Positions 1 through 64,000 of a stretch of DNA of 64,000 nt are shown here, in pieces; within the stretch, counting starts at the first letter, position 1; every line of letters starts with the position of its first letter. Location of the stretch: contig JAQSCW010000043.1 of assembly GCA_029945625.1 (NCBI GenBank), positions 1 through 64,000 on the forward strand. Direction: 5' to 3'. This DNA is from a bacterium (GTDB lineage: Bacteria > Bacteroidota > Bacteroidia > B-17B0 > Aurantibacillaceae). Below the pieces are notes generated by a model. That model had not been told where the DNA came from. It saw only the letters and a program-made list of their open reading frames with translations, and searched no databases. Both the position numbers and the translations under genes were made by a program.

Positions 1-38
1 CAAGTGGGGTCAGTTTGAAGTGATGAAGTGGGGCCTAT
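1..38. mobile_element. Possible end of an IS21-like insertion sequence
   Basis: The first 38 bases contain two copies of a short direct repeat, AAGTGGGGTC at 3-12 and AAGTGGGGCC at 26-35. Repeated short motifs of this kind at an element end are typical of IS21-family termini. No transposase is in the window, so the rest of the element would lie to the left. The stop codon of the minus-strand glycosyltransferase sits directly against this stretch. The assignment rests on recalled resemblance only. Confidence 0.3.
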
Positions 39-1442
39 TTAAGCGGAATTTCCATCTAGCAGCTTAAATTGATATTTAGATTTTAACACATCGTAAAGAC
101 TGTCATTAGATACTAAAACTTTATCTTTTAAAGAGAAATCAGCTGTTCGGGTAATCGTAATATTTTCACCTTTTTCTCGAAATTTATATTTATAGAATAT
201 TAATGACCCTTCCCAATTACTGTTGTAAACCTTAATACCTTCAAGGTTACTTTTACCATTACTTCTCTTGAAAAGAAATCTCTCACTTGCCTCACTCTTT
301 TTTTCATTGTTTGGAATTGTGTTAGCCTGCGCCTTTCTGAACATTAACCAATAAGGGTAGCAAAAAATTACAATTAAAACTATTACGGTAGTTCTATTCA
401 GATTTGAAAGATCAAAACGGGTTTCAAGTATAGTTTTTAATCCATAGGCTGAAACAATTGCAAAATATGGATATAGTGGTATGTCGTACCATTCAAGTTT
501 TGTAATGGAAATACTTATAATACTAAAGTAAGAACAGATTAAGAGCAGCATATCAACGAACAAGCGATCTTTAGTCTCTTTATGATTAATAAGAATCAGT
601 ACGCTCGAAATAATCATAATCAGAAACCAAAAAGCATACCTAGTAAAAATGAGGTTGTCTATGTAATATTCCCACGTATGCCTATGACCTTCGATCACTC
701 TGAATATTCTACCTGCGTCTTTAAAAATAGCTTCCCGCAAATAGCCTGGCGAATCTAAATCACGCAAAATAATTATACCTACCGCCGTCACTAATAGAAG
801 CAAAACCCCAGACCAAAAATAGCCGCTAAAAACAAAGGCTTTTAGTTTTTTATGATGTATCAGGATAAAGAAATATGCAGGAACAAAAAGTAAACTGGCG
901 TAGAGTTTTGTGCAGAAACCCAATGAAATAAATAGAAAGAAAAGAAATATCTGTCCCGATTTTCCTTCTTCAATATATTTAAAAAAATAAATATTGGCTG
1001 CTAAAGTAAACAAGGTTAGTAAGGAATCAGAATCAGCAGTTCGTGCGCTATGAAAGCCTATAAACGCTTGCGAAGTAATAAGTACGAGCGCACTTAACCA
1101 TGCGAATACCCATCCAAATCTACGTTGAGTAAATCTAAATGTCATTATAATTGATAATGCCGCAGCTATTGCGGATGGTAAACGGAGAGCTACTTCATTA
1201 TATCCAAAGAGCTTGGTAAATGCAACTTGAACCCAAACAGTTAGAGGAGGTTTGCTATTACTAATGTCAATGACACCATTGAAATATAAGGAGAAAGGAT
1301 GACCATTTTTGGCCATTTCATAGGTATTAACTGCAAACATAGATTCATCCCACCATCTCAAATGAAAAGTATCAATCTTTAGAAAGACAACCAGATAAAT
1401 TAAAATAAGTAAGATGGAATAATTTAAAAGTTGAAATCTCAT
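39..1442 (-). CDS. GT39-type membrane glycosyltransferase (ArnT/PMT-like)
   Basis: This 467-residue protein is a polytopic inner-membrane protein of the dolichyl-phosphate-mannose/ArnT superfamily, which moves a sugar from a polyprenyl-phosphate donor to an envelope acceptor. The N-terminal membrane segment is followed by RWWDES, where the acidic pair is expected to be catalytic, and by SKPPLTVW, matching the KPPL motif of ArnT-like enzymes in the first periplasmic loop. Many hydrophobic segments follow, then a soluble tail of about 90 residues. The ATG at 1442 opens directly into the first membrane segment. The 3' end abuts a possible insertion-sequence end, so the last few residues may not be native. 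The sugar and acceptor cannot be told. Confidence 0.8.
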   Translation of the reverse strand: MRFQLLNYSILLILIYLVVFLKIDTFHLRWWDESMFAVNTYEMAKNGHPFSLYFNGVIDISNSKPPLTVWVQVAFTKLFGYNEVALRLPSAIAAALSIIMTFRFTQRRFGWVFAWLSALVLITSQAFIGFHSARTADSDSLLTLFTLAANIYFFKYIEEGKSGQIFLFFLFISLGFCTKLYASLLFVPAYFFILIHHKKLKAFVFSGYFWSGVLLLLVTAVGIIILRDLDSPGYLREAIFKDAGRIFRVIEGHRHTWEYYIDNLIFTRYAFWFLIMIISSVLILINHKETKDRLFVDMLLLICSYFSIISISITKLEWYDIPLYPYFAIVSAYGLKTILETRFDLSNLNRTTVIVLIVIFCYPYWLMFRKAQANTIPNNEKKSEASERFLFKRSNGKSNLEGIKVYNSNWEGSLIFYKYKFREKGENITITRTADFSLKDKVLVSNDSLYDVLKSKYQFKLLDGNSA

Positions 1443-1518
1443 AGTCAGTGGACAAGGCTTTATGGGGCGAAAGATAAAGAAATTATTGATTTTGTTTGTG
1501 AAATAAAGTTTAGAAAGC

Positions 1519-1526
1519 TATTTTTG
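1519..1526 (+). promoter_or_regulatory. Bacteroidota -7 box before a hairpin leader
   Basis: TATTTTTG matches the Bacteroidota -7 consensus TAnnTTTG. Transcription would begin near 1531, the first base of a 10-bp perfect hairpin. It could drive a small RNA, the HTH gene at 1696, or both. Confidence 0.45.
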
Positions 1527-1528
1527 TA

Positions 1529-1598
1529 TAGTTATATTCTTTTTGGGTAGAATATAACTCAATGCCTCGCTAGGAAACTAGTGGGGCATTCTCTTTTC
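1529..1598 (+). ncRNA. Candidate small RNA or leader made of two consecutive hairpins
   Basis: Two strong hairpins lie back to back. The first pairs 1531-1540 with 1549-1558 (10 perfect pairs, 8-base loop). The second pairs 1561-1573 with 1578-1590 (13 pairs including two G-U) around a GAAA tetraloop, followed by CTCTTTTC. With the -7 box at 1519, this predicts a structured transcript of about 65 nt ending at a weak terminator. It may be a free small RNA or an attenuating leader for the HTH gene about 100 bases downstream. No known RNA family is recognised. Confidence 0.4.
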
Positions 1599-1695
1599 AA
1601 TTAATATAGTTGTGCAGTAGTGTGTAGTAGTGGGTGTAAGTGGCTTTCCGAATTTTTTAATAGAGCTAACTTTATTTTAACAAAAATAATGTACT

Positions 1696-2043
1696 ATGGA
1701 AGGTATCACATTAATAGAGGGGCAAACTTTGAAACATTGGGAACTAAGATTGCTAAACATTGAGCAAAATCAATTAGCAATTCTAAAAAAGATTGAGCAA
1801 CTAAATCCCTTAACACCTCATAACAGTGTACCCGACTTTATTTCAGTTGAAAATGCTGCTAAAAAATACCATGTGTCAAAGCAAACAATTTATAATAAAA
1901 TAAAACTCTATGTTATAAATAAGGGTAAGGCAATTGATAGATTACAAATAGGAGGTTCAAACTTGATTAATGAAATTGAGTTGTTAGAAGCATGGAGATT
2001 AAAACCTGATGTTCCCTTAATTTTTAGAAAGAAAAACAAATAG
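1696..2043 (+). CDS. Helix-turn-helix DNA-binding protein, excisionase-like
   Basis: This 115-residue protein has a charged N-terminal helix of about 45 residues and then a winged-helix/HTH segment, roughly residues 48-105, with the core ENAAKKYHVSKQTIYNKI. That is the HTH_17/MerR-like fold of excisionases and of the small helix-turn-helix proteins common on Bacteroidota mobile elements. The ATG at 1696 is the only good start, and no Shine-Dalgarno is seen, as usual in this phylum. It lies between hairpins with the same CTAGTGGGG core and about 190 bases from the 3' end of tRNA-Ser, a common integration site, which fits a mobile-element remnant. No integrase is present in the window. Confidence 0.7.
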   Translation: MEGITLIEGQTLKHWELRLLNIEQNQLAILKKIEQLNPLTPHNSVPDFISVENAAKKYHVSKQTIYNKIKLYVINKGKAIDRLQIGGSNLINEIELLEAWRLKPDVPLIFRKKNK

Positions 2044-2057
2044 TTTTTTTTGAATGC

Positions 2058-2094
2058 ACCCCCGCTAGTTTGTTCTAGTGGGGGTTCTTTTTTT
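2058..2094 (+). terminator. Rho-independent terminator of the HTH gene
   Basis: An 11-bp stem pairs 2058-2068 with 2075-2085 around a 6-base loop, with one G-U pair, and is followed by TTCTTTTTTT. It starts 15 bases after the HTH stop codon. Confidence 0.8.
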
Positions 2095-2183
2095 GCTATA
2101 TCTAAATTGTGATGTAGAAGTTATTAACAAGAAAAACCTATTCTGAAAATATTATAGTATTTATCCCCCCAGCTATCCCCCCA

Positions 2184-2214
2184 ACAAAACAAAACCCGCA
2201 ACTGGTGCGGGTTT
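2184..2214 (-). terminator. Terminator of tRNA-Ser
   Basis: On the minus strand a perfect 9-bp stem (2206-2214 with 2192-2200, 5-base loop) is followed by a T-rich run, 15 bases beyond the 3' end of tRNA-Ser. Confidence 0.75.
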
Positions 2215-2228
2215 CGTCATTGTATCTG

Positions 2229-2313
2229 CGGAGAAAGAGGGATTCGAACCCCCGGAAGTTTGACCTTCAACAGTTTTCAAGACTGCCGCAATCGACCACT
2301 CTGCCATTTCTCC
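2229..2313 (-). tRNA. tRNA-Ser (anticodon UGA)
   Basis: The minus strand folds as a class II tRNA. The acceptor strand GGAGAAA pairs with TTTCTCC, the anticodon loop reads CTTGAAA (anticodon TGA), there is a long variable arm as in serine tRNAs, and the T-arm contains GGTTCGAATCC. The discriminator is G and a complete CCA end is not encoded. It has its own -7 box at 2318-2325 and a terminator at 2184-2214. Its 5' half and promoter are repeated twice more upstream, at 2671-2737 and 3083-3149. Confidence 0.96.
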
Positions 2314-2317
2314 GGGG

Positions 2318-2325
2318 CAAAAGTA
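2318..2325 (-). promoter_or_regulatory. -7 box of intact tRNA-Ser
   Basis: TACTTTTG on the minus strand matches TAnnTTTG and ends 4 bases before the tRNA 5' end. Identical boxes stand 412 and 824 bases further out, in front of the partial tRNA copies. Confidence 0.7.
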
Positions 2326-2348
2326 CTAATTTTTTGTTCAGTTCTAAT

Positions 2349-2600
2349 TTATTTTTTTGGGAAATTTAATTTCAACCATTCTCTCCCTTTTCCAGACTTC
2401 AAAAACAGTTCTCGTTTTCGAGCAGAAGTATAATCAGGAAAAGATTCTGAATGTATCAGTACCCAAGGACATCCTGATTTGGTCGATTTTACAGAAGCTG
2501 AATTGTGCTTTTTTAGTCGGGTCCCGGCATCATTCTCTCTGGAAGATCCTGTATAATATTTATTAGTGCTTTGACTAAATAAAACGTAAATACATGCCAT
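2349..2600 (-). CDS. Small GIY-YIG nuclease, copy 1
   Basis: An 83-residue protein consisting only of a GIY-YIG nuclease domain (UvrC N-terminal/YhbQ type). It reads IYVLF...KYYTG near the N-terminus, then RLKKHN, and ends with SARKRELFLKSGKGREWLK, where the glutamate should bind the catalytic metal and the C-terminal part is the usual conserved helix. The ATG at 2600 is chosen because it opens directly on the domain. An upstream TTG would add 44 residues translated from the palindromes and the tRNA copy, which is unlikely to be real protein. The gene lies downstream of a tRNA-type promoter and a partial tRNA-Ser, and upstream of the intact tRNA-Ser. It probably nicks or cuts DNA; the target is unknown. 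Confidence 0.8.
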   Translation of the reverse strand: MACIYVLFSQSTNKYYTGSSRENDAGTRLKKHNSASVKSTKSGCPWVLIHSESFPDYTSARKRELFLKSGKGREWLKLNFPKK

Positions 2601-2614
2601 ATAGGATAGTTTTT

Positions 2615-2670
2615 CCGCCGTAGGCGGACCCGCCTGATGTGCCGCCACAGGCGGCTTGGTGTGAGGCGGG
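2615..2670. repeat. GC-rich palindromic block, copy 1 (REP-like)
   Basis: A 56-bp GC-rich block with nested hairpins: CCGCC-GTA-GGCGG at 2615-2627, GCCGCC-ACA-GGCGGC at 2641-2655, and an outer stem pairing 2629-2635 with 2664-2670. It ends exactly where the tRNA-Ser 5'-half copy begins. A third motif of the same pattern, CTCC-AAA-GGCGG, is inside the tRNA copy. The CCGCC-NNN-GGCGG form recalls REP-type repeats that are moved by a protein encoded elsewhere. Confidence 0.75.
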
Positions 2671-2725
2671 CAAGACTGCCGCAATCGACCACTCCCTCCA
2701 AAGGCGGGCAAGCTGCCATTTCTCC
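2671..2725 (-). pseudogene. tRNA-Ser 5'-half copy with a 19-nt insertion, copy 1
   Basis: Bases 2671-2694 and 2714-2725 match the intact tRNA-Ser from its 5' end to the anticodon loop (sense strand ends CTTG). Nineteen bases at 2695-2713, including a CTCC-AAA-GGCGG palindrome, interrupt the D-arm. The similarity stops in the anticodon loop, where the GC-rich block begins. It cannot make a functional tRNA but keeps the -7 box at 2730-2737. Confidence 0.85.
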
Positions 2726-2729
2726 GGGG

Positions 2730-2737
2730 CAAAAGTA
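2730..2737 (-). promoter_or_regulatory. Copied tRNA-Ser -7 box before the GIY-YIG gene
   Basis: TACTTTTG, identical to the box at 2318-2325 and 412 bases upstream of it. It would transcribe the tRNA-half, the palindromes and GIY-YIG copy 1. Confidence 0.6.
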
Positions 2738-2760
2738 CTAATTTTTTGTTCAGTTCTAAT

Positions 2761-3012
2761 TTATTTTTTTGGGAAATTTAATTTCAACCATTCTCTCCCT
2801 TTTCCAGACTTCAAAAACAGTTCTCGTTTTCGAGCAGAAGTATAATCAGGAAAAGATTCTGAATGTATCAGTACCCAAGGACATCCTGATTTGGTCGATT
2901 TTACAGAAGCTGAATTGTGCTTTTTTAGTCGGGTCCCGGCATCATTCTCTCTGGAAGATCCTGTATAATATTTATTAGTGCTTTGACTAAATAAAACGTA
3001 AATACATGCCAT
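2761..3012 (-). CDS. Small GIY-YIG nuclease, copy 2
   Basis: The 83-residue product is identical to that of the gene at 2349-2600; both lie at the same place in the 412-bp repeat. It is a single-domain GIY-YIG nuclease with KYYTG, RLKKHN and the C-terminal RELFLKSGKGREWLK segment. The ATG at 3012 is used for the same reason as in copy 1. On the minus strand the order is promoter, tRNA-half, palindromes, this gene, then the second promoter and tRNA-half. An intact frame in both copies suggests the protein is still under selection or that the copying is very recent. Confidence 0.8.
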   Translation of the reverse strand: MACIYVLFSQSTNKYYTGSSRENDAGTRLKKHNSASVKSTKSGCPWVLIHSESFPDYTSARKRELFLKSGKGREWLKLNFPKK

Positions 3013-3026
3013 ATAGGATAGTTTTT

Positions 3027-3082
3027 CCGCCGTAGGCGGACCCGCCTGATGTGCCGCCACAGGCGGCTTGGTGTGAGGCGGG
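3027..3082. repeat. GC-rich palindromic block, copy 2 (REP-like)
   Basis: Same sequence as 2615-2670, displaced by 412 bases, with the same three palindromes, and again ending exactly at the start of a tRNA-Ser 5'-half copy. Confidence 0.75.
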
Positions 3083-3137
3083 CAAGACTGCCGCAATCGA
3101 CCACTCCCTCCAAAGGCGGGCAAGCTGCCATTTCTCC
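3083..3137 (-). pseudogene. tRNA-Ser 5'-half copy with a 19-nt insertion, copy 2
   Basis: Same structure as 2671-2725, including the 19-base insertion in the D-arm and the breakpoint in the anticodon loop. Beyond 3138 the flank diverges from the other two copies but keeps CAAAAGTA, the complement of the -7 box, so this may be the original chromosomal promoter side of the tRNA locus. Confidence 0.8.
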
Positions 3138-3141
3138 GCGG

Positions 3142-3149
3142 CAAAAGTA
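3142..3149 (-). promoter_or_regulatory. Outermost tRNA-Ser-type -7 box
   Basis: TACTTTTG on the minus strand, 824 bases from the box of the intact tRNA-Ser and in a diverged context. It would read into the tRNA-half and GIY-YIG copy 2. Confidence 0.55.
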
Positions 3150-3206
3150 GTAAATTTTCGTAAACTCAAGCTAAAAAATTAACTATTTTTCTATAACTTT
3201 ATAAAA

Positions 3207-4718
3207 TTGCACGTTGACAATATTGAACATATTCGAAAACACCTTTTTTGCTTGCTTGTAGGCTCATTTCTATGCGTACAAATGGTTGCCCAGCCCTCTG
3301 TTTATTATAATTCCACGTCTTTTAATACTCCGCAGGGACTCCCCTTTATTGAAACACACATTACCATATTGGGTCAAACCCTTTTTGCGAAGTCAGAAAA
3401 CGAGAAATTCAAGAACTCAGTGAATATTATTTGTAAGATCTACAGTGACTCTGTGCTCGTAAAAGCCAATAAATACAATTTGATTGGTCCCGAATTTCAG
3501 CGAGGAAGCACCGCTCCTTCGTTTATCGACAATCAACGCTATTCCCTGCCCAATGGCAACTACTCTGTCGAACTTACCATTTCCGACAACTACAGCCCTT
3601 CTTTAAACAGCATGACCGTGTACGACAGGGTCTCGATCAGTTACAGCGATAAATTGCTTCAAAGTTCAGGAGTGCAAGCCCTTGAGAGCTTCAGCGTGTC
3701 AACTGCGGTGGGTCCACTTACAAAAAGCGGATACGATCTGGTGCCCTACACAACAAATTATTATCCGGAATCTGTCACTAAACTTTCTTTTTATCTCGAA
3801 TCATACAATGCCGCCACTGTGCTGGGAGAGAAAGCCCCTTTTGTTTATTCCTATTACCTCGAAATGGCTGAAAATGGAAAGAAGCTCAGCGATTATGGCG
3901 CGTTCCGAAAACAAGTATCAGCCGAGGTTAACCCTCTTCTTGGAAGGTTTGATATCTCCAAACTTGGCACCGGAGATTACAACCTGGTGGTAGAATTGAT
4001 CGACGCCAAAAATGTGATGCAGTTGCGTACAAAATACTTTTTTCAGCGTTTGAACAGAATGGTGGATGTTACAGCGCTGCAGGGCCTCAGTGAAATTCAA
4101 TTAAAGGCGGCCTATTTCGGACATTGTAACAATGCTGATACCCTTAAAATGTTTGTGGAATGCCTCTGGCCAATAGCCGACGGCGTTGACAAGGAACGCA
4201 TCATCAATCAATCGGTGAAAAAAGATCCTGAACTCATGAAAAATTTTGTGGTTGATTTTTGGCAACGGCGCTCTGCTGATACCGCCGACCCCCTAAAAAT
4301 GTGGGCAAGTTATTATCAAAGTGTGCAGGAAGTAATGGTGCTGTTTAAATGTGGGAAACAGAAAGGGTATTATACTGACAGGGGTCGCGTTTACCTGCAG
4401 TATGGAAAACCGAGTCAGCGTGCCGAGCGACCGAACGAACAAAACACCTTTCCCTACGAGATCTGGCAATATTACCGCACCACCGACGCTACCAACGGGC
4501 AGTTCTTCAGCAATCGAAAATTTGTGTTCGTGAACAAAATGCTCGGCGACGACTGCTACAAATTAATCCACAGCGATATGCGCGGTGAAATCAATAATCC
4601 CCGCTGGCAATTCGAATTAACCCGGAGAAACAACGATGGTCTGTCGAACCCCGACAATACGACACCGGCCGGCACCGAAAATAACCAGTTCAACGATCTT
4701 TTTAGTAATCCGCGATAA
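3207..4718 (+). CDS. GWxTD domain-containing secreted protein
   Basis: A 503-residue exported protein. A hydrophobic segment ending VQMVAQ looks like a signal peptide. The C-terminal part, about residues 300-475, is the GWxTD region with KGYYTDRGRVYLQYGKP, the hallmark block of this Bacteroidota family, followed by YEIWQYY. The middle is rich in beta structure. The start is a TTG at 3207, since no ATG precedes the signal peptide; confidence in the exact start is moderate. The molecular role of the family is not established. The stop is 5 bases before the following glycosyltransferase, which suggests cotranscription. Confidence 0.82.
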   Translation: MHVDNIEHIRKHLFCLLVGSFLCVQMVAQPSVYYNSTSFNTPQGLPFIETHITILGQTLFAKSENEKFKNSVNIICKIYSDSVLVKANKYNLIGPEFQRGSTAPSFIDNQRYSLPNGNYSVELTISDNYSPSLNSMTVYDRVSISYSDKLLQSSGVQALESFSVSTAVGPLTKSGYDLVPYTTNYYPESVTKLSFYLESYNAATVLGEKAPFVYSYYLEMAENGKKLSDYGAFRKQVSAEVNPLLGRFDISKLGTGDYNLVVELIDAKNVMQLRTKYFFQRLNRMVDVTALQGLSEIQLKAAYFGHCNNADTLKMFVECLWPIADGVDKERIINQSVKKDPELMKNFVVDFWQRRSADTADPLKMWASYYQSVQEVMVLFKCGKQKGYYTDRGRVYLQYGKPSQRAERPNEQNTFPYEIWQYYRTTDATNGQFFSNRKFVFVNKMLGDDCYKLIHSDMRGEINNPRWQFELTRRNNDGLSNPDNTTPAGTENNQFNDLFSNPR

Positions 4719-4723
4719 GAGAC

Positions 4724-5764
4724 ATGAATGAACCTAGAGCTGCGGTTATTATCCTCAATTTTAATGGCAAGTACTTTCTCGAAACATTTCTTCCTGATAT
4801 TATTAGGCACTCCCTGCCCTACCCTGTTATTGTGGCCGATAACGGCAGCACCGATGGTTCTGTTGCCTTCATGGAAGCACATCATCCGGAAGTTAGACTT
4901 ATTAAAAACAATGACAATTTTGGTTACGCCGAGGGTTATAATAGGGCTCTGTCGCAGATAAAAGCACAGTATTACATTTTGCTAAACAGCGATGTGGAAG
5001 TGACCGATAAATGGATCGATCCCATCCTGTTACTAATGAATAGCGACTCCTCCATTGCAGCTGTTCAACCCAAAATTCTCGATTACCAAAAACGCAACAC
5101 CTTCGAATATGCCGGGGCTTCGGGAGGCTTTATTGACGCGTTTGGATACCCATTTTGCAGGGGCCGAATTTTTAATTCCCTCGAATCTGATCATGCCCAG
5201 TTTAATGATGCCCGTGAAGTATTTTGGGCAACAGGTGCCTGCTTGTTTGTGAGATCCGATGCCTTCTGGCAAGTGGGCGGTCTTGATAACAACTATTTCG
5301 CACACATGGAGGAAATTGACCTCTGCTGGCGTTTAAAAAACTTCGGTTATAAAATTTATGTTGAACCGGCTTCACACATTTTTCATATCGGAGGAGGGAC
5401 TCTGAACAAACTCTCTAAACGGAAAACGTTCCTAAATTTCAGGAATAATCTCACCACCCTCACAAAAAATCATCCCCCGCAGTATCTTTTTCTAAAAGTT
5501 TTGTACCGCATGGTATTGGATGGTGTGGCGGCATTTAAATTTTTATTTGAAGGCCAGCCCAAACATTTTTTCGCGGTACTTAGAGCGCATATTAATTTTT
5601 ATGCCTGGCTTCCTCGTATTCTCATAGAAAGAAAAAAACTCAAAAATACTCAAGGATTTAAATTTACGCGCTCAGGAATATACCGCGGAAATATTGTATT
5701 TGATTATTTTATTCGTCACAAACGTATGTTTGAGGACCTGCAGGCAGGCTTTTTTCAGGATTAA
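4724..5764 (+). CDS. Family 2 glycosyltransferase (rhamnosyltransferase-like)
   Basis: A 346-residue inverting GT-A glycosyltransferase. It opens with AAVIILNFNGKYFLETFLP, then has DNGSTDGS for nucleotide-sugar binding, LLNSDVEV carrying the metal-binding aspartate, and MEEIDLCWRLK, matching the ED-x-D-x-x-x-R catalytic block of rhamnosyltransferase-like enzymes. The C-terminal 100 residues are typical of the wbbL-type subgroup. It probably adds a sugar to a lipopolysaccharide or capsule precursor at the cytoplasmic face. It follows the GWxTD gene closely and stands away from the larger glycan cluster near 60 kb. Confidence 0.85.
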   Translation: MNEPRAAVIILNFNGKYFLETFLPDIIRHSLPYPVIVADNGSTDGSVAFMEAHHPEVRLIKNNDNFGYAEGYNRALSQIKAQYYILLNSDVEVTDKWIDPILLLMNSDSSIAAVQPKILDYQKRNTFEYAGASGGFIDAFGYPFCRGRIFNSLESDHAQFNDAREVFWATGACLFVRSDAFWQVGGLDNNYFAHMEEIDLCWRLKNFGYKIYVEPASHIFHIGGGTLNKLSKRKTFLNFRNNLTTLTKNHPPQYLFLKVLYRMVLDGVAAFKFLFEGQPKHFFAVLRAHINFYAWLPRILIERKKLKNTQGFKFTRSGIYRGNIVFDYFIRHKRMFEDLQAGFFQD

Positions 5765-5775
5765 ATAAGAACCAT

Positions 5776-7308
5776 TTATCTTTCTGCCACTAACTGTACA
5801 TTGACTTGCGTTTCCCTTGAGGAAATAACATACAAACCGGCAAAAGTAAATAAGCCATTTATTAAAATTAGTTCGGTACCTATTTTATATCCACCAAACA
5901 GGCTGCGGGAAATATCAGCTAATCCTAAACTCACATGAAGTTTCTTTTCGTACCACTCGGGACTGCAACACACATCAATACCCAATACTAGTAGAGGGGC
6001 AATTATGCAGACAACCCAAATTAAATGATCTTTTAATTTTCGGCTCGTTAAAATGCCAAACGAAAATAATCCTAAAAGCGGACCATAGGTTAAGCTGGCG
6101 AACTTTAAAATAAAGTCAATAATAAGTTTATCGTTAATGGCCTTGAAGAGCAAAACCATGATAAAAAACAAAACGGCAAACGAAAAGTGAACCTTTAAAC
6201 GGGTGCTTCGTTTTTGCTTTTCAGTGCCTTCCTTCCTTTTTAGATCCAGTATGTCGATGCAAAAACAAGATGTAATGGACGTGATGGCTCCATCCACACT
6301 AGGAAATAAGGCCGAGATCAAGGCGAGAATAAAAATAATTCCAATCACGCCACTAAAGGTCTCGCTTAAGGCAATGGTGGGAAACAAATCATCGGGTGCC
6401 ACGCTAATACCCTTTGTGCTGGCGTAGAGATAAAGAATGCCTCCTAAAAACAGAAATAGAAAATTAACAAGTACGAGCACCAGTGAAAAGGAAATTATGT
6501 TCTTTTGAGAATCTTTAATGGTTTTAACACTGATGTTCTTTTGCATCATCTCCTGATCCAATCCTGTCATAGCAATGGCAATAAAGGCGCCTCCAATGAT
6601 TTGTTTCAGAAAAAAGGAACCCGACATAATATCTGTGTTAAATATTTTTGTATATCCTTTGTCGTTCATCAGATGCAGAGCGGCCGTAAAATCTAATCCC
6701 ATGGCTTTAACAATTACCACAATACAAATTACCAAACCCATTAACATACCGGTGGTTTGAAGCGTATCGGTATAAATAATTGTTTTAACCCCACCTTCAA
6801 ATGTATATAGAAGTATGAGTATTAAAATAACCAGTGCTGTTACTTCAAAAGGTATACCCAATTTATCGAATATAAACAGTTGCAGAATACTAATCACCAG
6901 ATACAATCTTGCCGTAGCGCCTACTAAGCGAGAAAGTATAAAAAAGAAAGCACCGGCTTTATGCGCATTTACGCCGAATCGTTTTTCGAGATACGTATAA
7001 ATAGAAGTGAGATTGAGCTTATAGTATAGAGGAATCAACACAAAGGCTATCACCATGTATCCGAGTAAATAGCCTAGCACAATTTGGAAATAAAAGAAAT
7101 TATTAGTGGCCACCCCTCCCGGCACACTCACAAACGTAACACCGCTCAAACTGGTACCAATCATCCCAAATGCCACCAGCATCCAATTGCTATTCTTATT
7201 GCCAATAAAAAAAGAATCGTTGGTAGAATTTCTTCCGGTTAACCAGGCTACAAAAAGAAGCACAATAAAATAAGAAATAACCACTGAAAAGAGTAATACT
7301 GGCGACAT
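5776..7308 (-). CDS. Sodium/solute symporter (SSS family)
   Basis: A 510-residue polytopic protein of the sodium:solute symporter family, with about 13 hydrophobic segments. The segment GMIGTSLSGVTFVSVPG is the Na+-site region of TM1, and RFGVNAHKAGAFFFILSR is the conserved loop before TM3 seen in sialic acid, proline and sugar symporters. The length is normal. It converges with the preceding glycosyltransferase, with 11 bases between the stops, and has a long gene-free stretch upstream. The substrate is not evident; there is no catabolic neighbour. Confidence 0.85.
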   Translation of the reverse strand: MSPVLLFSVVISYFIVLLFVAWLTGRNSTNDSFFIGNKNSNWMLVAFGMIGTSLSGVTFVSVPGGVATNNFFYFQIVLGYLLGYMVIAFVLIPLYYKLNLTSIYTYLEKRFGVNAHKAGAFFFILSRLVGATARLYLVISILQLFIFDKLGIPFEVTALVILILILLYTFEGGVKTIIYTDTLQTTGMLMGLVICIVVIVKAMGLDFTAALHLMNDKGYTKIFNTDIMSGSFFLKQIIGGAFIAIAMTGLDQEMMQKNISVKTIKDSQKNIISFSLVLVLVNFLFLFLGGILYLYASTKGISVAPDDLFPTIALSETFSGVIGIIFILALISALFPSVDGAITSITSCFCIDILDLKRKEGTEKQKRSTRLKVHFSFAVLFFIMVLLFKAINDKLIIDFILKFASLTYGPLLGLFSFGILTSRKLKDHLIWVVCIIAPLLVLGIDVCCSPEWYEKKLHVSLGLADISRSLFGGYKIGTELILINGLFTFAGLYVISSRETQVNVQLVAER

Positions 7309-7969
7309 GATTCGTTATTTACTAGCTAACAAGCTGGAAAGGTCCGCCTTGCTGTAGTACTGCAAAGATTTAGGAATTTGACAAAAAAATGGTTGCAACT
7401 AAGAATAGTTCTAAACAATAGTAGCGTGAATAAACTAACTCTACTAGCCATAAAAGAGGGGTAGTGATAACCTTTATTAACAACTATTTTAATGGTGATG
7501 TTTAACCGGAAACCTACCTATTGGCCTTAGCTTAATAACATTGCTGCCCTTAGCAAGAATCTGCTTTGATCAGGATATCCCGGTGCATTAACCGTTGGTA
7601 AAGCATGTTCGTCTCTCCTGCGCCTTCTTTTGCTCTTGAGACTGCTATTCACCAACTGTCAAACGTGCCACGTTCAAAGAATAGAGCGGACTGAGCTTCC
7701 CAAGGTGATAAATATGGAACGATAACGAATAGAAAGTCGTGTGTATGTTCGTATTCAAAAATTTAAACAATTTTTTTTTCGGGAGTATTGCGCGAGTATC
7801 AGTCGTCATCCATTTTTAGCAAAGAAGATCGCTTAGCCTCATCTTGCAGAGGTAATAAATTTGGGATTCTTAGGTATTTTTAGTAATATTAGTGTTATCA
7901 ATTTTTGGACTGTCTGCCAGAAACATTGAGGAAGTCCTATTGCCGCAAACCTAATTTTTTCTGATCACT
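7309..7969. other. Gene-free intergenic stretch
   Basis: About 660 bases separate the divergent symporter and esterase-like genes. No convincing reading frame, tRNA, strong hairpin or repeat was seen. It must hold the promoters of both genes; an imperfect minus-strand -7 box (AATCTTTG near 7364-7371) is the only hint. Confidence 0.5.
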
Positions 7970-8929
7970 ATGAAACGACTTAAATCACTAAAATTATCAG
8001 CTATTTTGTTAGCCGCTGTACTTGCGGTTGGCGCCTGTAAAAAAAACGCAACACCACCTCCATTCAACGAGGACGTGGATCTTGACGGTAAAAAAATAAA
8101 CGATTCATCCCTCATTCACCCCGAAAACTATTTGCTTTCGGCCGCCATTCTAAATCCCACACCCGCCGACCTTTCCAAATATGTGGTAATTACCGCACAC
8201 GGCTTTTCTGCCACTAATTTTGAATGGTCCGAATTCAATGACTGGTCAAAAGGAAAAACAGATCTGCTGGTCTCCCGAGTATTGTTAGGAGGACATGGCC
8301 GAGATTACGAAGACTTTAAACTGGCCACCTGGATCGACTGGCAAGCACCAATTATTGAGGAGTATAACAAACTGCGCCAAATGGGCTATCAAAAAATCAG
8401 TATTGCAGGGTCTTCCACGGGCTGTCCCCTTGTGCTCAACCTAGTTGCCAACAACAAAATCAATACCGATGTGCTAAAACACTTGTTTTTTATCGATCCC
8501 ATCATTCTTCCTTCCAATAAATCACTCTCACTCGTAAAAGTCATCGGGCCCCTGCTTGGATATACGGAAACAACGATGGCCCCTGGAGAAAACGGATATT
8601 GGTACAAATTCCTTCCCGAGAAAGCCCTTCAAGAACTAGAGCACATTACGAAAAAAGAAAGAAAGGAGCTTGAAAAAGGAATTGTTTTACCTTCGAATGT
8701 GACCCTTAACGTATATAAAGCCGAACAAGACGGATCGGCCGACCCCGCCAGCGCAGTGTTGTTGGATCAAGGCGTTAAAACCAGCGATGGATCCTCCATT
8801 TCCGTAGTCATGGTGAATACCGATATGCACGTTTTTACAAGGCTCAGAGGAAGGGAATCGATTACCTCGGAACAGAGGAACCTTCAATTGCAAACATTTC
8901 AGGAAATTTATTCAGAACTTAAAAACTAG
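7970..8929 (+). CDS. Alpha/beta-hydrolase lipoprotein
   Basis: A 319-residue lipoprotein. The signal peptide ends in AVLAVGAC, with the lipobox cysteine near residue 23. The mature part is an alpha/beta hydrolase: VVITAHGFSATNFEW carries the oxyanion HG motif, ISIAGSSTGCPLVLN is the nucleophile elbow (G-S-S-T-G), and an aspartate and a late histidine near NTDMHVFTRL complete the likely triad. It is probably a membrane-anchored carboxylesterase or lipase-like enzyme; the substrate is unknown. The small barrel-like gene at 8935 starts 5 bases after the stop, so the two are probably cotranscribed. Confidence 0.8.
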   Translation: MKRLKSLKLSAILLAAVLAVGACKKNATPPPFNEDVDLDGKKINDSSLIHPENYLLSAAILNPTPADLSKYVVITAHGFSATNFEWSEFNDWSKGKTDLLVSRVLLGGHGRDYEDFKLATWIDWQAPIIEEYNKLRQMGYQKISIAGSSTGCPLVLNLVANNKINTDVLKHLFFIDPIILPSNKSLSLVKVIGPLLGYTETTMAPGENGYWYKFLPEKALQELEHITKKERKELEKGIVLPSNVTLNVYKAEQDGSADPASAVLLDQGVKTSDGSSISVVMVNTDMHVFTRLRGRESITSEQRNLQLQTFQEIYSELKN

Positions 8930-8934
8930 CTTTT

Positions 8935-9504
8935 ATGCCTAAGATTTTATACACACTCGTTGGGGTTTTTCTTTTGCACGGTTTTGTTTTCTCCTCTATT
9001 GGTAAGAACAACGACAGTATTTCCACACCCACACACACTTTTTCAATTGGTTTTCGCGCTCAGAAAGCTATTGGTTTCTACTGGTCGAATGGTATTTGCG
9101 CCGAATACGCGTTGGAGAAGATCCTTAAAGGATCGTTGGCTTTCGGCCTCAACTACATTTCCTCAAGTATGGGCACCGCAGCCCTCAGTAACGCCATCCA
9201 CTGCAGCGAGATCAACGGATCCCTGATCAAGTACTTTCGTATGCGTAAACCCTTAAAAACACTTCTACGCCTTAATGCGGGATATGCTCATGCTAACTAT
9301 CCCTCCGACATTTATAAGAACATCCCCAATCAATCCATGACGCTGTCCTTGGAACTCGGTCTTGTTTATGATTTCAAAATTCCGCTGCGCCTAGCGCTGG
9401 GGGGAGGATACAATGTGATTAGCGGAAAGGGCACGAAGGGACTAGGGACACTGTACCCGGTGTATGGTCAATTTTCAATTATATACCGACTACTAAAAAA
9501 ATAG
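8935..9504 (+). CDS. Predicted outer-membrane barrel-like protein
   Basis: A 189-residue exported protein with signal peptide LVGVFLLHGFVFSSIG and alternating hydrophobic and polar strands (for example FSIGFRAQKAIGFYW and LRLALGGGYNVISG) as in small outer-membrane beta-barrels. It ends in YGQFSIIYRLLKK, similar to the C-terminal strand of such barrels. No specific family is recognised. Its position directly after the esterase-like lipoprotein suggests a shared transcript. Confidence 0.65.
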   Translation: MPKILYTLVGVFLLHGFVFSSIGKNNDSISTPTHTFSIGFRAQKAIGFYWSNGICAEYALEKILKGSLAFGLNYISSSMGTAALSNAIHCSEINGSLIKYFRMRKPLKTLLRLNAGYAHANYPSDIYKNIPNQSMTLSLELGLVYDFKIPLRLALGGGYNVISGKGTKGLGTLYPVYGQFSIIYRLLKK

Positions 9505-9635
9505 GAAACTCAAGATCTTCACCTCGGCTTAAGTTAAAACCTAACCCCTTGATTGCAAGTAAAGGATATTTGATTGGAATTTCTTATGTTCGTATTGTCA
9601 AATTTGTGAACTATAACATTCTTAAAAAAATGATT

Positions 9636-10121
9636 ATGAAAAAAGCGATTTCCTCAGTTGCTCTCATTGCAGTCTTAATTTATTTAACAGGTTGTATTTA
9701 TGAAAGCAGCGTGCCCATCGATGAACCGAGTGTGAAGGTGAGTCCGAAACTTCTCTTTACCTGGGGCGAAAGTGGAGGTGATACCTATAAATTCAGTCGT
9801 GCGGATGATTATACCTATACCATTGACGTCACCCATACGGGTACTAAAAAACCGGAAAAGCTCATGGCTTATGCCTCCATTGTGGATGACAAGACTTTCT
9901 TAAATGTTTGGGATTCAAAGAAGAAACCGACAAACAGATCCTATCTACTTTTGAAGATAAAGTTGTTGAGCGATTCCACCTTGATGGTGATGCCTTTAAC
10001 AGAGAACATCAGGGAGAAATTTACCTCGAGTGCCGATCTCAAAAAATTTATCTCAGAAAACATGGAACATAGTTTTTTTTACGAGAAGGATTCAGAATTT
10101 AAACGCATCAAAACAAAGTAA
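9636..10121 (+). CDS. Small lipoprotein of unknown function
   Basis: A 161-residue lipoprotein from the ATG at 9636. The signal peptide is MKKAISSVALIAVLIYLTGC, with the lipobox cysteine at residue 20. A TTG 87 bases upstream would extend the frame but puts non-signal sequence in front, so it was not chosen. The mature part is polar, with a WDSKKKP segment and probably a beta-rich fold. No family is recognised; context gives no function. Confidence 0.7.
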   Translation: MKKAISSVALIAVLIYLTGCIYESSVPIDEPSVKVSPKLLFTWGESGGDTYKFSRADDYTYTIDVTHTGTKKPEKLMAYASIVDDKTFLNVWDSKKKPTNRSYLLLKIKLLSDSTLMVMPLTENIREKFTSSADLKKFISENMEHSFFYEKDSEFKRIKTK

Positions 10122-10437
10122 GGTAGTCCGCTAGATTATTTGCGGTACAATTTCAAGTTAGCATAATGATCCCTGCCCATTGATCATAACAGTGGATCCT
10201 CCTTCACTCCCTAAGGACTAAACAAACAACAGCATGTGCTAAAAAGTACTAGTAGGTTTACGGGAAATTAGGGAGATAATTAAATTTTGTTACAGAATTT
10301 GATTTGTCGGTACACCTTTAGCGCACTAGTACCAAGCTTCGACACGGCTTCTGAATTGACGAATGAAAGCCCGCATTCAATTTTGTGGTTAAAAAATTAA
10401 GAACGCAACATTGAGCAAACATATGCGCCTATTTCCC
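10122..10437. other. Intergenic stretch without visible genes
   Basis: About 315 bases between the lipoprotein and the recR promoter. No reading frame, RNA or clear hairpin is supported. Confidence 0.5.
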
Positions 10438-10445
10438 TATCTTTA
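10438..10445 (+). promoter_or_regulatory. -7 box of recR, suggests leaderless mRNA
   Basis: TATCTTTA, the form of the -7 box most often seen in this window, ends 5 bases before the GTG start of recR. With the usual spacing the transcript would begin at or within a few bases of the start codon. Confidence 0.55.
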
Positions 10446-10450
10446 TCCTC

Positions 10451-11068
10451 GTGGAATTTAGCTCTAAACTTATTGAACAGGCTGTTGACGCCTTTGCACA
10501 ATTGCCCGGGGTGGGTAAAAAAACAGCACTGCGCTACGTGCTTCATGTCATTAAACAGGACAAGGAACAATCAAACAATCTCAGCAGTATTATAGCGCGA
10601 CTTAAAACAGATCTTAAATTTTGCAGCAATTGCCACAATATTTCAGAGCAAGAAGTCTGTGAGATTTGCTCCAATGCTGCTCGTGACCAACATACCGTGT
10701 GCGTGGTGCAAGATTACCGCGATATTATGGCCATTGAAAACACCGGCCTTTACAAGGGTAAATACCACGTGTTGGGCGGACTAATCTCCCCGCTTGAAGG
10801 AATTTCACCCTCCAATCTAAACATAGAGACTCTTGTTTCAAAAATAAGTGCGGGATCAATTTCTGAGATCATCCTCGCCTTAAATGCTACTATGGAAGGT
10901 GAAACAACCTCGTTTTATATCTTCCGGAAAATTGCCCCGTACCAAGTGAAACTCAGCGCCATTGCACGCGGCATAGCGGTAGGCGACGAATTGGAATATG
11001 CCGATGAAGTCACATTGGGAAGGTCTATCATCAACCGAATCCCCTTTGATTCTCTGCTTAAAAAGTAA
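10451..11068 (+). CDS. recR: Recombination mediator RecR
   Basis: A 205-residue RecR, which works with RecO (and RecF) to load RecA at gaps. It has the N-terminal helix-hairpin-helix [15 protein letters not shown], the four-cysteine zinc site CSNCHNI..CEICSN, and a Toprim domain with [15 protein letters not shown] and YHVLGG. The GTG at 10451 is the right start because it gives the normal family N-terminus and sits just behind the -7 box. Length is normal. A terminator hairpin follows at 11144. Confidence 0.95.
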
Positions 11069-11143
11069 TTCTTTCCTTTTTACCGATTTTAGCAGCATAG
11101 CCCTGCTAAATCGTCATAAAACCCTCATTTTGCAGGTCAATTA

Positions 11144-11165
11144 GACACGTTCAACGTGTTTTTTA
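11144..11165 (+). terminator. Probable recR terminator
   Basis: ACACGT-TCA-ACGTGT at 11145-11159 is a perfect 6-bp hairpin followed by six T residues, between recR and clpB. Confidence 0.6.
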
Positions 11166-11230
11166 GGTCGAATCTTCCTAAAAACTCAATTGGAATAATT
11201 TGTGTTGCTCACTAGTCAAATTGACGCACC

Positions 11231-13840
11231 ATGAACCTAAATAACTATACCATCAAATCGCAGGAAGCCATTCAACAGGCTGTTCAACTTACTACTAATA
11301 ACGGTCAGCAAGCCATTGAACCTGCTCATATTCTCAAAGGCATCTTGGAAGTGGATGAAAACGTAAGTCCTTTTATTCTCAAAAAACTGAACGTAAATCC
11401 CGCTTCTTTCGAAAAAATGCTCGACAGCGTGATCCAGTCTTACCCTAAAGTAAGCGGAGGTCAGCCTCACCTTTCTTCTGCAGCCAACAAAGCGCTTGCA
11501 AAAGCAACCACCTATTTAAAAGAATACAACGACGAGTATGTTTCCATTGAACATTTGCTTCTTGGCCTTTTGTTTGCAGGTGACAGCACGTCCAATTTAA
11601 TGAAGGATGTTGGTTTGAAAGAAAAAGAATTGAAGGCCGCTATCACCGAACTGCGAAAGGGAGAACGCGTTACCAGTCAATCGCAGGAAGAAACCTATAA
11701 CTCCCTGAATAAATTCGCCATCAACCTAAACAAACAGGCCCGCGAGGGAAAACTGGATCCCGTAATTGGCAGAGATGAGGAAATTCGTCGCGTATTGCAA
11801 ATATTGTCTCGACGCACCAAGAACAATCCTATTTTGGTGGGAGAACCCGGGGTGGGTAAAACTGCCATTGCCGAGGGACTTGCCCATCGCATCATTAGTG
11901 GTGACGTGCCCGACAACTTAAAAACCAAACAAGTATTTTCACTCGATATGGGTGCCCTTATTGCCGGTGCAAAATTTAAAGGTGAATTTGAAGAACGTTT
12001 AAAATCGGTGATCAAAGAAGTAATTGGTGCTGCAGGCGAAATCATTTTGTTTATTGATGAGATCCACACGTTAGTGGGTGCAGGTGGCGGTGGCGAAGGG
12101 GCCATGGACGCAGCAAATATATTAAAACCTGCTCTCGCCCGCGGTGAATTAAGGGCCATAGGTGCCACCACCTTAAGTGAGTATCAGAAATACTTCGAAA
12201 AAGACAAGGCCCTTGAACGTCGTTTCCAAAAGGTAATGGTGGATGAACCCAGTGCCGAAGATGCCATCTCCATTTTGCGCGGGATCAAAGAAAAATACGA
12301 AGCCCACCACCACGTGCGGATCAAAGACGAAGCCATTATTGCTGCCGTGGAATTATCACAGCGGTATATCAACGATCGTTTTTTACCCGACAAAGCCATT
12401 GATCTCATGGATGAAGCGGCTTCCAAGTTAAGGATGCAAATCAATTCCATGCCCATTGAACTCGACGAAGTGGAACGCAAAATAATGCAACTTGAAATTG
12501 AACGTGAAGCGATTAAGCGTGAAAACGATACCAAAAAAATTAAGGAACTCGATAAAGACATCGCCGAATTACAGGATAAACGAAATGCCCTGCGTGCCAG
12601 ATGGTCGTCCGAAAAAGAGATGATCGAAAGTGTTCAGAAAATAAAAATTGAAGTTGAAGATTTAAAACAACAAGCATCCAATTTTGAAAAACAGGGCGAT
12701 TATGGAAAAGTAGCAGAGATCCGCTACGGCAAAATTCAGGAAGCCGAAGCCAAATTGCTTGCCCTCGAACAAAAAATGCAAACCGCCAAAGAAAATGGTT
12801 CGCAATTATTAAAAGAAGAAGTGGACAGTGAGGATATCGCTTCTGTAATTAGCTCATGGACGGGCATTCCGGTAAAGAGCATGTTGCAAAGTGAAAAAGA
12901 CAAATTGTTAAACCTGGAAGAAGAACTTCACAAACGGGTAGTGGGTCAACACGAAGCCATTGAAAGTATTGCTGATGCGGTACGCCGGAGTCGCGCGGGA
13001 TTGCAGGACGCCAAACGTCCCATTGGTTCGTTCATATTTTTGGGAACAACCGGTGTAGGCAAAACAGAATTGGCAAAAGCCCTCGCCGACTATTTATTCA
13101 ATAATGAAAATTCCATGACCCGCATCGACATGAGCGAGTATCAGGAGCGACATGCTGTGAGCCGTTTGATTGGGTCCCCTCCGGGCTATGTGGGTTATGA
13201 AGAAGGAGGTCAGTTGACCGAAGCGGTTCGCAGAAAACCTTATAGTGTGGTTTTATTGGATGAGATCGAAAAAGCGCATCCCGATGTATTTAATATCTTA
13301 CTTCAAGTGCTCGACGACGGTCGTTTGACCGATAATAAAGGTCGTACTGTAAATTTTAAAAACACCATTATCATTATGACCAGCAATATTGGTTCGCATA
13401 TTATTCAAGAAAGTTTTGAGCAAATTACCAACGACAACAGAGAAGAAGTTCTGGCAAAAACAAAAGCGGATGTGTACGATCTTTTGAAAAAATCTATTCG
13501 TCCCGAATTTTTAAACCGCATTGATGAAGTGATTATGTTTGAACCTTTAACAAGGGATAATGTGAGCGAGATCGTGAAAATACAATTAGAAGGTATCCGC
13601 AAACATTTAGCCGAACAACAAGTCTTTATGAGTTTTACCGACGAAGCAATCGATTGGCTGGCGCAGTTGGGTTACGATCCGCAGTTTGGTGCTCGTCCGG
13701 TGAAACGGGTAATTCAGAAACAAGTGATGAACGAACTGTCGAAACAATTATTGGCAGGAAAGGTCCACAAAGATCAGGAGATTGTGTTGGATGTGTTTGA
13801 TTCGAAATTTGTGTTTCGCAATAAGGCGGTGGCGGTATGA
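11231..13840 (+). CDS. clpB: ATP-dependent disaggregase ClpB
   Basis: An 869-residue ClpB, the hexameric AAA+ chaperone that pulls aggregated proteins apart together with DnaK. It has a double Clp N domain (about residues 1-150), the first AAA+ module with Walker [10 protein letters not shown] and Walker [11 protein letters not shown], the long coiled-coil middle domain (about 400-530) that separates ClpB from ClpA/ClpC, and the second AAA+ module with [14 protein letters not shown] and [15 protein letters not shown], followed by the C-terminal D2-small domain. Start at ATG 11231 gives the usual [12 protein letters not shown] beginning. Heat-shock control is expected, but no operator was recognised upstream. 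Confidence 0.97.
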
Positions 13841-13861
13841 TGCTCTGAATCAGTTGGAGTC

Positions 13862-13930
13862 ATGATGCAGGACTCAAGAGAAGAAAGACGGATCTGTCTT
13901 GTCTCCCTTCAGTCTTGCCTCTTGGCTCTC
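13862..13930 (+). repeat. Dispersed repeat, copy 1
   Basis: This stretch resembles 14884-14977: both contain GATGCAGGA-TCAA-AG, then TGTCTTG-CTCCCT and finally GTCTTGC-TCTTGGCTC. Each lies within about 50 bases after a coding region. Copy 2 has about 22 extra bases. Confidence 0.6.
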
Positions 13931-14021
13931 CTTATATTGGCTTCTTTTTCAAATTCCTTTAGTAAATAAAAACGCAGCACTTTTTATTTCCCATTTATTT
14001 TATCACAAAACAAATTTTTCT

Positions 14022-14029
14022 TATATTTA
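14022..14029 (+). promoter_or_regulatory. -7 box of collagen-motif lipoprotein gene
   Basis: TATATTTA, close to TAnnTTTG, lies 41 bases before the ATG at 14071. Confidence 0.5.
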
Positions 14030-14070
14030 CCCAATAATTAACCCAATTCTTAACCCAAAAAATCAAATTT

Positions 14071-14844
14071 ATGAAAACATTTGTTTATGCATGTTTGTGC
14101 CTGTCCATTTTTGTATCCTGTAAAAAAGAAACTGTTGAAGGGCCTGCCGGGCCTCAAGGTCCTGCTGGAGCGAGCGGTTCAGCTTCAAGTGGTTCCTTGA
14201 GTGGAAAAGTAAGGCAATATGATGAATTCGGCATCGAGTATAGCAGTAACCTCAATACTACAACTATTTCGGTTGAAGGCACTACCCTTTTTACAATAAC
14301 AAATGCGAATGGAAACTACACAATTTCAAATGTACCTTCGGGAATATACGACCTGACATTCACAAAAATAAATGCCGGTTTAATGAAACAAAAACAAATC
14401 ACATTTCCGGGCAACGGCACTTTGTATAATAGTACAAAAGTTGGAGACAAACCAAGTTTTGCAATTACGAGCGCCATGCTGAAGGACTCTACTCTTGGAG
14501 TAAATCCCATTGTGTACATGAACTTCAAAATGGTGGCCAGTTCTCAACAAAGGACAATTGGTGTGGTCCTCAGCAATGCTGCGAACCTAGACCTTGCATC
14601 GCCGTCTTCTTATCAAGCAGTTCACCTGGTTGACATCCCATCAAATACCTCTAACCTTAACTCTCAATTTTTACTTCAGTCTTCACTTTTTAGTATGTTC
14701 CCTATGGGCTCAATTGTTTATGCAAAGGCCTATCCAATCAATGCTACGCCCTATGGCTATTACGATCCGGCAGCTGATCAGGATATTTATACGAATTATG
14801 GAGCAGCCTTTCCTATTACGTTTACGCTAACAAGAAAACAGTAA
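14071..14844 (+). CDS. Lipoprotein with short collagen-like stretch and carboxypeptidase-regulatory-like domain
   Basis: A 257-residue lipoprotein. The signal peptide ends LSIFVSC with the lipobox cysteine near residue 16. Directly after it come a few Gly-X-Y triplets (GPAGPQGPAGASG) and a Ser/Gly linker. Residues about 48-115 (SGKVRQYDEFG...GNYTISNVPSGIYDLTFTK) form a carboxypeptidase-D-regulatory/transthyretin-like beta sandwich. The C-terminal 130 residues are not recognised. Such short collagen-like spacers after a lipidated cysteine are frequent in Bacteroidota. It is probably surface or periplasmic; function unknown. Confidence 0.72.
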   Translation: MKTFVYACLCLSIFVSCKKETVEGPAGPQGPAGASGSASSGSLSGKVRQYDEFGIEYSSNLNTTTISVEGTTLFTITNANGNYTISNVPSGIYDLTFTKINAGLMKQKQITFPGNGTLYNSTKVGDKPSFAITSAMLKDSTLGVNPIVYMNFKMVASSQQRTIGVVLSNAANLDLASPSSYQAVHLVDIPSNTSNLNSQFLLQSSLFSMFPMGSIVYAKAYPINATPYGYYDPAADQDIYTNYGAAFPITFTLTRKQ

Positions 14845-14883
14845 CGTGGAAGGTAAAGAAAAATCTAATGATTTTTTAGGGGG

Positions 14884-14977
14884 CCAAGATGCAGGATTCA
14901 AAAGTTCAAAAACGTATTTGTCTTGGCTCCCTCTAGCCTTGAATGCTGGCCCTCTTTAGTCTTGCTTCTTGGCTCCC
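14884..14977 (+). repeat. Dispersed repeat, copy 2, with hairpin
   Basis: Related to 13862-13930. GGGGGCCAAGA at 14879-14889 can pair with TCTTGGCTCCC at 14921-14931, giving an 11-bp stem (one G-U) that may terminate transcription of the lipoprotein gene. Confidence 0.6.
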
Positions 14978-15001
14978 ATTCGTCTTTCCAATACACCTAA
15001 A

Positions 15002-15832
15002 CTACTTCTTCCTATAATACCTCACTGTTGCTCCGGGCGACATAAAAAAAGGTAACTGATTCCAATCATCGTATTTTGCTACCAATTCATCTTCCTTAGA
15101 AGGATCTTCGGCCGCGACTTTCATATCCGAAAAAAACTGCTCAAATTTTGGAATGAGCTCAGAGCCTCCTATGTGACCATGCCCCGGAACTATTGTTTTT
15201 ATTTCGAGATTCTTGCTCAATTCCTCCATGATGGCAACATAGGCATCGGCACCGCCAAACAGCACAGGCGCTTGTTTGTTCAAAATCACATCTCCGGCAA
15301 ACAAAACTTTGTGACGACGAAGGTATACCATCACGTCGGCAGGACTATGAATCGTTTTAGGGAAAGCGAAAACCGAGAGTGTATCATCGCCCATGGGAAT
15401 AGTCCTAGAGCCCTTTAACCAGGTGGTGGGTAGGCTCTCCTCCCCTGCTTCCTTAATCCATGCCTCTTTGCCATAATCTCCGGCTAAAATAGTGGCACCT
15501 TTATATAATTTATTGCCCCCTACATGATCGGGATGCCAATGGGTATTAATCACCAGGATGGGTCTTTTGCCTGCCAATTCCTTTACATTCTCATATAGCA
15601 GATTACTGCTTTCATCCATTTTAGTATCAATCACCACAACGAGACTGTCTGACACAATGATCCCTGAATTTCCTCCCCCACCGGTTACCACAGTGATATT
15701 TGGGTCTAGTTGAATTACTTCGCTGTGATTCATTTTTGACAAGAAGGGCGAGAGGTATTTGAAATACACGAAGCCGCCAATACCGAGCAGTATTAACACA
15801 ATAAGACCGATCCATTTAAATGCTTTTTTCAT
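15002..15832 (-). CDS. MBL-fold metallo-hydrolase with N-terminal membrane anchor
   Basis: A 276-residue metallo-beta-lactamase-fold protein. A single N-terminal hydrophobic segment (WIGLIVLILLGIGGFVYF) anchors it or acts as a signal. The two-metal site is visible in NTHWHPDHVGG (HxHxDH pattern), later H in KTIHSPADVM, D in LFAGDVI, and H in VPGHGHIGG. The fold serves lactamases, glyoxalase II-like thioesterases and related hydrolases; the sequence gives no specific substrate. It would act in the periplasm. It converges with the lipoprotein gene at 14071. Confidence 0.85.
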   Translation of the reverse strand: MKKAFKWIGLIVLILLGIGGFVYFKYLSPFLSKMNHSEVIQLDPNITVVTGGGGNSGIIVSDSLVVVIDTKMDESSNLLYENVKELAGKRPILVINTHWHPDHVGGNKLYKGATILAGDYGKEAWIKEAGEESLPTTWLKGSRTIPMGDDTLSVFAFPKTIHSPADVMVYLRRHKVLFAGDVILNKQAPVLFGGADAYVAIMEELSKNLEIKTIVPGHGHIGGSELIPKFEQFFSDMKVAAEDPSKEDELVAKYDDWNQLPFFMSPGATVRYYRKK

Positions 15833-16082
15833 CCTGCTATATTTTTGACGGTTAAAGCTACTAAAAAAAACCGCTTACAAAAACCGGTTTCCGTTTAAGG
15901 CATTGCTATAAATTGGCATTACTCAGAAGTTACCTTCTTCCGGTAATAGGGACTTATGGGGTGGACAAACAAAATAAGTTCTTAAGTGCACTATTTATAA
16001 TTTATAGAATTCTCGTAAATCAGTTTTGGCTAATTTAACTTTAGTACAACTTTCAAAACTTCCACTACCTCCCTAAAAACCT

Positions 16083-16090
16083 TATCTTTA
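16083..16090 (+). promoter_or_regulatory. -7 box of the ABC exporter gene
   Basis: TATCTTTA lies 23 bases before the ATG at 16114. Confidence 0.55.
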
Positions 16091-16113
16091 GTCTTTTATT
16101 TTCCTAATCTTTT

Positions 16114-17898
16114 ATGAAGCTACTCCTAAGCTATTTAAAACAGCATAAACAATTATTGGTACTGGCGCTTGTTTTGGCCACCATCAATCAGTGTTTTTCT
16201 TTATGTGATACCATCATCACCGGTAAATTGATCAACCGCTTCAGCACACCACATGTGGAAGCTGATCAAACCTACTACTGGCACACAGGTGATACCATTG
16301 CCGATTATATCAAAAGTATCCTGTTCTTTCTCGTCCTCTCCATTGGAGCAGCTATGATGTCGCGCATCGCCAAAAATTTTCAGGATTATTTCACCAACAT
16401 CGTCATTCAGCGCACCGGGGCACAAATGTACACCGATGGCATCAAGAAAGCCCTTTCTCTTCCATATAAAGATTTTGAAGATCAACGCAGCGGCGAAACA
16501 CTGGGAAAACTCCAAAAAGTAAAATCGGATACCGAGAAATTTGTGAACCTGTTTATTTCCCTCATTTTTCAATCCCTCATCGGTATTGTGTTTGTGATCA
16601 TTTATGCCATGAACATTCATCCGCTCCTTGGTCCGCTCTACATTGCCACGGTTCCCATCATTGCCAGCATCAGTTCCTTTTTGGGTAAGAAGATCAAAAC
16701 TATTTCGGTGAAAATTCTGGGCGAAACCACTGCTCTGGCCGGTGCAACCACCGAGTCGCTCCGTAATATTGAATTGGTGAAAAGTTTGGGTCTTATTGAA
16801 CAGGAAGAAAAACGACTCAATGCCACCACCCAAAAAATACTGGGACTCGAATTAAAAAAGGTGCGGTTTATCCGTTCGCTCAGTTTTATTCAGGGCACCA
16901 CGGTTCACCTCGTGCGCACCGCTTTGGTGTTCAGCTTGTATTGTTTTCTATTCAACGGCGTCATTAAAATTGGTGACATGATCACCCTGATGTTCTTCTC
17001 TTTCTTTATTTTTAATCCTCTTCAGGAATTGGGAAATGTGATCGCGGTTTTTAACGAGACCAAAGTAAGTATGGATAATTTTTCAAACCTAATGGCAGCG
17101 GCTTCTGAAGAAGTACCTGCACAGCCAAGTACTTTGGGTGAGATCAGAGAAGTGCATTTTAATAACGTGTCCTTTGGCCATAACTCTTCCAACGGGTATG
17201 CCGTAAAGAACATCACCATACACATTAAAGCCGGTGAAACCGTAGCTTTTGTGGGTCCTAGCGGCAGCGGAAAAACAACGTTGGTGAAGTTACTATTGGG
17301 ATTGTACAAACCAAATGAGGGAACCGTCATCTACAATCAAATTGAATCAACGAAAATCAACCTCACCGAATTAAGAATGCAATTGGGATTGGTCTCACAG
17401 GATTCTCAACTCTTTAGTGGTACCATAAAAGATAACCTCCTCTTTGTAAAACCTACTGCAACAGACGTGGAATTGTACGAAGTACTCAATAAAGCCGCTT
17501 GCCAGAACTTATTGGCCCGCGCCCAAAAGGGAATTCTTACCACTATAGGCGAAGGAGGAATTAAGCTGAGTGGGGGCGAAAAACAACGCTTGTCAATAGC
17601 CAGAGCACTTTTAAGAAACCCTAAATTATTGATCTTTGACGAAGCCACTTCGGCCCTGGATTCCTTAACCGAAGAAGATATTTCAGAAACCATTCGTGCC
17701 CTGAGCGCCACAAAGTCTCAAATTACCATTCTCATTGCCCATCGCTTGTCCACCATTATGCATGCCGATACCATTTATGTTCTTGAGCAAGGTGAGGTGA
17801 TTGAAAAAGGCAAACATGAGGATCTGGTAAAAGAAAAAGGGTTGTACTACGCCATGTGGCGTCAGCAAATTGGGGAAAGAAAAAAAGAATTTGTTTAA
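16114..17898 (+). CDS. ABC exporter, fused permease and ATPase
   Basis: A 594-residue half-transporter of the type IV (MsbA/multidrug) exporter class that would work as a homodimer or heterodimer in the inner membrane. Residues 1-320 form six transmembrane helices. The nucleotide-binding domain, about 340-585, has Walker A GPSGSGKTTL, Q-loop GLVSQDSQLF, signature LSGGEKQRLSIARAL, Walker B LLIFDEATSALD and the switch histidine in IAHRLST. The periplasmic loop after TM1 is longer than in MsbA. The substrate is unknown; a lipid, peptide or drug is possible. It stands alone in its transcription unit. Confidence 0.9.
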   Translation: MKLLLSYLKQHKQLLVLALVLATINQCFSLCDTIITGKLINRFSTPHVEADQTYYWHTGDTIADYIKSILFFLVLSIGAAMMSRIAKNFQDYFTNIVIQRTGAQMYTDGIKKALSLPYKDFEDQRSGETLGKLQKVKSDTEKFVNLFISLIFQSLIGIVFVIIYAMNIHPLLGPLYIATVPIIASISSFLGKKIKTISVKILGETTALAGATTESLRNIELVKSLGLIEQEEKRLNATTQKILGLELKKVRFIRSLSFIQGTTVHLVRTALVFSLYCFLFNGVIKIGDMITLMFFSFFIFNPLQELGNVIAVFNETKVSMDNFSNLMAAASEEVPAQPSTLGEIREVHFNNVSFGHNSSNGYAVKNITIHIKAGETVAFVGPSGSGKTTLVKLLLGLYKPNEGTVIYNQIESTKINLTELRMQLGLVSQDSQLFSGTIKDNLLFVKPTATDVELYEVLNKAACQNLLARAQKGILTTIGEGGIKLSGGEKQRLSIARALLRNPKLLIFDEATSALDSLTEEDISETIRALSATKSQITILIAHRLSTIMHADTIYVLEQGEVIEKGKHEDLVKEKGLYYAMWRQQIGERKKEFV

Positions 17899-17998
17899 CA
17901 TTTATCTTTCTCCTCCAACAACCACCGAAAGTTAAAATCTGCCATCCTCTTAGTATTTTTGAACACCTTTTTTGGTAGCATTATTCCAAAACAAGAAT

Positions 17999-18006
17999 TA
18001 TCTTTA
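17999..18006 (+). promoter_or_regulatory. -7 box of the CotH/VTC operon
   Basis: TATCTTTA, with TTTG at 17971-17974 as a possible -33 element (24-base spacer, slightly long). It is the only good promoter seen before the seven tightly spaced genes from 18069 to 24297. Confidence 0.5.
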
Positions 18007-18068
18007 CTTTAGCTATTAGACAAAGCTCCTCCGCGTGCGTCTACTAACCACTGTAAAAACATGTTCCA

Positions 18069-19064
18069 ATGAAACGAGTGATGAAGTGCCTACTGTTAGT
18101 GTTGATCACCGGCAATCTCCAGGCAAAAAAAGTGAAATTCGCGGTTGATATGACGGGGCAAACTATCAGTCCCAACGGTGTTCATGTAGTGGGTGACTTT
18201 CAGGCCATCGCCGGACTAGGGGCTGATTGGGATCCGGGAACTGCCCTTCTCTCGCAAGAAGGAAGTTCTGCTATTTACAGTCTTATCGTTAATCTTCCTG
18301 CTTTCAGAAAATATGAGTACCGCTTTACTAACGGCAATCAAACTTATGAATCGGAATTTGTGCCCGAAGAATCACGGGTAGGCTATAATTTTGTAGATAA
18401 CCGTTGGTTGTTTGTTGATTCACTTTTAAATGACACCTCCCTTGCCGGAAGCATTTTGTATGGAGGAAATGCGCCAATGGGCAAAACTTTGATCCGCTAT
18501 AAAGTTGATATGAGAACCGCCGGGGCAATTTCGCCTTTAGGCATCCACATTGGAACCAGTTATCAAAGCACTGCATTCGACCCGACAAAAATTCGTCTCT
18601 ATAGTTTCGGGGATGGCATTTACGAGATGATCAATTATGTTGAGAACAGCACCTATGCATTTAAATATCATAATGGCAATACATTCAACACCGCAGAAAC
18701 AGTACCTCCAGGCTGCTCTGTAAATGGCTATCGTAGCATTGTGGTGACAAAAGACACTGTTTTGCCGCTTGTTTGTTTTTCGAGTTGCTCCACTTGTTTG
18801 GGACTGGGCCTTAAACAAAACACCGGCGCTCTTCATCCTTTAAAACTCAGGCCAAACCCGGCAAAAGATCTGCTGAAAATAGAATATGATTTTTTGGAAC
18901 CCTTCAGCCTCTCAATCACCGATCTTTGCGGCAAATTAGTTTTAAGTTGTTCTGAAATCCACTCTACTTCTACTGTCGACATCAAAGATTTTCCTCCCGG
19001 AATATACTTGGTTCGGCTTACCACTAAAAACACACGTACTCAGGAAAAACTAATTGTTGAGTAA
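18069..19064 (+). CDS. T9SS-secreted protein with two repeated beta domains
   Basis: A 331-residue secreted protein. After the signal peptide (KCLLLVLITGNLQAK), two related domains of about 110 residues begin with KFAVDMTGQTISPNGVHVVG and RYKVDMRTAGAISPLGIHIG. The pattern resembles starch-binding-like (CBM20/48-type) beta domains. The last 75 residues form a type A T9SS sorting domain (LKLRPNPAKDLLKIEY to GIYLVRL and KLIVE), so the protein is expected to cross the outer membrane by type IX secretion and be anchored or released. It is the first gene of the operon and overlaps the CotH start codon by one base, so the two are probably made together. A glycan or partner-binding role is inferred only. 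Confidence 0.78.
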   Translation: MKRVMKCLLLVLITGNLQAKKVKFAVDMTGQTISPNGVHVVGDFQAIAGLGADWDPGTALLSQEGSSAIYSLIVNLPAFRKYEYRFTNGNQTYESEFVPEESRVGYNFVDNRWLFVDSLLNDTSLAGSILYGGNAPMGKTLIRYKVDMRTAGAISPLGIHIGTSYQSTAFDPTKIRLYSFGDGIYEMINYVENSTYAFKYHNGNTFNTAETVPPGCSVNGYRSIVVTKDTVLPLVCFSSCSTCLGLGLKQNTGALHPLKLRPNPAKDLLKIEYDFLEPFSLSITDLCGKLVLSCSEIHSTSTVDIKDFPPGIYLVRLTTKNTRTQEKLIVE

Positions 19065-21322
19065 TGAAAGGCCCTTCTCTTTTGTTCTTGTTTTTTTTTC
19101 TGCTCACGCCGAAGTCCCCGGCACAAACAAATTTTTACGACATCACCCGCATCCAAAAAATCGAAATTTTTTTTCAAGAGCAAAACTGGGATCATATTTT
19201 AGACACCACTAAGTATGGCACGGATAAGTTCACCATGGCAAAATGGGTGAAGATCAATGGCCTGTATTTCGACAGTGTGGGCGTAAAATACAAAGGCAAT
19301 AGTTCCTACGATTCCACGTATCTCAAAAATCCTTTTCATATCGAACTTAACACCTTTAAAAATCAGGCACTCGATGGACTAACAGATATCAAATTAAGTA
19401 ATGGATACGCCGATCCCTCTTTCATGCGAGAGGTGTTATCGTATGAGATTCTTCGCAATTATATACCTGCCTCTCAATCCAATTTTGCCCAAGTATATAT
19501 CAACGGCAGTTATATTGGTTTATATTCCAATTCAGAATCTGTTGATAAAGCATTTTGCGCCAATCACTTTTATTCCGCTGATGGGGTGTTTGTAAAATGC
19601 AATCCCAAGCTCACGCCCTCACCAAATGTGAAAAGTAATCTCAAATCTCTTCCCGGCGACAGTAGCGCCTATCTTAATTATTATGAGATGAAATCAAACT
19701 ACGGGTGGAACCACTTACAAGCACTTTGCGATTCCATCAGCAATAAGCCCAATGACATTGCGGGTAGCATCGATGTAGATAAAACACTTTGGATGCTGGC
19801 ATTTAATGTGCTCACCGTTAATCTCGACAGTTACAATGGGGCATTTGCGCAAAATTATTATTTGTACCGTGACGGCACACGGCGCTTCAATCCTATTTTG
19901 TGGGATCTCAATATGAGTTTCGGCGGATTTCCATTTCTGGGGAATTCCAATACAAGTCTGGGTGCTTTATCAATTAGCGGTATGCAGACTTTACCAAGCA
20001 ACATCCATGCCACCGATCCCTATTGGCCCCTCATCAAAACGGTGATGGGCAATCCCCTTTACAAAAACATGTACGCGGCACATTTAAAAACGATTACGAA
20101 TGAGTATTTCGCAAACAATCTCTATACTAACCGGTGTAACTTTTTTAAAACACTTATCGACACTGCTGTAGTAGCTGATACCAAAAAATTTTATTCTTAT
20201 GCGCAATTTCAGAATTCCCTCACGTCAAATATATCTGTCGGTTCCTATTCTGTTCCCGGCATTCAAACACTTATGAACGCCAGAGTTTCTTATCTGCAAA
20301 CTACTCCCGAATTTACAAACCTCTCCCCTACCATCACAGCCATTGGAGCCGGCATTCCCATTCCAAAACAGGCCGTTACGGTCACCGCCTCCATTTCCGG
20401 CGCCACCAACTCGTACCTTTCATACCGATTTACAGGGTCCGCTACCTTCACACGCCTAAACATGTATGATGATGGTTTGCATCAGGACGGCGCTGCCAAT
20501 GATGCTATTTATGGCGCAACATTTGTGTTGGAGGGGAATCATGCACACTACTATCTTTATGCAGAAAACACCAATGCCGGCATCTTTTCGCCGGTGAGAG
20601 CCGAACACGAATTTTATTCTCTCGATGTTTTACCGCATCCCGTGCCGGGGCAGGTTGTTATTAATGAGTTTCTGGCCTTTAATAAAAGTGATGTGAAAAA
20701 TGAATTTCACGCCAGCGAAGATTGGATCGAATTATTGAACACAAGTTCAATTCCCCTAAGTTTGGACGGATATTACCTGAGTGATAATCCTGCTGTTAAG
20801 GCTAAGTTTGTTTTTCCCCCCGGAACCGCTATTGCTGCACATGACTTTGTAATGGTTTGGGCCGATAATTTTACAAAGGGAAGTCAATTACACACCGACT
20901 TTAAGTTAGATGAAAATGGGGACCACCTGATATTTAGCAATGGGCTAACTACAATTCTCGACAACATTTCATTTGGAAGCCAGGAGGTGGATGTTTCCAT
21001 GGCCCGCTGTCCCGATGGTACCGGCAATTTTACGCCAACTAAATTACCCTCCTATAAGGCTTTCAATTGCGCCGTGGGGCTTACGGAACTTGATCCTTTA
21101 CAGAACATGCTTTCGCTCTATCCAAATCCATGCACAGCATTGGTGAATGTAAGTTGCACTTCTTGTGACGCGACGGAATTAAAGATCTTCTCACTCTTAG
21201 GTACACCTGTCTTTAAAAGTGAATTCATTGACCACATGACGGTGAATACCAATCCCTTCGAAAATGGTTTGTATCTTGTCACCTTGGGAAATCACGCACT
21301 TAAATTACTTATTCATCACTAA
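19064..21322 (+). CDS. CotH kinase-like protein with lamin-tail domain and T9SS signal
   Basis: A 752-residue secreted protein. Residues about 25-370 are a CotH domain, the atypical kinase fold known from spore-coat Ser/Thr kinases. It shows VKYKGNSSYDS, FMREVLSYEILRNY, VYINGSYIGLYSNSESVDK, and AQNYYLYRDGTRRFNP followed by LWDLNMSFGGF, which carry the expected nucleotide and metal ligands. A beta domain follows at about 420-500, then a lamin-tail domain (VVINEFLAFNKSD..WIELLNTS, about 525-650), and a T9SS type A sorting domain (LSLYPNPCTALVNVSC to the end). It probably phosphorylates proteins or a related substrate at the cell surface. Its operon partners include a VTC-type polyphosphate polymerase-like protein, a recurrent association. 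Activity is not proven here. Confidence 0.85.
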   Translation: MKGPSLLFLFFFLLTPKSPAQTNFYDITRIQKIEIFFQEQNWDHILDTTKYGTDKFTMAKWVKINGLYFDSVGVKYKGNSSYDSTYLKNPFHIELNTFKNQALDGLTDIKLSNGYADPSFMREVLSYEILRNYIPASQSNFAQVYINGSYIGLYSNSESVDKAFCANHFYSADGVFVKCNPKLTPSPNVKSNLKSLPGDSSAYLNYYEMKSNYGWNHLQALCDSISNKPNDIAGSIDVDKTLWMLAFNVLTVNLDSYNGAFAQNYYLYRDGTRRFNPILWDLNMSFGGFPFLGNSNTSLGALSISGMQTLPSNIHATDPYWPLIKTVMGNPLYKNMYAAHLKTITNEYFANNLYTNRCNFFKTLIDTAVVADTKKFYSYAQFQNSLTSNISVGSYSVPGIQTLMNARVSYLQTTPEFTNLSPTITAIGAGIPIPKQAVTVTASISGATNSYLSYRFTGSATFTRLNMYDDGLHQDGAANDAIYGATFVLEGNHAHYYLYAENTNAGIFSPVRAEHEFYSLDVLPHPVPGQVVINEFLAFNKSDVKNEFHASEDWIELLNTSSIPLSLDGYYLSDNPAVKAKFVFPPGTAIAAHDFVMVWADNFTKGSQLHTDFKLDENGDHLIFSNGLTTILDNISFGSQEVDVSMARCPDGTGNFTPTKLPSYKAFNCAVGLTELDPLQNMLSLYPNPCTALVNVSCTSCDATELKIFSLLGTPVFKSEFIDHMTVNTNPFENGLYLVTLGNHALKLLIHH

Positions 21323-21323
21323 C

Positions 21324-21728
21324 ATGAAAAAAACAATTCCTCACTTGATCTTCCTTTTGTTTATTGGACTCTCTTTACTATCGTGCAAAAAAACGGCGGG
21401 GGAAGGAGGCTCTGCCAATATTCGCGGAAGCGTGTGGGTGGAAGATTGGAATACCGCCTTTACCATAAAGAACGGGGAGTATGCCGGAGCCGACACGGAT
21501 GTGTATATTATTTATGGGAATGACCTCAGCTATGGCGACAAAACCAAAGCAAGCTACGACGGCAGCTTTGAATTCAAGTATTTACGCGAAGGAAATTACA
21601 AGGTATATGTTTATTCAAAAGACAGAACCTTTACGTCACAATCGGGAGACACCGTTTTTGTAAAAGAGGTCACTGTCAACAAACGGAAACAAACCATCAC
21701 GCTCGATCAATTTACCATCTATAAATAA
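21324..21728 (+). CDS. Small lipoprotein of the CotH/VTC operon
   Basis: A 134-residue lipoprotein from the ATG at 21324, one base after the CotH stop. The signal peptide ends in LLFIGLSLLSC with the lipobox cysteine at about residue 21. The mature part, with DTDVYIIYGNDLSYGDKTKA and GSFEFKYLREGNYKVYVYSK, looks like a single transthyretin/carboxypeptidase-regulatory-like beta sandwich. An upstream ATG at 21264, in a different frame from the CotH gene it overlaps, was rejected because it would precede the signal peptide. Function is unknown; the context suggests an envelope part of the same system. Confidence 0.75.
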   Translation: MKKTIPHLIFLLFIGLSLLSCKKTAGEGGSANIRGSVWVEDWNTAFTIKNGEYAGADTDVYIIYGNDLSYGDKTKASYDGSFEFKYLREGNYKVYVYSKDRTFTSQSGDTVFVKEVTVNKRKQTITLDQFTIYK

Positions 21729-21730
21729 CC

Positions 21731-22207
21731 ATGAAAAAACTACTTCTCCTCTGCGCCCTACTCTCGATGACAGGAGCAGGCTTTGCCCAAAAAAAGAAAG
21801 ACCTGAAAAAAAACAGCATCAGAACCGTCACCGTGCTTGATGTAGCGGGAAGCAAAACAATTACCGATAGCAAAAGCACCTACGATGCGAAAGGTCAATT
21901 ACTGGAAGAAATTAATTACGATAAAGATGGTACGCTAAAATCCACAAAAAAATACAAGTATAATAAGGATGGTGAGACGATTGAAGAGACCCATTATGAT
22001 GAAGAAAATAGTTTAAAAGTTAGACAGGTAATGATGTATAACGCACTGGGAGAAAAAGTAGAGGAATTGGAATACGACAAAGATGCAGTTTTGATGAAAC
22101 GTATATCGTATACCTACGACAAAAGAGGATTGCGAAGTGAGAAAAAAACGTACGATTCCAACAAAATGCTTGTCTCTACCAAAAAAACAATTTACGATAC
22201 GAAATAA
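21731..22207 (+). CDS. Secreted YwqK/MORN-like repeat protein
   Basis: A 158-residue exported protein with signal peptide KKLLLLCALLSMTGAGFAQ. The mature part is a run of five or six imperfect repeats of about 23 residues with the core Y-D-x-x-G-x-x-x-E-E-x-x-Y-D (for example YDAKGQLLEEINYDKDG and YNALGEKVEELEYDKDA). Such repeats are found in YwqK/MORN-like and RHS-like proteins and form beta strands that bind surfaces or partners. It starts 2 bases after the preceding stop and ends 2 bases before the VTC gene, so it belongs to the operon. Role unknown. Confidence 0.72.
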   Translation: MKKLLLLCALLSMTGAGFAQKKKDLKKNSIRTVTVLDVAGSKTITDSKSTYDAKGQLLEEINYDKDGTLKSTKKYKYNKDGETIEETHYDEENSLKVRQVMMYNALGEKVEELEYDKDAVLMKRISYTYDKRGLRSEKKTYDSNKMLVSTKKTIYDTK

Positions 22208-22209
22208 TT

Positions 22210-22986
22210 TTGCAAGAGCTTGAAGACATATTGAAGACCTATGAAACCATTGACTTAAACGCGATGGAGGAAGTTAAACTATTAGACAGAACCGATACCA
22301 AGTATGTTTTTAGTAGGAAGGATCTGCCGGCTTTGCTCTCAAATATCCAATCACATTACAAATTGCTTGAGATCAACGGAAATTTAATTGCCAATTACAG
22401 AACGGTATATTACGATACTGCGAATCTGGACTTATACCTACTCCATCACCATGGCGCCAACAACCGTTATAAAGTGCGACACCGAACTTATGCAGATACA
22501 CAAACCGGATTTCTGGAGTTAAAATTCACCACCAACAAAGGACGAACTGTGAAGGAGAGAATTAAACAGCAGGAGGCCAAGCCAAGTTGGAGTGCTGAGG
22601 CAGGTAAATTCCTATCCACTCATCTTCCCTTCAACCCGAATTTGCTTCAAATAAGCATGGGCGTTAACTACCGTCGTATCACCCTGGTGGCAAAGAACGC
22701 ACAGGAAAGACTCACCATCGATACCAACCTGGAGTTGTTGTACGGTGCCATCCACCAAAAAATTCCGAACCTTGTTATTGCAGAAGTAAAACAAGCCCGG
22801 CGTATGAAAACCCCCGTTCTTTCGTATTTTAAAAAAACGGGAATCAGTTCCGAATCTCTGAGCAAATATTGTCTGGCAGTAAACACAATGCGTCCTGAGA
22901 TTAAAAAAAACAATTTTATAGAAAAATTAAACTCACTCAACAAACTTATTTATGATACAATTCCTCACGCTTCTGCAAATTTCTGA
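22210..22986 (+). CDS. VTC-domain (polyphosphate polymerase-like) protein
   Basis: A 258-residue cytoplasmic protein filling one VTC domain, the triphosphate-tunnel fold that makes polyphosphate from ATP in yeast Vtc4. The basic and acidic tunnel residues are recognisable in LLDRTDTKYVFSRKDL, YRTVYYDT, RYKVRHRTY, TGFLELKFTTNKGRTVKER and VIAEVKQ. The start is a TTG at 22210, 2 bases after the preceding stop; the usual N-terminus (tyrosine-rich, then E-x-x-L-L-D-R) fits. It overlaps the DUF4956 gene by 35 bases, implying coupled translation. The product may be polyphosphate or another phosphoryl chain; this is inference. Confidence 0.87.
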   Translation: MQELEDILKTYETIDLNAMEEVKLLDRTDTKYVFSRKDLPALLSNIQSHYKLLEINGNLIANYRTVYYDTANLDLYLLHHHGANNRYKVRHRTYADTQTGFLELKFTTNKGRTVKERIKQQEAKPSWSAEAGKFLSTHLPFNPNLLQISMGVNYRRITLVAKNAQERLTIDTNLELLYGAIHQKIPNLVIAEVKQARRMKTPVLSYFKKTGISSESLSKYCLAVNTMRPEIKKNNFIEKLNSLNKLIYDTIPHASANF

Positions 22987-23602
22987 CGACACGCTCCTCA
23001 CAGGAATGGACGCCATTGAAAAGGTATCCTTAAAGTTGATATTTAGATTACTCATCGATTTTACTTCCACATTTATCCTGGTTCGTTTTGTGTATTTCCA
23101 CATTTACAAACGCCGAGAACTGTTCTTTACTTTTTTCATATTTAATCTGGTTATTTTTCTTATTTGTTTTCTGTTGAACAAAGTAGACCTGAGTATGGGA
23201 GCGGCATTTGGATTATTTGCAGTATTCAGCATGTTGCGTTACCGCACCGAAGACATTAGCATTAAGGACATGACCTATCTCTTTTTGGTAATTGCGTTAG
23301 GTTTGATTAATTCGGTTGCCAAGATCAAGGGGGCAAACGACAATTATGAATATCTGTTTTTGATCCTCCTCAATACTATGATCATTATCCTGGCCTTTTT
23401 GCTGGAAAGTAAACTCCTCTTCAAAAAAGAAGCTGTAAAAGTAATTCAATATGATAATCTTGAATTGATCCATCCTGAAAAAATAGAACTCCTGAAAGCC
23501 GATATTGAAAAAAGAACCGGCATCAAGCCCACCCGGATCTCTATTGGAAGAATTGATTTGCTAAAAGATTCTACACAGATCAAAGTATATTACCACGAAT
23601 AA
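22952..23602 (+). CDS. DUF4956 membrane protein
   Basis: A 216-residue inner-membrane protein with about four transmembrane helices between residues 25 and 150, then a soluble C-terminal domain of about 60 residues (HPEKIELLKADIEKRTGIKPTRIS). GAAFGLFAVFSMLRYRTEDI is the conserved central motif of DUF4956. This family is often encoded beside VTC-domain genes, where it may serve as the membrane partner that VTC proteins need to pass their product across the membrane. That role is inferred from context. The gene overlaps the VTC gene by 35 bases and is followed after 2 bases by a DUF2490 barrel gene. Confidence 0.87.
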   Translation: MIQFLTLLQISDDTLLTGMDAIEKVSLKLIFRLLIDFTSTFILVRFVYFHIYKRRELFFTFFIFNLVIFLICFLLNKVDLSMGAAFGLFAVFSMLRYRTEDISIKDMTYLFLVIALGLINSVAKIKGANDNYEYLFLILLNTMIIILAFLLESKLLFKKEAVKVIQYDNLELIHPEKIELLKADIEKRTGIKPTRISIGRIDLLKDSTQIKVYYHE

Positions 23603-23604
23603 AA

Positions 23605-24297
23605 ATGATGAACAGAGGCCTCCTTTTTTCATGTGTACTTCTTTGTCTTCTCTGCTGTGAAGTGGTTAAGGCGCAAAGTCTCTATTACCAGGACGATGCC
23701 CGTTTATGGATCTATTTTAAGTTGAACAAGAAATTAAATTCAAAACTTGATTTTCAGCTAAACGTTCAAAATAGGATAGATAATAACATGGCGGTGTACA
23801 GTCAGTTTTACGTATATCCTGAACTAACTTATAAGGTAACAAAAGTGTTTAGACTGGTAGCAGGATATGTATTGGGAAAGAAGCGGCAGTTGGATGGTTA
23901 CTATTTCACATCGCAACAGGCCTATGCCGGCTTTATTCTGAAAAAGAATTTGCAAAAATTTACATTTTCCTACCGAAACCTCTTGCAACAACAAAGTCGT
24001 AATTTTCCACTCGAAACAACCAACGCAGCACCGGTTTTGTTCGACAGAAACAAACTCACCCTTAATTACGAAATCACTAAACGCTGGGAGGTATATGCAG
24101 CCGAGGAAATAAGTTCGCGACTCTACCCCTATCCGCAGTGGGCCTTTAAGAGAAGCAGATCGTTTTTAGGAACGAAGTTTAACTTCACAAAACATTCTTA
24201 TCTCGAATTGTATTTTATGACCCAAATAAAACAATACGATCACCATTTGCCCGGCAGGGATTTTATATATGGGATCACCTTTTCGCAGGACTTATAA
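23605..24297 (+). CDS. DUF2490 outer-membrane protein
   Basis: A 230-residue protein with signal peptide GLLFSCVLLCLLCCEVVKAQ and a barrel-like mature part of alternating strands: ARLWIYFKLNKKL, YVYPELTYKVTKVFRLVAGY, FTFSYRNLLQQQSRNF and YLELYFMTQIKQYD, ending in GITFSQDL. These are features of the DUF2490 family of predicted outer-membrane barrels. The start is the first of two adjacent ATGs. As last gene of the operon it may supply the outer-membrane part of the CotH/VTC/DUF4956 system; no function is established. Confidence 0.82.
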   Translation: MMNRGLLFSCVLLCLLCCEVVKAQSLYYQDDARLWIYFKLNKKLNSKLDFQLNVQNRIDNNMAVYSQFYVYPELTYKVTKVFRLVAGYVLGKKRQLDGYYFTSQQAYAGFILKKNLQKFTFSYRNLLQQQSRNFPLETTNAAPVLFDRNKLTLNYEITKRWEVYAAEEISSRLYPYPQWAFKRSRSFLGTKFNFTKHSYLELYFMTQIKQYDHHLPGRDFIYGITFSQDL

Positions 24298-24525
24298 TTC
24301 TCGTTATCCTTTTTTGGAGCTAATTTCATTTGGCAACACACCTCTTCATCGTACACATGATCTTTATCAATAACAATTGATTGCAATTTCAAACTTCATA
24401 AGTGGTCGAATATTCTTTTCCATTGACCTAGGTTATCGTTCAATTAGATGATACTTTTGAAGTAGTTCTTTACCACATGTTATCACACCGTCCCGGTTTA
24501 TTCATTTATTCTAAAATAATGACCT

Positions 24526-27474
24526 ATGAAAACATTTTACTTAAAATCAGTTTTAACAGGTGTCTTACTTACCTCTTCCATCCTGTTATTTGGCTCCGCT
24601 ACCGAAACTTCCCCTGTTTCAAAACCTTCCTTTCAGGAAAACAAAGGGCAGATCAGCGATCAATTTTACAAAGCCCGGCCCGATGTTTTGTTTTCGGGAA
24701 CTGACGAAAAATTAGTGTATCATTTAAAACAAACCGGCATCTCTTATCAACTCACGCAGGTTTCTTCCTGGAAAAACGCAGGGATTTTTGGTAAAAACTT
24801 TGGCAGATCAGTGCCCGATGAGAGCCGTATGCCTGCAGAGTTAACGAGTTATCGCATCGATATTTCGTGGATCAATTGCAACCCAAAATCTGCCATTGTA
24901 AAAGGGGAAACCCGTGCAGGTTTTGATAATTTTTATCTAGAATCCTGTCCAAATGGCGCCACCGAGGTGAAAAGCTACGCCGATGTCACCTACAAAAATT
25001 TATATCCCGGCATCGATTTGAAATGGTACGAAAAAAACGGACACCTTAAATATGATTATGCGATGGCCGCCGGAGCAGATTATACGCAACTTAAATTGGA
25101 ATTTAATGGCGCCCAAAATATTCGCATCGGAAAAAATGGTCAACTTATTATCTCTACGCCTCTCGGAGAATTAACCGAAGAGGCGCCACGTGTTGAACAA
25201 GGAGGACGCCTCTTAGCTTCTCATTGGCAAATAAATGGAAACGTGGTTTCATTTTTTATCACGGGAATTGATTCCAAAAAACCCTATACCATCGATCCCC
25301 TTGTACGTCTCTGGGGCACGTTTTACGGGGGTTCAGGTACAGATTGGACCTTTGATTGTTCGGTAGACATTAAGGGATATCTTTACAGCGCCGGCGCGGC
25401 TTCATCCGCTAATTTACAATCCATTGCCACCGTGGGAGCTTATCAAACAACCATGGCAGGCGGTACAGGCGGTGATGCCTTTCTCGTTAAATTTAATCCT
25501 GCAGGTGTTAGGCAATGGGGAACTTATTTTGGCGGCACAGGAACTGATTACGCGTATGCATGCAGGGTAGACACGATGGGGGATATTTACATGTCGGGGG
25601 GCACTACCAGCACCAACAGTGCCGTGATGACTACTCCCGGTTGTTATCAATCAGTGTATGGCGGAGGAGGCAGTGCCAGCAGTTTGGGAGATATTATGCT
25701 GGCGAAGTTTAATGCAAGTGGTCTGCGAATTTGGTCAACGTATGCGGGAGGTGCCGGAGATGAAGCCACCTGGACCATGACGAATGATTTTCAAAATAAT
25801 ATTTATATCACGGGACAAACAACCTCGCTCAGCACCACCGGTATCGCCAGTCCCTCTTCTCATCAGCCGGCTTTGGCCGGAGGAACAGATGCGTTTTTAA
25901 TGAAATTCGATCCAAGCGGCGTACGATTATGGGGCACCTATTATGGCGGTAACGGTAATGACGGTGCCGGAGGTTGCACAACTGACGCATTGGGAAATGT
26001 TTACATGGGAGGCATCAGCACTTCCACCGCTTCTATTTCTACACCCGGGAGTCATCAACCTTCTTATGGCGGCAGCACTACCAGCGGAGCCGTGGGACCG
26101 GGAGATGCCTTTTTGGTGAAGTTCAATTCTTCCGGTGTTAGACAATGGGGTACGTATTATGGTGGTACCGGAAACGAAGTTATTTATTCCTGCGCAACAG
26201 ACCCTAGCGGCAATATTTATTTTTCGGGTACGTCCACCTCCATTAACGGCACTACTATTGCCTCTCCGGGAAGTCATCAGCCGAATTTTGGTGCAGGGGG
26301 CAGCGATGCCATGCTGGTGAAATTTAATTCGGCGGGAATCCGACAGTGGGGCACGTATTATGGAACTCTGGTGATTGAGTATGGTGCAGGTATTAGTATC
26401 GACAAATTAAACGGGTATATCTATTTTTCAGGAGAAACTGCTTTTAATGGTACGTCGGCAGGTACCACCATTGCGACACCTTGTGCCTATCAATATACCT
26501 ATGGCGGAGGATCGCAAGACGCCTTTTTGACTAAATTTGATTTTCAAGGCCAACGAATTTGGGGGACTTATTACGGGGGAAATGGTCTTGAAGATTGGAC
26601 AAGTGTAGCGGTTGATGGTCTGGGAGCCGTGTACATGGTAGGAGAAACATCCACTGCTACAGGAACTGTTATGAGCAGCGCAGGGGCACATCAAACGGCT
26701 TATGGCGGCGGATCATACGATGGGTTTATTGTAAAATTTGACGGATGCAAAGCAGTTACCCCTTCAGCGGTAGCAACATCCACTGTTTGCAAAGGTTATC
26801 CCATGGTATTAAGTTCATCGCAAACATGCGGCCTCAAATGGTACAGCGATTCTACCCTCGCAAATTTAATTTATTCAGGTGGTAACTTTACTACCAATGC
26901 CATTACTTCAGATACTATATTTTATTATGTGGATGTTTCCTGCGGTTCAGCTTCCGCAAAATCAGTGGCGCATGTCACAGTGATTCCCGGTCCGACAATC
27001 AGCATCTTTACAACATATTCTGTGATTTGTAAAGGAGAAACAACAACTCTTGTACCTGTAGGTGCTAATAATTATACCTGGAGTAATTCTTCAAGTCCTT
27101 ACACCATTACCGTATCACCATCAGTAACCACAGTGTATTCCGTTTCCGGAACTACGTTTAATGGCGGTTGTGCTACCAATACCACACTTGCCATTCAAGT
27201 AAACGAGTGTCTTGGTTTGGACCAAAGTACAGTAGGTCCTACATTAAATTTGCAGATCTTTCCCAATCCAAGTGAAACTAGTTTTACAGTGAGTGGCAAC
27301 AAAACATCTGAACTTTTAATCAGCAATCAATTGGGTGAAGTCGTTCGGCAAGTGCAGTTAGAGGCCTCCAATCAATTTAAAGTTACTATTGATGACCTGC
27401 CAAATGGAATTTATTTTATCCGCGCGCGATCAGAATCAGCAGTAAGTACCGGAAAAGTAATTGTGTTGAAATAG
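24526..27474 (+). CDS. SBBP-repeat beta-propeller protein secreted by T9SS
   Basis: A 982-residue secreted protein. After the signal peptide comes a DUF7948-like beta domain (about 30-260, starting FQENKGQISDQFY), then six or seven SBBP repeats of about 60 residues, each with a WGTYYGG core (for example RQWGTYYGGTGNEVIYS), which form a beta-propeller. Two Ig-like segments follow (about 740-885; VCKGYPMVLSSSQTC and VICKGETTTLVPVG), and the last 75 residues are a T9SS type A sorting domain (LQIFPNPSETSFTVSG). Such proteins are common Bacteroidota surface adhesin-like proteins. Codon usage fits the neighbours. The ATG at 24526 is used because it opens the signal peptide. Confidence 0.85.
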   Translation: MKTFYLKSVLTGVLLTSSILLFGSATETSPVSKPSFQENKGQISDQFYKARPDVLFSGTDEKLVYHLKQTGISYQLTQVSSWKNAGIFGKNFGRSVPDESRMPAELTSYRIDISWINCNPKSAIVKGETRAGFDNFYLESCPNGATEVKSYADVTYKNLYPGIDLKWYEKNGHLKYDYAMAAGADYTQLKLEFNGAQNIRIGKNGQLIISTPLGELTEEAPRVEQGGRLLASHWQINGNVVSFFITGIDSKKPYTIDPLVRLWGTFYGGSGTDWTFDCSVDIKGYLYSAGAASSANLQSIATVGAYQTTMAGGTGGDAFLVKFNPAGVRQWGTYFGGTGTDYAYACRVDTMGDIYMSGGTTSTNSAVMTTPGCYQSVYGGGGSASSLGDIMLAKFNASGLRIWSTYAGGAGDEATWTMTNDFQNNIYITGQTTSLSTTGIASPSSHQPALAGGTDAFLMKFDPSGVRLWGTYYGGNGNDGAGGCTTDALGNVYMGGISTSTASISTPGSHQPSYGGSTTSGAVGPGDAFLVKFNSSGVRQWGTYYGGTGNEVIYSCATDPSGNIYFSGTSTSINGTTIASPGSHQPNFGAGGSDAMLVKFNSAGIRQWGTYYGTLVIEYGAGISIDKLNGYIYFSGETAFNGTSAGTTIATPCAYQYTYGGGSQDAFLTKFDFQGQRIWGTYYGGNGLEDWTSVAVDGLGAVYMVGETSTATGTVMSSAGAHQTAYGGGSYDGFIVKFDGCKAVTPSAVATSTVCKGYPMVLSSSQTCGLKWYSDSTLANLIYSGGNFTTNAITSDTIFYYVDVSCGSASAKSVAHVTVIPGPTISIFTTYSVICKGETTTLVPVGANNYTWSNSSSPYTITVSPSVTTVYSVSGTTFNGGCATNTTLAIQVNECLGLDQSTVGPTLNLQIFPNPSETSFTVSGNKTSELLISNQLGEVVRQVQLEASNQFKVTIDDLPNGIYFIRARSESAVSTGKVIVLK

Positions 27475-27620
27475 AACTTATTTTTGTGTTCCACGCACGC
27501 GTCTGGTTAACCATAGCTTGCCTCACGGTGAGTCTAAAAATCTCCTTTTCATGAGACTAAGTTAGCCTGTTGCATTCGGGCAGCCGGAACTGTTGCGAAA
27601 ATAGTAAGGCACTGTTCTTA

Positions 27621-28901
27621 TCACATCTTCCCGGCCACACACTCAATCAGGTCTTTTTTCTGAAAGTATTTATTGGCCAGGTCGCGCAGCTCAGTCGGTG
27701 TCACCGTTTTCACCGCAGTAAAATAATTATCGAAGTACGAATAATCAAGTCCGAATTCCCAAATGGATTTGAATTTATCGGCAAGTGCAAAAGGCCCATC
27801 CACACTTCTTAAAAAATTACCGAGTATATAATTGCGCACTGTCTCCAACTCTGAAGTATCTATCAAATCATCACGCAGTCGTTTGAGTTCCTTGTAGGTC
27901 TCCTCTAGAGTTGGATTGGTTACATCGGCACCCACTTCCGTTGAAATAAAAAAGTAACCACCATGCACCAAATTGTTTAATCCACTTCCAATGCCATACG
28001 TATAACCCTTGTCCTCCCTAATATTAGCCATCAAACGCGACCCGAAATATCCACCCAAAATCGTATTCAATACCTGAAACTTGTAATAATCGGGATGTGT
28101 TTTATTAAATAATAATCGCCCAATACGAATGGCCGATTGAATGGCATCGTCCTTATTGATAAAGTGTTTAGTGGCGGTACTGCTGTGTGCAATTACGGGT
28201 GTATTGCTGATCACGGAGTTGCTATTCCCCCAATTATCTCCAAAAAATTGATTGAGTGTGTCCTCCAGATCGTGCGGCAAATTGCCCGAAGCAATAATGC
28301 TACAATTCTTGTGGGTATAATGGTGATTAAAAAAATCTCTCAGGTCATCCGTCTTAATACGTTCAAAATCTTCGTCATTTACCTGAATTCCATAAGGATG
28401 TTTTTCTCCGAATAACAGTTCAGTAAATCGTCTTCTCACCAGCACACTTACCTTTTGCGAGTTAATGGTGTATTTTTGATGTTTGTTGGAGATATGGATG
28501 CGGAATTCGGTGTCAGGGAAAGTAGGATACTTGAGCAATTCCTCAATATATTTCAGCGTCTGCGTAAGATACTTATTGAGCGAAAACACAGTTATAGTGG
28601 CAAAATCCTGCTCTACCTGTAATTCCAGAAATGAGCCGTAAAAATCGATCCCGTCGCTTAATTGATCGGCTGTAAATGAACGCGTGCCACTCTCGAGCAT
28701 GGTATTGGTAGTGGAAGCCACCAAAGTACTGGCCTGCTGGTACATGCCGGCTCTGAAAATAAATTCAATCTTAGTAATTTCCTGACTTCCCGCCGAAAGA
28801 GAGAAAAAATCAATTCCATTTTTCAATTGAGATTGTTTGGTTTTAATCACATCAATGCTGTTGATGGTCTTAAATGCGGGAGCAATGGTTCTTTCTAACA
28901 T
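27621..28901 (-). CDS. M16 peptidase-like subunit lacking the metal motif
   Basis: A 426-residue member of the M16 (pitrilysin/processing peptidase) family. The fold is clear (IEFIFRAGMYQQ, then RRRFTELLFGEKHPYG, and KGYTYGIGSGLNNLVHGGYF near the R/Y substrate-contact site), but the HxxEH zinc motif expected near residue 60 is replaced by VASTTNTMLESG. It is therefore probably the non-catalytic half of a two-subunit peptidase whose active half is encoded at 31338-32576 in the same operon. It starts 3 bases after the preceding glycosyltransferase. Function: envelope or peptide processing, not further defined. Confidence 0.85.
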   Translation of the reverse strand: MLERTIAPAFKTINSIDVIKTKQSQLKNGIDFFSLSAGSQEITKIEFIFRAGMYQQASTLVASTTNTMLESGTRSFTADQLSDGIDFYGSFLELQVEQDFATITVFSLNKYLTQTLKYIEELLKYPTFPDTEFRIHISNKHQKYTINSQKVSVLVRRRFTELLFGEKHPYGIQVNDEDFERIKTDDLRDFFNHHYTHKNCSIIASGNLPHDLEDTLNQFFGDNWGNSNSVISNTPVIAHSSTATKHFINKDDAIQSAIRIGRLLFNKTHPDYYKFQVLNTILGGYFGSRLMANIREDKGYTYGIGSGLNNLVHGGYFFISTEVGADVTNPTLEETYKELKRLRDDLIDTSELETVRNYILGNFLRSVDGPFALADKFKSIWEFGLDYSYFDNYFTAVKTVTPTELRDLANKYFQKKDLIECVAGKM

Positions 28902-28904
28902 AAT

Positions 28905-30731
28905 TTAAATATTTGCTTTTGAAATTTTTGTGATTCCTTTTCCATTTAGTTGGAAAAGTTTGAAGGACTCAATTTGAATGTTTATTTCTTGTTTTTCAAC
29001 ATTCCATAAATAAGCCACTATCCGTTTTACATTTATTGGAATAGTCCCACTCACCAAACATGTGGTAAAATGACTAGTTCCATTCCAGTTATAGTTTACT
29101 AAATTAAGTGGTGTGCGAATAAACTGGTCTCCCTCATTCTCCTTGGTACTTGTAATCTGCAATACAAGCCAGGCATTAAAAGGTATTGGAACTTGTTTCA
29201 CGCTAAATGTGAATTCAGCTAACAATGGGTCAGCAGAACTAAAAGTGGTATCGAGGGCCTCATAGGTGTTGTAATACTCAAAATTACCCGAAAACACGGG
29301 ATACAAATTCTTTGAAACTACCACCTTTCGCGCGATGGGTTCACGGCGCTTCAATAAACGAAAACCCCAATCTTCCTCAGCGGCCAACTCCGAATAATAG
29401 GCATCGTAATAGGGTTTATCCTGCTTGTAGGCCAAGGCATAATCACAATTCATCTGAAGGGCCTCAGGCGAAGTCATGTGATTTAATTTGAGACGACTGT
29501 TATAATTTAGAAATCCATAGAAAAATTCCCGCACCCTGTGACCACCAATTGTAATAGGTTGTTTTGTCAGCTTTTGTTCAGAAACCAACATCTCATAAAA
29601 CCGAGCAGGCATGGTTTCATATACCCGCCAGGGATGCACCCTAAAATTCAGTAACATCACAAATTGTATGGTAAACAGGACCGGGAAAATCATAAAAAGT
29701 CCTTGCACCGCAAGTTTTTGTTCGTTCACCATCAAACCAAGCGTCATTATAAAAAATACATAAAAGAAGAGGCCGGTGCGGTCCTCCGGATAATTGACAT
29801 GCAACACTTGTTTCAATAAATAAAAACAGAGTATGAGTGCGCAAAGACTCAAAAAAGACAAAGCGAAATTATTGTTCAGTAAAAACTCTGACTTTTCCTT
29901 TGCCAGCCGCATGAGCCAGTATACCGCCATGGTTGCAAAAATGGCAAGGATCAAGCTCATTACAAAAATGTTTTTTAGCAGTAGTGTTTCAATGAGCGAT
30001 TCAAACGTCACTTTCCAGTAACTCTCACCGCCCCCATAATACAGCGCTCCGTTTTCTTTCAGGTAAAAGGCATACTTTACCCAAAACAGGATGAGACCGG
30101 CATGCAGCAGAAGAGCCACTATTGTTCTCCATTTAAAGAGGAACCTATTTCTGGCCTGATAAAATACCACAATAGCGGTGGTCACTGCAACAACCAACAC
30201 GAGCGTTAAATTTGAACTTAACGCAAACTGTGAGAATAATAGAAATTTGAGAAAATGACGAAAGGCACCGTAACGTATGTACACAAAAAAGTAATACATG
30301 CTAAGCACAAGAAAAGCCATTGAAAAGCCATAACCACGGCATAAAGAATAAAAACCAACAAAATTATAACTCAAAATAAATGCACTGCTAAAAAAAATCT
30401 TGGGGTAAACACCCCTCAGTAATTTATTGAATTTAAAAACCGAATAGGAAAGCAGAAGGAACGCACCCATACAAGGAATCCGTAATGACCACACCGAAGA
30501 ACCAAATAGTTTGAAAAATACCCAGGAAGTAGCGCTGGTGAGAAAATGTCCGTTAGCATCAGGATGTGCGTAAAAGGGAATAAAATCACCGGGCTGAATA
30601 TAATATAAAAAGGTGGCCACCTCATCGTGTGAAAAAGGTACCAACACCGAACGAAGCGCCACTATAACAAACACCAGGGCACTTACGACCCAATATACAT
30701 TATCAAAGTGTTTTTCGGGGAGTACCTTCAT
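28905..30731 (-). CDS. GT39-like polytopic membrane glycosyltransferase
   Basis: A 608-residue inner-membrane protein with about eleven hydrophobic segments in residues 15-370 and a soluble periplasmic domain of about 200 residues. FSHDEVATFLYY near residue 35 supplies the acidic residue expected in GT-C enzymes of the PMT/ArnT type, and FYAHPDANGHFLTSAT follows in the first loop. The membrane topology and position of the acidic motif, rather than strong family motifs, support the call. It lies in an operon with coaD (1 base gap) and the two M16 genes. The acceptor is unknown. Confidence 0.7.
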   Translation of the reverse strand: MKVLPEKHFDNVYWVVSALVFVIVALRSVLVPFSHDEVATFLYYIQPGDFIPFYAHPDANGHFLTSATSWVFFKLFGSSVWSLRIPCMGAFLLLSYSVFKFNKLLRGVYPKIFFSSAFILSYNFVGFYSLCRGYGFSMAFLVLSMYYFFVYIRYGAFRHFLKFLLFSQFALSSNLTLVLVVAVTTAIVVFYQARNRFLFKWRTIVALLLHAGLILFWVKYAFYLKENGALYYGGGESYWKVTFESLIETLLLKNIFVMSLILAIFATMAVYWLMRLAKEKSEFLLNNNFALSFLSLCALILCFYLLKQVLHVNYPEDRTGLFFYVFFIMTLGLMVNEQKLAVQGLFMIFPVLFTIQFVMLLNFRVHPWRVYETMPARFYEMLVSEQKLTKQPITIGGHRVREFFYGFLNYNSRLKLNHMTSPEALQMNCDYALAYKQDKPYYDAYYSELAAEEDWGFRLLKRREPIARKVVVSKNLYPVFSGNFEYYNTYEALDTTFSSADPLLAEFTFSVKQVPIPFNAWLVLQITSTKENEGDQFIRTPLNLVNYNWNGTSHFTTCLVSGTIPINVKRIVAYLWNVEKQEINIQIESFKLFQLNGKGITKISKANI

Positions 30732-30732
30732 C

Positions 30733-31338
30733 CTACTCTAATAAATAATTCCGGTGTCGGCCAAAAGGCTCAAGCGTTCTGATACCTGATGAACTAATGT
30801 GCTCAAATTCTTTGTCACAGAAAATATTTACGATTTTAATATCGGGCATCAGCTCCTGAATATAACGGTACTGATTTTGTTCGTATTGAAAATCGGTTGA
30901 GTTTCTGAGGCCCCGAATTACTGTCACATCATGTCCCAGTGAACTAATAAAATCGGTCAGCAAGCTGTCATATTGTTCCACCTGCCTGTTATTTAAAGTG
31001 GTAGGCACTTTATAAGGATGGCCGTCCTTTTCGGGATTTTTACCAAAAGCAACAATCACCTTGTCAAAAATGCGCTCGGCCTTTTGCAACACATTATAAT
31101 GTCCTTTATGAAAAGGATTAAAACTGCCGGCAAACACGGCTACCTTGGGCTGAAAGGCCGCCACATAAGCCGCGTTAAGTTCGGCATGGATTTGTTTTTC
31201 AAGAAAACTCAATCGCAAGTTTACATAAAGAGGGAGAGAAAGTGATTGATGGATCTTAAATTGCTTTAGTTCATGGTCCATCACCTCGGCCAGTGTGGGC
31301 TGCGAGGAAAAGAAATAGGAGTCGGTAAATCGATTCAT
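30733..31338 (-). CDS. coaD: Phosphopantetheine adenylyltransferase with N-terminal extension
   Basis: A 201-residue protein whose C-terminal 145 residues are CoaD, which joins 4'-phosphopantetheine and ATP to dephospho-CoA. Motifs are AVFAGSFNPFHKGHYNVLQ (T/HxGH nucleotide site), VIRGLRNSTDFQYEQNQ and HISSSGIRTL. Usual CoaD is about 160 residues; here about 60 extra residues (SLPLYVNLRLSFLEKQIHAE region) precede the domain and are not recognised. The ATG at 31338 overlaps the stop of the M16 gene (TAATG); an earlier start would lie inside that gene. coaE, the next step, is at 36483 on the other strand. Confidence 0.87.
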   Translation of the reverse strand: MNRFTDSYFFSSQPTLAEVMDHELKQFKIHQSLSLPLYVNLRLSFLEKQIHAELNAAYVAAFQPKVAVFAGSFNPFHKGHYNVLQKAERIFDKVIVAFGKNPEKDGHPYKVPTTLNNRQVEQYDSLLTDFISSLGHDVTVIRGLRNSTDFQYEQNQYRYIQELMPDIKIVNIFCDKEFEHISSSGIRTLEPFGRHRNYLLE

Positions 31339-32576
31339 TATTTTTTGGCTAAATAATACAAGGTACTGCAATTACTTTCATTCAAAATCAAATTGGCTTG
31401 CTGCATCAAATCTTCGCGTGTTACGGCCGCATACTTCTCAATCTCCTGATTAATAAGATCGGCATCGCCCAATAACTCGGAAATGGCGAGATTTGTTGCT
31501 TTGGTGAGCACATCGGTCTCGCTGAAGGTAACACTCGATTCTACTTTGTTCTTACATTTCTGTAATTCGTCTTCCGCCACCAATTCCTTTTTTAATTTCT
31601 CCAATTCATCCAGAATTCCTTTTTCAGCGTCTTCCATTTTTACATGAGCGGGGGTCTTCCCGCTAATCACAAACAATCCTTTGTCAAAATCACCCATCAC
31701 ATAGGCGCTTAACTCGGTAAACAGTTCTTTGTCTTTAATAAGTGATTTGTAAAGTCGTGATGAATTTCCCCGGCTCAGTATATCGGAGAGAATATCTATG
31801 GTATGATACTCATTGTCTTTTCGCGAGCACATATGATAGGCCTTATAAATAGAATCAGCCGGAACGTCGCGTTCAACAGTGAGTCGCCGCGCTTCTTGTT
31901 GTTTTGGTTCGGCAGGCAGATGACGCAGGGGTCTTATTCCCGCAGGAATCGGCTCAAACCATTTTTCGGCCAACAATTTTACTTGTGCGGGATCTATATT
32001 TCCTGCCACCACCAAAATGGCATTGGAAGGATTATAATGTTTTTGAAAGAAATTCCTCACGTCACCCATACGAGCATCCTCAATGTGTTTTATCTCTTTC
32101 CCAATGGTGGCCCACTTATAAGGGTGTGTTTTATATGCCAGAGGTCGTAACAACAACCACACATCGCCATAGGGTTGATTCAAGTAGCGCTGCTTAAACT
32201 CTTCGATCACCACATTGCGCTGAACTTCCAAACTTTTATCGGTAAATGCCAGACTGAGCATACGGTCACTCTCCAGCCAAAAGGCGGTTTCGATATTCTC
32301 GGCCGGTACCGAACAATAATAATTCGTAATGTCGTTGGTTGTAAAGGCATTATTATCACCACCCACTAATTGCAGAGGCTCGTCGTAGCTTGGTACGTTT
32401 ACACTTCCCCCAAACATGAGATGTTCGAACAAATGCGCAAATCCCGTCATGCTTTCATCTTCGTCGCGGGCACCCACATCGTATAAAATATTGATACAGG
32501 CAAGAGGGGTACTCGTATCCTGATGCACGATTACCTGAAGATTATTTTTAAGTTTGAATTTGCTGAACTCTATCAT
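31338..32576 (-). CDS. M16 zinc peptidase, catalytic subunit
   Basis: A 412-residue M16 peptidase. FAHLFEHLMFGGS carries the inverted zinc motif HxxEH at about residues 47-51, and the downstream zinc glutamate is in VVIEEFKQRY. The C-terminal half has the second M16 domain. No signal peptide is evident, so it may be cytoplasmic or secreted by another route. It is the first gene of a four-gene minus-strand operon that ends with its non-catalytic relative; together they may form a heterodimer like the mitochondrial processing peptidase. Start at ATG 32576. Confidence 0.92.
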   Translation of the reverse strand: MIEFSKFKLKNNLQVIVHQDTSTPLACINILYDVGARDEDESMTGFAHLFEHLMFGGSVNVPSYDEPLQLVGGDNNAFTTNDITNYYCSVPAENIETAFWLESDRMLSLAFTDKSLEVQRNVVIEEFKQRYLNQPYGDVWLLLRPLAYKTHPYKWATIGKEIKHIEDARMGDVRNFFQKHYNPSNAILVVAGNIDPAQVKLLAEKWFEPIPAGIRPLRHLPAEPKQQEARRLTVERDVPADSIYKAYHMCSRKDNEYHTIDILSDILSRGNSSRLYKSLIKDKELFTELSAYVMGDFDKGLFVISGKTPAHVKMEDAEKGILDELEKLKKELVAEDELQKCKNKVESSVTFSETDVLTKATNLAISELLGDADLINQEIEKYAAVTREDLMQQANLILNESNCSTLYYLAKK

Positions 32577-32642
32577 AATTAGAATAAGAACCTAAAATTA
32601 AAGATTAAACACTAGAATCGGTATTAATTAGGGACACTTAGT

Positions 32643-33593
32643 TCAGAACTTTAGCGTATGGAGCCTGGCAAGCGACTCTTTGAATTCGGAGAAAATCTCA
32701 GCCAAAACAAGTGCAGCCGGCTTCAGTTCTTTAATGGAAGCGCTTACTTGACCTATCTCCAGTTCTCCTTCCTCCAAATCGCCCTCAAACATCCCTTTTT
32801 TTGCTCTGGCCTTGCCCAGCAGCTCACTCAATTCTTCCACAGAGGCTCCCCGTTTCTCGGCCGCATTCACCTGCTCAAAAAATTTATTTCTTAATAATCG
32901 CACAGGTGTTAGTTGTTTTAAAGTAAGTTGGGTATCGCTCTCGTTCGCATGCAGTATGGCAGTCTTAAAATTAGAATGGGCGCTACTTTCAGGAGTTACC
33001 ACAAAACGCGACCCAATTTGTACCCCTTCTGCTCCAAGGGCAAACGCCGCGGCCATTTGCTCCCCCGAGCCTATGCCTCCCGCAGCGATGAGTGGGATTT
33101 TCACGGCCTTCCGAATCAAGGGAATCAACACCATGGTTGTAATCTCTTCCCTTCCATTATGTCCCCCCGCCTCAAAGCCCTCTGCCACAATGGCGTCAAC
33201 ACCGGCCTCTTCACATTTGAGCGCAAATTTAAGCGCACTTACCACATGCACCACGGTGATTCCTCTTTCCTTTAGCCTGCTGGTCCATGTTTTTGGGTTG
33301 CCCGCACTGGTAAAAATAATTTTCACGCCTTCGTCAAAGATTACTTGCATCAGCTGATCAATATCGGGATACAGGAGGGGCACATTAACACCAAACGGCT
33401 TGTTGGTAGCCGCTTTACATTTTCGAATATGCTCTCGCAATACCTCCGGGTACATACTTCCTGATCCAATTAAGCCCAAACCACCCGCATTGCTCACTGC
33501 ACTGGCCAATTCCCAGCCACTGCACCAGATCATTCCTGCCTGAATAACAGGAATCTCAATGGCAAATAAAGAACAAATTCTGTTTTCCTTCAT
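32643..33593 (-). CDS. Nitronate monooxygenase / FabK-like flavin enzyme
   Basis: A 316-residue TIM-barrel FMN protein of the nitronate monooxygenase/2-nitropropane dioxygenase family. It shows PVIQAGMIWCSGWELASAVS at the N-terminus, AEGFEAGGHNGR with the active-site histidine, and IPLIAAGGIGSGEQMAAAFA with GAEGVQIGSRFV for FMN binding. The same fold includes FabK, the flavin enoyl-ACP reductase II, and the sequence is close enough to both that a FabK role cannot be excluded. It is monocistronic, with its start at 33593. Confidence 0.85.
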   Translation of the reverse strand: MKENRICSLFAIEIPVIQAGMIWCSGWELASAVSNAGGLGLIGSGSMYPEVLREHIRKCKAATNKPFGVNVPLLYPDIDQLMQVIFDEGVKIIFTSAGNPKTWTSRLKERGITVVHVVSALKFALKCEEAGVDAIVAEGFEAGGHNGREEITTMVLIPLIRKAVKIPLIAAGGIGSGEQMAAAFALGAEGVQIGSRFVVTPESSAHSNFKTAILHANESDTQLTLKQLTPVRLLRNKFFEQVNAAEKRGASVEELSELLGKARAKKGMFEGDLEEGELEIGQVSASIKELKPAALVLAEIFSEFKESLARLHTLKF

Positions 33594-33684
33594 ACGTCCT
33601 CCAATTTAAATGAGAAATTTACACTTTTCTCTTCAAAAACCGGGTGATGCATCCCCTAAATGAAAAACTTTTAAATTATATTTA

Positions 33685-33692
33685 TATATTTG
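33685..33692 (+). promoter_or_regulatory. -7 box of the DUF6089 gene
   Basis: TATATTTG is an exact TAnnTTTG match. It covers an upstream TTG at 33690, so it decides for the ATG at 33714 as start. Confidence 0.6.
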
Positions 33693-33713
33693 ATTTCCCG
33701 TCGGGTATATAAT

Positions 33714-34610
33714 ATGAGATTTCTGTTGGTATTTCTTCTTTTAAATTGCGCGTTCCTGCTAAAATCGCAGTGGCGATGGGACTATGGAGCAACATTGGGT
33801 TTCAGTAATTATTTGGGAGATATTGGCGGAAAAGAAAAAACCCGGCGCGATTTTGCGGCCGATATGAAATTGGCTAAAACCCGATGGAATGTGGGTGGAT
33901 TTATCCGTCATCGCTGGAAACCTAAGTTGTCGTGGAAATTTGCCGTGGATTATCTGAGAATAGAGGGCGACGACCATTTATCTACAAATGCCGGCAGGTA
34001 TTACCGCAATTTTAATTTCAGGAACGATATATACGACCTTGCGTATACATTTGAATACTTCTTTTATACGAATAACGATATTGGAAATAATCAGCGGTTC
34101 CAAAACCAATTCAGAGCCTATGCCTTTATTGGGGGAGGCGCTTTCTATTCAAATCCTAAAAGTTACTACCGGGGTGAATACGTGAGTTTGCAACCACATG
34201 CCACCGAAGGGGTCATTTACCATAAATGGAACATGAATATCCCTATGGGCGCAGGTTTTTATTTCACCGTCAATCGTCGCAACCGCCTTGGTTTTGAGAT
34301 CAATTACCGCAAAACTTTTACCGATTATCTTGACGACATAAGTGGAAATTATCCCGCCACTCCACCGGGTTCCGAATATGAACAAGGTTTGGTGCTCAGA
34401 ACTACCGAATTGAACCGCGAAGATAATCCGGGCGCTTATGATTCACATACCTGGGGCATGAAACGCGGCGATAGTAAACACAAAGATGCCTACGCCACCA
34501 TGAGCTTCAGCTATAGCCGCGTGATAAGAGGTCGCGCCACATTTTACCGTCCGGGCGGAGGATTCTTTAATAAGAAACGGAAAGGACGCAAGATTAGGGC
34601 TAAGTTTTAG
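33714..34610 (+). CDS. DUF6089-type outer-membrane beta-barrel protein
   Basis: A 298-residue exported protein with signal peptide RFLLVFLLLNCAFLLKSQ. The mature part begins WRWDYGATLGFSNYLGDIGG, the opening typical of DUF6089 proteins, and contains FRNDIYDLAYTFEYFFY and AYAFIGGGAFYSNPK, alternating strands of an outer-membrane barrel. An Arg/Lys-rich tail ends the protein. Members are often found in Bacteroidota near isoprenoid or envelope genes; function not established. The ATG at 33714 is chosen because the alternative TTG lies inside the promoter. Confidence 0.82.
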   Translation: MRFLLVFLLLNCAFLLKSQWRWDYGATLGFSNYLGDIGGKEKTRRDFAADMKLAKTRWNVGGFIRHRWKPKLSWKFAVDYLRIEGDDHLSTNAGRYYRNFNFRNDIYDLAYTFEYFFYTNNDIGNNQRFQNQFRAYAFIGGGAFYSNPKSYYRGEYVSLQPHATEGVIYHKWNMNIPMGAGFYFTVNRRNRLGFEINYRKTFTDYLDDISGNYPATPPGSEYEQGLVLRTTELNREDNPGAYDSHTWGMKRGDSKHKDAYATMSFSYSRVIRGRATFYRPGGGFFNKKRKGRKIRAKF

Positions 34611-34681
34611 CACCACCACCCGCTCACGGTGCACTCCCGGCTATTTGCTGATTTTTATTTTCTATTCCATCATAATCTGGT

Positions 34682-34689
34682 TATCTTTA
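34682..34689 (+). promoter_or_regulatory. -7 box of the DUF1573-yajC-ybbR-coaE cluster
   Basis: TATCTTTA ends 8 bases before the ATG at 34698, giving a leader of only a few bases. Confidence 0.55.
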
Positions 34690-34697
34690 CGGCCATT

Positions 34698-35153
34698 ATG
34701 AAGAATTTGATTTTTGCGGCTTCCCTGCTAGTATTGATGTCTTGCGAGAATAAAAGCGACCAAGGAAAAGTGGGCTCGGAGGACGTTTCCAACTCGGCCA
34801 GTGCCGATGGAACCACCAACTCCAATCTCCCGGAAATAAAATTTGAAGAAGAAGTATTTGATTTTGGCCGGATCACACAAGGTGAAAAAGTGAGTCATGC
34901 CTTTGCTTTCAAAAACATTGGAAAAAAGAATCTGATCATTAGCGGAGCCAGCGGAAGTTGCGGCTGTACTGTACCCGAGTGGCCAAAAGAACCCATTAAA
35001 GCAGGTGAAAGCGGCGTCATCGACGTGGTTTTCAGCAGCGAAGGAAAACGTGGTCTTCAGGAGAAGACAGTGACCGTGGTGACCAATTGTGAACCCGCTA
35101 CCCGAATCATCCGCATTAAAACGGAGATCATAGTAGCCGAAACAGCAAAATAA
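34698..35153 (+). CDS. DUF1573 lipoprotein
   Basis: A 151-residue lipoprotein from the ATG at 34698. The signal peptide ends LLVLMSC with the lipobox cysteine at about residue 14. After a Ser/Thr/Asn-rich linker, residues 50-148 form a DUF1573 (ASH/MSP-like) immunoglobulin fold with FDFGRITQGEKVSHAF and the conserved cysteine block SGSCGCTVPEWP. The family is universal in Bacteroidota, commonly in front of yajC as here; its function is not known. A GTG at 34629 would extend it but is upstream of the promoter box. Confidence 0.88.
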   Translation: MKNLIFAASLLVLMSCENKSDQGKVGSEDVSNSASADGTTNSNLPEIKFEEEVFDFGRITQGEKVSHAFAFKNIGKKNLIISGASGSCGCTVPEWPKEPIKAGESGVIDVVFSSEGKRGLQEKTVTVVTNCEPATRIIRIKTEIIVAETAK

Positions 35154-35194
35154 AAAACAAACCAATATAAACCAATATCTAACAACACAACAAC

Positions 35195-35515
35195 ATGAAC
35201 CAATTACTGATTTTAATGGCGCCACAAGGAGGACAAGGAGGTGGCATCATGTCATTTTTACCGCTCATCGCCATCGTGGTCGTATTCTACTTTTTTATGA
35301 TCCGCCCCCAAATGAAAAAAGCAAAAGATCAAAAAAAATACATCGAGGCCTTGAAAAAAGGAGATAAGATCCTTACCATTGGAGGTATTTACGGAAAAAT
35401 AGTGGAAGTGAGAGAAGACGCCACCATCATTATGGAAGTGGAAGACGGTACCAAAATGAAGATCTCTAAAAACGCTGTATCAAACGACGCTACTCCTACT
35501 TTGAACCAAAATTAA
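35195..35515 (+). CDS. yajC: Preprotein translocase accessory subunit YajC
   Basis: A 106-residue protein with one transmembrane helix (FLPLIAIVVVFYFFMIRPQ) and the short soluble domain of YajC, including KKYIEALKKGDKILTIGGIYG. YajC associates with SecDF in the Sec translocon. The N-terminus has the Gly-rich stretch APQGGQGGG usual before the helix. It lies between DUF1573 and a YbbR-like gene, the common Bacteroidota arrangement. The stop is 5 bases before the next start. Confidence 0.93.
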   Translation: MNQLLILMAPQGGQGGGIMSFLPLIAIVVVFYFFMIRPQMKKAKDQKKYIEALKKGDKILTIGGIYGKIVEVREDATIIMEVEDGTKMKISKNAVSNDATPTLNQN

Positions 35516-35520
35516 TAACG

Positions 35521-36483
35521 TTGGGCACAACGAACACAAAATATTCTTCCGATAAAAAAAAGCCTGGTAAAACCAAGGCTTTTTTTATTTGTTTGTTGAT
35601 CGCCTCCTTTTTATGGGTCGTGCACTCCTTAAACACCGTGTATACCTACACCATCAAAGTGCCCGTTACGTTTAAAAATCTTCCGCGTAATAAAAAACCT
35701 CTGGTTCAATTGCCCGAACACCTCAATCTTGATGTAAAAGCCAGCGGACTTAGACTGGCGCTAATTTTGTTCAATAAAAAATTTAAGCCACTCGAAATTG
35801 ATTTTAATAGTCTTAAGTCTGTAAACCGAAACCGAAATTACGTTCTTTCAACTTCCCAACTTAATTTTAAAAGTGTGTTTAAATTCGAAACACTCATTAA
35901 GCACATCAGTCCCGATACGCTCTATTTTTCTGAAAAGGTAAGCTATCAAAAAACGGTACCCATCAAAGTGCCTTTATATATTAAATGTATGGAGGGGTAC
36001 GGACACAAAAAACCTGCTTTAAATTTTTCCTACCTAACGATATGGGGCGATACTGCACAACTTGATAAGATCGATACTCTTTATACACAGGCTCTCACAC
36101 TTACCAATTTGAATAAAAGTGTAAACACAAACCTTGACCTCTTAAGTCCCGGCAGTGAAGTATATACTTCTGTAAATGAAGTTAATTTATCAATTGAGGT
36201 AGCTAAATTAATTGAAGAAACCATAGCGGTTCCTGTCAAAGACATTCATGCGGCGGGGAAAGGTCAGATCAACATTTTCCCGTCCACCATAAAAGTAACG
36301 TTTACAACGCTTCAAAATAATTTTAACAGAGAAGATACCGTCTTATTTAAAATGATGATTAATAGCGAAAAAATGGACCGGCACACCAATAAATGTCCCG
36401 TTTTTGTGGGCACTGTTCCCGGTAATATCACCATCATGAACATCGAACCAAAAGAAGTTGAAATTTTGATCCTTAAAAGATAA
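35521..36483 (+). CDS. YbbR-like (CdaR-type) protein
   Basis: A 320-residue protein with one N-terminal transmembrane helix (FFICLLIASFLWVVHSL) and periplasmic YbbR-like repeats: VYTYTIKVPVTFKNLP near the start and TVPIKVPLYIKC and AVPVKDIHAAGK further in. In Firmicutes, YbbR/CdaR controls the diadenylate cyclase CdaA; no cyclase is in this window. The start is a TTG at 35521, 5 bases after yajC. It overlaps the coaE start codon by one base, so the cluster is probably one transcript. Confidence 0.82.
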   Translation: MGTTNTKYSSDKKKPGKTKAFFICLLIASFLWVVHSLNTVYTYTIKVPVTFKNLPRNKKPLVQLPEHLNLDVKASGLRLALILFNKKFKPLEIDFNSLKSVNRNRNYVLSTSQLNFKSVFKFETLIKHISPDTLYFSEKVSYQKTVPIKVPLYIKCMEGYGHKKPALNFSYLTIWGDTAQLDKIDTLYTQALTLTNLNKSVNTNLDLLSPGSEVYTSVNEVNLSIEVAKLIEETIAVPVKDIHAAGKGQINIFPSTIKVTFTTLQNNFNREDTVLFKMMINSEKMDRHTNKCPVFVGTVPGNITIMNIEPKEVEILILKR

Positions 36484-37064
36484 TGACAATAGGTTTAACA
36501 GGAGGCATAGGAAGCGGAAAAAGCGTTGTAAGCAAATTGCTGGAAATAATGGGTTGCGCCGTATTTAACAGCGATGAAGCGGCTAAAGATATTTATCTGA
36601 ATGCCGACGTAAAGGAAAAGGTAATCGCTTTGCTTGGGGCCGACAGCTACAACGAAAAAGGCGGCATCGAAAGAAGAGTAATCAGCTCAAAAATTTTTAA
36701 CGACACCCTACTTCTGCACCAATTAAATGGTATCATTCACCCCGCCGTAAAGGAAAAAATGCGGCAGTTTGCCGAACTGCATGCCGGAAAAATTATTGTG
36801 AAAGAAACTGCCTTGTTGTTTGAGACACATTTAGACAAGGAGGTAGACAAAATTATTGTGGTGACTGCTGATGAAGAACAGAGGGTAAAACGCGTGATGG
36901 AACGAGATGGTTTATCGGAGGCCGACGTGCTTTTAAGAATAAAAAAACAGCTTCCACAAGAAGAGAAGGTTGAGAGAGCCGATTTTGTGATCACAAATAA
37001 TGAAAAGGAACTGCTAATTCCCCAGGTAGTGAAGGTGTATGAAAAACTAAAAAACTTAGGGTGA
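36483..37064 (+). CDS. coaE: Dephospho-CoA kinase
   Basis: A 193-residue CoaE, the last step of coenzyme A synthesis (phosphorylation of dephospho-CoA at the 3' hydroxyl). The P-loop is GLTGGIGSGKSVV, the lid and substrate segments include CAVFNSDEAAKDIY, and VKETALLFETHLDKEVDKII and VVTADEEQRVKRVMERDGLS are the conserved later blocks. Length is normal. The ATG overlaps the YbbR stop (TAATG). Confidence 0.95.
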   Translation: MTIGLTGGIGSGKSVVSKLLEIMGCAVFNSDEAAKDIYLNADVKEKVIALLGADSYNEKGGIERRVISSKIFNDTLLLHQLNGIIHPAVKEKMRQFAELHAGKIIVKETALLFETHLDKEVDKIIVVTADEEQRVKRVMERDGLSEADVLLRIKKQLPQEEKVERADFVITNNEKELLIPQVVKVYEKLKNLG

Positions 37065-37115
37065 TACTTTCCTAAGGATTGAGATCAATAAATCCAAAAA
37101 AGAGCTAAAAATCTT

Positions 37116-37523
37116 ATGCACAAAAAGGATTATATACAACGACAATTCGAAGAATTTGGAAGGGTATTAGCACTCATCCTTGGCTCCAAAAAACAAAAAG
37201 ACTGGGAAAAATTTGAAATTGAAATTGACGAGGCCATACGAAAATTTACGTCTCTCGAAATAGATGCGGTGGAGAAGCACAACGATGAGGAATTTGAAAA
37301 GGTAGTTATTAAGAATCCCGCTCTCAGCCAGGAACAGAGAAAGATTCTGGCAAACCTCCTCTTTGAAAAACTAGAATTCTACCTGCAAGGAGATGATCTT
37401 GAAAATTTTGTCTTCTTAAAACAGAAATGTCTCGCCCTGTATTCCTATTTGCAGGACAATGCCACCAACAATGAATTTGACCTGGATGTACATTATAAAC
37501 TGGAAATTTTAAAGGAGATGTAG
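37116..37523 (+). CDS. Conserved-looking hypothetical protein (helical)
   Basis: A 135-residue, highly charged, almost entirely helical protein without signal peptide, with the features of a cytoplasmic coiled-coil or TPR-like bundle (for example QRQFEEFGRVLALILGSKK and QEQRKILANLLFEKLEFYL). It begins 51 bases after coaE on the same strand and may belong to that transcript. No family is recognised and no function is claimed. Confidence 0.7.
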   Translation: MHKKDYIQRQFEEFGRVLALILGSKKQKDWEKFEIEIDEAIRKFTSLEIDAVEKHNDEEFEKVVIKNPALSQEQRKILANLLFEKLEFYLQGDDLENFVFLKQKCLALYSYLQDNATNNEFDLDVHYKLEILKEM

Positions 37524-37604
37524 AAACGAAATTAGATTCCAACACTTTGTTTTATTTCTACTACTGGCCTTTGTTTTTGTACCTGAGAATACCGTTTCGC
37601 TGCA

Positions 37605-37798
37605 ATGTATAGAAGGGCTTTTCAAAACTTCAACTACGTAACCGACAAAAGTTCGCTTAAAGATGCAAAACAAAATTAGTGAGGACAAATGAAAAGAAGT
37701 TTGCCCTTCAGTACGAATTGGTTTGTCAGAACGATGATATTACCGCCCAATTACGTAAGACAGCTATAAGTGACTTGCCTTTTAATGGTTGGTTTTGA
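37605..37798 (+). pseudogene. Possible fragments of a TPR-type regulator
   Basis: Between coaE's neighbour and the next gene about 340 bases lack an intact gene. Two short frames resemble pieces of a TPR-containing sensor or regulator: 37605-37679 reads MYRRAFQNFNYVTDKSSLKD, and 37691-37798, in another frame, reads EKKFALQYELVCQNDDITAQ. The pattern of a K-x-x-F-x-x-x-Y-E segment after a Y-x-x-x-D-S-S repeat is common in such proteins. Frame change and small size point to decay if real; this is weak. Confidence 0.2.
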
Positions 37799-37862
37799 AT
37801 AAGGATTTGGTTAATAATTTTGTTGAAGACTAACTATAAAATGATAATTTTGAGTAAATTCT

Positions 37863-38099
37863 ATGTCTTGGAGATATTATAGTAATCTTGAACTAGCCAA
37901 TCTTTTAAGTATTACCGAAGAAGAATTTCATAGGGTGACTAAGAGGTTAATAAAAATGGATTTTAGAAGGGAATTGAAGCAAATTAAAGTTAAAAATCCC
38001 GATATTTGGCTCAACAAGAACCATAGTATAAGATTAGTGGATCCAAGGAATTCTAACAATTATGATGGAACAGATATAGATATTTATTCTTATATTTAA
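37863..38099 (+). CDS. Small hypothetical protein, first of a two-gene unit
   Basis: A 78-residue, AT-rich gene with no recognised family. The N-terminal half, LANLLSITEEEFHRVTKRLI, could be a small helical DNA- or protein-binding element; the C-terminal half is polar and ends NNYDGTDIDIYSYI. It is followed after 6 bases by a 240-residue unknown gene, so the two are probably translated from one message. The composition differs from the coaE region and from the dihydroorotase-like gene. Confidence 0.6.
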   Translation: MSWRYYSNLELANLLSITEEEFHRVTKRLIKMDFRRELKQIKVKNPDIWLNKNHSIRLVDPRNSNNYDGTDIDIYSYI

Positions 38100-38105
38100 T
38101 GTAAA

Positions 38106-38828
38106 ATGAGTACTACGTATATTGATATAGTATTTGAAGGGAGTAAGTTTTCGCCAACAAAGCTAAAGGAACTTACAAACTTGGATATTGAAAGTCTTGC
38201 TGAGTATGGCGAAATGGGAAAAAAAGGTCGCTATAAGGGGAAGCCTATGCCTTACGGGTTAGGGCTGCTTAAAATATCTCAAATCTCATCTGAGAATGTT
38301 AATAGGTCACTTAAAAGGATTATAGATAGGTTACTGCTTAAAAAGTCTGCCTTGTCAAAAAGTGGCGTCGATGAAATAACGTTAGACCTTGAGAACTTTT
38401 CACAAGAGGATATAGAGATGACTATTGATAGAGAAATTATTAAAAAAGTATCGAGTTTGAATGCAAGTATAGATATTTCGTCTACGACAAACTTTGAAAA
38501 ATATTATCTTTATCATTCAGTAAAAAATAAACTGGAACACAGATTAAAACCGAAGTCCTTTCAGGCAATGGAGAAACATTGGATGAATGAGATCTATACT
38601 ACTATAAAGGCCGATAATCAATTGACAAAAACTTTCACGGATGATCAGGCGGAAAGATTAAACTACTTGTTTTCGAAGAAAATTAATGATGAGAAAGCAT
38701 TACTCGTCGGAGTTTCTTATTCTGTATTAATGTCGGCAATGATTCTGTATATTGTAAAATATATCCAAGAAGAGGACTCCGAAAAAATACCAACTTTTGA
38801 AAAGGTTCTAAAGGAAAATTACTCCTAA
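38106..38828 (+). CDS. Hypothetical protein, second of a two-gene unit
   Basis: A 240-residue protein of unknown family. Residues 1-55 (TTYIDIVFEGSKFSPTKLKE) look like a small alpha/beta domain with some resemblance to immunity-type DUF4279 proteins, but this is weak. The middle is charged and helical, and the last 50 residues contain one likely hydrophobic helix, LVGVSYSVLMSAMILYIVKYI, so the C-terminus may sit in a membrane. The gene is AT-rich and stands between core genes as a small island with 37863-38099. Confidence 0.6.
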   Translation: MSTTYIDIVFEGSKFSPTKLKELTNLDIESLAEYGEMGKKGRYKGKPMPYGLGLLKISQISSENVNRSLKRIIDRLLLKKSALSKSGVDEITLDLENFSQEDIEMTIDREIIKKVSSLNASIDISSTTNFEKYYLYHSVKNKLEHRLKPKSFQAMEKHWMNEIYTTIKADNQLTKTFTDDQAERLNYLFSKKINDEKALLVGVSYSVLMSAMILYIVKYIQEEDSEKIPTFEKVLKENYS

Positions 38829-38915
38829 GTTTCTCGGTGTCCGCCTTGTCAATAACAATCAGACTCGTGTCGTCGCAGGTACATATACAATTACCGGTTT
38901 GGCCCTCACAAAAAA

Positions 38916-40181
38916 TCAATTAAAATAACTTTTACTCCCCCTTACCACACCAACAACCCTACCCTGCAAGGCTCTTCCGAAAAATGGCGAGTTTTTTGAC
39001 TTCGAATTATTTGAACTTTCGGTGAGTATTGTTTTCTCGCTCAACGAAAATAATGTGAGGTTGGCTTCAGCTCCCGCCTTAATGAAAGGCTCCTCCATGT
39101 TTAAGATCCGGCGGGGACCCGTAGTAAAGGCCCGGACGATGCTCTCACCTGATTTTTCCTTTAATCCCTCCAGGGCACAGTTAAATGCTGTTTGCAAATT
39201 AATCATCCCATTATCGGCATGATCAAATTCCAGTTCTTTACTTTCTGAATCCTGTGGCAAATGGTCGCTCACAATCACATCAATTATGCCACTTTCTACA
39301 GCACTGCGCAATGAATGCACATCTTTTTTGGTGCGCAGCGGCGGATCAAGCTTGTAATTGGTGTCGAACTCTACCAGACAAGAATCATCCAAAAAAAGAT
39401 TCACGGCAGCTACACCGCAGGTAATTCCGAGTCCTGCAGATTTGGCCTTTTTAATAAGCTCCACACTTCCGCGTGTACTAATGGTTGGTATGTGTAATTT
39501 GCCTCCCGTGTATTCAAGAATTGAAATATTTCTTTGCACCATCAGTTCTTCCGCCAATGCAGGAATTCCCTTTAGTCCCAGAGAAGTGGCAGTTTCGCCC
39601 TCACTCATTTGACCTCCCGCCGAAATGCTCCCATCATTACAATGCGTGACGATGAATGAATCAATATTGTTGGCATATTGTAAGGCCCGAAGTACGGTGC
39701 CTGCATCACTTATCACATGTTTATAATCGCTGAAGGCAACCGCTCCCGATAGTTTCATGTCATACATCTCTGCCATGTCCTTGCCCTTTCCCTCCTGCGT
39801 AATCGTCCCCAGAGGCAATACTTCCACAATTTTATTTTTTGATTTGTTGAGCAAGTATTCTATTTGTGCTTTAGTATGCAGTGCAGGCTGATTGTAGTTG
39901 TGAACACACACGGTGGTGAAGCCGCCTGCTGCCGCGCACGCCATCATACTTTCAAGAGTTTCCTTGTGTTCAAAGCCCGGATCGCAGCTCACCGCTTGCA
40001 TGTCCACCCATCCGGTGCTTACACACAACCCTTCTGCCTCTATCACTTTCACATTTCCCTTCGCCGCAATCGTGCTCTTCATTTCAGTAATTTCGCCACC
40101 CTCAATAAGGAGATCCATGGTTCTGTTATGGTAATCACTTCCTTCAGAAATAACCCGCGCTTGTTTAATCAATATGTTCAT
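38916..40181 (-). CDS. Dihydroorotase-like amidohydrolase lacking metal ligands
   Basis: A 421-residue protein with the overall sequence of a class I dihydroorotase (amidohydrolase fold). The expected metal and catalytic residues are missing. The HxH strand (DxHVHLR in active enzymes) reads VDMQAVSCDPGFEHKETLES; the site usually read as HxxH-ST reads LHIPTISTRGS; and the late D-H-x-P-H site reads SDHLPQDSESKE. The fold blocks MACAAAGGFTTVCVHN and VTHCNDGS remain. It is probably an inactive paralogue that assembles with aspartate carbamoyltransferase, as known for the PyrC-prime type of other bacteria, or has another role. It lies 6 bases after the BatA-like gene on the same strand. Confidence 0.8.
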   Translation of the reverse strand: MNILIKQARVISEGSDYHNRTMDLLIEGGEITEMKSTIAAKGNVKVIEAEGLCVSTGWVDMQAVSCDPGFEHKETLESMMACAAAGGFTTVCVHNYNQPALHTKAQIEYLLNKSKNKIVEVLPLGTITQEGKGKDMAEMYDMKLSGAVAFSDYKHVISDAGTVLRALQYANNIDSFIVTHCNDGSISAGGQMSEGETATSLGLKGIPALAEELMVQRNISILEYTGGKLHIPTISTRGSVELIKKAKSAGLGITCGVAAVNLFLDDSCLVEFDTNYKLDPPLRTKKDVHSLRSAVESGIIDVIVSDHLPQDSESKELEFDHADNGMINLQTAFNCALEGLKEKSGESIVRAFTTGPRRILNMEEPFIKAGAEANLTLFSLSEKTILTESSNNSKSKNSPFFGRALQGRVVGVVRGSKSYFN

Positions 40182-40187
40182 GGTGTC

Positions 40188-42239
40188 TTATTTTAAAAGT
40201 CTTAATAGTGAAACTTCAATAACAATGAATAACAAGGCTAAAATTATAAATAATTTCCATAATTTTTTTCCCTCTGTTTCAAACATCACCTGCGCCGAAA
40301 CACTGCCCGATGTATCATCAATGAGGCGCACCGACCGCCAGCCCTTTTCAGCAATGATCTTTTCAAGTTCATCTTTGGTATACGACCTAAGATCCGACTC
40401 TTTTCGTGAATAATTGAAGGCCAAGGGTAAAATGCGCACATTATTTCGCATCACTTCATAGTAGCCTGGAACTGAGATTTGCCCTCTGGTATACAGAGAT
40501 AAAGCATTGTTAATGACCCTCACTTCGGGAATCATATCTGCTTCTCCTTCAATTTGCCGAATATGAGGCGCCTGATCTGTTAAACTCAAATCATTTTTGA
40601 GAGGAATGATCACATTTAAACTCACCGGATAAAACAAAGGCGGCGCCTGCAAACTACTAAAGCTCATCTGATAAAAAGTTGGCACAAACAAAGCATGTTT
40701 GGTAAAATTGCTGCAAGTTTCATTCAAAGGCACCGAAAACAAGTACAATCTTGCATTATTGAAGCGCGTTACTCCAAAAAAAGAATCGCCATTTTGCAAG
40801 GATAATATGGTTTCAAAATCGGTATGTGAAGTTTTCTGCAACTTAAAGTGTTTATTCACCAAAGGCAGATTCATACGTTCTTCTACTTTTTCAAACACAC
40901 CCTTGTAAAAAGATGAGGCATATTCTATTTTGTCGCTCTTTTGCGGCACACTGTCAAGTTCGGTGAGAGCCGGAAGTTGTAAGGCCGCTAGAGCCTGACT
41001 ATAAGAGTCCCTGTTCGCATCTAGGGCGGGAATGATCACAATAGCGCCACCCTGAGCAGTAAACTTCAGAAGTTCTGCCACCAATCCGCTGCTAAGGTCC
41101 CGAAGTTGATTGAGAACAAGGATATCACTTGTTTTGAAGGAACTGTAATCGATGGTTAGTTCAGAAAAATTCCGAAAATAAAAGAGACTGTCGCTTCTAA
41201 ACAAGGAAGAAAAAGAATTTTCAGATTTCTGGGCCGCTCCGTTGATGAGTGTAATGTTTACATGTGGCTCTGCGTTAAATGCAAAAAACAATTCGTCATC
41301 AAAATGAATGGGGTAATCGTCAATTTTTACAGAGCCGTAGTTGAAGCCTTCCAATTTGCTTTCAAACGTAAACTTGATCTCAGTGTTGGAGTTTGCCTCT
41401 ATGGAAAACGAAGCTATCCCTGCCTGCTCTTTGTTTAAGGTAAGTCTGGCCGTACCTGCTTCTATTACTGATGACCCGTTGTTAACGATCTTTACATGTA
41501 GTTTTTGAATAAATCCTTTCTGTTGAAGTGGTGTTTCAAACCAGCACGAATCCACATATACGTTATTGACCTGATTGGCCGCAAGCGGAATAAGGATGGT
41601 TTTAATAGCCGTATCAATTGTGGCAGCCTCAATGTTGAACGTGCTTTTTTGCGCATCCGACAAGGCTATTATTTTCTTGTTGGGCACATGCGCAGAAGAG
41701 AGAAAGTCGCTTTGCCTCTTGAGTACATCTCCCAGCAAACGAACGGCACTTGAGGGCTTGATCTCCTCCAACACATTCAACGCATCTTCTTTGGTGTGGA
41801 AACGCTGATGTTTGCCTTCAAAGTCGTTGGTAATGATTTGGAATCGATCGGCATTATTGAAAGCAGTAATAATGTCTTTGGCCTGAGCTTTTGCAACCTG
41901 CAGCAAAGGACCCTGCTTACTCACATTATCCATGCTATAGGAATTATCAACATAGATGGAGACCGCCGATTTGCCTGCGCCGGTGCCTCCTGACTTTTCA
42001 TCTTTTATAACAGGCTGGCTGAACGCAAGTACCAGAGCGGCAATGGTCAAGCAGCGGAAAAGCAATACCAATAGCTCTTTTAACCTCGAACGGGATTTAC
42101 TTTCCTGTTGTAACTCCTTCAGAAACTTAACATTTGTGAAATACACCTTTTTGTATCTTCTAAAATTAAAAAGGTGGATGACAATTGGCAGGGCTAGTGC
42201 TGTTAATGCCCATAAGAACAAGGGAGATGCAAATGTCAT
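40188..42239 (-). CDS. BatA/VWA-domain membrane protein
   Basis: A 683-residue membrane protein. Residues 1-80 are an N-terminal BatA-type domain (FLWALTALALPIVIHLFNFRR and a second helix LLFRCLTIAALVLAFSQPVI). A von Willebrand A-like domain follows with the first MIDAS strand VSIYVDNSYSMDNVS; DxSxS is present. The remainder is a large beta-rich domain, and a C-terminal helix (LFIILALLFIVIEVSLLRLL) anchors the end. Related proteins in Bacteroidota belong to Bat aerotolerance or envelope systems of unclear mechanism. It is cotranscribed with the dihydroorotase-like gene. Confidence 0.85.
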   Translation of the reverse strand: MTFASPLFLWALTALALPIVIHLFNFRRYKKVYFTNVKFLKELQQESKSRSRLKELLVLLFRCLTIAALVLAFSQPVIKDEKSGGTGAGKSAVSIYVDNSYSMDNVSKQGPLLQVAKAQAKDIITAFNNADRFQIITNDFEGKHQRFHTKEDALNVLEEIKPSSAVRLLGDVLKRQSDFLSSAHVPNKKIIALSDAQKSTFNIEAATIDTAIKTILIPLAANQVNNVYVDSCWFETPLQQKGFIQKLHVKIVNNGSSVIEAGTARLTLNKEQAGIASFSIEANSNTEIKFTFESKLEGFNYGSVKIDDYPIHFDDELFFAFNAEPHVNITLINGAAQKSENSFSSLFRSDSLFYFRNFSELTIDYSSFKTSDILVLNQLRDLSSGLVAELLKFTAQGGAIVIIPALDANRDSYSQALAALQLPALTELDSVPQKSDKIEYASSFYKGVFEKVEERMNLPLVNKHFKLQKTSHTDFETILSLQNGDSFFGVTRFNNARLYLFSVPLNETCSNFTKHALFVPTFYQMSFSSLQAPPLFYPVSLNVIIPLKNDLSLTDQAPHIRQIEGEADMIPEVRVINNALSLYTRGQISVPGYYEVMRNNVRILPLAFNYSRKESDLRSYTKDELEKIIAEKGWRSVRLIDDTSGSVSAQVMFETEGKKLWKLFIILALLFIVIEVSLLRLLK

Positions 42240-42347
42240 ATGCCCTAAAAATACTAAAATACCACGGGCCTACAAACCCCTTGGCGGGCTAATTTAACAA
42301 AGATTTATACAATCTACCCGGCTTCATAGAGCTGCCCAAAATTGTTG

Positions 42348-42355
42348 TATATTTA
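42348..42355 (+). promoter_or_regulatory. -7 box of the 42380 membrane gene
   Basis: TATATTTA lies 24 bases before the ATG at 42380. Confidence 0.5.
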
Positions 42356-42379
42356 CGGGTAAGAAGTAGACTAGCATAC

Positions 42380-43021
42380 ATGAATTCAGCAATCGCCTCC
42401 ATTGGTAAAAATCTCATTCTCGTTGGTATAGTAATTGTATCCACTCTTAATTTTTTTTACGGTTGGCTCAACTGGAAAGAACTTCTCGGCATTCAAAGTA
42501 TGGTGGGACTTGCTTATGTATTTTTAAGCTGTTACGAATACCTGAATGCCAGCTTCAAAGCCTCTTTGCCTGTACAACGTTACCCCTACTTCAGCAGTCA
42601 TTTTTTTATGTTCAGAGCGTTAAAGATCGCTTTGTTTGTATCGTTCGCCTTATTATTATTTAGTTCGGGAAGCCGGGTCAAGTACATCTATCCCATCTGT
42701 CTGCTCATTGCCTCTACTGAGGGCATCATCACCTACCTAAAATACAAGCGCTCCCTCTGTTTTGTAAATATTTACGCCAATTATTTATTGATTGTTGAGA
42801 ATTCAATCTCCAAATTATTTGCCTCCGAGATCATGATCGTTGAATTCAGACACGACATCTTTTATTTTGTGAAAAAGAACCGCAAATCAGTACAAATTAA
42901 ACTCGAACACATTCACTACCGTGAGAATTTTATTCAGGCCATTAACGAGTGGATCATTCGCAACAACGTAACGGTGAGCGAAGAATCAAAAGTGAAGATC
43001 AGTGAACTGATTGTTCCTTAG
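42380..43021 (+). CDS. Hypothetical membrane protein
   Basis: A 213-residue protein with four likely membrane helices in residues 10-125 (ILVGIVIVSTLNFFYGWL, SMVGLAYVFLSCYEYL, ALKIALFVSFALLLFSSGS, YIYPICLLIASTEGIITYL) and a soluble C-terminal domain of about 80 residues. No family is recognised. It is transcribed alone from its own promoter, divergently from the BatA-like operon. Confidence 0.7.
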   Translation: MNSAIASIGKNLILVGIVIVSTLNFFYGWLNWKELLGIQSMVGLAYVFLSCYEYLNASFKASLPVQRYPYFSSHFFMFRALKIALFVSFALLLFSSGSRVKYIYPICLLIASTEGIITYLKYKRSLCFVNIYANYLLIVENSISKLFASEIMIVEFRHDIFYFVKKNRKSVQIKLEHIHYRENFIQAINEWIIRNNVTVSEESKVKISELIVP

Positions 43022-43224
43022 TCCCAAGCATTTGAGCCGGAGTTTCATTACGGTTTAAAGAGAAACAAAGCCCAACTTGAACAAAAGAATGTCGATCAAG
43101 GACTTTATCAAGACAGTAGAACTGACGACTATGTAATTATTGATTTTTAGACCTGCTGAATTAAATGCAAGTGAACGAAAAAGGTTTAATGAAAAACACA
43201 TAGATTTCCCCGGGGCTTAAATAT

Positions 43225-43395
43225 TTAGTCAGCTTGTGTAGCTTGTAGTGCTGGTGGTGGCTCGGTTTGTACTGTTGGTTGTGGCGGTGTTTCGTAATGG
43301 CGTGAATTCTGCACCCATATCATTTCGGGAGCCTTCACAACGTCAACCTGTGTTGGCCGCGGTGTATTGTCGATCTTTGGTGTTTCGTTAGGCAT
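43225..43395 (-). CDS. Small proline/threonine/glutamine-rich peptide
   Basis: A 56-residue frame starting ATG at 43395 and ending TAA at 43225. The product is unusually rich in Pro, Thr, Gln and Glu, with no hydrophobic stretch (for example TPRPTQVDVVKAPEMIWVQN and TPPQPTVQTEPPPALQATQA). It begins 29 bases after the stop of the membrane protein gene at 43424 and may share its transcript. Such a sequence looks disordered. No family is known; it was too small to be listed as a standard open reading frame. Confidence 0.45.
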   Translation of the reverse strand: MPNETPKIDNTPRPTQVDVVKAPEMIWVQNSRHYETPPQPTVQTEPPPALQATQAD

Positions 43396-43423
43396 TTTAT
43401 ATTTACTATTTATTGGTTACTAA

Positions 43424-43921
43424 TTAATTCATTGCTATGTGGTAAACAAAGACAAGTGCATTTACAAAAGTAAAAACCAAACAAAAGAACAAACACACTT
43501 TACAATACGCTAACGCTTCCGTTCTGCTTATGTTAATCTTATTATTAATAGAAGCACCTTCTGCAAAGTGCACTTCAAGGTGTTCTTCATACTTGTCTTG
43601 TTGGTTGTGTTCTTTTAATTGTATATCATACTTGCGGTACTGATTCATTTGATTTAGTTCTTTGTACTTTCGCGTGTAACCCATATTGAACATTGACTTT
43701 GCAACGTAGAATAGACAAAATACAAGAGCCACACCTCCAAAAATTGAAACAACCTTTATTATGTCAAGCGGTAATCCAGTAACGCCCTCATTAAATATAT
43801 AAACATGTACAGATACAACAATCGTTAACATTCCCATCGGCATTGTTATCTTCTCATCTAGTTTGTGTTTCAGTTCGGATTCCTTGAAGTACATTTCTTT
43901 ATAAAATTGTAACCTGTCCAT
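43424..43921 (-). CDS. Hypothetical membrane protein of an accessory island
   Basis: A 165-residue protein from the ATG at 43921. A charged N-terminal helix (YKEMYFKESELKHKLDEKI) precedes two membrane helices (MPMGMLTIVVSVHVYIF and IIKVVSIFGGVALVFCLFYV). After a charged cytoplasmic segment with NQQDKYEEHLEVHF, a third helix (AYCKVCLFFCLVFTFVNALV) closes the protein. A TTG at 43972 would add 17 residues; the ATG is preferred. The layout recalls small membrane effectors such as SLATT proteins of defence systems, but no motif proves it. The gene is AT-rich and unlike the flanking core genes. Confidence 0.6.
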   Translation of the reverse strand: MDRLQFYKEMYFKESELKHKLDEKITMPMGMLTIVVSVHVYIFNEGVTGLPLDIIKVVSIFGGVALVFCLFYVAKSMFNMGYTRKYKELNQMNQYRKYDIQLKEHNQQDKYEEHLEVHFAEGASINNKINISRTEALAYCKVCLFFCLVFTFVNALVFVYHIAMN

Positions 43922-44113
43922 TTGTTCAGTTGTGACTAAATATTTTATTGCAATAATTGCACTAAAAAGCAATTTAAAGTTAGAAGGTTGACCTTTAAGA
44001 AAAGACCTTTAAACCATTAGTTTTAAACTACTTATTCACATATTTAATACTACAAATTATAGCAAGGCTTTGCTCAAATTAGCCTTAAATTTATTGTAGT
44101 AAAATCACATTTT

Positions 44114-44260
44114 ATGAATTCACTTGTTTGGATAATATTGGGCGTGCTTTTAGCAACGTCCATTTACATTATTTACGTTGGTTATAAAATTATTATAGCT
44201 ATCAAATCAATTGTGCAATCTATCAGAGAAATTGCACAGGAATGCAAGAAAAAGGAATAA
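44114..44260 (+). CDS. Very small single-helix membrane protein
   Basis: A 48-residue frame (ATG 44114, TAA 44258-44260) made of one transmembrane helix (LVWIILGVLLATSIYIIYVG) and a short basic/amphipathic tail. It lies 28 bases before the 131-residue gene at 44289 on the same strand and is divergent from the membrane protein at 43424. The composition is typical of a genuine small membrane protein, but there is no family evidence. Confidence 0.5.
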   Translation: MNSLVWIILGVLLATSIYIIYVGYKIIIAIKSIVQSIREIAQECKKKE

Positions 44261-44288
44261 GATATAATTAAAATTATAAAATCCAAAA

Positions 44289-44684
44289 ATGAATAACCTA
44301 GAAAAAGTGATATTTCTTCATTTAAGGCAATATCAATATGCAAGAGATGAAAGTTCAGAAATACTTGCCACTTATGGGCAAATGACAGAGCTGGAAAATC
44401 AAGAATATAATAAACTTAACCGTGAAATGCACAGAATATGGAATTACATTAATTCTAAACCAGTACTAAACGTCCGACCTGATGACGGAGTAACCACTGT
44501 TCAATTGTATCACGAGAAAATTACTCCTGTGAGTGAAATTATACTGAGGGTTAGTAATGACTATGGACTGACCTTAAAAGAAACAATAACAAAGAAATAC
44601 AAAGAAGCAATAATTGCCGTTTTTGGAGAAGACTACTTCAACGCCAATTTCACCGGTATTTCCGAAATCGAAGACGAAGATTAA
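44289..44684 (+). CDS. Hypothetical protein of an accessory island
   Basis: A 131-residue soluble protein without signal peptide, mostly helical in its first 60 residues (HLRQYQYARDESSEILATYG), then a mixed region with TVQLYHEKITPVSEIILRVS. No family is recognised. Its stop overlaps the start of the 310-residue gene by one base (TAATG), so the two products are probably made in fixed proportion and may interact. Confidence 0.65.
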   Translation: MNNLEKVIFLHLRQYQYARDESSEILATYGQMTELENQEYNKLNREMHRIWNYINSKPVLNVRPDDGVTTVQLYHEKITPVSEIILRVSNDYGLTLKETITKKYKEAIIAVFGEDYFNANFTGISEIEDED

Positions 44685-45616
44685 TGGAAATAAAACCTAC
44701 AGAACTGTTTTGCCTTTTAAAGTTTGGCCGCAAAGACCGCCTTGAAGACCTTAGAAGAACAGGTAATCTTTATATGAGTAGTATTAATACCTTCAAACAA
44801 AAAGAAGAACCTGACGGACGAAATGACGAATTTGAAGGTGCTTTTGAAATTCAGCAGGTGGCGCCCGGTTCTGTGATTTCCTATGAACACCCCAGCGGTA
44901 TAAGAGGTAGCTTCATTTCAGAAGGTGGTGTAATGCAGAATTATGTACTTGGAAACCTTGCTTGTTTTTATGCAGTGTCTGAACAACATTTTTCAGAAGA
45001 AGGTATGTGGAAACCTGACGTTGACGAACGAATGTCTTTACTTGGTGACCACGTATTATTTGTACACAACAAGACTGCACTGATAAAACGGATTGAACAA
45101 GCAGTTCAACGTGAAGGCATGGCCATTACGCACGAATTTTTGAGGTATGACTATGAAGTTGAAACATACAATGGGAAACTTAGCCTGTTGCAGAAACGAA
45201 GAAAATACAGCTACCAAAAGGAATACAGGTTTTTTCTTAACACAGGGCGTGACAATATTTTTATTTTAAACATTGGTTCCTTGGCTGATATTTCAGACGT
45301 TATGCCATTCAGTACATTTAAGGAACACACATTTGCAATATCAAAGCGGATTGTTCATTTTAATGTGTCACCTGAACAAAAAGAAAGTAAAGTGTTTGAA
45401 TTTAAACCTGCTGAAAAGCGTGTTCAGTTGCACGGAAATTTTTCGAAGTGCAAAGGTTTGGTTCTGCACTTGGGTACTTCCACTGGTCACAGCAAGCCAA
45501 TACCCATTTTTGGTTTTAATGTACTTATAAATGAAGACATTTGTTGGTGCAAGAATATGTGGCTTGAATGGGAAGATGTACCACACAAAGGAATCATTGA
45601 CGCAAGTATTTCATAA
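44684..45616 (+). CDS. Hypothetical protein with DUF2971-like start
   Basis: A 310-residue soluble protein. The beginning, LFCLLKFGRKDRLEDLRR followed by GNLYMSSINTFKQKEEP and DEFEGAF, resembles the opening of DUF2971-type proteins (Y-x-x-L-x-x-L-x-x-G-x-L-Y-x-S-S-x-x-x-F-N-D-P-F-E), and SYQKEYRFFL resembles their later K-E-x-R block. DUF2971 members are abortive-infection-like or island-borne proteins of unknown activity. The remainder is unrecognised. Overlap with the preceding gene suggests a two-gene module. Confidence 0.6.
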   Translation: MEIKPTELFCLLKFGRKDRLEDLRRTGNLYMSSINTFKQKEEPDGRNDEFEGAFEIQQVAPGSVISYEHPSGIRGSFISEGGVMQNYVLGNLACFYAVSEQHFSEEGMWKPDVDERMSLLGDHVLFVHNKTALIKRIEQAVQREGMAITHEFLRYDYEVETYNGKLSLLQKRRKYSYQKEYRFFLNTGRDNIFILNIGSLADISDVMPFSTFKEHTFAISKRIVHFNVSPEQKESKVFEFKPAEKRVQLHGNFSKCKGLVLHLGTSTGHSKPIPIFGFNVLINEDICWCKNMWLEWEDVPHKGIIDASIS

Positions 45617-45864
45617 AGAAACTCGGATTTACGTTATCGGCGAATCCAAACCCTAATTCACAACCACGCAAGGACTCCATTGTCGAGGTCTCGGTGATAA
45701 TTGGCAAACGCGATTCATTAACAACTGAAATAGGGTATTAAAGTCCTTCGTTAAATTGATTCTCGATTGCTTGGGCAGGATGGAAACAAGATTTCATTTT
45801 GAAAAATTGAATTCCGGGAAAATCCCTCTAGATTTACGCAAAATCTTTACCTGCACCTCTAATT

Positions 45865-45903
45865 ATAAAAAAAGCCCTGAAAATAGTGATTTTCAAGGCT
45901 TTA
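45865..45903 (-). terminator. Terminator of tRNA-Met
   Basis: On the minus strand AAAGCCTTGAAAAT (45889-45902) pairs with ATTTTCAGGGCTTT (45871-45884) around a 4-base loop, followed by a T run. It starts 3 bases after the tRNA 3' end. Confidence 0.8.
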
Positions 45904-45905
45904 AG

Positions 45906-45979
45906 TAGCGGAACGGGGAGTCGAACCCCGGACCTCAGGGTTATGAATCCTGCGCTCTAACCATCTGAGCTATCCCGCC
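45906..45979 (-). tRNA. tRNA-Met (anticodon CAU)
   Basis: The minus strand folds as a 74-nt tRNA: acceptor GGCGGGA with TTCCGCT (two G-U pairs), D-arm GCTCAGATGGTTAGAGC, anticodon loop TTCATAA (CAT), T-arm CGGGGTTCGACTCCCCG, discriminator A; no CCA end encoded. Elongator Met is the most likely identity. A tRNA-Ile with a lysidine-modified CAU cannot be excluded. A -7 box lies at 45994 and a terminator at 45865. Confidence 0.93.
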
Positions 45980-45993
45980 ATTTTTATGGGCTG

Positions 45994-46001
45994 CAAATAT
46001 A
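45994..46001 (-). promoter_or_regulatory. -7 box of tRNA-Met
   Basis: TATATTTG on the minus strand is an exact TAnnTTTG match, ending 14 bases before the tRNA 5' end. Confidence 0.65.
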
Positions 46002-46047
46002 AAACATTCAGGTTCAATACCCAAATCAAATTTAGTTGACCATATTA

Positions 46048-46078
46048 TTTGCTTTGAACTAAATATTTTCTATATTTC
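46048..46078 (+). promoter_or_regulatory. Promoter of the lysine-rich/START gene
   Basis: TTTG at 46048-46051 and TATATTTC at 46071-46078 are separated by 19 bases, the spacing of Bacteroidota -33/-7 promoters. The ATG follows 16 bases later. Confidence 0.6.
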
Positions 46079-46094
46079 ACGAAATTTTGGAATT

Positions 46095-47189
46095 ATGTCA
46101 AAAAAGAAGAAGGATTCGCATGGTAAGAAGGAAAAAAAGAAATCCGAGAAAAAGCACCTGAAAAAGGTAGAGAAATCTCATGCGAAGAAATCTGCACCTA
46201 AAAAACCGGCCTCTAAACTCTTGAAAACTATCAAGATTTCGAAGAAGGTAGTTAAAAAAGAGGTAAAGAAAGTGGTAAAAGCTGCTCCTAAAAAACCACT
46301 ACCTGCCAAAAAAGCAATTACTAAAGCCTCTAAGCCCAAAGTAGCAAAGCATGGAGCAAAACCCTTACCAAAGAAAGCGATAAAGTCCCTCTTCGTTAAG
46401 AAGCCTGCTTCAAAACCTACCAAACCAAGTCCTGTTGCAAAAAAACCTAGTCCTGTAACGAAGAAGCCTGCGCCCGTGACCAAAAAACCGGAACCGAAAA
46501 AAGTTGAATTAAAACCAATTAAGCATAAAGAAATTCCTGCACCAAAACCGACTCCTGCAACTGCTAAGAAAGAAATTAAAAAGGAAGTCGCACCGGTAAA
46601 CAGCGAAAAAGTAAAGAAAGCTGACGAACCGCCCACCAAGAAACAGATCGCTGAACTGAGATCTCAGGATGTGTTAGCGATCAGCAATACTATCCCCGTT
46701 AAACAAAAGAATGATATCTCTGCCTCAAAAATCGCTTCCATCTCACGTTCAATCACCAACCCTATAAAGCGAACCGACTCGTATGCAATAAAACCTGAAA
46801 AGGAACCTGCCGGAAAATTTGAACTGGAATTTGTGGTTCATTCTTCCGCTGAAATGCTGTATGAGTTTTTATCAACCCCTAGTGGCCTCTCTGAATGGTT
46901 TTGTGACGACCTCAATATTCGTAATGGCATTTATACCTTTATTTGGGACGATCAGTTGATGCAGGCCCGCCTGTTAAAAACTGTGGAGCTTCAATTGGTG
47001 CGTTTTCAGTGGGTCGATAAAACCGATGGCAGCTATTTTGAATTTAGAATTCAACGAGATGACCTTACTAACGATATATCATTGATCATTACCGATTTTG
47101 CTGAATCAGTGGGCGACCGCGAATCATCAAAGTTGCTCTGGCACAGTCAGGTTGAAAAACTGATGCACGTGTTAGGATCTATTTTCTAA
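46095..47189 (+). CDS. Lysine-rich histone H1-like tail fused to START-like domain
   Basis: A 364-residue protein in two parts. Residues 1 to about 205 are a low-complexity Lys/Pro/Ala tract (for example KKPASKLLKTIKISKKVVKK and KPSPVAKKPSPVTKKPAPVT) that resembles histone H1-type or Hc1-like DNA-binding tails. Residues about 240-364 are a START/SRPBCC-type domain with FELEFVVHSSAEMLYEFLST and GLSEWFCDDLNI, as in the Bacteroidota START_2 family, which usually forms the whole of a protein of about 125 residues. A fusion of the two is unusual. It is probably cytoplasmic and may bind DNA or RNA through the tail. The ATG at 46095 is fixed by the nearby promoter. Confidence 0.8.
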   Translation: MSKKKKDSHGKKEKKKSEKKHLKKVEKSHAKKSAPKKPASKLLKTIKISKKVVKKEVKKVVKAAPKKPLPAKKAITKASKPKVAKHGAKPLPKKAIKSLFVKKPASKPTKPSPVAKKPSPVTKKPAPVTKKPEPKKVELKPIKHKEIPAPKPTPATAKKEIKKEVAPVNSEKVKKADEPPTKKQIAELRSQDVLAISNTIPVKQKNDISASKIASISRSITNPIKRTDSYAIKPEKEPAGKFELEFVVHSSAEMLYEFLSTPSGLSEWFCDDLNIRNGIYTFIWDDQLMQARLLKTVELQLVRFQWVDKTDGSYFEFRIQRDDLTNDISLIITDFAESVGDRESSKLLWHSQVEKLMHVLGSIF

Positions 47190-47210
47190 TACGTATACTC
47201 CTGAAAATAA

Positions 47211-47242
47211 TAAAAGCCGGAACTGAGTCCCGGTTTTTTTTT
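47211..47242 (+). terminator. Terminator after the lysine-rich/START gene
   Basis: AAAAGCCGG pairs with CCGGTTTT across a short internal mismatch, and a T run follows, 22 bases after the stop codon. Confidence 0.65.
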
Positions 47243-47465
47243 GCCTTGGTGTAGCTTTTTGTGCTTTTAAACCAAAACATGCTTTGAAAAAGCAAAGTCT
47301 GCGATGTAAGTGTTCATGAGGATTTCATCTGATACCCGCTAAGAAATCCTAACGGTCACTGAATAGGGGTTAACCTCAAAAGCCAGACCTGTTCTTTTCT
47401 AACAGATAGCCGGTGTCAATCTGCTGTTAACTTCATGGGATGTCAGATGCCGCGTGAAGGACGGC

Positions 47466-47620
47466 AAAAACCCGGTGGGTTTTTGAGCGAGCTTGCGGGT
47501 AGGTGAAATACTGATTGCCTGAATGGCAATGTGATGGCAACCAAGCAGCCTGACCCCCATGAAGCGAAGCTCTCGTTGCCTTTTGATCGGCTTCTGCTTC
47601 ATGGGGGGCACGCCCAAAAA
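47466..47620 (-). repeat. Structured repeat element, copy B (3' of TonB receptor)
   Basis: Read on the minus strand, which is the sense of the TonB gene ending at 47651: GGGCGTGCC (47607-47615), a long stem 47596-47607 with 47554-47565, a CAGGCTGCTTGG stretch, a 6-bp stem 47525-47530 with 47514-47519, a CTTTCAC-like TTTCACC motif and CTCGCTC, then a perfect AAAAACCC/GGGTTTTT hairpin at 47466-47484. The same order of conserved blocks and hairpins is seen in copy A at 53977-54101. It contains no convincing gene. Confidence 0.6.
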
Positions 47621-47650
47621 ATTTGTCCCGAAATTTCCGCTTATCCTCTT

Positions 47651-50110
47651 TTAAAACCGAATATTAACACCCGCTAAAAAGTTAATAGGAGCCGATGGCG
47701 CCAGAAAATTAAAGGTGTTGAGCGAGGGCCCGGTATAATAGCTGTAGGTATATCCATTCGTAACATAATTTGTATTCAAAATATTGTTCACACTTAGCAT
47801 GAAATTAATCTCAGGCACCGCCTTGGTAATCAACTTATAATTGATGCCCGCATTAAGCACTTCGTAAGCTTTCATACAGCGATTTTCATTGCTTGTATTA
47901 TCCAAAAACTGTTTTCCCACACTTTTTCCGGTAAGTGTGACATCAAAATTATGAAATGGACTGAACTTCACTAGGAGGGATGAAACAACATTGGGAGAAA
48001 ATGAAATATCGCTTGTTTTATGAATCACTTTGTTTTGAGTATAGTCCGCGAGATCTACGCCACTTAAACTGTCGGTGTATTCCACAAAATTTAAGATCTT
48101 ATTGGTCGACAAAGACAGATTGGCACTCAGGCTGAAGAATTTGTTAAGCATGCCGCTTGCTTCCAACTCAAGACCTCTTCTGTAACTTTGGTCAACATTT
48201 ACCCGGTTGTAATTGCCCACATTATTAATTTGTCCGTTTAATACCAATTGATTTTTGTACTGCATATCATAAAAATTTGCTGCGAGCAGTATACTCTTCG
48301 ATACATATTTTACTCCCGCTTCAAGATCATACAATTGTTCAGATTTTGGTCTGCTTTGCGGACTACTTTGCACAAAATCGTCCCTGTTTGGTTCCTTATT
48401 CGCCACGGCAAAAGAAGCATACGCATTCACCTGACTGTTTAGGTTGTAGCTGAGTCCTAATTTGGGATTAAAAAATGTGTATTTCTGATTTTGCATGTTG
48501 GGCGTCAGCGTATTGTCGAATCCCTGGAAACGATAGTCAATCTTTCTTACCTGAAGATCCACAAAAACATTCATCGCCGACATGGGTTTGTAGTTCGTTT
48601 TCAAATAAAGATTCCCATCATTTTTATTCGCTGAATTCTTGTCATACTCATAATTTAATTCAGATGTTGATGCATATTGCGCCCAGATTATTCTGCCATC
48701 ATGCAAACCATAATAGGTATTATAACCGCCACCCAGAGTGAGCGCCAGTTTTGAACTTGCTCTGTAATTAAAATTAAATATTCCACCCGCAAAATCATTA
48801 TCGAGCCACAAACGGCGAATGAGGTTTGTTTCGGTGATGGTGTCACCGCCAATCACCACATTGGGCAAACCGTAGGTTGAAAATTTAGCGCCATCGCCAT
48901 ACACCGAATTTTCTTTTGCCGGATTTTTATACTGTTCATAATATCCCGCACCTTTAGTATAGTGCCCGGTGACATTAAAATTTAGGCGCGAATTAAGTTG
49001 ATGAATGACGTGCAACTGAAAATTATTCTGTTTGTAATTATCCGTCTCGTTGCTGTAGTATTTAGTTGCTCCATTGGCATCAAAATATTCTCCACAGGAG
49101 TTATAGGTGCGGTTGCCGGCTTTTAAGGAGTCTTCCGGGACATAATTCCAGGCCTGATAGGTTTTTTCGAGACCAAGAAAATTGATAAATTTCATCACTG
49201 TCTTTTTGCCATAATACCCGGCGGCAATATAATACGATTTAAGGTCCGAACTGGCCCTGTCTACATAGCCATCACTGCTTATAGCAGAGGCCCTCGCATC
49301 TAAGGTGAATTTGTTACTCATGAGGCCTGTACCTGCTGCAATTGTTTTTCTCAGGGTTCCAAACGATCCTCCTGTAGCAATAACATTGGCATAGGGTTTA
49401 TCTTTTAATTCATTGGTTTGAAAATTAATGCTCGCACCAAAGGCCCCTGCGCCATTGGCAGAAGTTCCCACGCCCCTCTGCACTTGTATGTTATTGACAC
49501 TCGAAACAAGATCGGGCATATCGACAAAATAAGTGCCTTGCGATTCGGCGTCATTAACGGGTACTCCGTTTATAGTTACGTTAATCCGCGTGCCATCTGA
49601 ACCACGGATACGAATCCCAGTATAACCCACCCCGTTTCCCGCGTCGGAGTTGACTACCACATTGGGCAGTTGATTGAGCATATAGGGGGCGTCCTGACCA
49701 AGATTTTGTTTTTTGATGGTTTCGGCAGTGATATCATTATACGCCATCCCGCTATTTTTATCCACGCGACTGGCGTTTACCACCACTTCATCCAGTTTTT
49801 TATTCGACTCCTGTAATATGAAGTCGTGTACAAGATCTGAACCCAGTTCAATGGTATCTGTTCTGTCGGCAAATCCAATACACCTCACAGCTACTATCAG
49901 AGTCCCCTTTTTTAGCCCGTTGAACTTAAAATTCCCATCATCACCTGAGGTGGTAGCTAATTGTGTATGAAGGATGCCGAGGGCTGCAAAGGGCACGGCC
50001 TCTCCCTGAGCCGTTGTAACTTTACCTGAGAGCGTGAATTGAGCCTTCACACGCATAGTGCCTGTAAAAGCAATTGCAAACACAATGATTGCAAACGTTT
50101 TGTTTTTCAT
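47651..50110 (-). CDS. TonB-dependent receptor, probably for thiamine or a thiamine precursor
   Basis: An 819-residue outer-membrane receptor that imports its ligand with energy from TonB-ExbBD. After the signal peptide (FAIIVFAIAFTGTMRVKAQ), residues 25-110 form a carboxypeptidase-D-regulatory domain (GKVTTAQGEAVPFAALGI). A plug domain follows (about 115-235, with GIRIRGSDGTRINVTINGVP and VQRGVGTSANGAGAFGASIN), then a 22-strand barrel ending in NFLAGVNIRF. The clear TPP riboswitch in front of the gene (50168-50328) makes a thiamine compound the likely substrate; this is inference from regulation. No other thiamine gene is in the window. Confidence 0.92.
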   Translation of the reverse strand: MKNKTFAIIVFAIAFTGTMRVKAQFTLSGKVTTAQGEAVPFAALGILHTQLATTSGDDGNFKFNGLKKGTLIVAVRCIGFADRTDTIELGSDLVHDFILQESNKKLDEVVVNASRVDKNSGMAYNDITAETIKKQNLGQDAPYMLNQLPNVVVNSDAGNGVGYTGIRIRGSDGTRINVTINGVPVNDAESQGTYFVDMPDLVSSVNNIQVQRGVGTSANGAGAFGASINFQTNELKDKPYANVIATGGSFGTLRKTIAAGTGLMSNKFTLDARASAISSDGYVDRASSDLKSYYIAAGYYGKKTVMKFINFLGLEKTYQAWNYVPEDSLKAGNRTYNSCGEYFDANGATKYYSNETDNYKQNNFQLHVIHQLNSRLNFNVTGHYTKGAGYYEQYKNPAKENSVYGDGAKFSTYGLPNVVIGGDTITETNLIRRLWLDNDFAGGIFNFNYRASSKLALTLGGGYNTYYGLHDGRIIWAQYASTSELNYEYDKNSANKNDGNLYLKTNYKPMSAMNVFVDLQVRKIDYRFQGFDNTLTPNMQNQKYTFFNPKLGLSYNLNSQVNAYASFAVANKEPNRDDFVQSSPQSRPKSEQLYDLEAGVKYVSKSILLAANFYDMQYKNQLVLNGQINNVGNYNRVNVDQSYRRGLELEASGMLNKFFSLSANLSLSTNKILNFVEYTDSLSGVDLADYTQNKVIHKTSDISFSPNVVSSLLVKFSPFHNFDVTLTGKSVGKQFLDNTSNENRCMKAYEVLNAGINYKLITKAVPEINFMLSVNNILNTNYVTNGYTYSYYTGPSLNTFNFLAPSAPINFLAGVNIRF

Positions 50111-50138
50111 TAATTTTTAATTTTTAATTAAATACATT

Positions 50139-50154
50139 AACACGGGGTGGTGTC
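50139..50154 (-). promoter_or_regulatory. Hairpin between TPP aptamer and TonB start, possible expression platform
   Basis: On the minus strand GACAC (50150-50154) pairs with GTGTT (50139-50143), with CACCCC in the loop. That loop is complementary to GGGGTG in the aptamer (50321-50326), so it could compete with ligand-bound structure. No U-rich terminator is visible. Confidence 0.35.
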
Positions 50155-50167
50155 AATTTTTTAATTA

Positions 50168-50328
50168 GCTCCCTACGCAGGCATTACCCTGTTCAGGTGT
50201 ATAGTAAAATTCGTTGGTCGAAATTTACTAACGGGTATAATCTCAGCCTTGACGGTTTTTTGAGCAGATATGTAGGAGATCCTAAAAAAAGATCACTTCC
50301 AACGCTCGGATACCGTAAAGCACCCCTT
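50168..50328 (-). promoter_or_regulatory. TPP riboswitch (THI element)
   Basis: On the minus strand the conserved blocks are in order: GGGGTGC at the 5' side, CTGAGATTATACCCGTT, ACCTGAACAGGGTAATGCC and GCGTAGGGA at the 3' side. The CTGAGA block and the pyrophosphate-sensing block match the THI-box consensus. Two extra stems are present: a long P3 region and an AGTAAA/TTTACT stem between the P2 and P4 blocks. It lies about 60 bases before the TonB receptor start, so TPP is expected to repress the receptor. Confidence 0.95.
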
Positions 50329-50416
50329 TAAGATGCAGCAAATGTAGCAGGTGTAAATCGATTGTGCAAAAAAAGATGAGACATCCCAAAAAAAATGCGG
50401 AGTTTTGCAATTAAGG

Positions 50417-51571
50417 ATGGAAACAAAAAAACGCATTGCGATACTTGGAAGTACGGGCAGCATTGGCACTCAGGCCCTTGAGGTGATTAAGGAGAATCCT
50501 TCCCTTTTTGAGGTGGAAGTACTGGTGGCACATTCAAATGCCGTTCTGTTGATTGAACAGGCACTTGCGTTTAAACCCAATGCCGTGGTGATTGGAGATG
50601 AGAAAAAGTATCAGGAAGTAAATAATGCGCTACGGGCTCATGATATTAAAGTGTTTGCCGGTGAAAAGGCGGTGGAGCAAATAGTAGAAATGGAAACCAT
50701 CGATTTGGTTCTGGCGGCTATTGTTGGTTATGCCGGATTGGCGAGCACTATTAATGCCATCCGACATAAAAAGCCGATTGCTTTGGCCAATAAAGAAACG
50801 CTGGTGGTGGCCGGTGAACTGGTAACAGAATTGGCTAGAGAAAATGGCGTCAACATTTACCCTGTCGACAGTGAACACTCTGCCATCTTTCAATGTTTGG
50901 CGGGTGAATGGGAAAACAAGATCGAAAAAATTTACCTCACTGCGAGTGGTGGTCCTTTTAGAGGAAAAAACAAGGACTTTTTAGCCACCGTAAAAAAAGA
51001 GCAGGCCCTTAAACATCCTAATTGGAGCATGGGAGCTAAGATCACCATCGATTCGGCAAGTTTAATGAATAAGGGTTTGGAGGTGATTGAGGCAAAATGG
51101 TTATTTCATTTAGCACCTTCGCAAATTGATGTAATTGTTCACCCTCAAAGTATTGTTCACAGTTTGGTGCAATTTGAAGACGGCAGCTTAAAAGCACAAT
51201 TGGGATTGCCCGATATGAAACTTCCCATTCAGTATGCCCTGGCCTATCCCGAAAGAATTCGAAACAATTTTAAGCGTTTCAATTTTTTGGATTACCCGCA
51301 ATTGACTTTTGAAAAACCCGACCTCGAAACGTTTACCAATCTTCAACTGGCCTTTGATGCACTACATAAGGGCGGCAATATGCCTTGTATTTTAAATGCG
51401 GCAAACGAAGTTGCTGTTCAGGCATTTTTGGAAGACAAGGTTAGTTTTACGGGAATGAGTGATCTTGTTTTCAACACCATGCAAAAAACCGGTTTCATCA
51501 AAACCCCTTCCTATACTCAATACGTTGAAACTGACCAAGAAGCGCGCCGCATAGCCTTGCATCTTTTGTAA
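50417..51571 (+). CDS. dxr: 1-deoxy-D-xylulose-5-phosphate reductoisomerase
   Basis: A 384-residue DXR, the second committed enzyme of the MEP isoprenoid pathway, which uses NADPH to turn DXP into MEP. The NADPH-binding loop is ILGSTGSIGTQALEVI. The metal and substrate segments are YPVDSEHSAIFQCL, TASGGPFRGK, KITIDSASLMNKGLEVIEA and VHPQSIVHSLVQF. The ATG at 50417 starts right at the fold, whereas a TTG at 50405 would add four residues without support. It is divergent from the TonB gene and followed by rseP. Confidence 0.97.
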   Translation: METKKRIAILGSTGSIGTQALEVIKENPSLFEVEVLVAHSNAVLLIEQALAFKPNAVVIGDEKKYQEVNNALRAHDIKVFAGEKAVEQIVEMETIDLVLAAIVGYAGLASTINAIRHKKPIALANKETLVVAGELVTELARENGVNIYPVDSEHSAIFQCLAGEWENKIEKIYLTASGGPFRGKNKDFLATVKKEQALKHPNWSMGAKITIDSASLMNKGLEVIEAKWLFHLAPSQIDVIVHPQSIVHSLVQFEDGSLKAQLGLPDMKLPIQYALAYPERIRNNFKRFNFLDYPQLTFEKPDLETFTNLQLAFDALHKGGNMPCILNAANEVAVQAFLEDKVSFTGMSDLVFNTMQKTGFIKTPSYTQYVETDQEARRIALHLL

Positions 51572-51616
51572 ATCATAATAATCTCTAAAAGGCCATTTTT
51601 GTCTCCTAAAAAACAC

Positions 51617-51624
51617 TATTTTTA
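51617..51624 (+). promoter_or_regulatory. -7 box of rseP
   Basis: TATTTTTA, close to TAnnTTTG, lies 62 bases before the ATG at 51687. Confidence 0.4.
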
Positions 51625-51686
51625 CGCTGCCTGATTCAAAAAATCACGGCCACATTTCATCAGAAAAAAACCACCTCATAAAAATT

Positions 51687-53018
51687 ATGTTCATTAAGAT
51701 CGCTCAGCTTTTTTTAAGCCTTACCATACTAGTTACCCTTCACGAATTTGGGCATTTTTGGTTTGCCAAAAAGTTCAAATGCCGGGTCGACAAGTTTTAT
51801 TTGTTCTTCGACTTCCTTTTTCCATTTGCATCGGTCATGAATTTTGCCCTTTTCAAAAAGAAGATCGGAGACACCGAATACGGCATCGGCTGGTTTCCTT
51901 TTGGGGGCTATGTTCAAATTGCCGGTATGGTGGATGAACAAATGGACAAAACTCTCATCGATACTCCTGCACAACCTTGGGAACTTCGTAGTAAGCCGGC
52001 CTGGCAAAGGTTGCTGGTGATGATGGGCGGAATTTTAGTAAACTTTGTACTGGGTATTTTTATTTTTTGGATGGCTCTTCTGGTGTATGGAAAGAATACG
52101 CAGCCAATCGCCAATTTACCTCATGGCTTGATGGTTGACAGTGTGGCCTATGATATGGGCCTGAGAAATGGTGATTTTATAACCGCACTTGATGGCAAAC
52201 CCGTTTCTTCGGTTCGTCGCATTCCTGTGGAGATCATTATGAATGGCGTGAGTACCATTGAAGGTGTTCATGCCACGGGTGTAAAATTCTCAATCCCGGT
52301 CGATAACAATGTGCGTTCGCGCATTTTAAAACGTCTCAAAAAATCTGACTTTGTTAGCGCCCGCTTTATCCCCGAAGTCAAATTAGTGGATAGCACGAGT
52401 TTTGCTGCTAACGCAAACATAAAGGCCAAAGACCGCATCGTTGCCGTAAATGGCACATCAGTGAAGTTCTACGACGAATTAAAAGCAGAATTGGTAAAGA
52501 ATCGCGGCAAAAAAGTTTCACTCACTATCTTAAGAGGTAAGGAAGTAATTAACACCGATTGTCAGGTGAGCGAAATGGGTACTATCGGATTCTTTCCGGG
52601 ATCGATTGAAGAATTTAAAGTGGATGAACAGAAATTTAATGTGTTTGAAGCCTTTACGCAAGGGGTGCACGACGGTATTGAGTTAATTCTAATGCAAGCA
52701 AAACAATTTGTAGTACTGTTTACCGTAAAAGATGCCCATCAACAGGTAGGTGGCTTTTACACCATGGTTCAACAAATGAATTCTGAGTGGGATTGGCAAT
52801 CGTTTTGGATGTTTACCGGGTTTCTTTCTCTTGCTTTGGCCTTCATGAATTTCTTGCCCATTCCCATGTTAGATGGCGGCTACATCATGTTTATCCTTTG
52901 GGAGATGATTACCGGAAAAAAGGTTTCTGATCAAATCATTTATTACGCCAACAATGTGGGACTTTTTATCGTTCTTGGTCTTATGATTTATGCCAATACA
53001 GACTGGCTGCGAAATTAA
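51687..53018 (+). CDS. rseP: RIP site-2 metalloprotease RseP
   Basis: A 443-residue intramembrane zinc protease. The N-terminal membrane helix contains TLHEFGHFWFAKKF with the HExxH zinc motif, and the C-terminal LPIPMLDGGYIMFILWEM supplies the third ligand (LDG). Between them lie one or two PDZ domains (about 140-290; RNGDFITALDGKP and AKDRIVAVNGTS). In other bacteria RseP/RasP cuts anti-sigma factors and signal peptides. It follows dxr as in many genomes and precedes a secreted hypothetical. Confidence 0.95.
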   Translation: MFIKIAQLFLSLTILVTLHEFGHFWFAKKFKCRVDKFYLFFDFLFPFASVMNFALFKKKIGDTEYGIGWFPFGGYVQIAGMVDEQMDKTLIDTPAQPWELRSKPAWQRLLVMMGGILVNFVLGIFIFWMALLVYGKNTQPIANLPHGLMVDSVAYDMGLRNGDFITALDGKPVSSVRRIPVEIIMNGVSTIEGVHATGVKFSIPVDNNVRSRILKRLKKSDFVSARFIPEVKLVDSTSFAANANIKAKDRIVAVNGTSVKFYDELKAELVKNRGKKVSLTILRGKEVINTDCQVSEMGTIGFFPGSIEEFKVDEQKFNVFEAFTQGVHDGIELILMQAKQFVVLFTVKDAHQQVGGFYTMVQQMNSEWDWQSFWMFTGFLSLALAFMNFLPIPMLDGGYIMFILWEMITGKKVSDQIIYYANNVGLFIVLGLMIYANTDWLRN

Positions 53019-53062
53019 GAACATTACCCGGCGATTACCTTAATCAAAAACGAAATTTTTAA

Positions 53063-53845
53063 ATGAAAAATCGTTTCCTTCTTGTTTTTTTTATGTGGTG
53101 GGGAGGCCTCTATTCTCAGAATCCCACCATTAGTCAGAAAAGTAACACGGAGCGCGAGGGCGCTGCTTTGCACAAAGTCCTAATCATTCCCTTTGAGCCC
53201 CGGCTCTATATGAGTGAGATTGACCGTAACATCAACGCCGAAACCAAATTATCGGGCCGCGAAATCAAATACAAATTCAGAGATGGTCTCAATGAGCAAG
53301 TGTACAAGGCGTTTAAAGCTGCCAAATACAATGCACTCGATTTGATGGAAGATACACTGAGATACAAAAAGGATCTTGAAACCATTTACCAATATTTGAG
53401 TTACGAGTACCTAAAAGTTCCCGATCCGCAAAACTACATCGCTCCTAAAAAAGAAAAAGAAGAAAAAAAGATTGACAAGGGTCAGGTCAATGTGGAGACG
53501 AATTCTGAAAATCGTTTTATGGATGCCCGGCTGAGTAATCCAAAAGTGTTGACCTCGCTTCAAAATAAATACCGCTGTGATCTTTTTGTGTTCGTGAACC
53601 AACTCGATCTAAAGGCCGGTGGGTCAAAGGACCCTCTTGATCTGGGGCCCGAAAATCCCAATCGGAGAATTATTTTTCACTATACCGTATTTACGGCAGA
53701 AGGAAAAGAACTAAATTCCGGAACCATTGAAGAGGAGTTTGATCCCGCACTTAATATTCCGAAAAAGATCGTTGACAAACATTTTATGAGAATCTCCACC
53801 ACGCTCGTTCAACGGGTGAATAAGGCACTGGGAATCCCCAAATAG
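53063..53845 (+). CDS. Secreted hypothetical protein
   Basis: A 260-residue protein with signal peptide NRFLLVFFMWWGGLYSQ. The mature part begins after a Ser/Asn linker with ALHKVLIIPFEPRLYMSEID, a lipoprotein-like beta domain without lipobox, then a Lys/Glu-rich linker (APKKEKEEKKIDKGQ), and ends with a C-terminal domain carrying RRIIFHYTVFTAEGKELNSG. It lies 44 bases after rseP and may share its transcript. No family is recognised with confidence. Confidence 0.7.
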   Translation: MKNRFLLVFFMWWGGLYSQNPTISQKSNTEREGAALHKVLIIPFEPRLYMSEIDRNINAETKLSGREIKYKFRDGLNEQVYKAFKAAKYNALDLMEDTLRYKKDLETIYQYLSYEYLKVPDPQNYIAPKKEKEEKKIDKGQVNVETNSENRFMDARLSNPKVLTSLQNKYRCDLFVFVNQLDLKAGGSKDPLDLGPENPNRRIIFHYTVFTAEGKELNSGTIEEEFDPALNIPKKIVDKHFMRISTTLVQRVNKALGIPK

Positions 53846-54241
53846 CGCTTTTGTTTTGGTCGCGGATATTGCCCCATCACAAGGCGTAATTACCCTGATT
53901 CCTGCACCGCCACTTCCCTACCCTTTCCTTCTCGATGATAGTTATTTGGGGTCAAGCAGAAAAGCTGGAGAGAAAGTTTTTGGGCGTGCCCCCGCCTTTC
54001 TTTTTTTATTCCGTTTGGCGGGGTCGCGCTTTCCGTTCCAAGTCCTCGCCACGCAAAGAGACAGGCGTGGCTGTGGGCTTTCCACTACAATCGCTCACGC
54101 AGTAAACTAGTTGTTTCCATTTTTAAAAAAACCCAAGGAATAAATAAGTTGCATTTCCACAACAATTCCGATAGATCTGTTATTTCACCGGACCCACGCT
54201 ACCGCGTTACGTCAGTCCTCACTCTGGGCTTCTTCCCTGTT
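53846..54241. other. Intergenic region with repeat element
   Basis: About 395 bases between a plus-strand gene and the convergent OmpA-like gene. It holds structured repeat copy A at 53977-54101; nothing else recognisable was seen in the flanks. Confidence 0.5.
53977..54101 (+). repeat. Structured repeat element, copy A (3' of the secreted hypothetical)
   Basis: GGGCGTGCCCCC at 53982-53993 opens the element. CCCCGCC (53990-53996) pairs with GGCGGGG (54017-54023); TCGCGCTTTCCG follows; GCCACGC (54048-54054) pairs with GCGTGGC (54065-54071); and GGGCTTTCCACTAC and CGCTCACGC end it. The order of blocks equals that of copy B at 47466-47620, with different stem sequences but kept pairing. The GC content is far above the surroundings. 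A 255-base frame at 53856 in this region is not a gene. Confidence 0.65.
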
Positions 54242-56692
54242 CTATTCTTTGAGCAAGATCTTCATCTCCACCCTGCGGTTTTTCTGACGGCCGGCAGGAG
54301 TTTTATTATCGCCAATTGGCACAGTTTGTCCATACCATTCGGTGAGGATCTGATCTTCTTTCACACCTTTCTTTATCAAATAATTTTTAACCGCTTTGGC
54401 ACGTTTCTCAGAAAGCACCATGTTCTTTTCAGCAATTCCCTCGTTATCGGTATGACCCGCTAATTTTAATTTCCAATCTTCTTTATGTTGGATCATCAAA
54501 TTCGCCAATTGATTGAGTCCCGGGAAAGATTTAGGTTTGATCAAGTCTTTGGCTGTCGCGAATTCGAGACTAGCGAACGCCTTCTCTATGATCTTTTTCT
54601 CTGCAGCTTTCATGGGCACCACCTGTGCTACCGGATTATATGGTACCACCGGCCGTGGACAACCCTTTAACTCTATTACCCCGGCAACAAGCGGACAGTC
54701 GTCTTCTTTATCCAGAACTCCATCTTTGTCGGTATCGGGCCATGGACAACCTTTGTTTTCGCGTGGTCCGTATTGATCAGGACAAGGATCCTCACGATCT
54801 ACAATACTATCACCGTCGTGATCAGGACATCCTTTGTATTCTAATGGTCCAAATTCATCGGGACAAGGATCTTCCCTATCAGGAGTTCCATCTGCATCGG
54901 TATCAGGACAACCTTTGAACTCAGCTTTTCCGGCGTCAAACGGACAATCATCCTCCTTATCCATAATATCATCACCATCACTATCAGGACATCCATTGAA
55001 TTTTTTCACGCCCTTTTCATCCGGACATGCATCATCTTTATCAGGAATGCTGTCAAGATCTCTATCAGGACAACCATCAAATTCTTTTAGGCCGGGTTGA
55101 TCCGGACATTTGTCATTTACATCTTTCACGTGGTCGCCATCGCGGTCGGGACAACCTTTAAACTCCCAGGTGCCCGGCACATCTTTACACATATCTTTTT
55201 TATCGCTGATGCCATCTTTATCCCTGTCGCGTACTTTTGTGTAAGGAATCGGCACTTTCACCATAAAATAGAAATTCGCATGATAAATATCTTTGGCATT
55301 CACGTAGGTGGAAAGGTCGTTTGTTCCAAAAATGAATGGGCCGAGTCGCAGCATGGCGCCCACTTTTATATTTTGACCGGCCTGTGCATTGAATGTATTG
55401 TATGAAACCGGCAGGGAGGCTTCTGCCCAAGACCATTCAACACGAGGGGCAAGACTAATGGTGGTATAGTCGTGTACATTTAAAGTTTTATATCCCCTCA
55501 AATTTGCAATATGCCCCATAAGGTTCACATAAAATATTTTACCAAGATGATAATCTACTTGTGCATTGATAGCTGTAGGCAGACTCATTTTAAATGAGTT
55601 ATCTGTTTTGCTGGAAGGAAATTTTGAATTCATGGTAGAATCAAACCCCTTAATGCCATTAAAATCGAGAGTCCCTAAGTTCCAGGCCGTGATCTTTACA
55701 TCAAAATCGTTAGAATAAATACCCTTGTTATAACGAATACCTCCAATGTCAACTACCGCCAGCGAAGCTTTTAATTCATATTTATTTTCATTTTTTCGCC
55801 ACAGGTCCTTTTTACCATCCATGTCGTATTTGTGATCTTGAAACTTTGGCCGCCATTCATAAACCCCTCCAATATCCAGTCCAAATCCATAGGAAGGTTT
55901 AAAATTAATGGTGGGCCCTCCATTAGCTGAAATATCCACATTATCAGAGTAACTGTAGTGTACTTGCGATGAAACAAAACTGTAAATATTTGTAGTATCT
56001 ATGGCAAATTCAAGATTATCTATCGAAAAATAGGAGGCCGTTAAGCCCTGCAATAATTTAGGTGTGATTCCTGCTTTAAAAAAATGTTCACCATCATCTT
56101 TAAACACATGCGCATACGTTAAACCATATTCGCCCCAGGCCATTTGTTGCATGCCAAAGTGTGGGTTTTTTATCTTTTTAAGAAAGATGGAAGGGTCTGA
56201 AAATTCATTGTAAGCGGCGTCTGCCAAGGCAGGTGATAGGCCTTCAATGTTCACATAATTGCGCGCGCCGATACTCAGCGCAAGGGCGTTTTTGCTGTTT
56301 AGATTCACCATAAAAGAAGGAAGTACCAAGCGGGTAGACACATACATCCCTTTATCATGATCACTCTGATAACGTACCAAATTGTTTTTGAAATAATCAG
56401 GTGAATTTTTATCAGTATTGCTCCACGAACTTGGGAATGTTGCTTTACCAAAACTAAGAAGATCGGCCGGCTTTGGCAAACTGCTGGCCTTAACGCCAAT
56501 GTAATTACTTGAAAAATTAGTATTGTTACCAAAGAGTGTCATGTCGAACTTCATCCTGCTATCCACAATATTTGCAGGATTCACGATGGCACCCGTTACG
56601 CCGGCATAGTTGCTAGTTACAAATCCTTGATAATCTTGTGCCGATACATTCACAAGGAGTAAAACGAGGCAAGCAAATAGTGATTTTTTCAT
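54242..56692 (-). CDS. OmpA-family protein with DUF5723-like barrel and thrombospondin type-3 repeats
   Basis: An 816-residue envelope protein from the ATG at 56692. After the signal peptide (KSLFACLVLLLVNVSAQ), residues 20-480 form a DUF5723-like beta-rich barrel domain. Seven calcium-binding thrombospondin type-3 repeats follow (about 480-690; each close to DxDxDGxxDxxDxCPxxxG and ending GCP). The last 115 residues are the OmpA peptidoglycan-binding domain (LKLAGHTDNEGIAEKN and RQKNRRVEMKI). It links outer membrane to cell wall. The ATG at 56704 would add four residues, but the later one fits the signal peptide better. Confidence 0.88.
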   Translation of the reverse strand: MKKSLFACLVLLLVNVSAQDYQGFVTSNYAGVTGAIVNPANIVDSRMKFDMTLFGNNTNFSSNYIGVKASSLPKPADLLSFGKATFPSSWSNTDKNSPDYFKNNLVRYQSDHDKGMYVSTRLVLPSFMVNLNSKNALALSIGARNYVNIEGLSPALADAAYNEFSDPSIFLKKIKNPHFGMQQMAWGEYGLTYAHVFKDDGEHFFKAGITPKLLQGLTASYFSIDNLEFAIDTTNIYSFVSSQVHYSYSDNVDISANGGPTINFKPSYGFGLDIGGVYEWRPKFQDHKYDMDGKKDLWRKNENKYELKASLAVVDIGGIRYNKGIYSNDFDVKITAWNLGTLDFNGIKGFDSTMNSKFPSSKTDNSFKMSLPTAINAQVDYHLGKIFYVNLMGHIANLRGYKTLNVHDYTTISLAPRVEWSWAEASLPVSYNTFNAQAGQNIKVGAMLRLGPFIFGTNDLSTYVNAKDIYHANFYFMVKVPIPYTKVRDRDKDGISDKKDMCKDVPGTWEFKGCPDRDGDHVKDVNDKCPDQPGLKEFDGCPDRDLDSIPDKDDACPDEKGVKKFNGCPDSDGDDIMDKEDDCPFDAGKAEFKGCPDTDADGTPDREDPCPDEFGPLEYKGCPDHDGDSIVDREDPCPDQYGPRENKGCPWPDTDKDGVLDKEDDCPLVAGVIELKGCPRPVVPYNPVAQVVPMKAAEKKIIEKAFASLEFATAKDLIKPKSFPGLNQLANLMIQHKEDWKLKLAGHTDNEGIAEKNMVLSEKRAKAVKNYLIKKGVKEDQILTEWYGQTVPIGDNKTPAGRQKNRRVEMKILLKE

Positions 56693-56899
56693 GACGTGGT
56701 ACATTTTTTTGTGTTATTAACAAATATATCATTAATTACAAACCCTACAAGCGGCCACCGGGACCAAATTAGTAACCGATTTAAGTTGAATACTCAAAAC
56801 ACGGCCTGTTTTTAATAATTGCAGTATAATGGCGCCATTCAAAGCTTTTCAGAGGGCCCATTCAACTGATTTTTTTAAGCCATCAGCCAAACTTATTCG

Positions 56900-56907
56900 T
56901 ATCTTTA
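56900..56907 (+). promoter_or_regulatory. -7 box of prfA
   Basis: TATCTTTA lies 16 bases before the ATG at 56924. Confidence 0.55.
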
Positions 56908-56923
56908 CGTTCCTAAAAATAAT

Positions 56924-57994
56924 ATGTTAGAGAAACTTGAAGAAATAAAACGCCGCTTCGAAGATGTAGAATTAAAACTGTCGGATCCCAAGGTTATCGG
57001 TGACATGAAACTCTTTAAGAAACTAAACATCGAATACAAGGAGTTAGGTAATATTGTGACGTTTATCAACGAATACAAAAAGGTACTTTCTAATATTGAG
57101 GGGGCTAAAGACGTGCTGGCCACCGAAAAGGACAAAGAGTTTCTGGAGATGGCCAAAGCCGAGCTCGATGAAAATCGTTTAAGGGAAGAAGCCTTAATGG
57201 AAGAGATCCGACTGTTATTGATACCAAAGGACCCTGAAGACGATAAAAATGCGGTAATGGAACTTCGTGCGGGCACCGGTGGTGATGAAGCCTCTATTTT
57301 TGCAGGCAACCTATTCGAAATGTATTCTCGCTTCTGCGAACAAAAAGGCTATCAGCTCGAGGTGGTGGATTCTAGTCCCGGTACCATGGGTGGTTTTAAA
57401 GAAATAGTGTTTAATGTAACCGGCCCCGGCGCTTACGGCATTCTTAAATTTGAAAGCGGCGTTCACCGCGTGCAACGGGTGCCTGCCACCGAAACACAAG
57501 GTCGCGTGCATACCTCTGCTGCCACGGTTGTTGTGTTGCCGGAAGCGGAAGACCTTGATGTGGACATTAAAGATTCAGACATTGAAATGGCCACCGCCCG
57601 AAGTGGTGGAGCCGGTGGACAAAATGTGAACAAGGTGGAAAGTAAAGTAATTTTGACACATAAGCCTACCGGATTGGTTGTCACCTGTCAAACCGAACGC
57701 AATCAGCTTGGAAACAGAGAAAAAGCCATGCACATGTTACGCTCAAAAATCTACGATATTGAATACCAAAAACGTCTCGAAGAAGTTACAAAAAGACGAA
57801 AAACCATGGTCAGTACCGGCGATCGCAGCGCTAAAATCAGAACCTATAATTATCCTCAGAATCGCATCACCGACCATCGCATCAATGTTACCTTATACGA
57901 CCTCAGCAATTTTGTGAATGGCGATATTCAGGAAATGATCGATAAACTTCAATTTGCCGAGAACGCCGAGCGCTTGAAAGAAGGAGGATTATAA
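56924..57994 (+). CDS. prfA: Peptide chain release factor 1
   Basis: A 356-residue RF1 that reads UAA and UAG stop codons. The codon-recognition domain holds [16 protein letters not shown], containing the P-A-T tripeptide typical of RF1, and the catalytic loop is [15 protein letters not shown] with the GGQ motif. The C-terminal part with [13 protein letters not shown] is normal. There is no frameshift, unlike RF2 genes. It begins the prfA-LOG-acyltransferase group. Confidence 0.97.
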
Positions 57995-58040
57995 ACTTCA
58001 AAACAATAAAACAAACATTGAAAAACTTAGCCCTAAAGAA

Positions 58041-58754
58041 ATGACAAGCGAAGGAGAAGAAAGATTAAGAAACGCATTTGCGCACAAAGACTGGAACGAT
58101 ATTAAGGCACAAAACAGCTGGCAGATCTTTAAGATTATGAGCGAGTTTGTGGAAGGTTTTGAAAAAATGTCACGCATCGGACCATGTGTATCGATATTTG
58201 GCAGTGCACGTACCAAGCCCGAAAATAAGTATTACAAGTTGGCCGAAGAAATCGCTTTTAAACTGGTGAAAGAGGGCTATGGCATCATTACGGGTGGTGG
58301 ACCCGGAATTATGGAGGCTGCTAATAAAGGCGCCCGACGTGGCGAAGGCAAATCGGTAGGACTAAACATTGAATTGCCTTTTGAGCAAAAAAATAACGAT
58401 TACATTGATTCCGATAAACAAATCAATTTTGATTATTTCTTTGTTCGAAAAACTATTTTCTTAAAATACTCACAGGGATTTATTGGCATGCCGGGAGGAT
58501 TTGGAACGATGGACGAATTATTTGAATCACTCACCTTGGTTCAAACGAATAAAATCGCTCAGTACCCCGTGGTATTGGTGGGAACCGACTATTGGAAAGG
58601 CATGTTGGAGTGGATGAAAAATACCATGTTGGAAGAAGAAAAAAACATCAACGAGATTGATCTCACACTTTTTAAACTGGTAGATACTGCTGACGATGCC
58701 GTAAAACACATTGTTGACTTTTACAGCAAATACTTATTAAAACCAAACTTCTAA
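58041..58754 (+). CDS. LOG-family (TIGR00730) Rossmann-fold protein
   Basis: A 237-residue protein of the LOG/lysine-decarboxylase-like family. PCVSIFGSARTKPENKYY starts the Rossmann fold, GYGIITGGGPGIMEAANKGA is the nucleotide loop, and MPGGFGTMDELFESLTL carries the PGGxGTxxE phosphoribohydrolase motif. Family members cleave cytokinin riboside monophosphates or other nucleoside 5'-monophosphates; the natural substrate in bacteria is mostly unknown. The ATG at 58041 follows prfA by 46 bases and the gene ends 1 base before the next, so it is probably cotranscribed. Confidence 0.9.
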   Translation: MTSEGEERLRNAFAHKDWNDIKAQNSWQIFKIMSEFVEGFEKMSRIGPCVSIFGSARTKPENKYYKLAEEIAFKLVKEGYGIITGGGPGIMEAANKGARRGEGKSVGLNIELPFEQKNNDYIDSDKQINFDYFFVRKTIFLKYSQGFIGMPGGFGTMDELFESLTLVQTNKIAQYPVVLVGTDYWKGMLEWMKNTMLEEEKNINEIDLTLFKLVDTADDAVKHIVDFYSKYLLKPNF

Positions 58755-58755
58755 A

Positions 58756-59646
58756 TTGAGCAAGTGGCTGTTTAACATACTTGTACTCCCTGTCCTGTAT
58801 CTTATTTCCATCCTGCCCTATTGGGTGATTTACGGTCTCAGCAACCTTTTTTACGTTCTCGTGTATTACGTGTTGGGCTACCGCAAGGACGTGGTGCACG
58901 AGAATCTCAAACGCTCCTTTCCCGAAAAATCAGAAGCCGAACGTCGGCAGATTGCGAAACAGTTTTACCTTCATTTCTGTGATGTGTTTTTTGAAACGTT
59001 GAAATTACTCACCATTTCGCGGCAAGAGTTCAAACGACGCTGCGCTATGGATGAACAATCAATCGCCCTCTTTCACAACTATTTCGAAAAGAACCAAACC
59101 ATCATTGGCGTAATGGGGCATTGCGGTAATTGGGAATGGGGAGCCGTTTCGCATACCGTGTATTTTTCGCGAATGCTCACAGGGGTCTACCATCCACTCC
59201 ATAATAAAAATATGGATAAATTTATGCTCGACCTCCGGGGTAGATTTGGCGGTGACATTGTTGCTATGAATCACCTCTACAAAAGACTCCTTACCCTAAA
59301 ACAACAAAACATTTCCACCACCATTGGTTTAATTGCCGATCAAACGCCTCCTCCCGAAAGCGCTTATTGGACACAGTTCATGAATCAAGACACCCCTGTG
59401 TTTAACGGTACTGAAAAACTCGCCAAAAAATTTAATTACCCGGTTCTATTTCTAAACATCAAAAAAATAAAACGCGGTTATTATGCCTTGTCTGCCACCA
59501 TGTTAACTGAGCAACCACAAGATTTGCCCGATGGACGTATCTCCGAATTGCACACACAACACCTTGAGAAGAATATCCGCGAGCAGCCTTATACATGGCT
59601 ATGGACGCACCGCAGATGGAAACATAATAAGCCACAAACAGTTTGA
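58756..59646 (+). CDS. Lysophospholipid/lipid A acyltransferase (LpxL/HtrB-like)
   Basis: A 296-residue membrane-bound acyltransferase of the LpxL/HtrB group, which adds late acyl chains to lipid A. The N-terminal hydrophobic helix (LPVLYLISILPYWVIYGL) anchors it. The catalytic H-x4-D/E motif is MGHCGNWEWGAV, and YHPLHNKNMDKFMLDLRGRFG is the second conserved block. IGLIADQTPPP is the third. The start is a TTG at 58756, 1 base after the preceding stop; the next ATG would remove the membrane helix. The sequence fits a Gram-negative envelope. Confidence 0.88.
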   Translation: MSKWLFNILVLPVLYLISILPYWVIYGLSNLFYVLVYYVLGYRKDVVHENLKRSFPEKSEAERRQIAKQFYLHFCDVFFETLKLLTISRQEFKRRCAMDEQSIALFHNYFEKNQTIIGVMGHCGNWEWGAVSHTVYFSRMLTGVYHPLHNKNMDKFMLDLRGRFGGDIVAMNHLYKRLLTLKQQNISTTIGLIADQTPPPESAYWTQFMNQDTPVFNGTEKLAKKFNYPVLFLNIKKIKRGYYALSATMLTEQPQDLPDGRISELHTQHLEKNIREQPYTWLWTHRRWKHNKPQTV

Positions 59647-59697
59647 ATAGCCAACTAGAACATTTCACGAAAGCGGCATATCGAAATTATAAATAAC

Positions 59698-59705
59698 TAT
59701 ATTTA
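59698..59705 (+). promoter_or_regulatory. -7 box of the methyltransferase gene
   Basis: TATATTTA lies 27 bases before the ATG at 59733. Confidence 0.5.
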
Positions 59706-59732
59706 CGCCCTACTAATAATACGCATTTAATT

Positions 59733-60320
59733 ATGGAAACTACCAGTCAGGAATACAAAGATCATTTAGAAAACAAATACCTCCCGGGTCGCGATAAATA
59801 CTTGCAGTGGTTTTTCTATCCTAAAATTCTGCGCCAATTCAGCAAGGGTCACATTGTTGATTTGGGCTGTGGAACGGGTGAATTCCTACGGTACTTAAAA
59901 ATCAAGAACAGATCTTTTTCCGGCATCGATAATAATCCGCATCTGGTTGAGAAATGTGTGAAAATGGGTTTTGATGTGGTGATGGACGACGTAACCCAAC
60001 TCAACAATGTAAAAGCGCCCATCGACAATGCGGTGATTGATAATGTACTCGAACATCTGGAAGTGTCGCAAACCGACTCTTTTTTTAAAGCGTTAAAAGC
60101 AAAAATGAACAAAGGTGGTACGCTGGTAGTGGTGGTTCCCGATAAAAAAGGATACCGGTACGACCCCACCCATAAAACCTTTGTGAACAAAGCCCTGATG
60201 CAGCAAATGTGCGACAAATACCAATTAAACCTGCACAGTAACTTTCTTCATCCTTTTAATTGGAAATTTATGGGAAGCATCCTGTATTTGAATATGCAGG
60301 TGTTTGTGATAAAATTTTAG
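59733..60320 (+). CDS. Class I SAM-dependent methyltransferase
   Basis: A 195-residue methyltransferase. HIVDLGCGTGEFLRYLKI is the SAM-binding motif I, FSGIDNNPHLVEKCVKMG the adenosine-binding aspartate strand, and AVIDNVLEHLEVSQ the later motif with the L-E-H of Methyltransf_11 proteins. It lies beside glycosyltransferase genes, so it may modify a glycan or a lipid precursor; the substrate is not known. It converges with the GT2 gene at 60333. Confidence 0.85.
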   Translation: METTSQEYKDHLENKYLPGRDKYLQWFFYPKILRQFSKGHIVDLGCGTGEFLRYLKIKNRSFSGIDNNPHLVEKCVKMGFDVVMDDVTQLNNVKAPIDNAVIDNVLEHLEVSQTDSFFKALKAKMNKGGTLVVVVPDKKGYRYDPTHKTFVNKALMQQMCDKYQLNLHSNFLHPFNWKFMGSILYLNMQVFVIKF

Positions 60321-60332
60321 AAGCTTCGCCCC

Positions 60333-61151
60333 CTACTTATTGAAAAACATCACCACATTTCGTGCGAGCGTGAGACTGTAATTGAGTATTTTGCCCGGAC
60401 CGCGGTGATACCATTTAATGCCGTGATCTTTCCCAAAAACAGGGTCTGAATAAAATTCATTAATGTGTGCGGCATGTTTCAGTCCCAGCGACCCGCTCAT
60501 AGACGTACTATGCACTCTGAAAGCCGCCAGGTAATCGGGTAGAACAACCAAGTTTCCGTACTTCAATAATTTTGAATACAGATCCAGATCAATCAGATAA
60601 TTATTGGATCCCAATTCAATGTGATGGTCCCTATACACTGAATTCCGGAATAGCACCGACATGGGTTCACCAATTAAATTGGTACCAAAAGTAACACAAT
60701 ACTGCATGGCTTTACTTCCCGCATAGTTGCCGGCCCGCAATTTGTAAAATGAACCAAACACCTCTCCGCCATCTGCTTTAATTAGTTTTCTGCGGCAGCT
60801 TACCATCGCCACGTTTTGTTGCACATCGTTTTCGAACACGAGCGCTTGAAGTTCGAGACAGCGCGGGTAAAGAATATCATCGCCGCAAATCAATTTGATA
60901 TACTTTCCGGTAGCTAAGGACAAGGCTTTGCTCCAGTTTCCATGCATACCCATATTTTTTTCATTTCTTGAGCTCTTAATGCGGGGATCCTTAAATTCAT
61001 TGATCACGTCCCAGGTGGAATCAGTGGAACAATCATCCACCAAGATCAATTCAAAATTTGAGTGTGTTTGATGCAATACACTTTCAATCGTTTCACGAAG
61101 ATAAGCTGCGTTATTGTAGGCCGGAACGCAGACACTTATTAGTACACTCAT
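60333..61151 (-). CDS. Family 2 glycosyltransferase
   Basis: A 272-residue GT-A glycosyltransferase. It has SVCVPAYNNAAYLRETIESV, LILVDDCSTDSTWDVI with the donor-binding aspartates, and KYIKLICGDDILYPRCLELQ, where the D-D acts as the DxD site. No membrane helix is seen. It is transcribed toward the methyltransferase and divergently from the GT2 gene at 61450, in a region of envelope-sugar genes. Confidence 0.87.
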   Translation of the reverse strand: MSVLISVCVPAYNNAAYLRETIESVLHQTHSNFELILVDDCSTDSTWDVINEFKDPRIKSSRNEKNMGMHGNWSKALSLATGKYIKLICGDDILYPRCLELQALVFENDVQQNVAMVSCRRKLIKADGGEVFGSFYKLRAGNYAGSKAMQYCVTFGTNLIGEPMSVLFRNSVYRDHHIELGSNNYLIDLDLYSKLLKYGNLVVLPDYLAAFRVHSTSMSGSLGLKHAAHINEFYSDPVFGKDHGIKWYHRGPGKILNYSLTLARNVVMFFNK

Positions 61152-61426
61152 TAGTTTTTAATTTGATGAAAGAATTGCGTAGGAATAACCTTTTGAAAAA
61201 TGCTCTTCCCGTTAGTTTGCGCAAAAATAAAAAATATTGAGCAATTTATACCTTTCCTTTTGTGTAATTTGAGCAGTGTACCCACCCCAAACAAACGCGA
61301 AAAATAACCCGACCTCCCAAGGCTCCTTGGTTTCGCGATTCGTTCCGTTTTTCGCGTGCAGCCCCCTTATAAATCTCCTTTCTAACCTGTCGTTTTCTAA
61401 TTTTTCCCTATCTTTAAGGCTTTCAT

Positions 61427-61434
61427 TATATTTG
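61427..61434 (+). promoter_or_regulatory. -7 box of the GT2-epimerase-GT39 genes
   Basis: TATATTTG, an exact TAnnTTTG match, ends 15 bases before the ATG at 61450; a second possible box, TATCTTTA, is at 61409-61416. Confidence 0.6.
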
Positions 61435-61449
61435 CCGAAAAACCGAACC

Positions 61450-62376
61450 ATGAACCGCAAAATCTCAATAGTAGTTCCTATCTATAATTCTTCGGGTTTT
61501 ATGAGTAATCTTCTTGAGGCCATTGATCTTCAAAAAAATGAATCGCGCTGGGAACTTGAATTAATTCTGGTTGACGATGGCAGCTTGGATAACAGTTATG
61601 AAAAAATAGAAGAACTTTCACACACCTACCACTATATAAAAGGGATCAAACTTTCAAAGAATTTCGGTCATCAAATTGCTGTGAAAACCGGCTTGTCGCA
61701 CGCCACCGGCGACTATATCGCAATCATCGACGACGATCTTCAAGATCCCCCTTCTCACCTTCCTCTGTTCTTTGGCTATCTCGATAAAGGTTACGATGTG
61801 GCCTATGGGGTAAGAAAAAAAAGAAAAGAGTCCTTTCTCAAAAGAATTGGGTACAACGGCTTTTACCGCCTGCTGAAGAGTATGAGTGATACCGACATTC
61901 CCCTCGACAGCGGTGATTTTTGCGTGATGAAGAAACATGTGGTGTCGAACATGCTTAAGTTTAAAGAAAAGGATCCATTCTTAAGAGGGATTCGTGCTTG
62001 GGTGGGCTTCAAACAAATTGGCGTGGAATACGAACGGGCCGCCAGATTTGAAGGAGAATCGGGGTACACCATCAAAAAACTTTTAAAGATCGCAATGGAC
62101 GGGATCTTCTCGTTCTCCTCGGTTCCCATTCGGGTGATCACCGTATTGGGAATTATTGGTCTCGTTTTTGCCGTGGTATATTCAGTTTCAGTGATTTTCG
62201 GCTATCTTGCGCATGGCATTGTGGTGAAAGGATTTCCAACACTAGCTATTATCATCTCATTTTTTAGCTCCCTCATTCTAATTTGTCTGGGATTGATAGG
62301 TGAATATATTGTAAGGATCTATAACGAGGTGAGGGACAGACCTTATGTGATCATAGAAAAAACCATTAACGTGTAA
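61450..62376 (+). CDS. Dolichyl-phosphate-mannose-synthase-like GT2 with two membrane helices
   Basis: A 308-residue polyprenyl-phosphate glycosyltransferase (GtrB/DPMS group). The GT-A part has ISIVVPIYNSSGFMSNLLEA, LILVDDGSLDNSYEKIEEL and IAIIDDDLQDPPSHLPLFF (the DDDLQDPP signature of this group). Two C-terminal helices follow (VITVLGIIGLVFAVVYSVSV and IIISFFSSLILICLGLIGEYI). It would charge undecaprenyl phosphate with a sugar, a donor for GT39 enzymes such as that encoded at 63317. The ATG at 61450 is used; a frame open from 61276 has no fold support and overlaps the promoter. Confidence 0.92.
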   Translation: MNRKISIVVPIYNSSGFMSNLLEAIDLQKNESRWELELILVDDGSLDNSYEKIEELSHTYHYIKGIKLSKNFGHQIAVKTGLSHATGDYIAIIDDDLQDPPSHLPLFFGYLDKGYDVAYGVRKKRKESFLKRIGYNGFYRLLKSMSDTDIPLDSGDFCVMKKHVVSNMLKFKEKDPFLRGIRAWVGFKQIGVEYERAARFEGESGYTIKKLLKIAMDGIFSFSSVPIRVITVLGIIGLVFAVVYSVSVIFGYLAHGIVVKGFPTLAIIISFFSSLILICLGLIGEYIVRIYNEVRDRPYVIIEKTINV

Positions 62377-62383
62377 CACACAA

Positions 62384-63310
62384 ATGAATATTGCTATAAT
62401 TGGTTCAAATGGTTTTATTGGAAGACATTTAACGCAAGCCTTACTCAAAGACCCAAACAACAAGGTTTTTTTATTCGGAAAAAACAGCACAAGTTTTTTT
62501 AAAGACAAGCTGCCTTATACGAAAATTGACCTCACCGATGCCACACAGGTAAATGCCCATTTTGCCTCCATTGATGTGGTGTATTACCTGGCCTCCGAAT
62601 CCATCCCATCCACCAGCTGGCACAAACCCATGCTCGAAATTGAACTCAACCTGATCCCTTTTATTCAGTTCATGGAGTGCATCTCTCAACTTAACGTGAA
62701 GAAACTCGCCTTTGTGTCGAGCGCAGGCACTGTATATGGCGCTAATAAAGATAAAGTTGGAGAAGACGCGGCCAAAAGCCCTTTCTCTCCTTATGGGATC
62801 ACCAAACTCACCATGGAGTATTATCTTAATTATTACACCATTAAATACGGCATTCATGCCGATGTGTTCAGAGTTTCTAATGTTTACGGGCCGGGGCAAG
62901 ACACCTCAAAGGGGTTGGGCATCATCAACACCTTTCTGGAACACATCATCCGCACGGCCGCAGTTACCATTTTTGGAAATGGTGAAAATATCCGCAATTA
63001 TATTTACATCCACGATTTAGCAGAACTACTTACCCTATCTGTTATTTCTCCCCTTTCTTCCTCCAACACCTACAATCTTTCTTCCGACGATACATTAACC
63101 ATCAACGCGCTAGTGTCAATTATGAAAAAAGTGGTGGATGAAGACTTTCGGATTCATTACAAAGAAATGCGCGAAAGTGACAATTCAATCATCGTTCTCG
63201 ACAATACGAAAATAAAAAATGCTTTGCCCGGCTTCCGATTTACCACGTTAGAGAAAGGCATCGAACAAACTTATAAGTCCCTGAAAGGGCAACTATTAAA
63301 AAACAACTAA
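62384..63310 (+). CDS. NAD-dependent epimerase/dehydratase (sugar nucleotide)
   Basis: A 308-residue extended SDR enzyme. IAIIGSNGFIGRHLTQAL is the NAD-binding G-x-x-G-x-x-G, KLAFVSSAGTVYGANKDK contains the catalytic serine/threonine strand, and SPYGITKLTMEYYL has the Y-x-x-x-K pair. The family includes UDP-glucose 4-epimerases and dTDP-sugar reductases; the exact reaction is not evident. It lies between a GT2 and a GT39 gene with gaps of 7 and 6 bases, so it belongs to the same glycan operon. Confidence 0.9.
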   Translation: MNIAIIGSNGFIGRHLTQALLKDPNNKVFLFGKNSTSFFKDKLPYTKIDLTDATQVNAHFASIDVVYYLASESIPSTSWHKPMLEIELNLIPFIQFMECISQLNVKKLAFVSSAGTVYGANKDKVGEDAAKSPFSPYGITKLTMEYYLNYYTIKYGIHADVFRVSNVYGPGQDTSKGLGIINTFLEHIIRTAAVTIFGNGENIRNYIYIHDLAELLTLSVISPLSSSNTYNLSSDDTLTINALVSIMKKVVDEDFRIHYKEMRESDNSIIVLDNTKIKNALPGFRFTTLEKGIEQTYKSLKGQLLKNN

Positions 63311-63316
63311 GCGATC

Positions 63317-64000
63317 ATGGCAGCGACAACTACTGGCAAAAAACAACAGACGGTTCAGAAAAACAGTGATACAACGATCAAATTTGGCACTAAAACATTT
63401 CTAGTTACGCAGGAAGAGAAGATTAGTTACCTTCTTCTGGCATTAATCATTTTTTTAGTGGTCTTGATCCGATCTAAATTTCTGCTGATTCCCTATGAAC
63501 GTGACGAGGGCGGTTACAGTTATTATGGCAAATTGTTGCTCAGTGGAAAAATTCCTTATAAAGATTTTTACGAACAAAAATTGCCGGGTATTTTTTATTT
63601 CTATGCCATGATGATCTCCATTTTTGGTTCATCGGTAAAAGAAATGCACACCGGTTTTATCTTTCTCAATATAGCCACCATTCTCCTTCTATTTTTTGCA
63701 TCCAAACGGTTATTCACTCCTTTCACCGGTCTCATTACCGCCGTCACCTTCGCGCTGGTGTCACTAACGCCCAACTTAAGCGGGTTCACCATTCAGGCAG
63801 AACACGGAGTGGCTTTCTTTTCAAGTCTCGGTATTTATTTGTACACCCTCGTTCGGGTAAATAAGAAGTGGTATTGGTATGTCCTCATGGGCCTCGCACT
63901 AGGCTCGGCCTTTATGGTTAAAACAACCGGCCTCTTTGTGATGTTCTGGGGAGGGCTGATACTCGTTATTGATTTTGTTTTTTCTAAAGAAAGAGTGGTA
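63317..64000 (+). CDS. GT39-type membrane glycosyltransferase, partial at window end
   Basis: The first 228 residues of a polytopic glycosyltransferase that continues past 64000. A cytoplasmic N-terminus of about 35 residues is followed by membrane helix LLLALIIFLVVLIRSKFLL, then LIPYERDEGGYSYYGKLLL with the acidic RDEG motif and FYEQKLPGIFYFYAMMISIF (KLPG replacing KPPL of ArnT). It is probably fed by the polyprenyl-phosphate sugar from the GT2 gene at 61450. The frame is open to the end; nothing can be said about its C-terminus. Confidence 0.85.
   Translation, partial: MAATTTGKKQQTVQKNSDTTIKFGTKTFLVTQEEKISYLLLALIIFLVVLIRSKFLLIPYERDEGGYSYYGKLLLSGKIPYKDFYEQKLPGIFYFYAMMISIFGSSVKEMHTGFIFLNIATILLLFFASKRLFTPFTGLITAVTFALVSLTPNLSGFTIQAEHGVAFFSSLGIYLYTLVRVNKKWYWYVLMGLALGSAFMVKTTGLFVMFWGGLILVIDFVFSKERVV

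Follow-up and report, generated by a model that had tools for sequence, protein, structure and literature searches.

In the window (the whole 64,000-nucleotide stretch of DNA analysed) a host tRNA-Ser gene breaks off after nt 36, where a hairpin block, a GIY-YIG open reading frame (ORF) and a further promoter and tRNA 5' half interrupt it; an intact tRNA-Ser lies downstream. By sequence comparison this element is one member of a large family that occupies many tRNA isotypes across Bacteroidota, and the same comparison shows a recurrent build of tRNA pieces, a hairpin at a clade-typical loop, a small same-strand GIY-YIG ORF and one intact tRNA. We consider it probable that these are chromosomal tRNA-homing mobile elements that work like phage SegB, and that differ from it in their hairpin ends and in carrying a replacement for the tRNA, whole or half.

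The locus reads on the minus strand (Table 1) as two tandem 412-bp units with every letter the same; in each of them a broken tRNA-Ser 5' part and a hairpin block lead into an 83-aa GIY-YIG ORF, which is followed by a tRNA promoter. Three tRNA-Ser-type promoters at 412-base spacing, as claimed in the original prediction, were recovered by both repeat search and motif scan. A 37-nt promoter and tRNA-start stretch recurs at 2301, 2713 and 3125 (spacing 412 + 412), two copies being identical and the third (3125-3161) 89%, while TACTTTTG, which we take to fit the Bacteroidota -7 motif TAnnTTTG, lies at 2318-2325, 2730-2737 and 3142-3149. The inner promoter copy resembles the promoters of orthologous tRNA-Ser genes (e.g. 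L133), and the gene following the innermost promoter is intact, as had been proposed, ARAGORN calling it tRNA-Ser(TGA). The tRNA nt 13-36 are repeated at 100% identity at 2278, 2671 and 3083. Both 5' halves said to stop in the anticodon loop (2671, 3083) end after nt 36, within the anticodon (nt 35-37 by ARAGORN), and the D-arm insertion that they were said to share is present as an 18-19-nt interruption after nt 13. The assignment of the ORF to GIY-YIG nucleases also holds (PF01541, E 2.6e-12), the motif residues Y, Y-G, R and E being invariant in 16/16 aligned proteins. When 96 control tiles of the window were searched at the threshold applied to the relatives, none matched a tRNA fragment, so the matches at the locus are unlikely to have arisen by chance.

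Table 1. Features of the tRNA-Ser locus (positions in the window)
Feature	Position	Strand	Evidence and remarks
Intact tRNA-Ser(UGA)	2228..2313	-	ARAGORN; Rfam RF00005, 57.8 bits; downstream of element
Inner promoter copy, TACTTTTG at 2318-2325	2314..2348	-	Direct repeat and motif scan; between ORF and intact tRNA
412-bp unit, inner copy	2314..2725	-	100% identical to 2726-3137
GIY-YIG ORF, inner copy, 83 aa	2349..2600	-	PF01541 at 2385-2600, 46.5 bits
GC-rich hairpin block at anticodon-loop break, inner copy	2614..2670	-	Sequence
tRNA-Ser 5' part, inner copy (nt 1-13, 18-19-nt insert, on to nt 36)	2671..2725	-	Repeat comparison
412-bp unit, outer copy, starting with host tRNA 5' part	2726..3137	-	Identical to inner unit
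GIY-YIG ORF, outer copy, 83 aa (P0001: one additional leading residue)	2761..3012	-	PF01541
GC-rich hairpin block, outer copy	3026..3082	-	Sequence and RNA fold
Host tRNA-Ser 5' part, broken	3083..3137	-	Intact tRNA at this place in 28/29 other loci
Native tRNA-Ser promoter (outer), TACTTTTG at 3142-3149	3138..3161	-	Repeat comparison and motif scan
Conserved divergent neighbour gene, anchor for orthologous locus	3207..4718	+	Matched in 36/37 genus genomes including the window's own

The 412-bp repeat is best explained by the insertion of a single unit and its duplication in tandem, not by two independent insertions. Beyond the two units, the sole match in the window's own genome is a 24-nt tRNA stretch. 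The window nuclease has no close relative: its best match in the set of 60 relatives has 45% identity, and in the phylum sample identity goes up to 55%. Movement of this particular element is therefore not directly visible.

The position of the outermost broken copy in the window corresponds to an intact tRNA-Ser(tga) in 28 of the 29 other loci examined in the genus (the anchor gene was matched in 35 other genomes, and several loci end early at contig ends), and 27 of these 28 have no GIY-YIG match in the stretch examined. For tRNA-Val, a closely related pair of genomes provides the empty (G018) and occupied (G020) states with both flanks aligned. The G020 insert measures 470 nt from hairpin to hairpin, takes the place of the anticodon arm and brings with it the nuclease and a second, complete tRNA-Val; inserts measured in the same way span 459 nt in G025, 549 nt in G006, 461 or 548 nt in G014 and 462 nt in G001 (1635 nt with its array). 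Presence at homologous sites is patchy, at the Ser locus as well as at the Val locus, which is both occupied and empty among near relatives. An insertion into tRNA-Ser that regenerates promoter and 5' half, as originally proposed, is thereby supported, but it represents only one of two mirror forms: in the sample compared, which is enriched in tRNA-Val types, an intact tRNA upstream of the ORF is more common, and the fullest form seen has a whole replacement tRNA between two hairpins.

Same-strand linkage between nuclease and tRNA recurs in several samples. Among 112 GIY-YIG ORFs from the window genome and its relatives (taken from loci of the listed matches, including the window's two and some contig-end pieces, and leaving out matches with internal stops and no 45-aa open piece, which removes L038 and L100), an intact tRNA on the same strand is found within 260 nt in 62 cases, tRNA fragments alone in 29 and neither in 21, several of the last lying outside the ordinary non-tRNA clade. 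A tRNA on the opposite strand alone was seen in 0/112, and of 14 control GIY genes with long frames none has its domain within 260 nt of a tRNA. With the window nuclease as query, a 395-genome Bacteroidota sample yielded 29 loci other than the window, 25 of them with an intact tRNA on the same strand no more than 260 nt away, two with fragments only and two with neither (27/29 linked); a GIY-YIG gene occurring in many genomes apart from tRNA pieces, which would have spoken against the original prediction, is therefore not what this sample contains. A tRNA or tRNA fragment lies within ~500 nt at 78 of 80 named loci (the best 80 of at least 473 confirmed, found with a Val-type profile), and a further wider sample is linked in 27/30. 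The intact tRNA lies downstream in 12 of the 29 loci of the 395-genome sample, and in 10 of these 12 the ORF is preceded by a 5' piece of a tRNA, as it is in the window; it lies upstream in 127 of 158 labelled proteins of a sample enriched in tRNA-Val types. Arrangement, scored as A or B, is loosely clade-bound (19 changes versus 28.5 shuffled). Tandem arrays are frequent in the family, one holding about ten broken tRNA-Val copies.

The nuclease clades track tRNA isotype. On 82 labelled rows of the tree, isotype requires 27 changes against a shuffled mean of 60.0 (minimum 55); with 'none' admitted as a label it requires 35 against 73.3, with 0/200 shuffles as low, and with one row per genome and isotype 27 against 53.7 (minimum 50). 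Host genome as label requires 65 changes against 70.9 (minimum 65), each label being compared with its own shuffles because the number of states differs (18 for isotype, 35 for host genome). In a tree of 236 proteins, 158 of them labelled and a few odd tRNA calls ignored, isotype requires 49 changes against 95.7; this sample is enriched in Val-type nucleases, because the searches used a Val-type profile. In the trees, fragments that had been called Cys(aca) and Glu(ttc) count as Val(tac), since they are tRNA-Val copies with a hairpin. Two supported clades show tRNA linkage but no isotype specificity. Break sites in the tRNA are similar within clades.

These patterns bear on the simplest alternative, that recombination between tRNA repeats duplicated promoter and halves while a small GIY-YIG gene merely uses the tRNA promoter. 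Such an account would fit the plain tandem duplication in the window and the promoter motifs ahead of its broken copies. However, it leaves aside the same-strand linkage in several samples, the likeness of break sites within clades and the clean empty and occupied tRNA-Val pair, and the agreement between nuclease clade and tRNA isotype makes a bystander role of the nuclease unlikely; with empty tRNA-Ser sites found as well, we regard the bystander account as scarcely credible.

The carriers' own intact tRNAs were compared with those of non-carriers for a recoded, immune form, and none was found: across the 29 orthologues listed, among them the carrier, the Ser(tga) anticodon arm does not vary, and five carriers share a 100% identical tRNA-Val with seven genomes that have no detected Val-type nuclease. 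Disrupted copies have a loop or arm lost or altered, the carriers' intact tRNA is unchanged, and classic homing-site immunity is thus not visible.

The hairpins that replace the anticodon arm have 320/336 stem cells paired, versus a shuffled mean of 280.9 and maximum of 294 (500 shuffles; 48 'hairpins', a few chance matches retained). A rival account is structure-directed mobility, in which the GIY-YIG protein would act on hairpins (cruciform or single-strand) instead of intact tRNA sequence and move hairpin-bounded segments into tRNA loops in a REP/RAYT-like or DNA-hairpin-like manner. Unaltered intact tRNAs would then be easier to explain, the Val element is bounded by hairpins, many breaks lie in tRNA loops (D, anticodon or T), and a TCCCGA..TCGGGA hairpin accompanies Val-type nucleases at tRNA-Arg(tct) and tRNA-Pro(tgg) loci. 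After the small UPF0213 GIY-YIG proteins (1zg2, 1ywl), the solved sequences nearest to the nuclease are also the structure-specific SLX1 nucleases. Against this, the clades are specific to isotypes, which points to tRNA sequence as what is recognised; copies of the TCCCGATAGCTATCGGGA palindrome are also scattered through G030 and G001, most of them outside the elements looked at; and the window's hairpin block folds into nested stems no more stable than shuffles (outer copy as RNA, z -0.43; inner copy identical). We therefore judge structure-directed mobility unlikely. UPF0213 proteins are not known to be tRNA-borne elements, and an ordinary GIY-YIG clade with no tRNA link coexists with the tRNA-linked ones in the same genomes.

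In the homing reading that we favour, the nuclease would cut its cognate tRNA gene at a loop, and the break would be repaired by homologous recombination with a copy that bears the element, its tRNA halves serving as homology arms, so that the element is copied in. The carried tRNA or half would keep the cell viable, and later recombination between halves could yield the tandem arrays; both cutting by the nuclease and self-protection of the carrier are inferred. Published work describes SegB as cutting within tRNA genes and as required if a tRNA and segB are to be amplified together in tandem, with phage segB genes enriched near tRNAs (PMC13096335, PMC2988022), and reports no isotype preference for SegB (PMC13096335). 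Phage T4/T6 SegB, a free-standing GIY-YIG homing endonuclease (intronless homing), shares with the family a GIY-YIG gene beside tRNA genes, whereas here the genes lie on bacterial chromosomes across Bacteroidota, the ORF is minimal (83 aa in the window), the clades are isotype-specialised, and hairpin-swapped tRNA copies come with a replacement tRNA or half. Further likenesses to free-standing homing endonucleases are the kept motif residues of a nuclease-family ORF (activity being predicted), the patchy presence at homologous sites, and the position of the window ORF, which follows a broken tRNA copy outside any intron or intein (Rfam, 1500-4000).

Other tRNA-associated elements resemble the family in part. 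Group I introns with homing endonucleases are likewise reported to target the anticodon region of a tRNA gene, but an Rfam scan of 1500-4000 found no group I intron ribozyme or other RNA element, with only tRNA above the gathering score, and the tRNA is present again intact, not spliced. A resemblance to REP/RAYT and double-hairpin elements (the latter as reported in the literature) lies in GC-rich hairpins inserted in tRNA copies; here, the hairpins bound a GIY-YIG gene and a tRNA, in a unit too short for a Y1 transposase beside the ORF. Integrase-type islands insert into tRNA genes with an intact copy kept, and the L046 and L047 elements lie similarly at tRNA 3' ends with short direct repeats. 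The 412-bp unit, however, has no integrase (the one Pfam match in its longest ORF is GIY-YIG), breaks fall in D, anticodon or T loops, and the window form repeats the 5' half. REP/RAYT systems comprise GC-rich hairpins and a Y1 HUH transposase. Mobility within the family is supported by G030, where one 95.7%-identical element follows two different tRNAs, with 9-nt repeats matching each tRNA's own end.

Searches for vehicles gave no match at 1e-5 for the P0001, L022 and L045 proteins by tblastn against 50,697 phage records, so that a shared GIY-YIG domain is all that can be claimed with phage Seg proteins; plasmid records likewise gave no match at 1e-5 and viral contigs none. P0001 has no NCBIfam match, and the L045 protein has one sub-cut-off match, to a group I intron endonuclease. 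In the literature covered (chiefly titles and abstracts, with subscription papers and preprints lying outside it), tRNA-gene-linked GIY-YIG elements were not found for Bacteroidota chromosomes, the phage analogue being the only one.

A host-useful module, in which broken tRNAs and nuclease serve as decoys or change dosage against tRNA-cutting toxins or phage defences, would parallel SegB amplification in phage T6, where SegB amplifies tRNA-Tyr plus segB and thereby overcomes Septu (PMC13096335). The frequent arrays, including that of about ten broken tRNA-Val copies, fit such a role. Yet the multiplied copies in the window and in the Val elements are broken tRNAs and not the intact one, empty loci exist, and PADLOC gave no match for the P0001 or L022 protein, making this explanation very improbable.

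Mobile tRNA-homing elements of this kind would mean that GIY-YIG homing linked to tRNAs is not confined to phages but also occurs on bacterial chromosomes throughout a phylum, with nuclease families specialising on single tRNA isotypes. More tentatively, they may form a distinct class of very small hairpin-bounded tRNA-replacement elements, in which one isotype-tuned GIY-YIG domain destroys a tRNA gene by exchanging its loop or arm for a hairpin and repays the host with a complete tRNA or half; the host would then rely on the element for an essential tRNA, and the element would be hard to lose. The family provides a set of minimal, naturally retargeted nucleases of predicted activity, and opens a direct test of how a nuclease could target an essential gene while the carrier retains an unaltered copy. 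It would also account for arrays in which the tRNA copies are broken and which tRNA-finding programs can report as odd tRNAs. ARAGORN calls Cys(aca) and Glu(ttc) inside tRNA-Val elements.

The arrangement in the original prediction, in which a promoter and tRNA 5' half lead through a hairpin block into a GIY-YIG gene at 412-base spacing, is borne out in the window by two exact repeat units followed on the 3' side by an intact tRNA-Ser (table). The break in tRNA-Ser falls within the anticodon, the ORF product is a stand-alone GIY-YIG domain (PF01541, 2.6e-12), and a motif scan places TACTTTTG, which we take to be the Bacteroidota -7 element, upstream of every tRNA start at the site. The feature is a genuine element and the entry to a large family.

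Features of the tRNA-Ser element in the window and of a neighbouring ORF
Feature	Position	Strand	Remark
Native tRNA-Ser promoter	starts 3161, read downward	-	outermost part
Broken tRNA-Ser 5' part	nt 1-13, GC-rich insert of 18-19 nt, then to nt 36	-	
Hairpin block, GC-rich, 57 nt	after tRNA nt 36, before ORF	-	
GIY-YIG ORF, 83 aa	between hairpin block and second promoter	-	
Repeat unit, 412 bp, tRNA start to next promoter	2314-2725 and 2726-3137	-	100% identical
Intact tRNA-Ser(UGA)	2228-2313	-	after inner unit
Small ORF	1696-2043	+	beside tRNA-Ser 3' side

The ancestral state of the locus was examined using the divergent neighbour gene (3207-4718) as anchor, which 36 of the 37 genomes of the genus carry, counting that of the window. 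Of the 29 orthologous loci compared outside the window, several of which end early at contig ends, 28 have tRNA-Ser(tga) in intact form at 110-157 nt from the match start, and 27 of these 28 have no GIY-YIG match in the available stretch, in agreement with the proposed insertion into tRNA-Ser. At locus L146, the other of the 28, a tRNA-Ser(gga) element lies farther out, and at L141 no tRNA was seen. In the window the outermost broken copy occupies the ancestral tRNA-Ser position while the intact tRNA-Ser is shifted to -954. Because relatives hold an intact tRNA where the outer copy lies, the outer promoter and 5' half are the host's own; the inner pair came with the insertion or was produced by it. 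The inner promoter resembles the tRNA-Ser promoters of the genus (compare locus L133).

A tRNA-Val locus common to two relatives, empty in G018 and occupied in G020, resolves the insert between its flanks (93.9% identity along 1250 nt upstream and, past a 354-nt offset, 85.4% along 1070 nt downstream). On the 5' side of G020 the native promoter and tRNA nt 1-28 run into a hairpin, followed by a spacer and a complete tRNA-Val; after this come a terminator-like hairpin and the GIY-YIG ORF, then the remnant of a D-arm and another hairpin. On the 3' side tRNA nt 46-76 continue into native downstream sequence. From hairpin to hairpin the insert measures 470 nt and stands in place of the 17-nt anticodon arm. 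A cut in the anticodon arm with donor repair through the two flanking halves would yield exactly this layout. In genome G034 a hairpin-bearing 5' remnant precedes an intact tRNA-Val, and the search of relatives found no nuclease match in that genome.

Two orders of parts recur, one with intact tRNA, terminator-like hairpin, ORF and broken 3' part, and the other, that of the window, with broken 5' part, hairpin, ORF and intact tRNA. The latter accounts for 12 of the 29 loci found with the window nuclease, and a 5' tRNA piece precedes the ORF in 10 of those 12. Break sites, where clear (not every element gave one), are alike within clades across genomes (tRNA nt on either side of the break: Val 28/46, also 23/46 and 30/44; Ala 35/42 or 32/42; Met 35/41 in one clade and 36/42 or 36/47 in another; Leu(gag) 13/17 or 13/23; Arg(cct) 17/17; Arg(tct) 22/23). 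In Val elements a hairpin of consensus TCCCGAY..RTCGGGA stands in for the anticodon arm and shows compensating changes, with pairing in 320 of the 336 cells against at most 294 after shuffling. In genomes G001 (11 matches) and G006 (2 matches) an 18-nt pattern of the TCCCGAC..GTCGGGA type was found only within tRNA-Val or tRNA-Ala elements, whereas TCCCGATAGCTATCGGGA palindromes are dispersed, for example through the G030 genome, and are also present at the tRNA break points in elements of the Met and Leu(gag) types. Val-type nucleases recovered with the Val profile also occur at tRNA-Arg(tct) and tRNA-Pro(tgg); there the hairpin is kept and the duplicated piece comes from the local tRNA.

The link to tRNA genes holds well beyond the window. 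Of the 29 loci that the window nuclease found in the phylum sample, 25 carry an intact tRNA, 2 carry fragments and 2 neither. Searching the window genome and its relatives with this nuclease and with the Pfam profile gave 112 distinct GIY-YIG ORFs. For 62 of them an intact tRNA lies on the same strand no more than 260 nt away, upstream in 47 cases and downstream in 15; 29 show only fragments and 21 show neither, and in no case was a tRNA on the opposite strand the sole one. Among 96 control tiles of the window there was no tRNA-fragment match. In seven genomes whose 48 PF01541 matches were listed in full, 34 matches are stand-alone ORFs by tally, 25 of them tRNA-linked (23 computed, two in locus L041 by eye), and 14 are long-frame proteins; for none of these is there a tRNA closer to the domain than 260 nt, and three have one farther off (291, 391 and 839 nt). 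At L258 and L261, loci from two genomes, the GIY-YIG domain belongs to a long-frame protein of UvrC size, and tRNA-Leu(tag) is 291 and 391 nt away from it. Of the best 80 of at least 473 confirmed loci, in named hosts that include Algoriphagus, Echinicola, Pedobacter, Mucilaginibacter, Chryseobacterium and Flavobacterium, 78 have a whole or fragmentary tRNA no more than about 500 nt from the ORF; in 55 of the 78 ARAGORN calls a same-strand tRNA up to 260 nt upstream. With the Val-type profile, 30 phylum loci gave 22 intact tRNAs, 5 fragments and 3 with none, all three at contig ends. Profile matches at E <= 1e-10, not all necessarily elements, occur in 175 of 395 genomes.

Nuclease phylogeny follows tRNA isotype, on an alignment of 81 columns that leaves many forks unresolved. 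With 'none' as a label, isotype needs 35 changes on the tree of 101 domains vs 73.3 when shuffled (0/200 as low). When only the 82 rows with a label are used, isotype (18 states) takes 27 changes, and shuffling gives a mean of 60.0 with a minimum of 55; host genome (35 states) takes 65 vs 70.9 (minimum 65). Reducing the set to 72 rows, one for each pair of genome and isotype, leaves isotype at 27 vs 53.7 (minimum 50), and 236 domains, 158 labelled by intact tRNA, give 49 vs 95.7 (minimum 87, 100 shuffles). A separate clade with no tRNA link (L080-L083 and L095; L084 and L116 placed less surely) resembles the ordinary protein of the cell. A tRNA link with no isotype preference marks two further clades that have support, one of them lying 3' of tRNA 3' ends (L046, L047, L057) and, in L049, of tmRNA, whose tRNA-like end is thus a further possible site. 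In L049 (G043:C31) the tmRNA spans 2010-2376 and the ORF begins at about 2504.

Movement is apparent in G030, where 95.7% identical copies of an element of about 628 bp follow a tRNA-Met in one case and a tRNA-Arg(acg) in the other, each with 9-nt direct repeats equal to the acceptor end of its own tRNA. In L046 another element copy begins after the right-hand repeat, and in L047 an apparent native terminator comes there; this sub-family, at the 3' ends of various tRNAs, may differ in mechanism from the loop-breaking forms. The elements often form tandem arrays, such as the five copies spaced 315 nt apart in G350. In L071 (G001:C1, about 2150408-2151373; about 1491-2456 as oriented) some ten broken tRNA-Val 5' halves, each with a hairpin for the anticodon arm and mostly at 89-nt spacing, lie in tandem upstream of an intact tRNA-Val.

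In their working the Bacteroidota elements appear most like SegB of phages T4/T6, and also like other T4 intronless homing genes (in the portions consulted of PMC2988022). SegB, as described in parts of PMC13096335, is a free-standing GIY-YIG endonuclease whose cuts fall in tRNA genes and which tandem amplification requires, and inefficient or tolerated donor cutting is proposed for it there. The element is probably a variant among free-standing homing endonucleases, with cutting predicted. No alteration was found in the carriers' intact tRNAs, which counts against the homing reading, and phage records gave no match to any of three family proteins, which limits the claimed kinship with SegB to a shared GIY-YIG domain. 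No vehicle between genomes was found among phage and plasmid records and viral contigs, and the window nuclease has no close relative among relatives or the phylum sample. A GIY-YIG survey (PMC1564403) contains neither 'Bacteroid-' nor COG2827 and, in the sections consulted, describes no tRNA-linked elements. There is a substantial chance that the family deserves a class of its own.

The small ORF beside tRNA-Ser contains a helix-turn-helix-looking stretch by eye, has no Pfam, NCBIfam or PADLOC match, and is possibly a remnant of another tRNA-targeted element. The window's genome holds a second family element, L079, at tRNA-Arg(cct) at a contig end (G000:C50, about 100-430).
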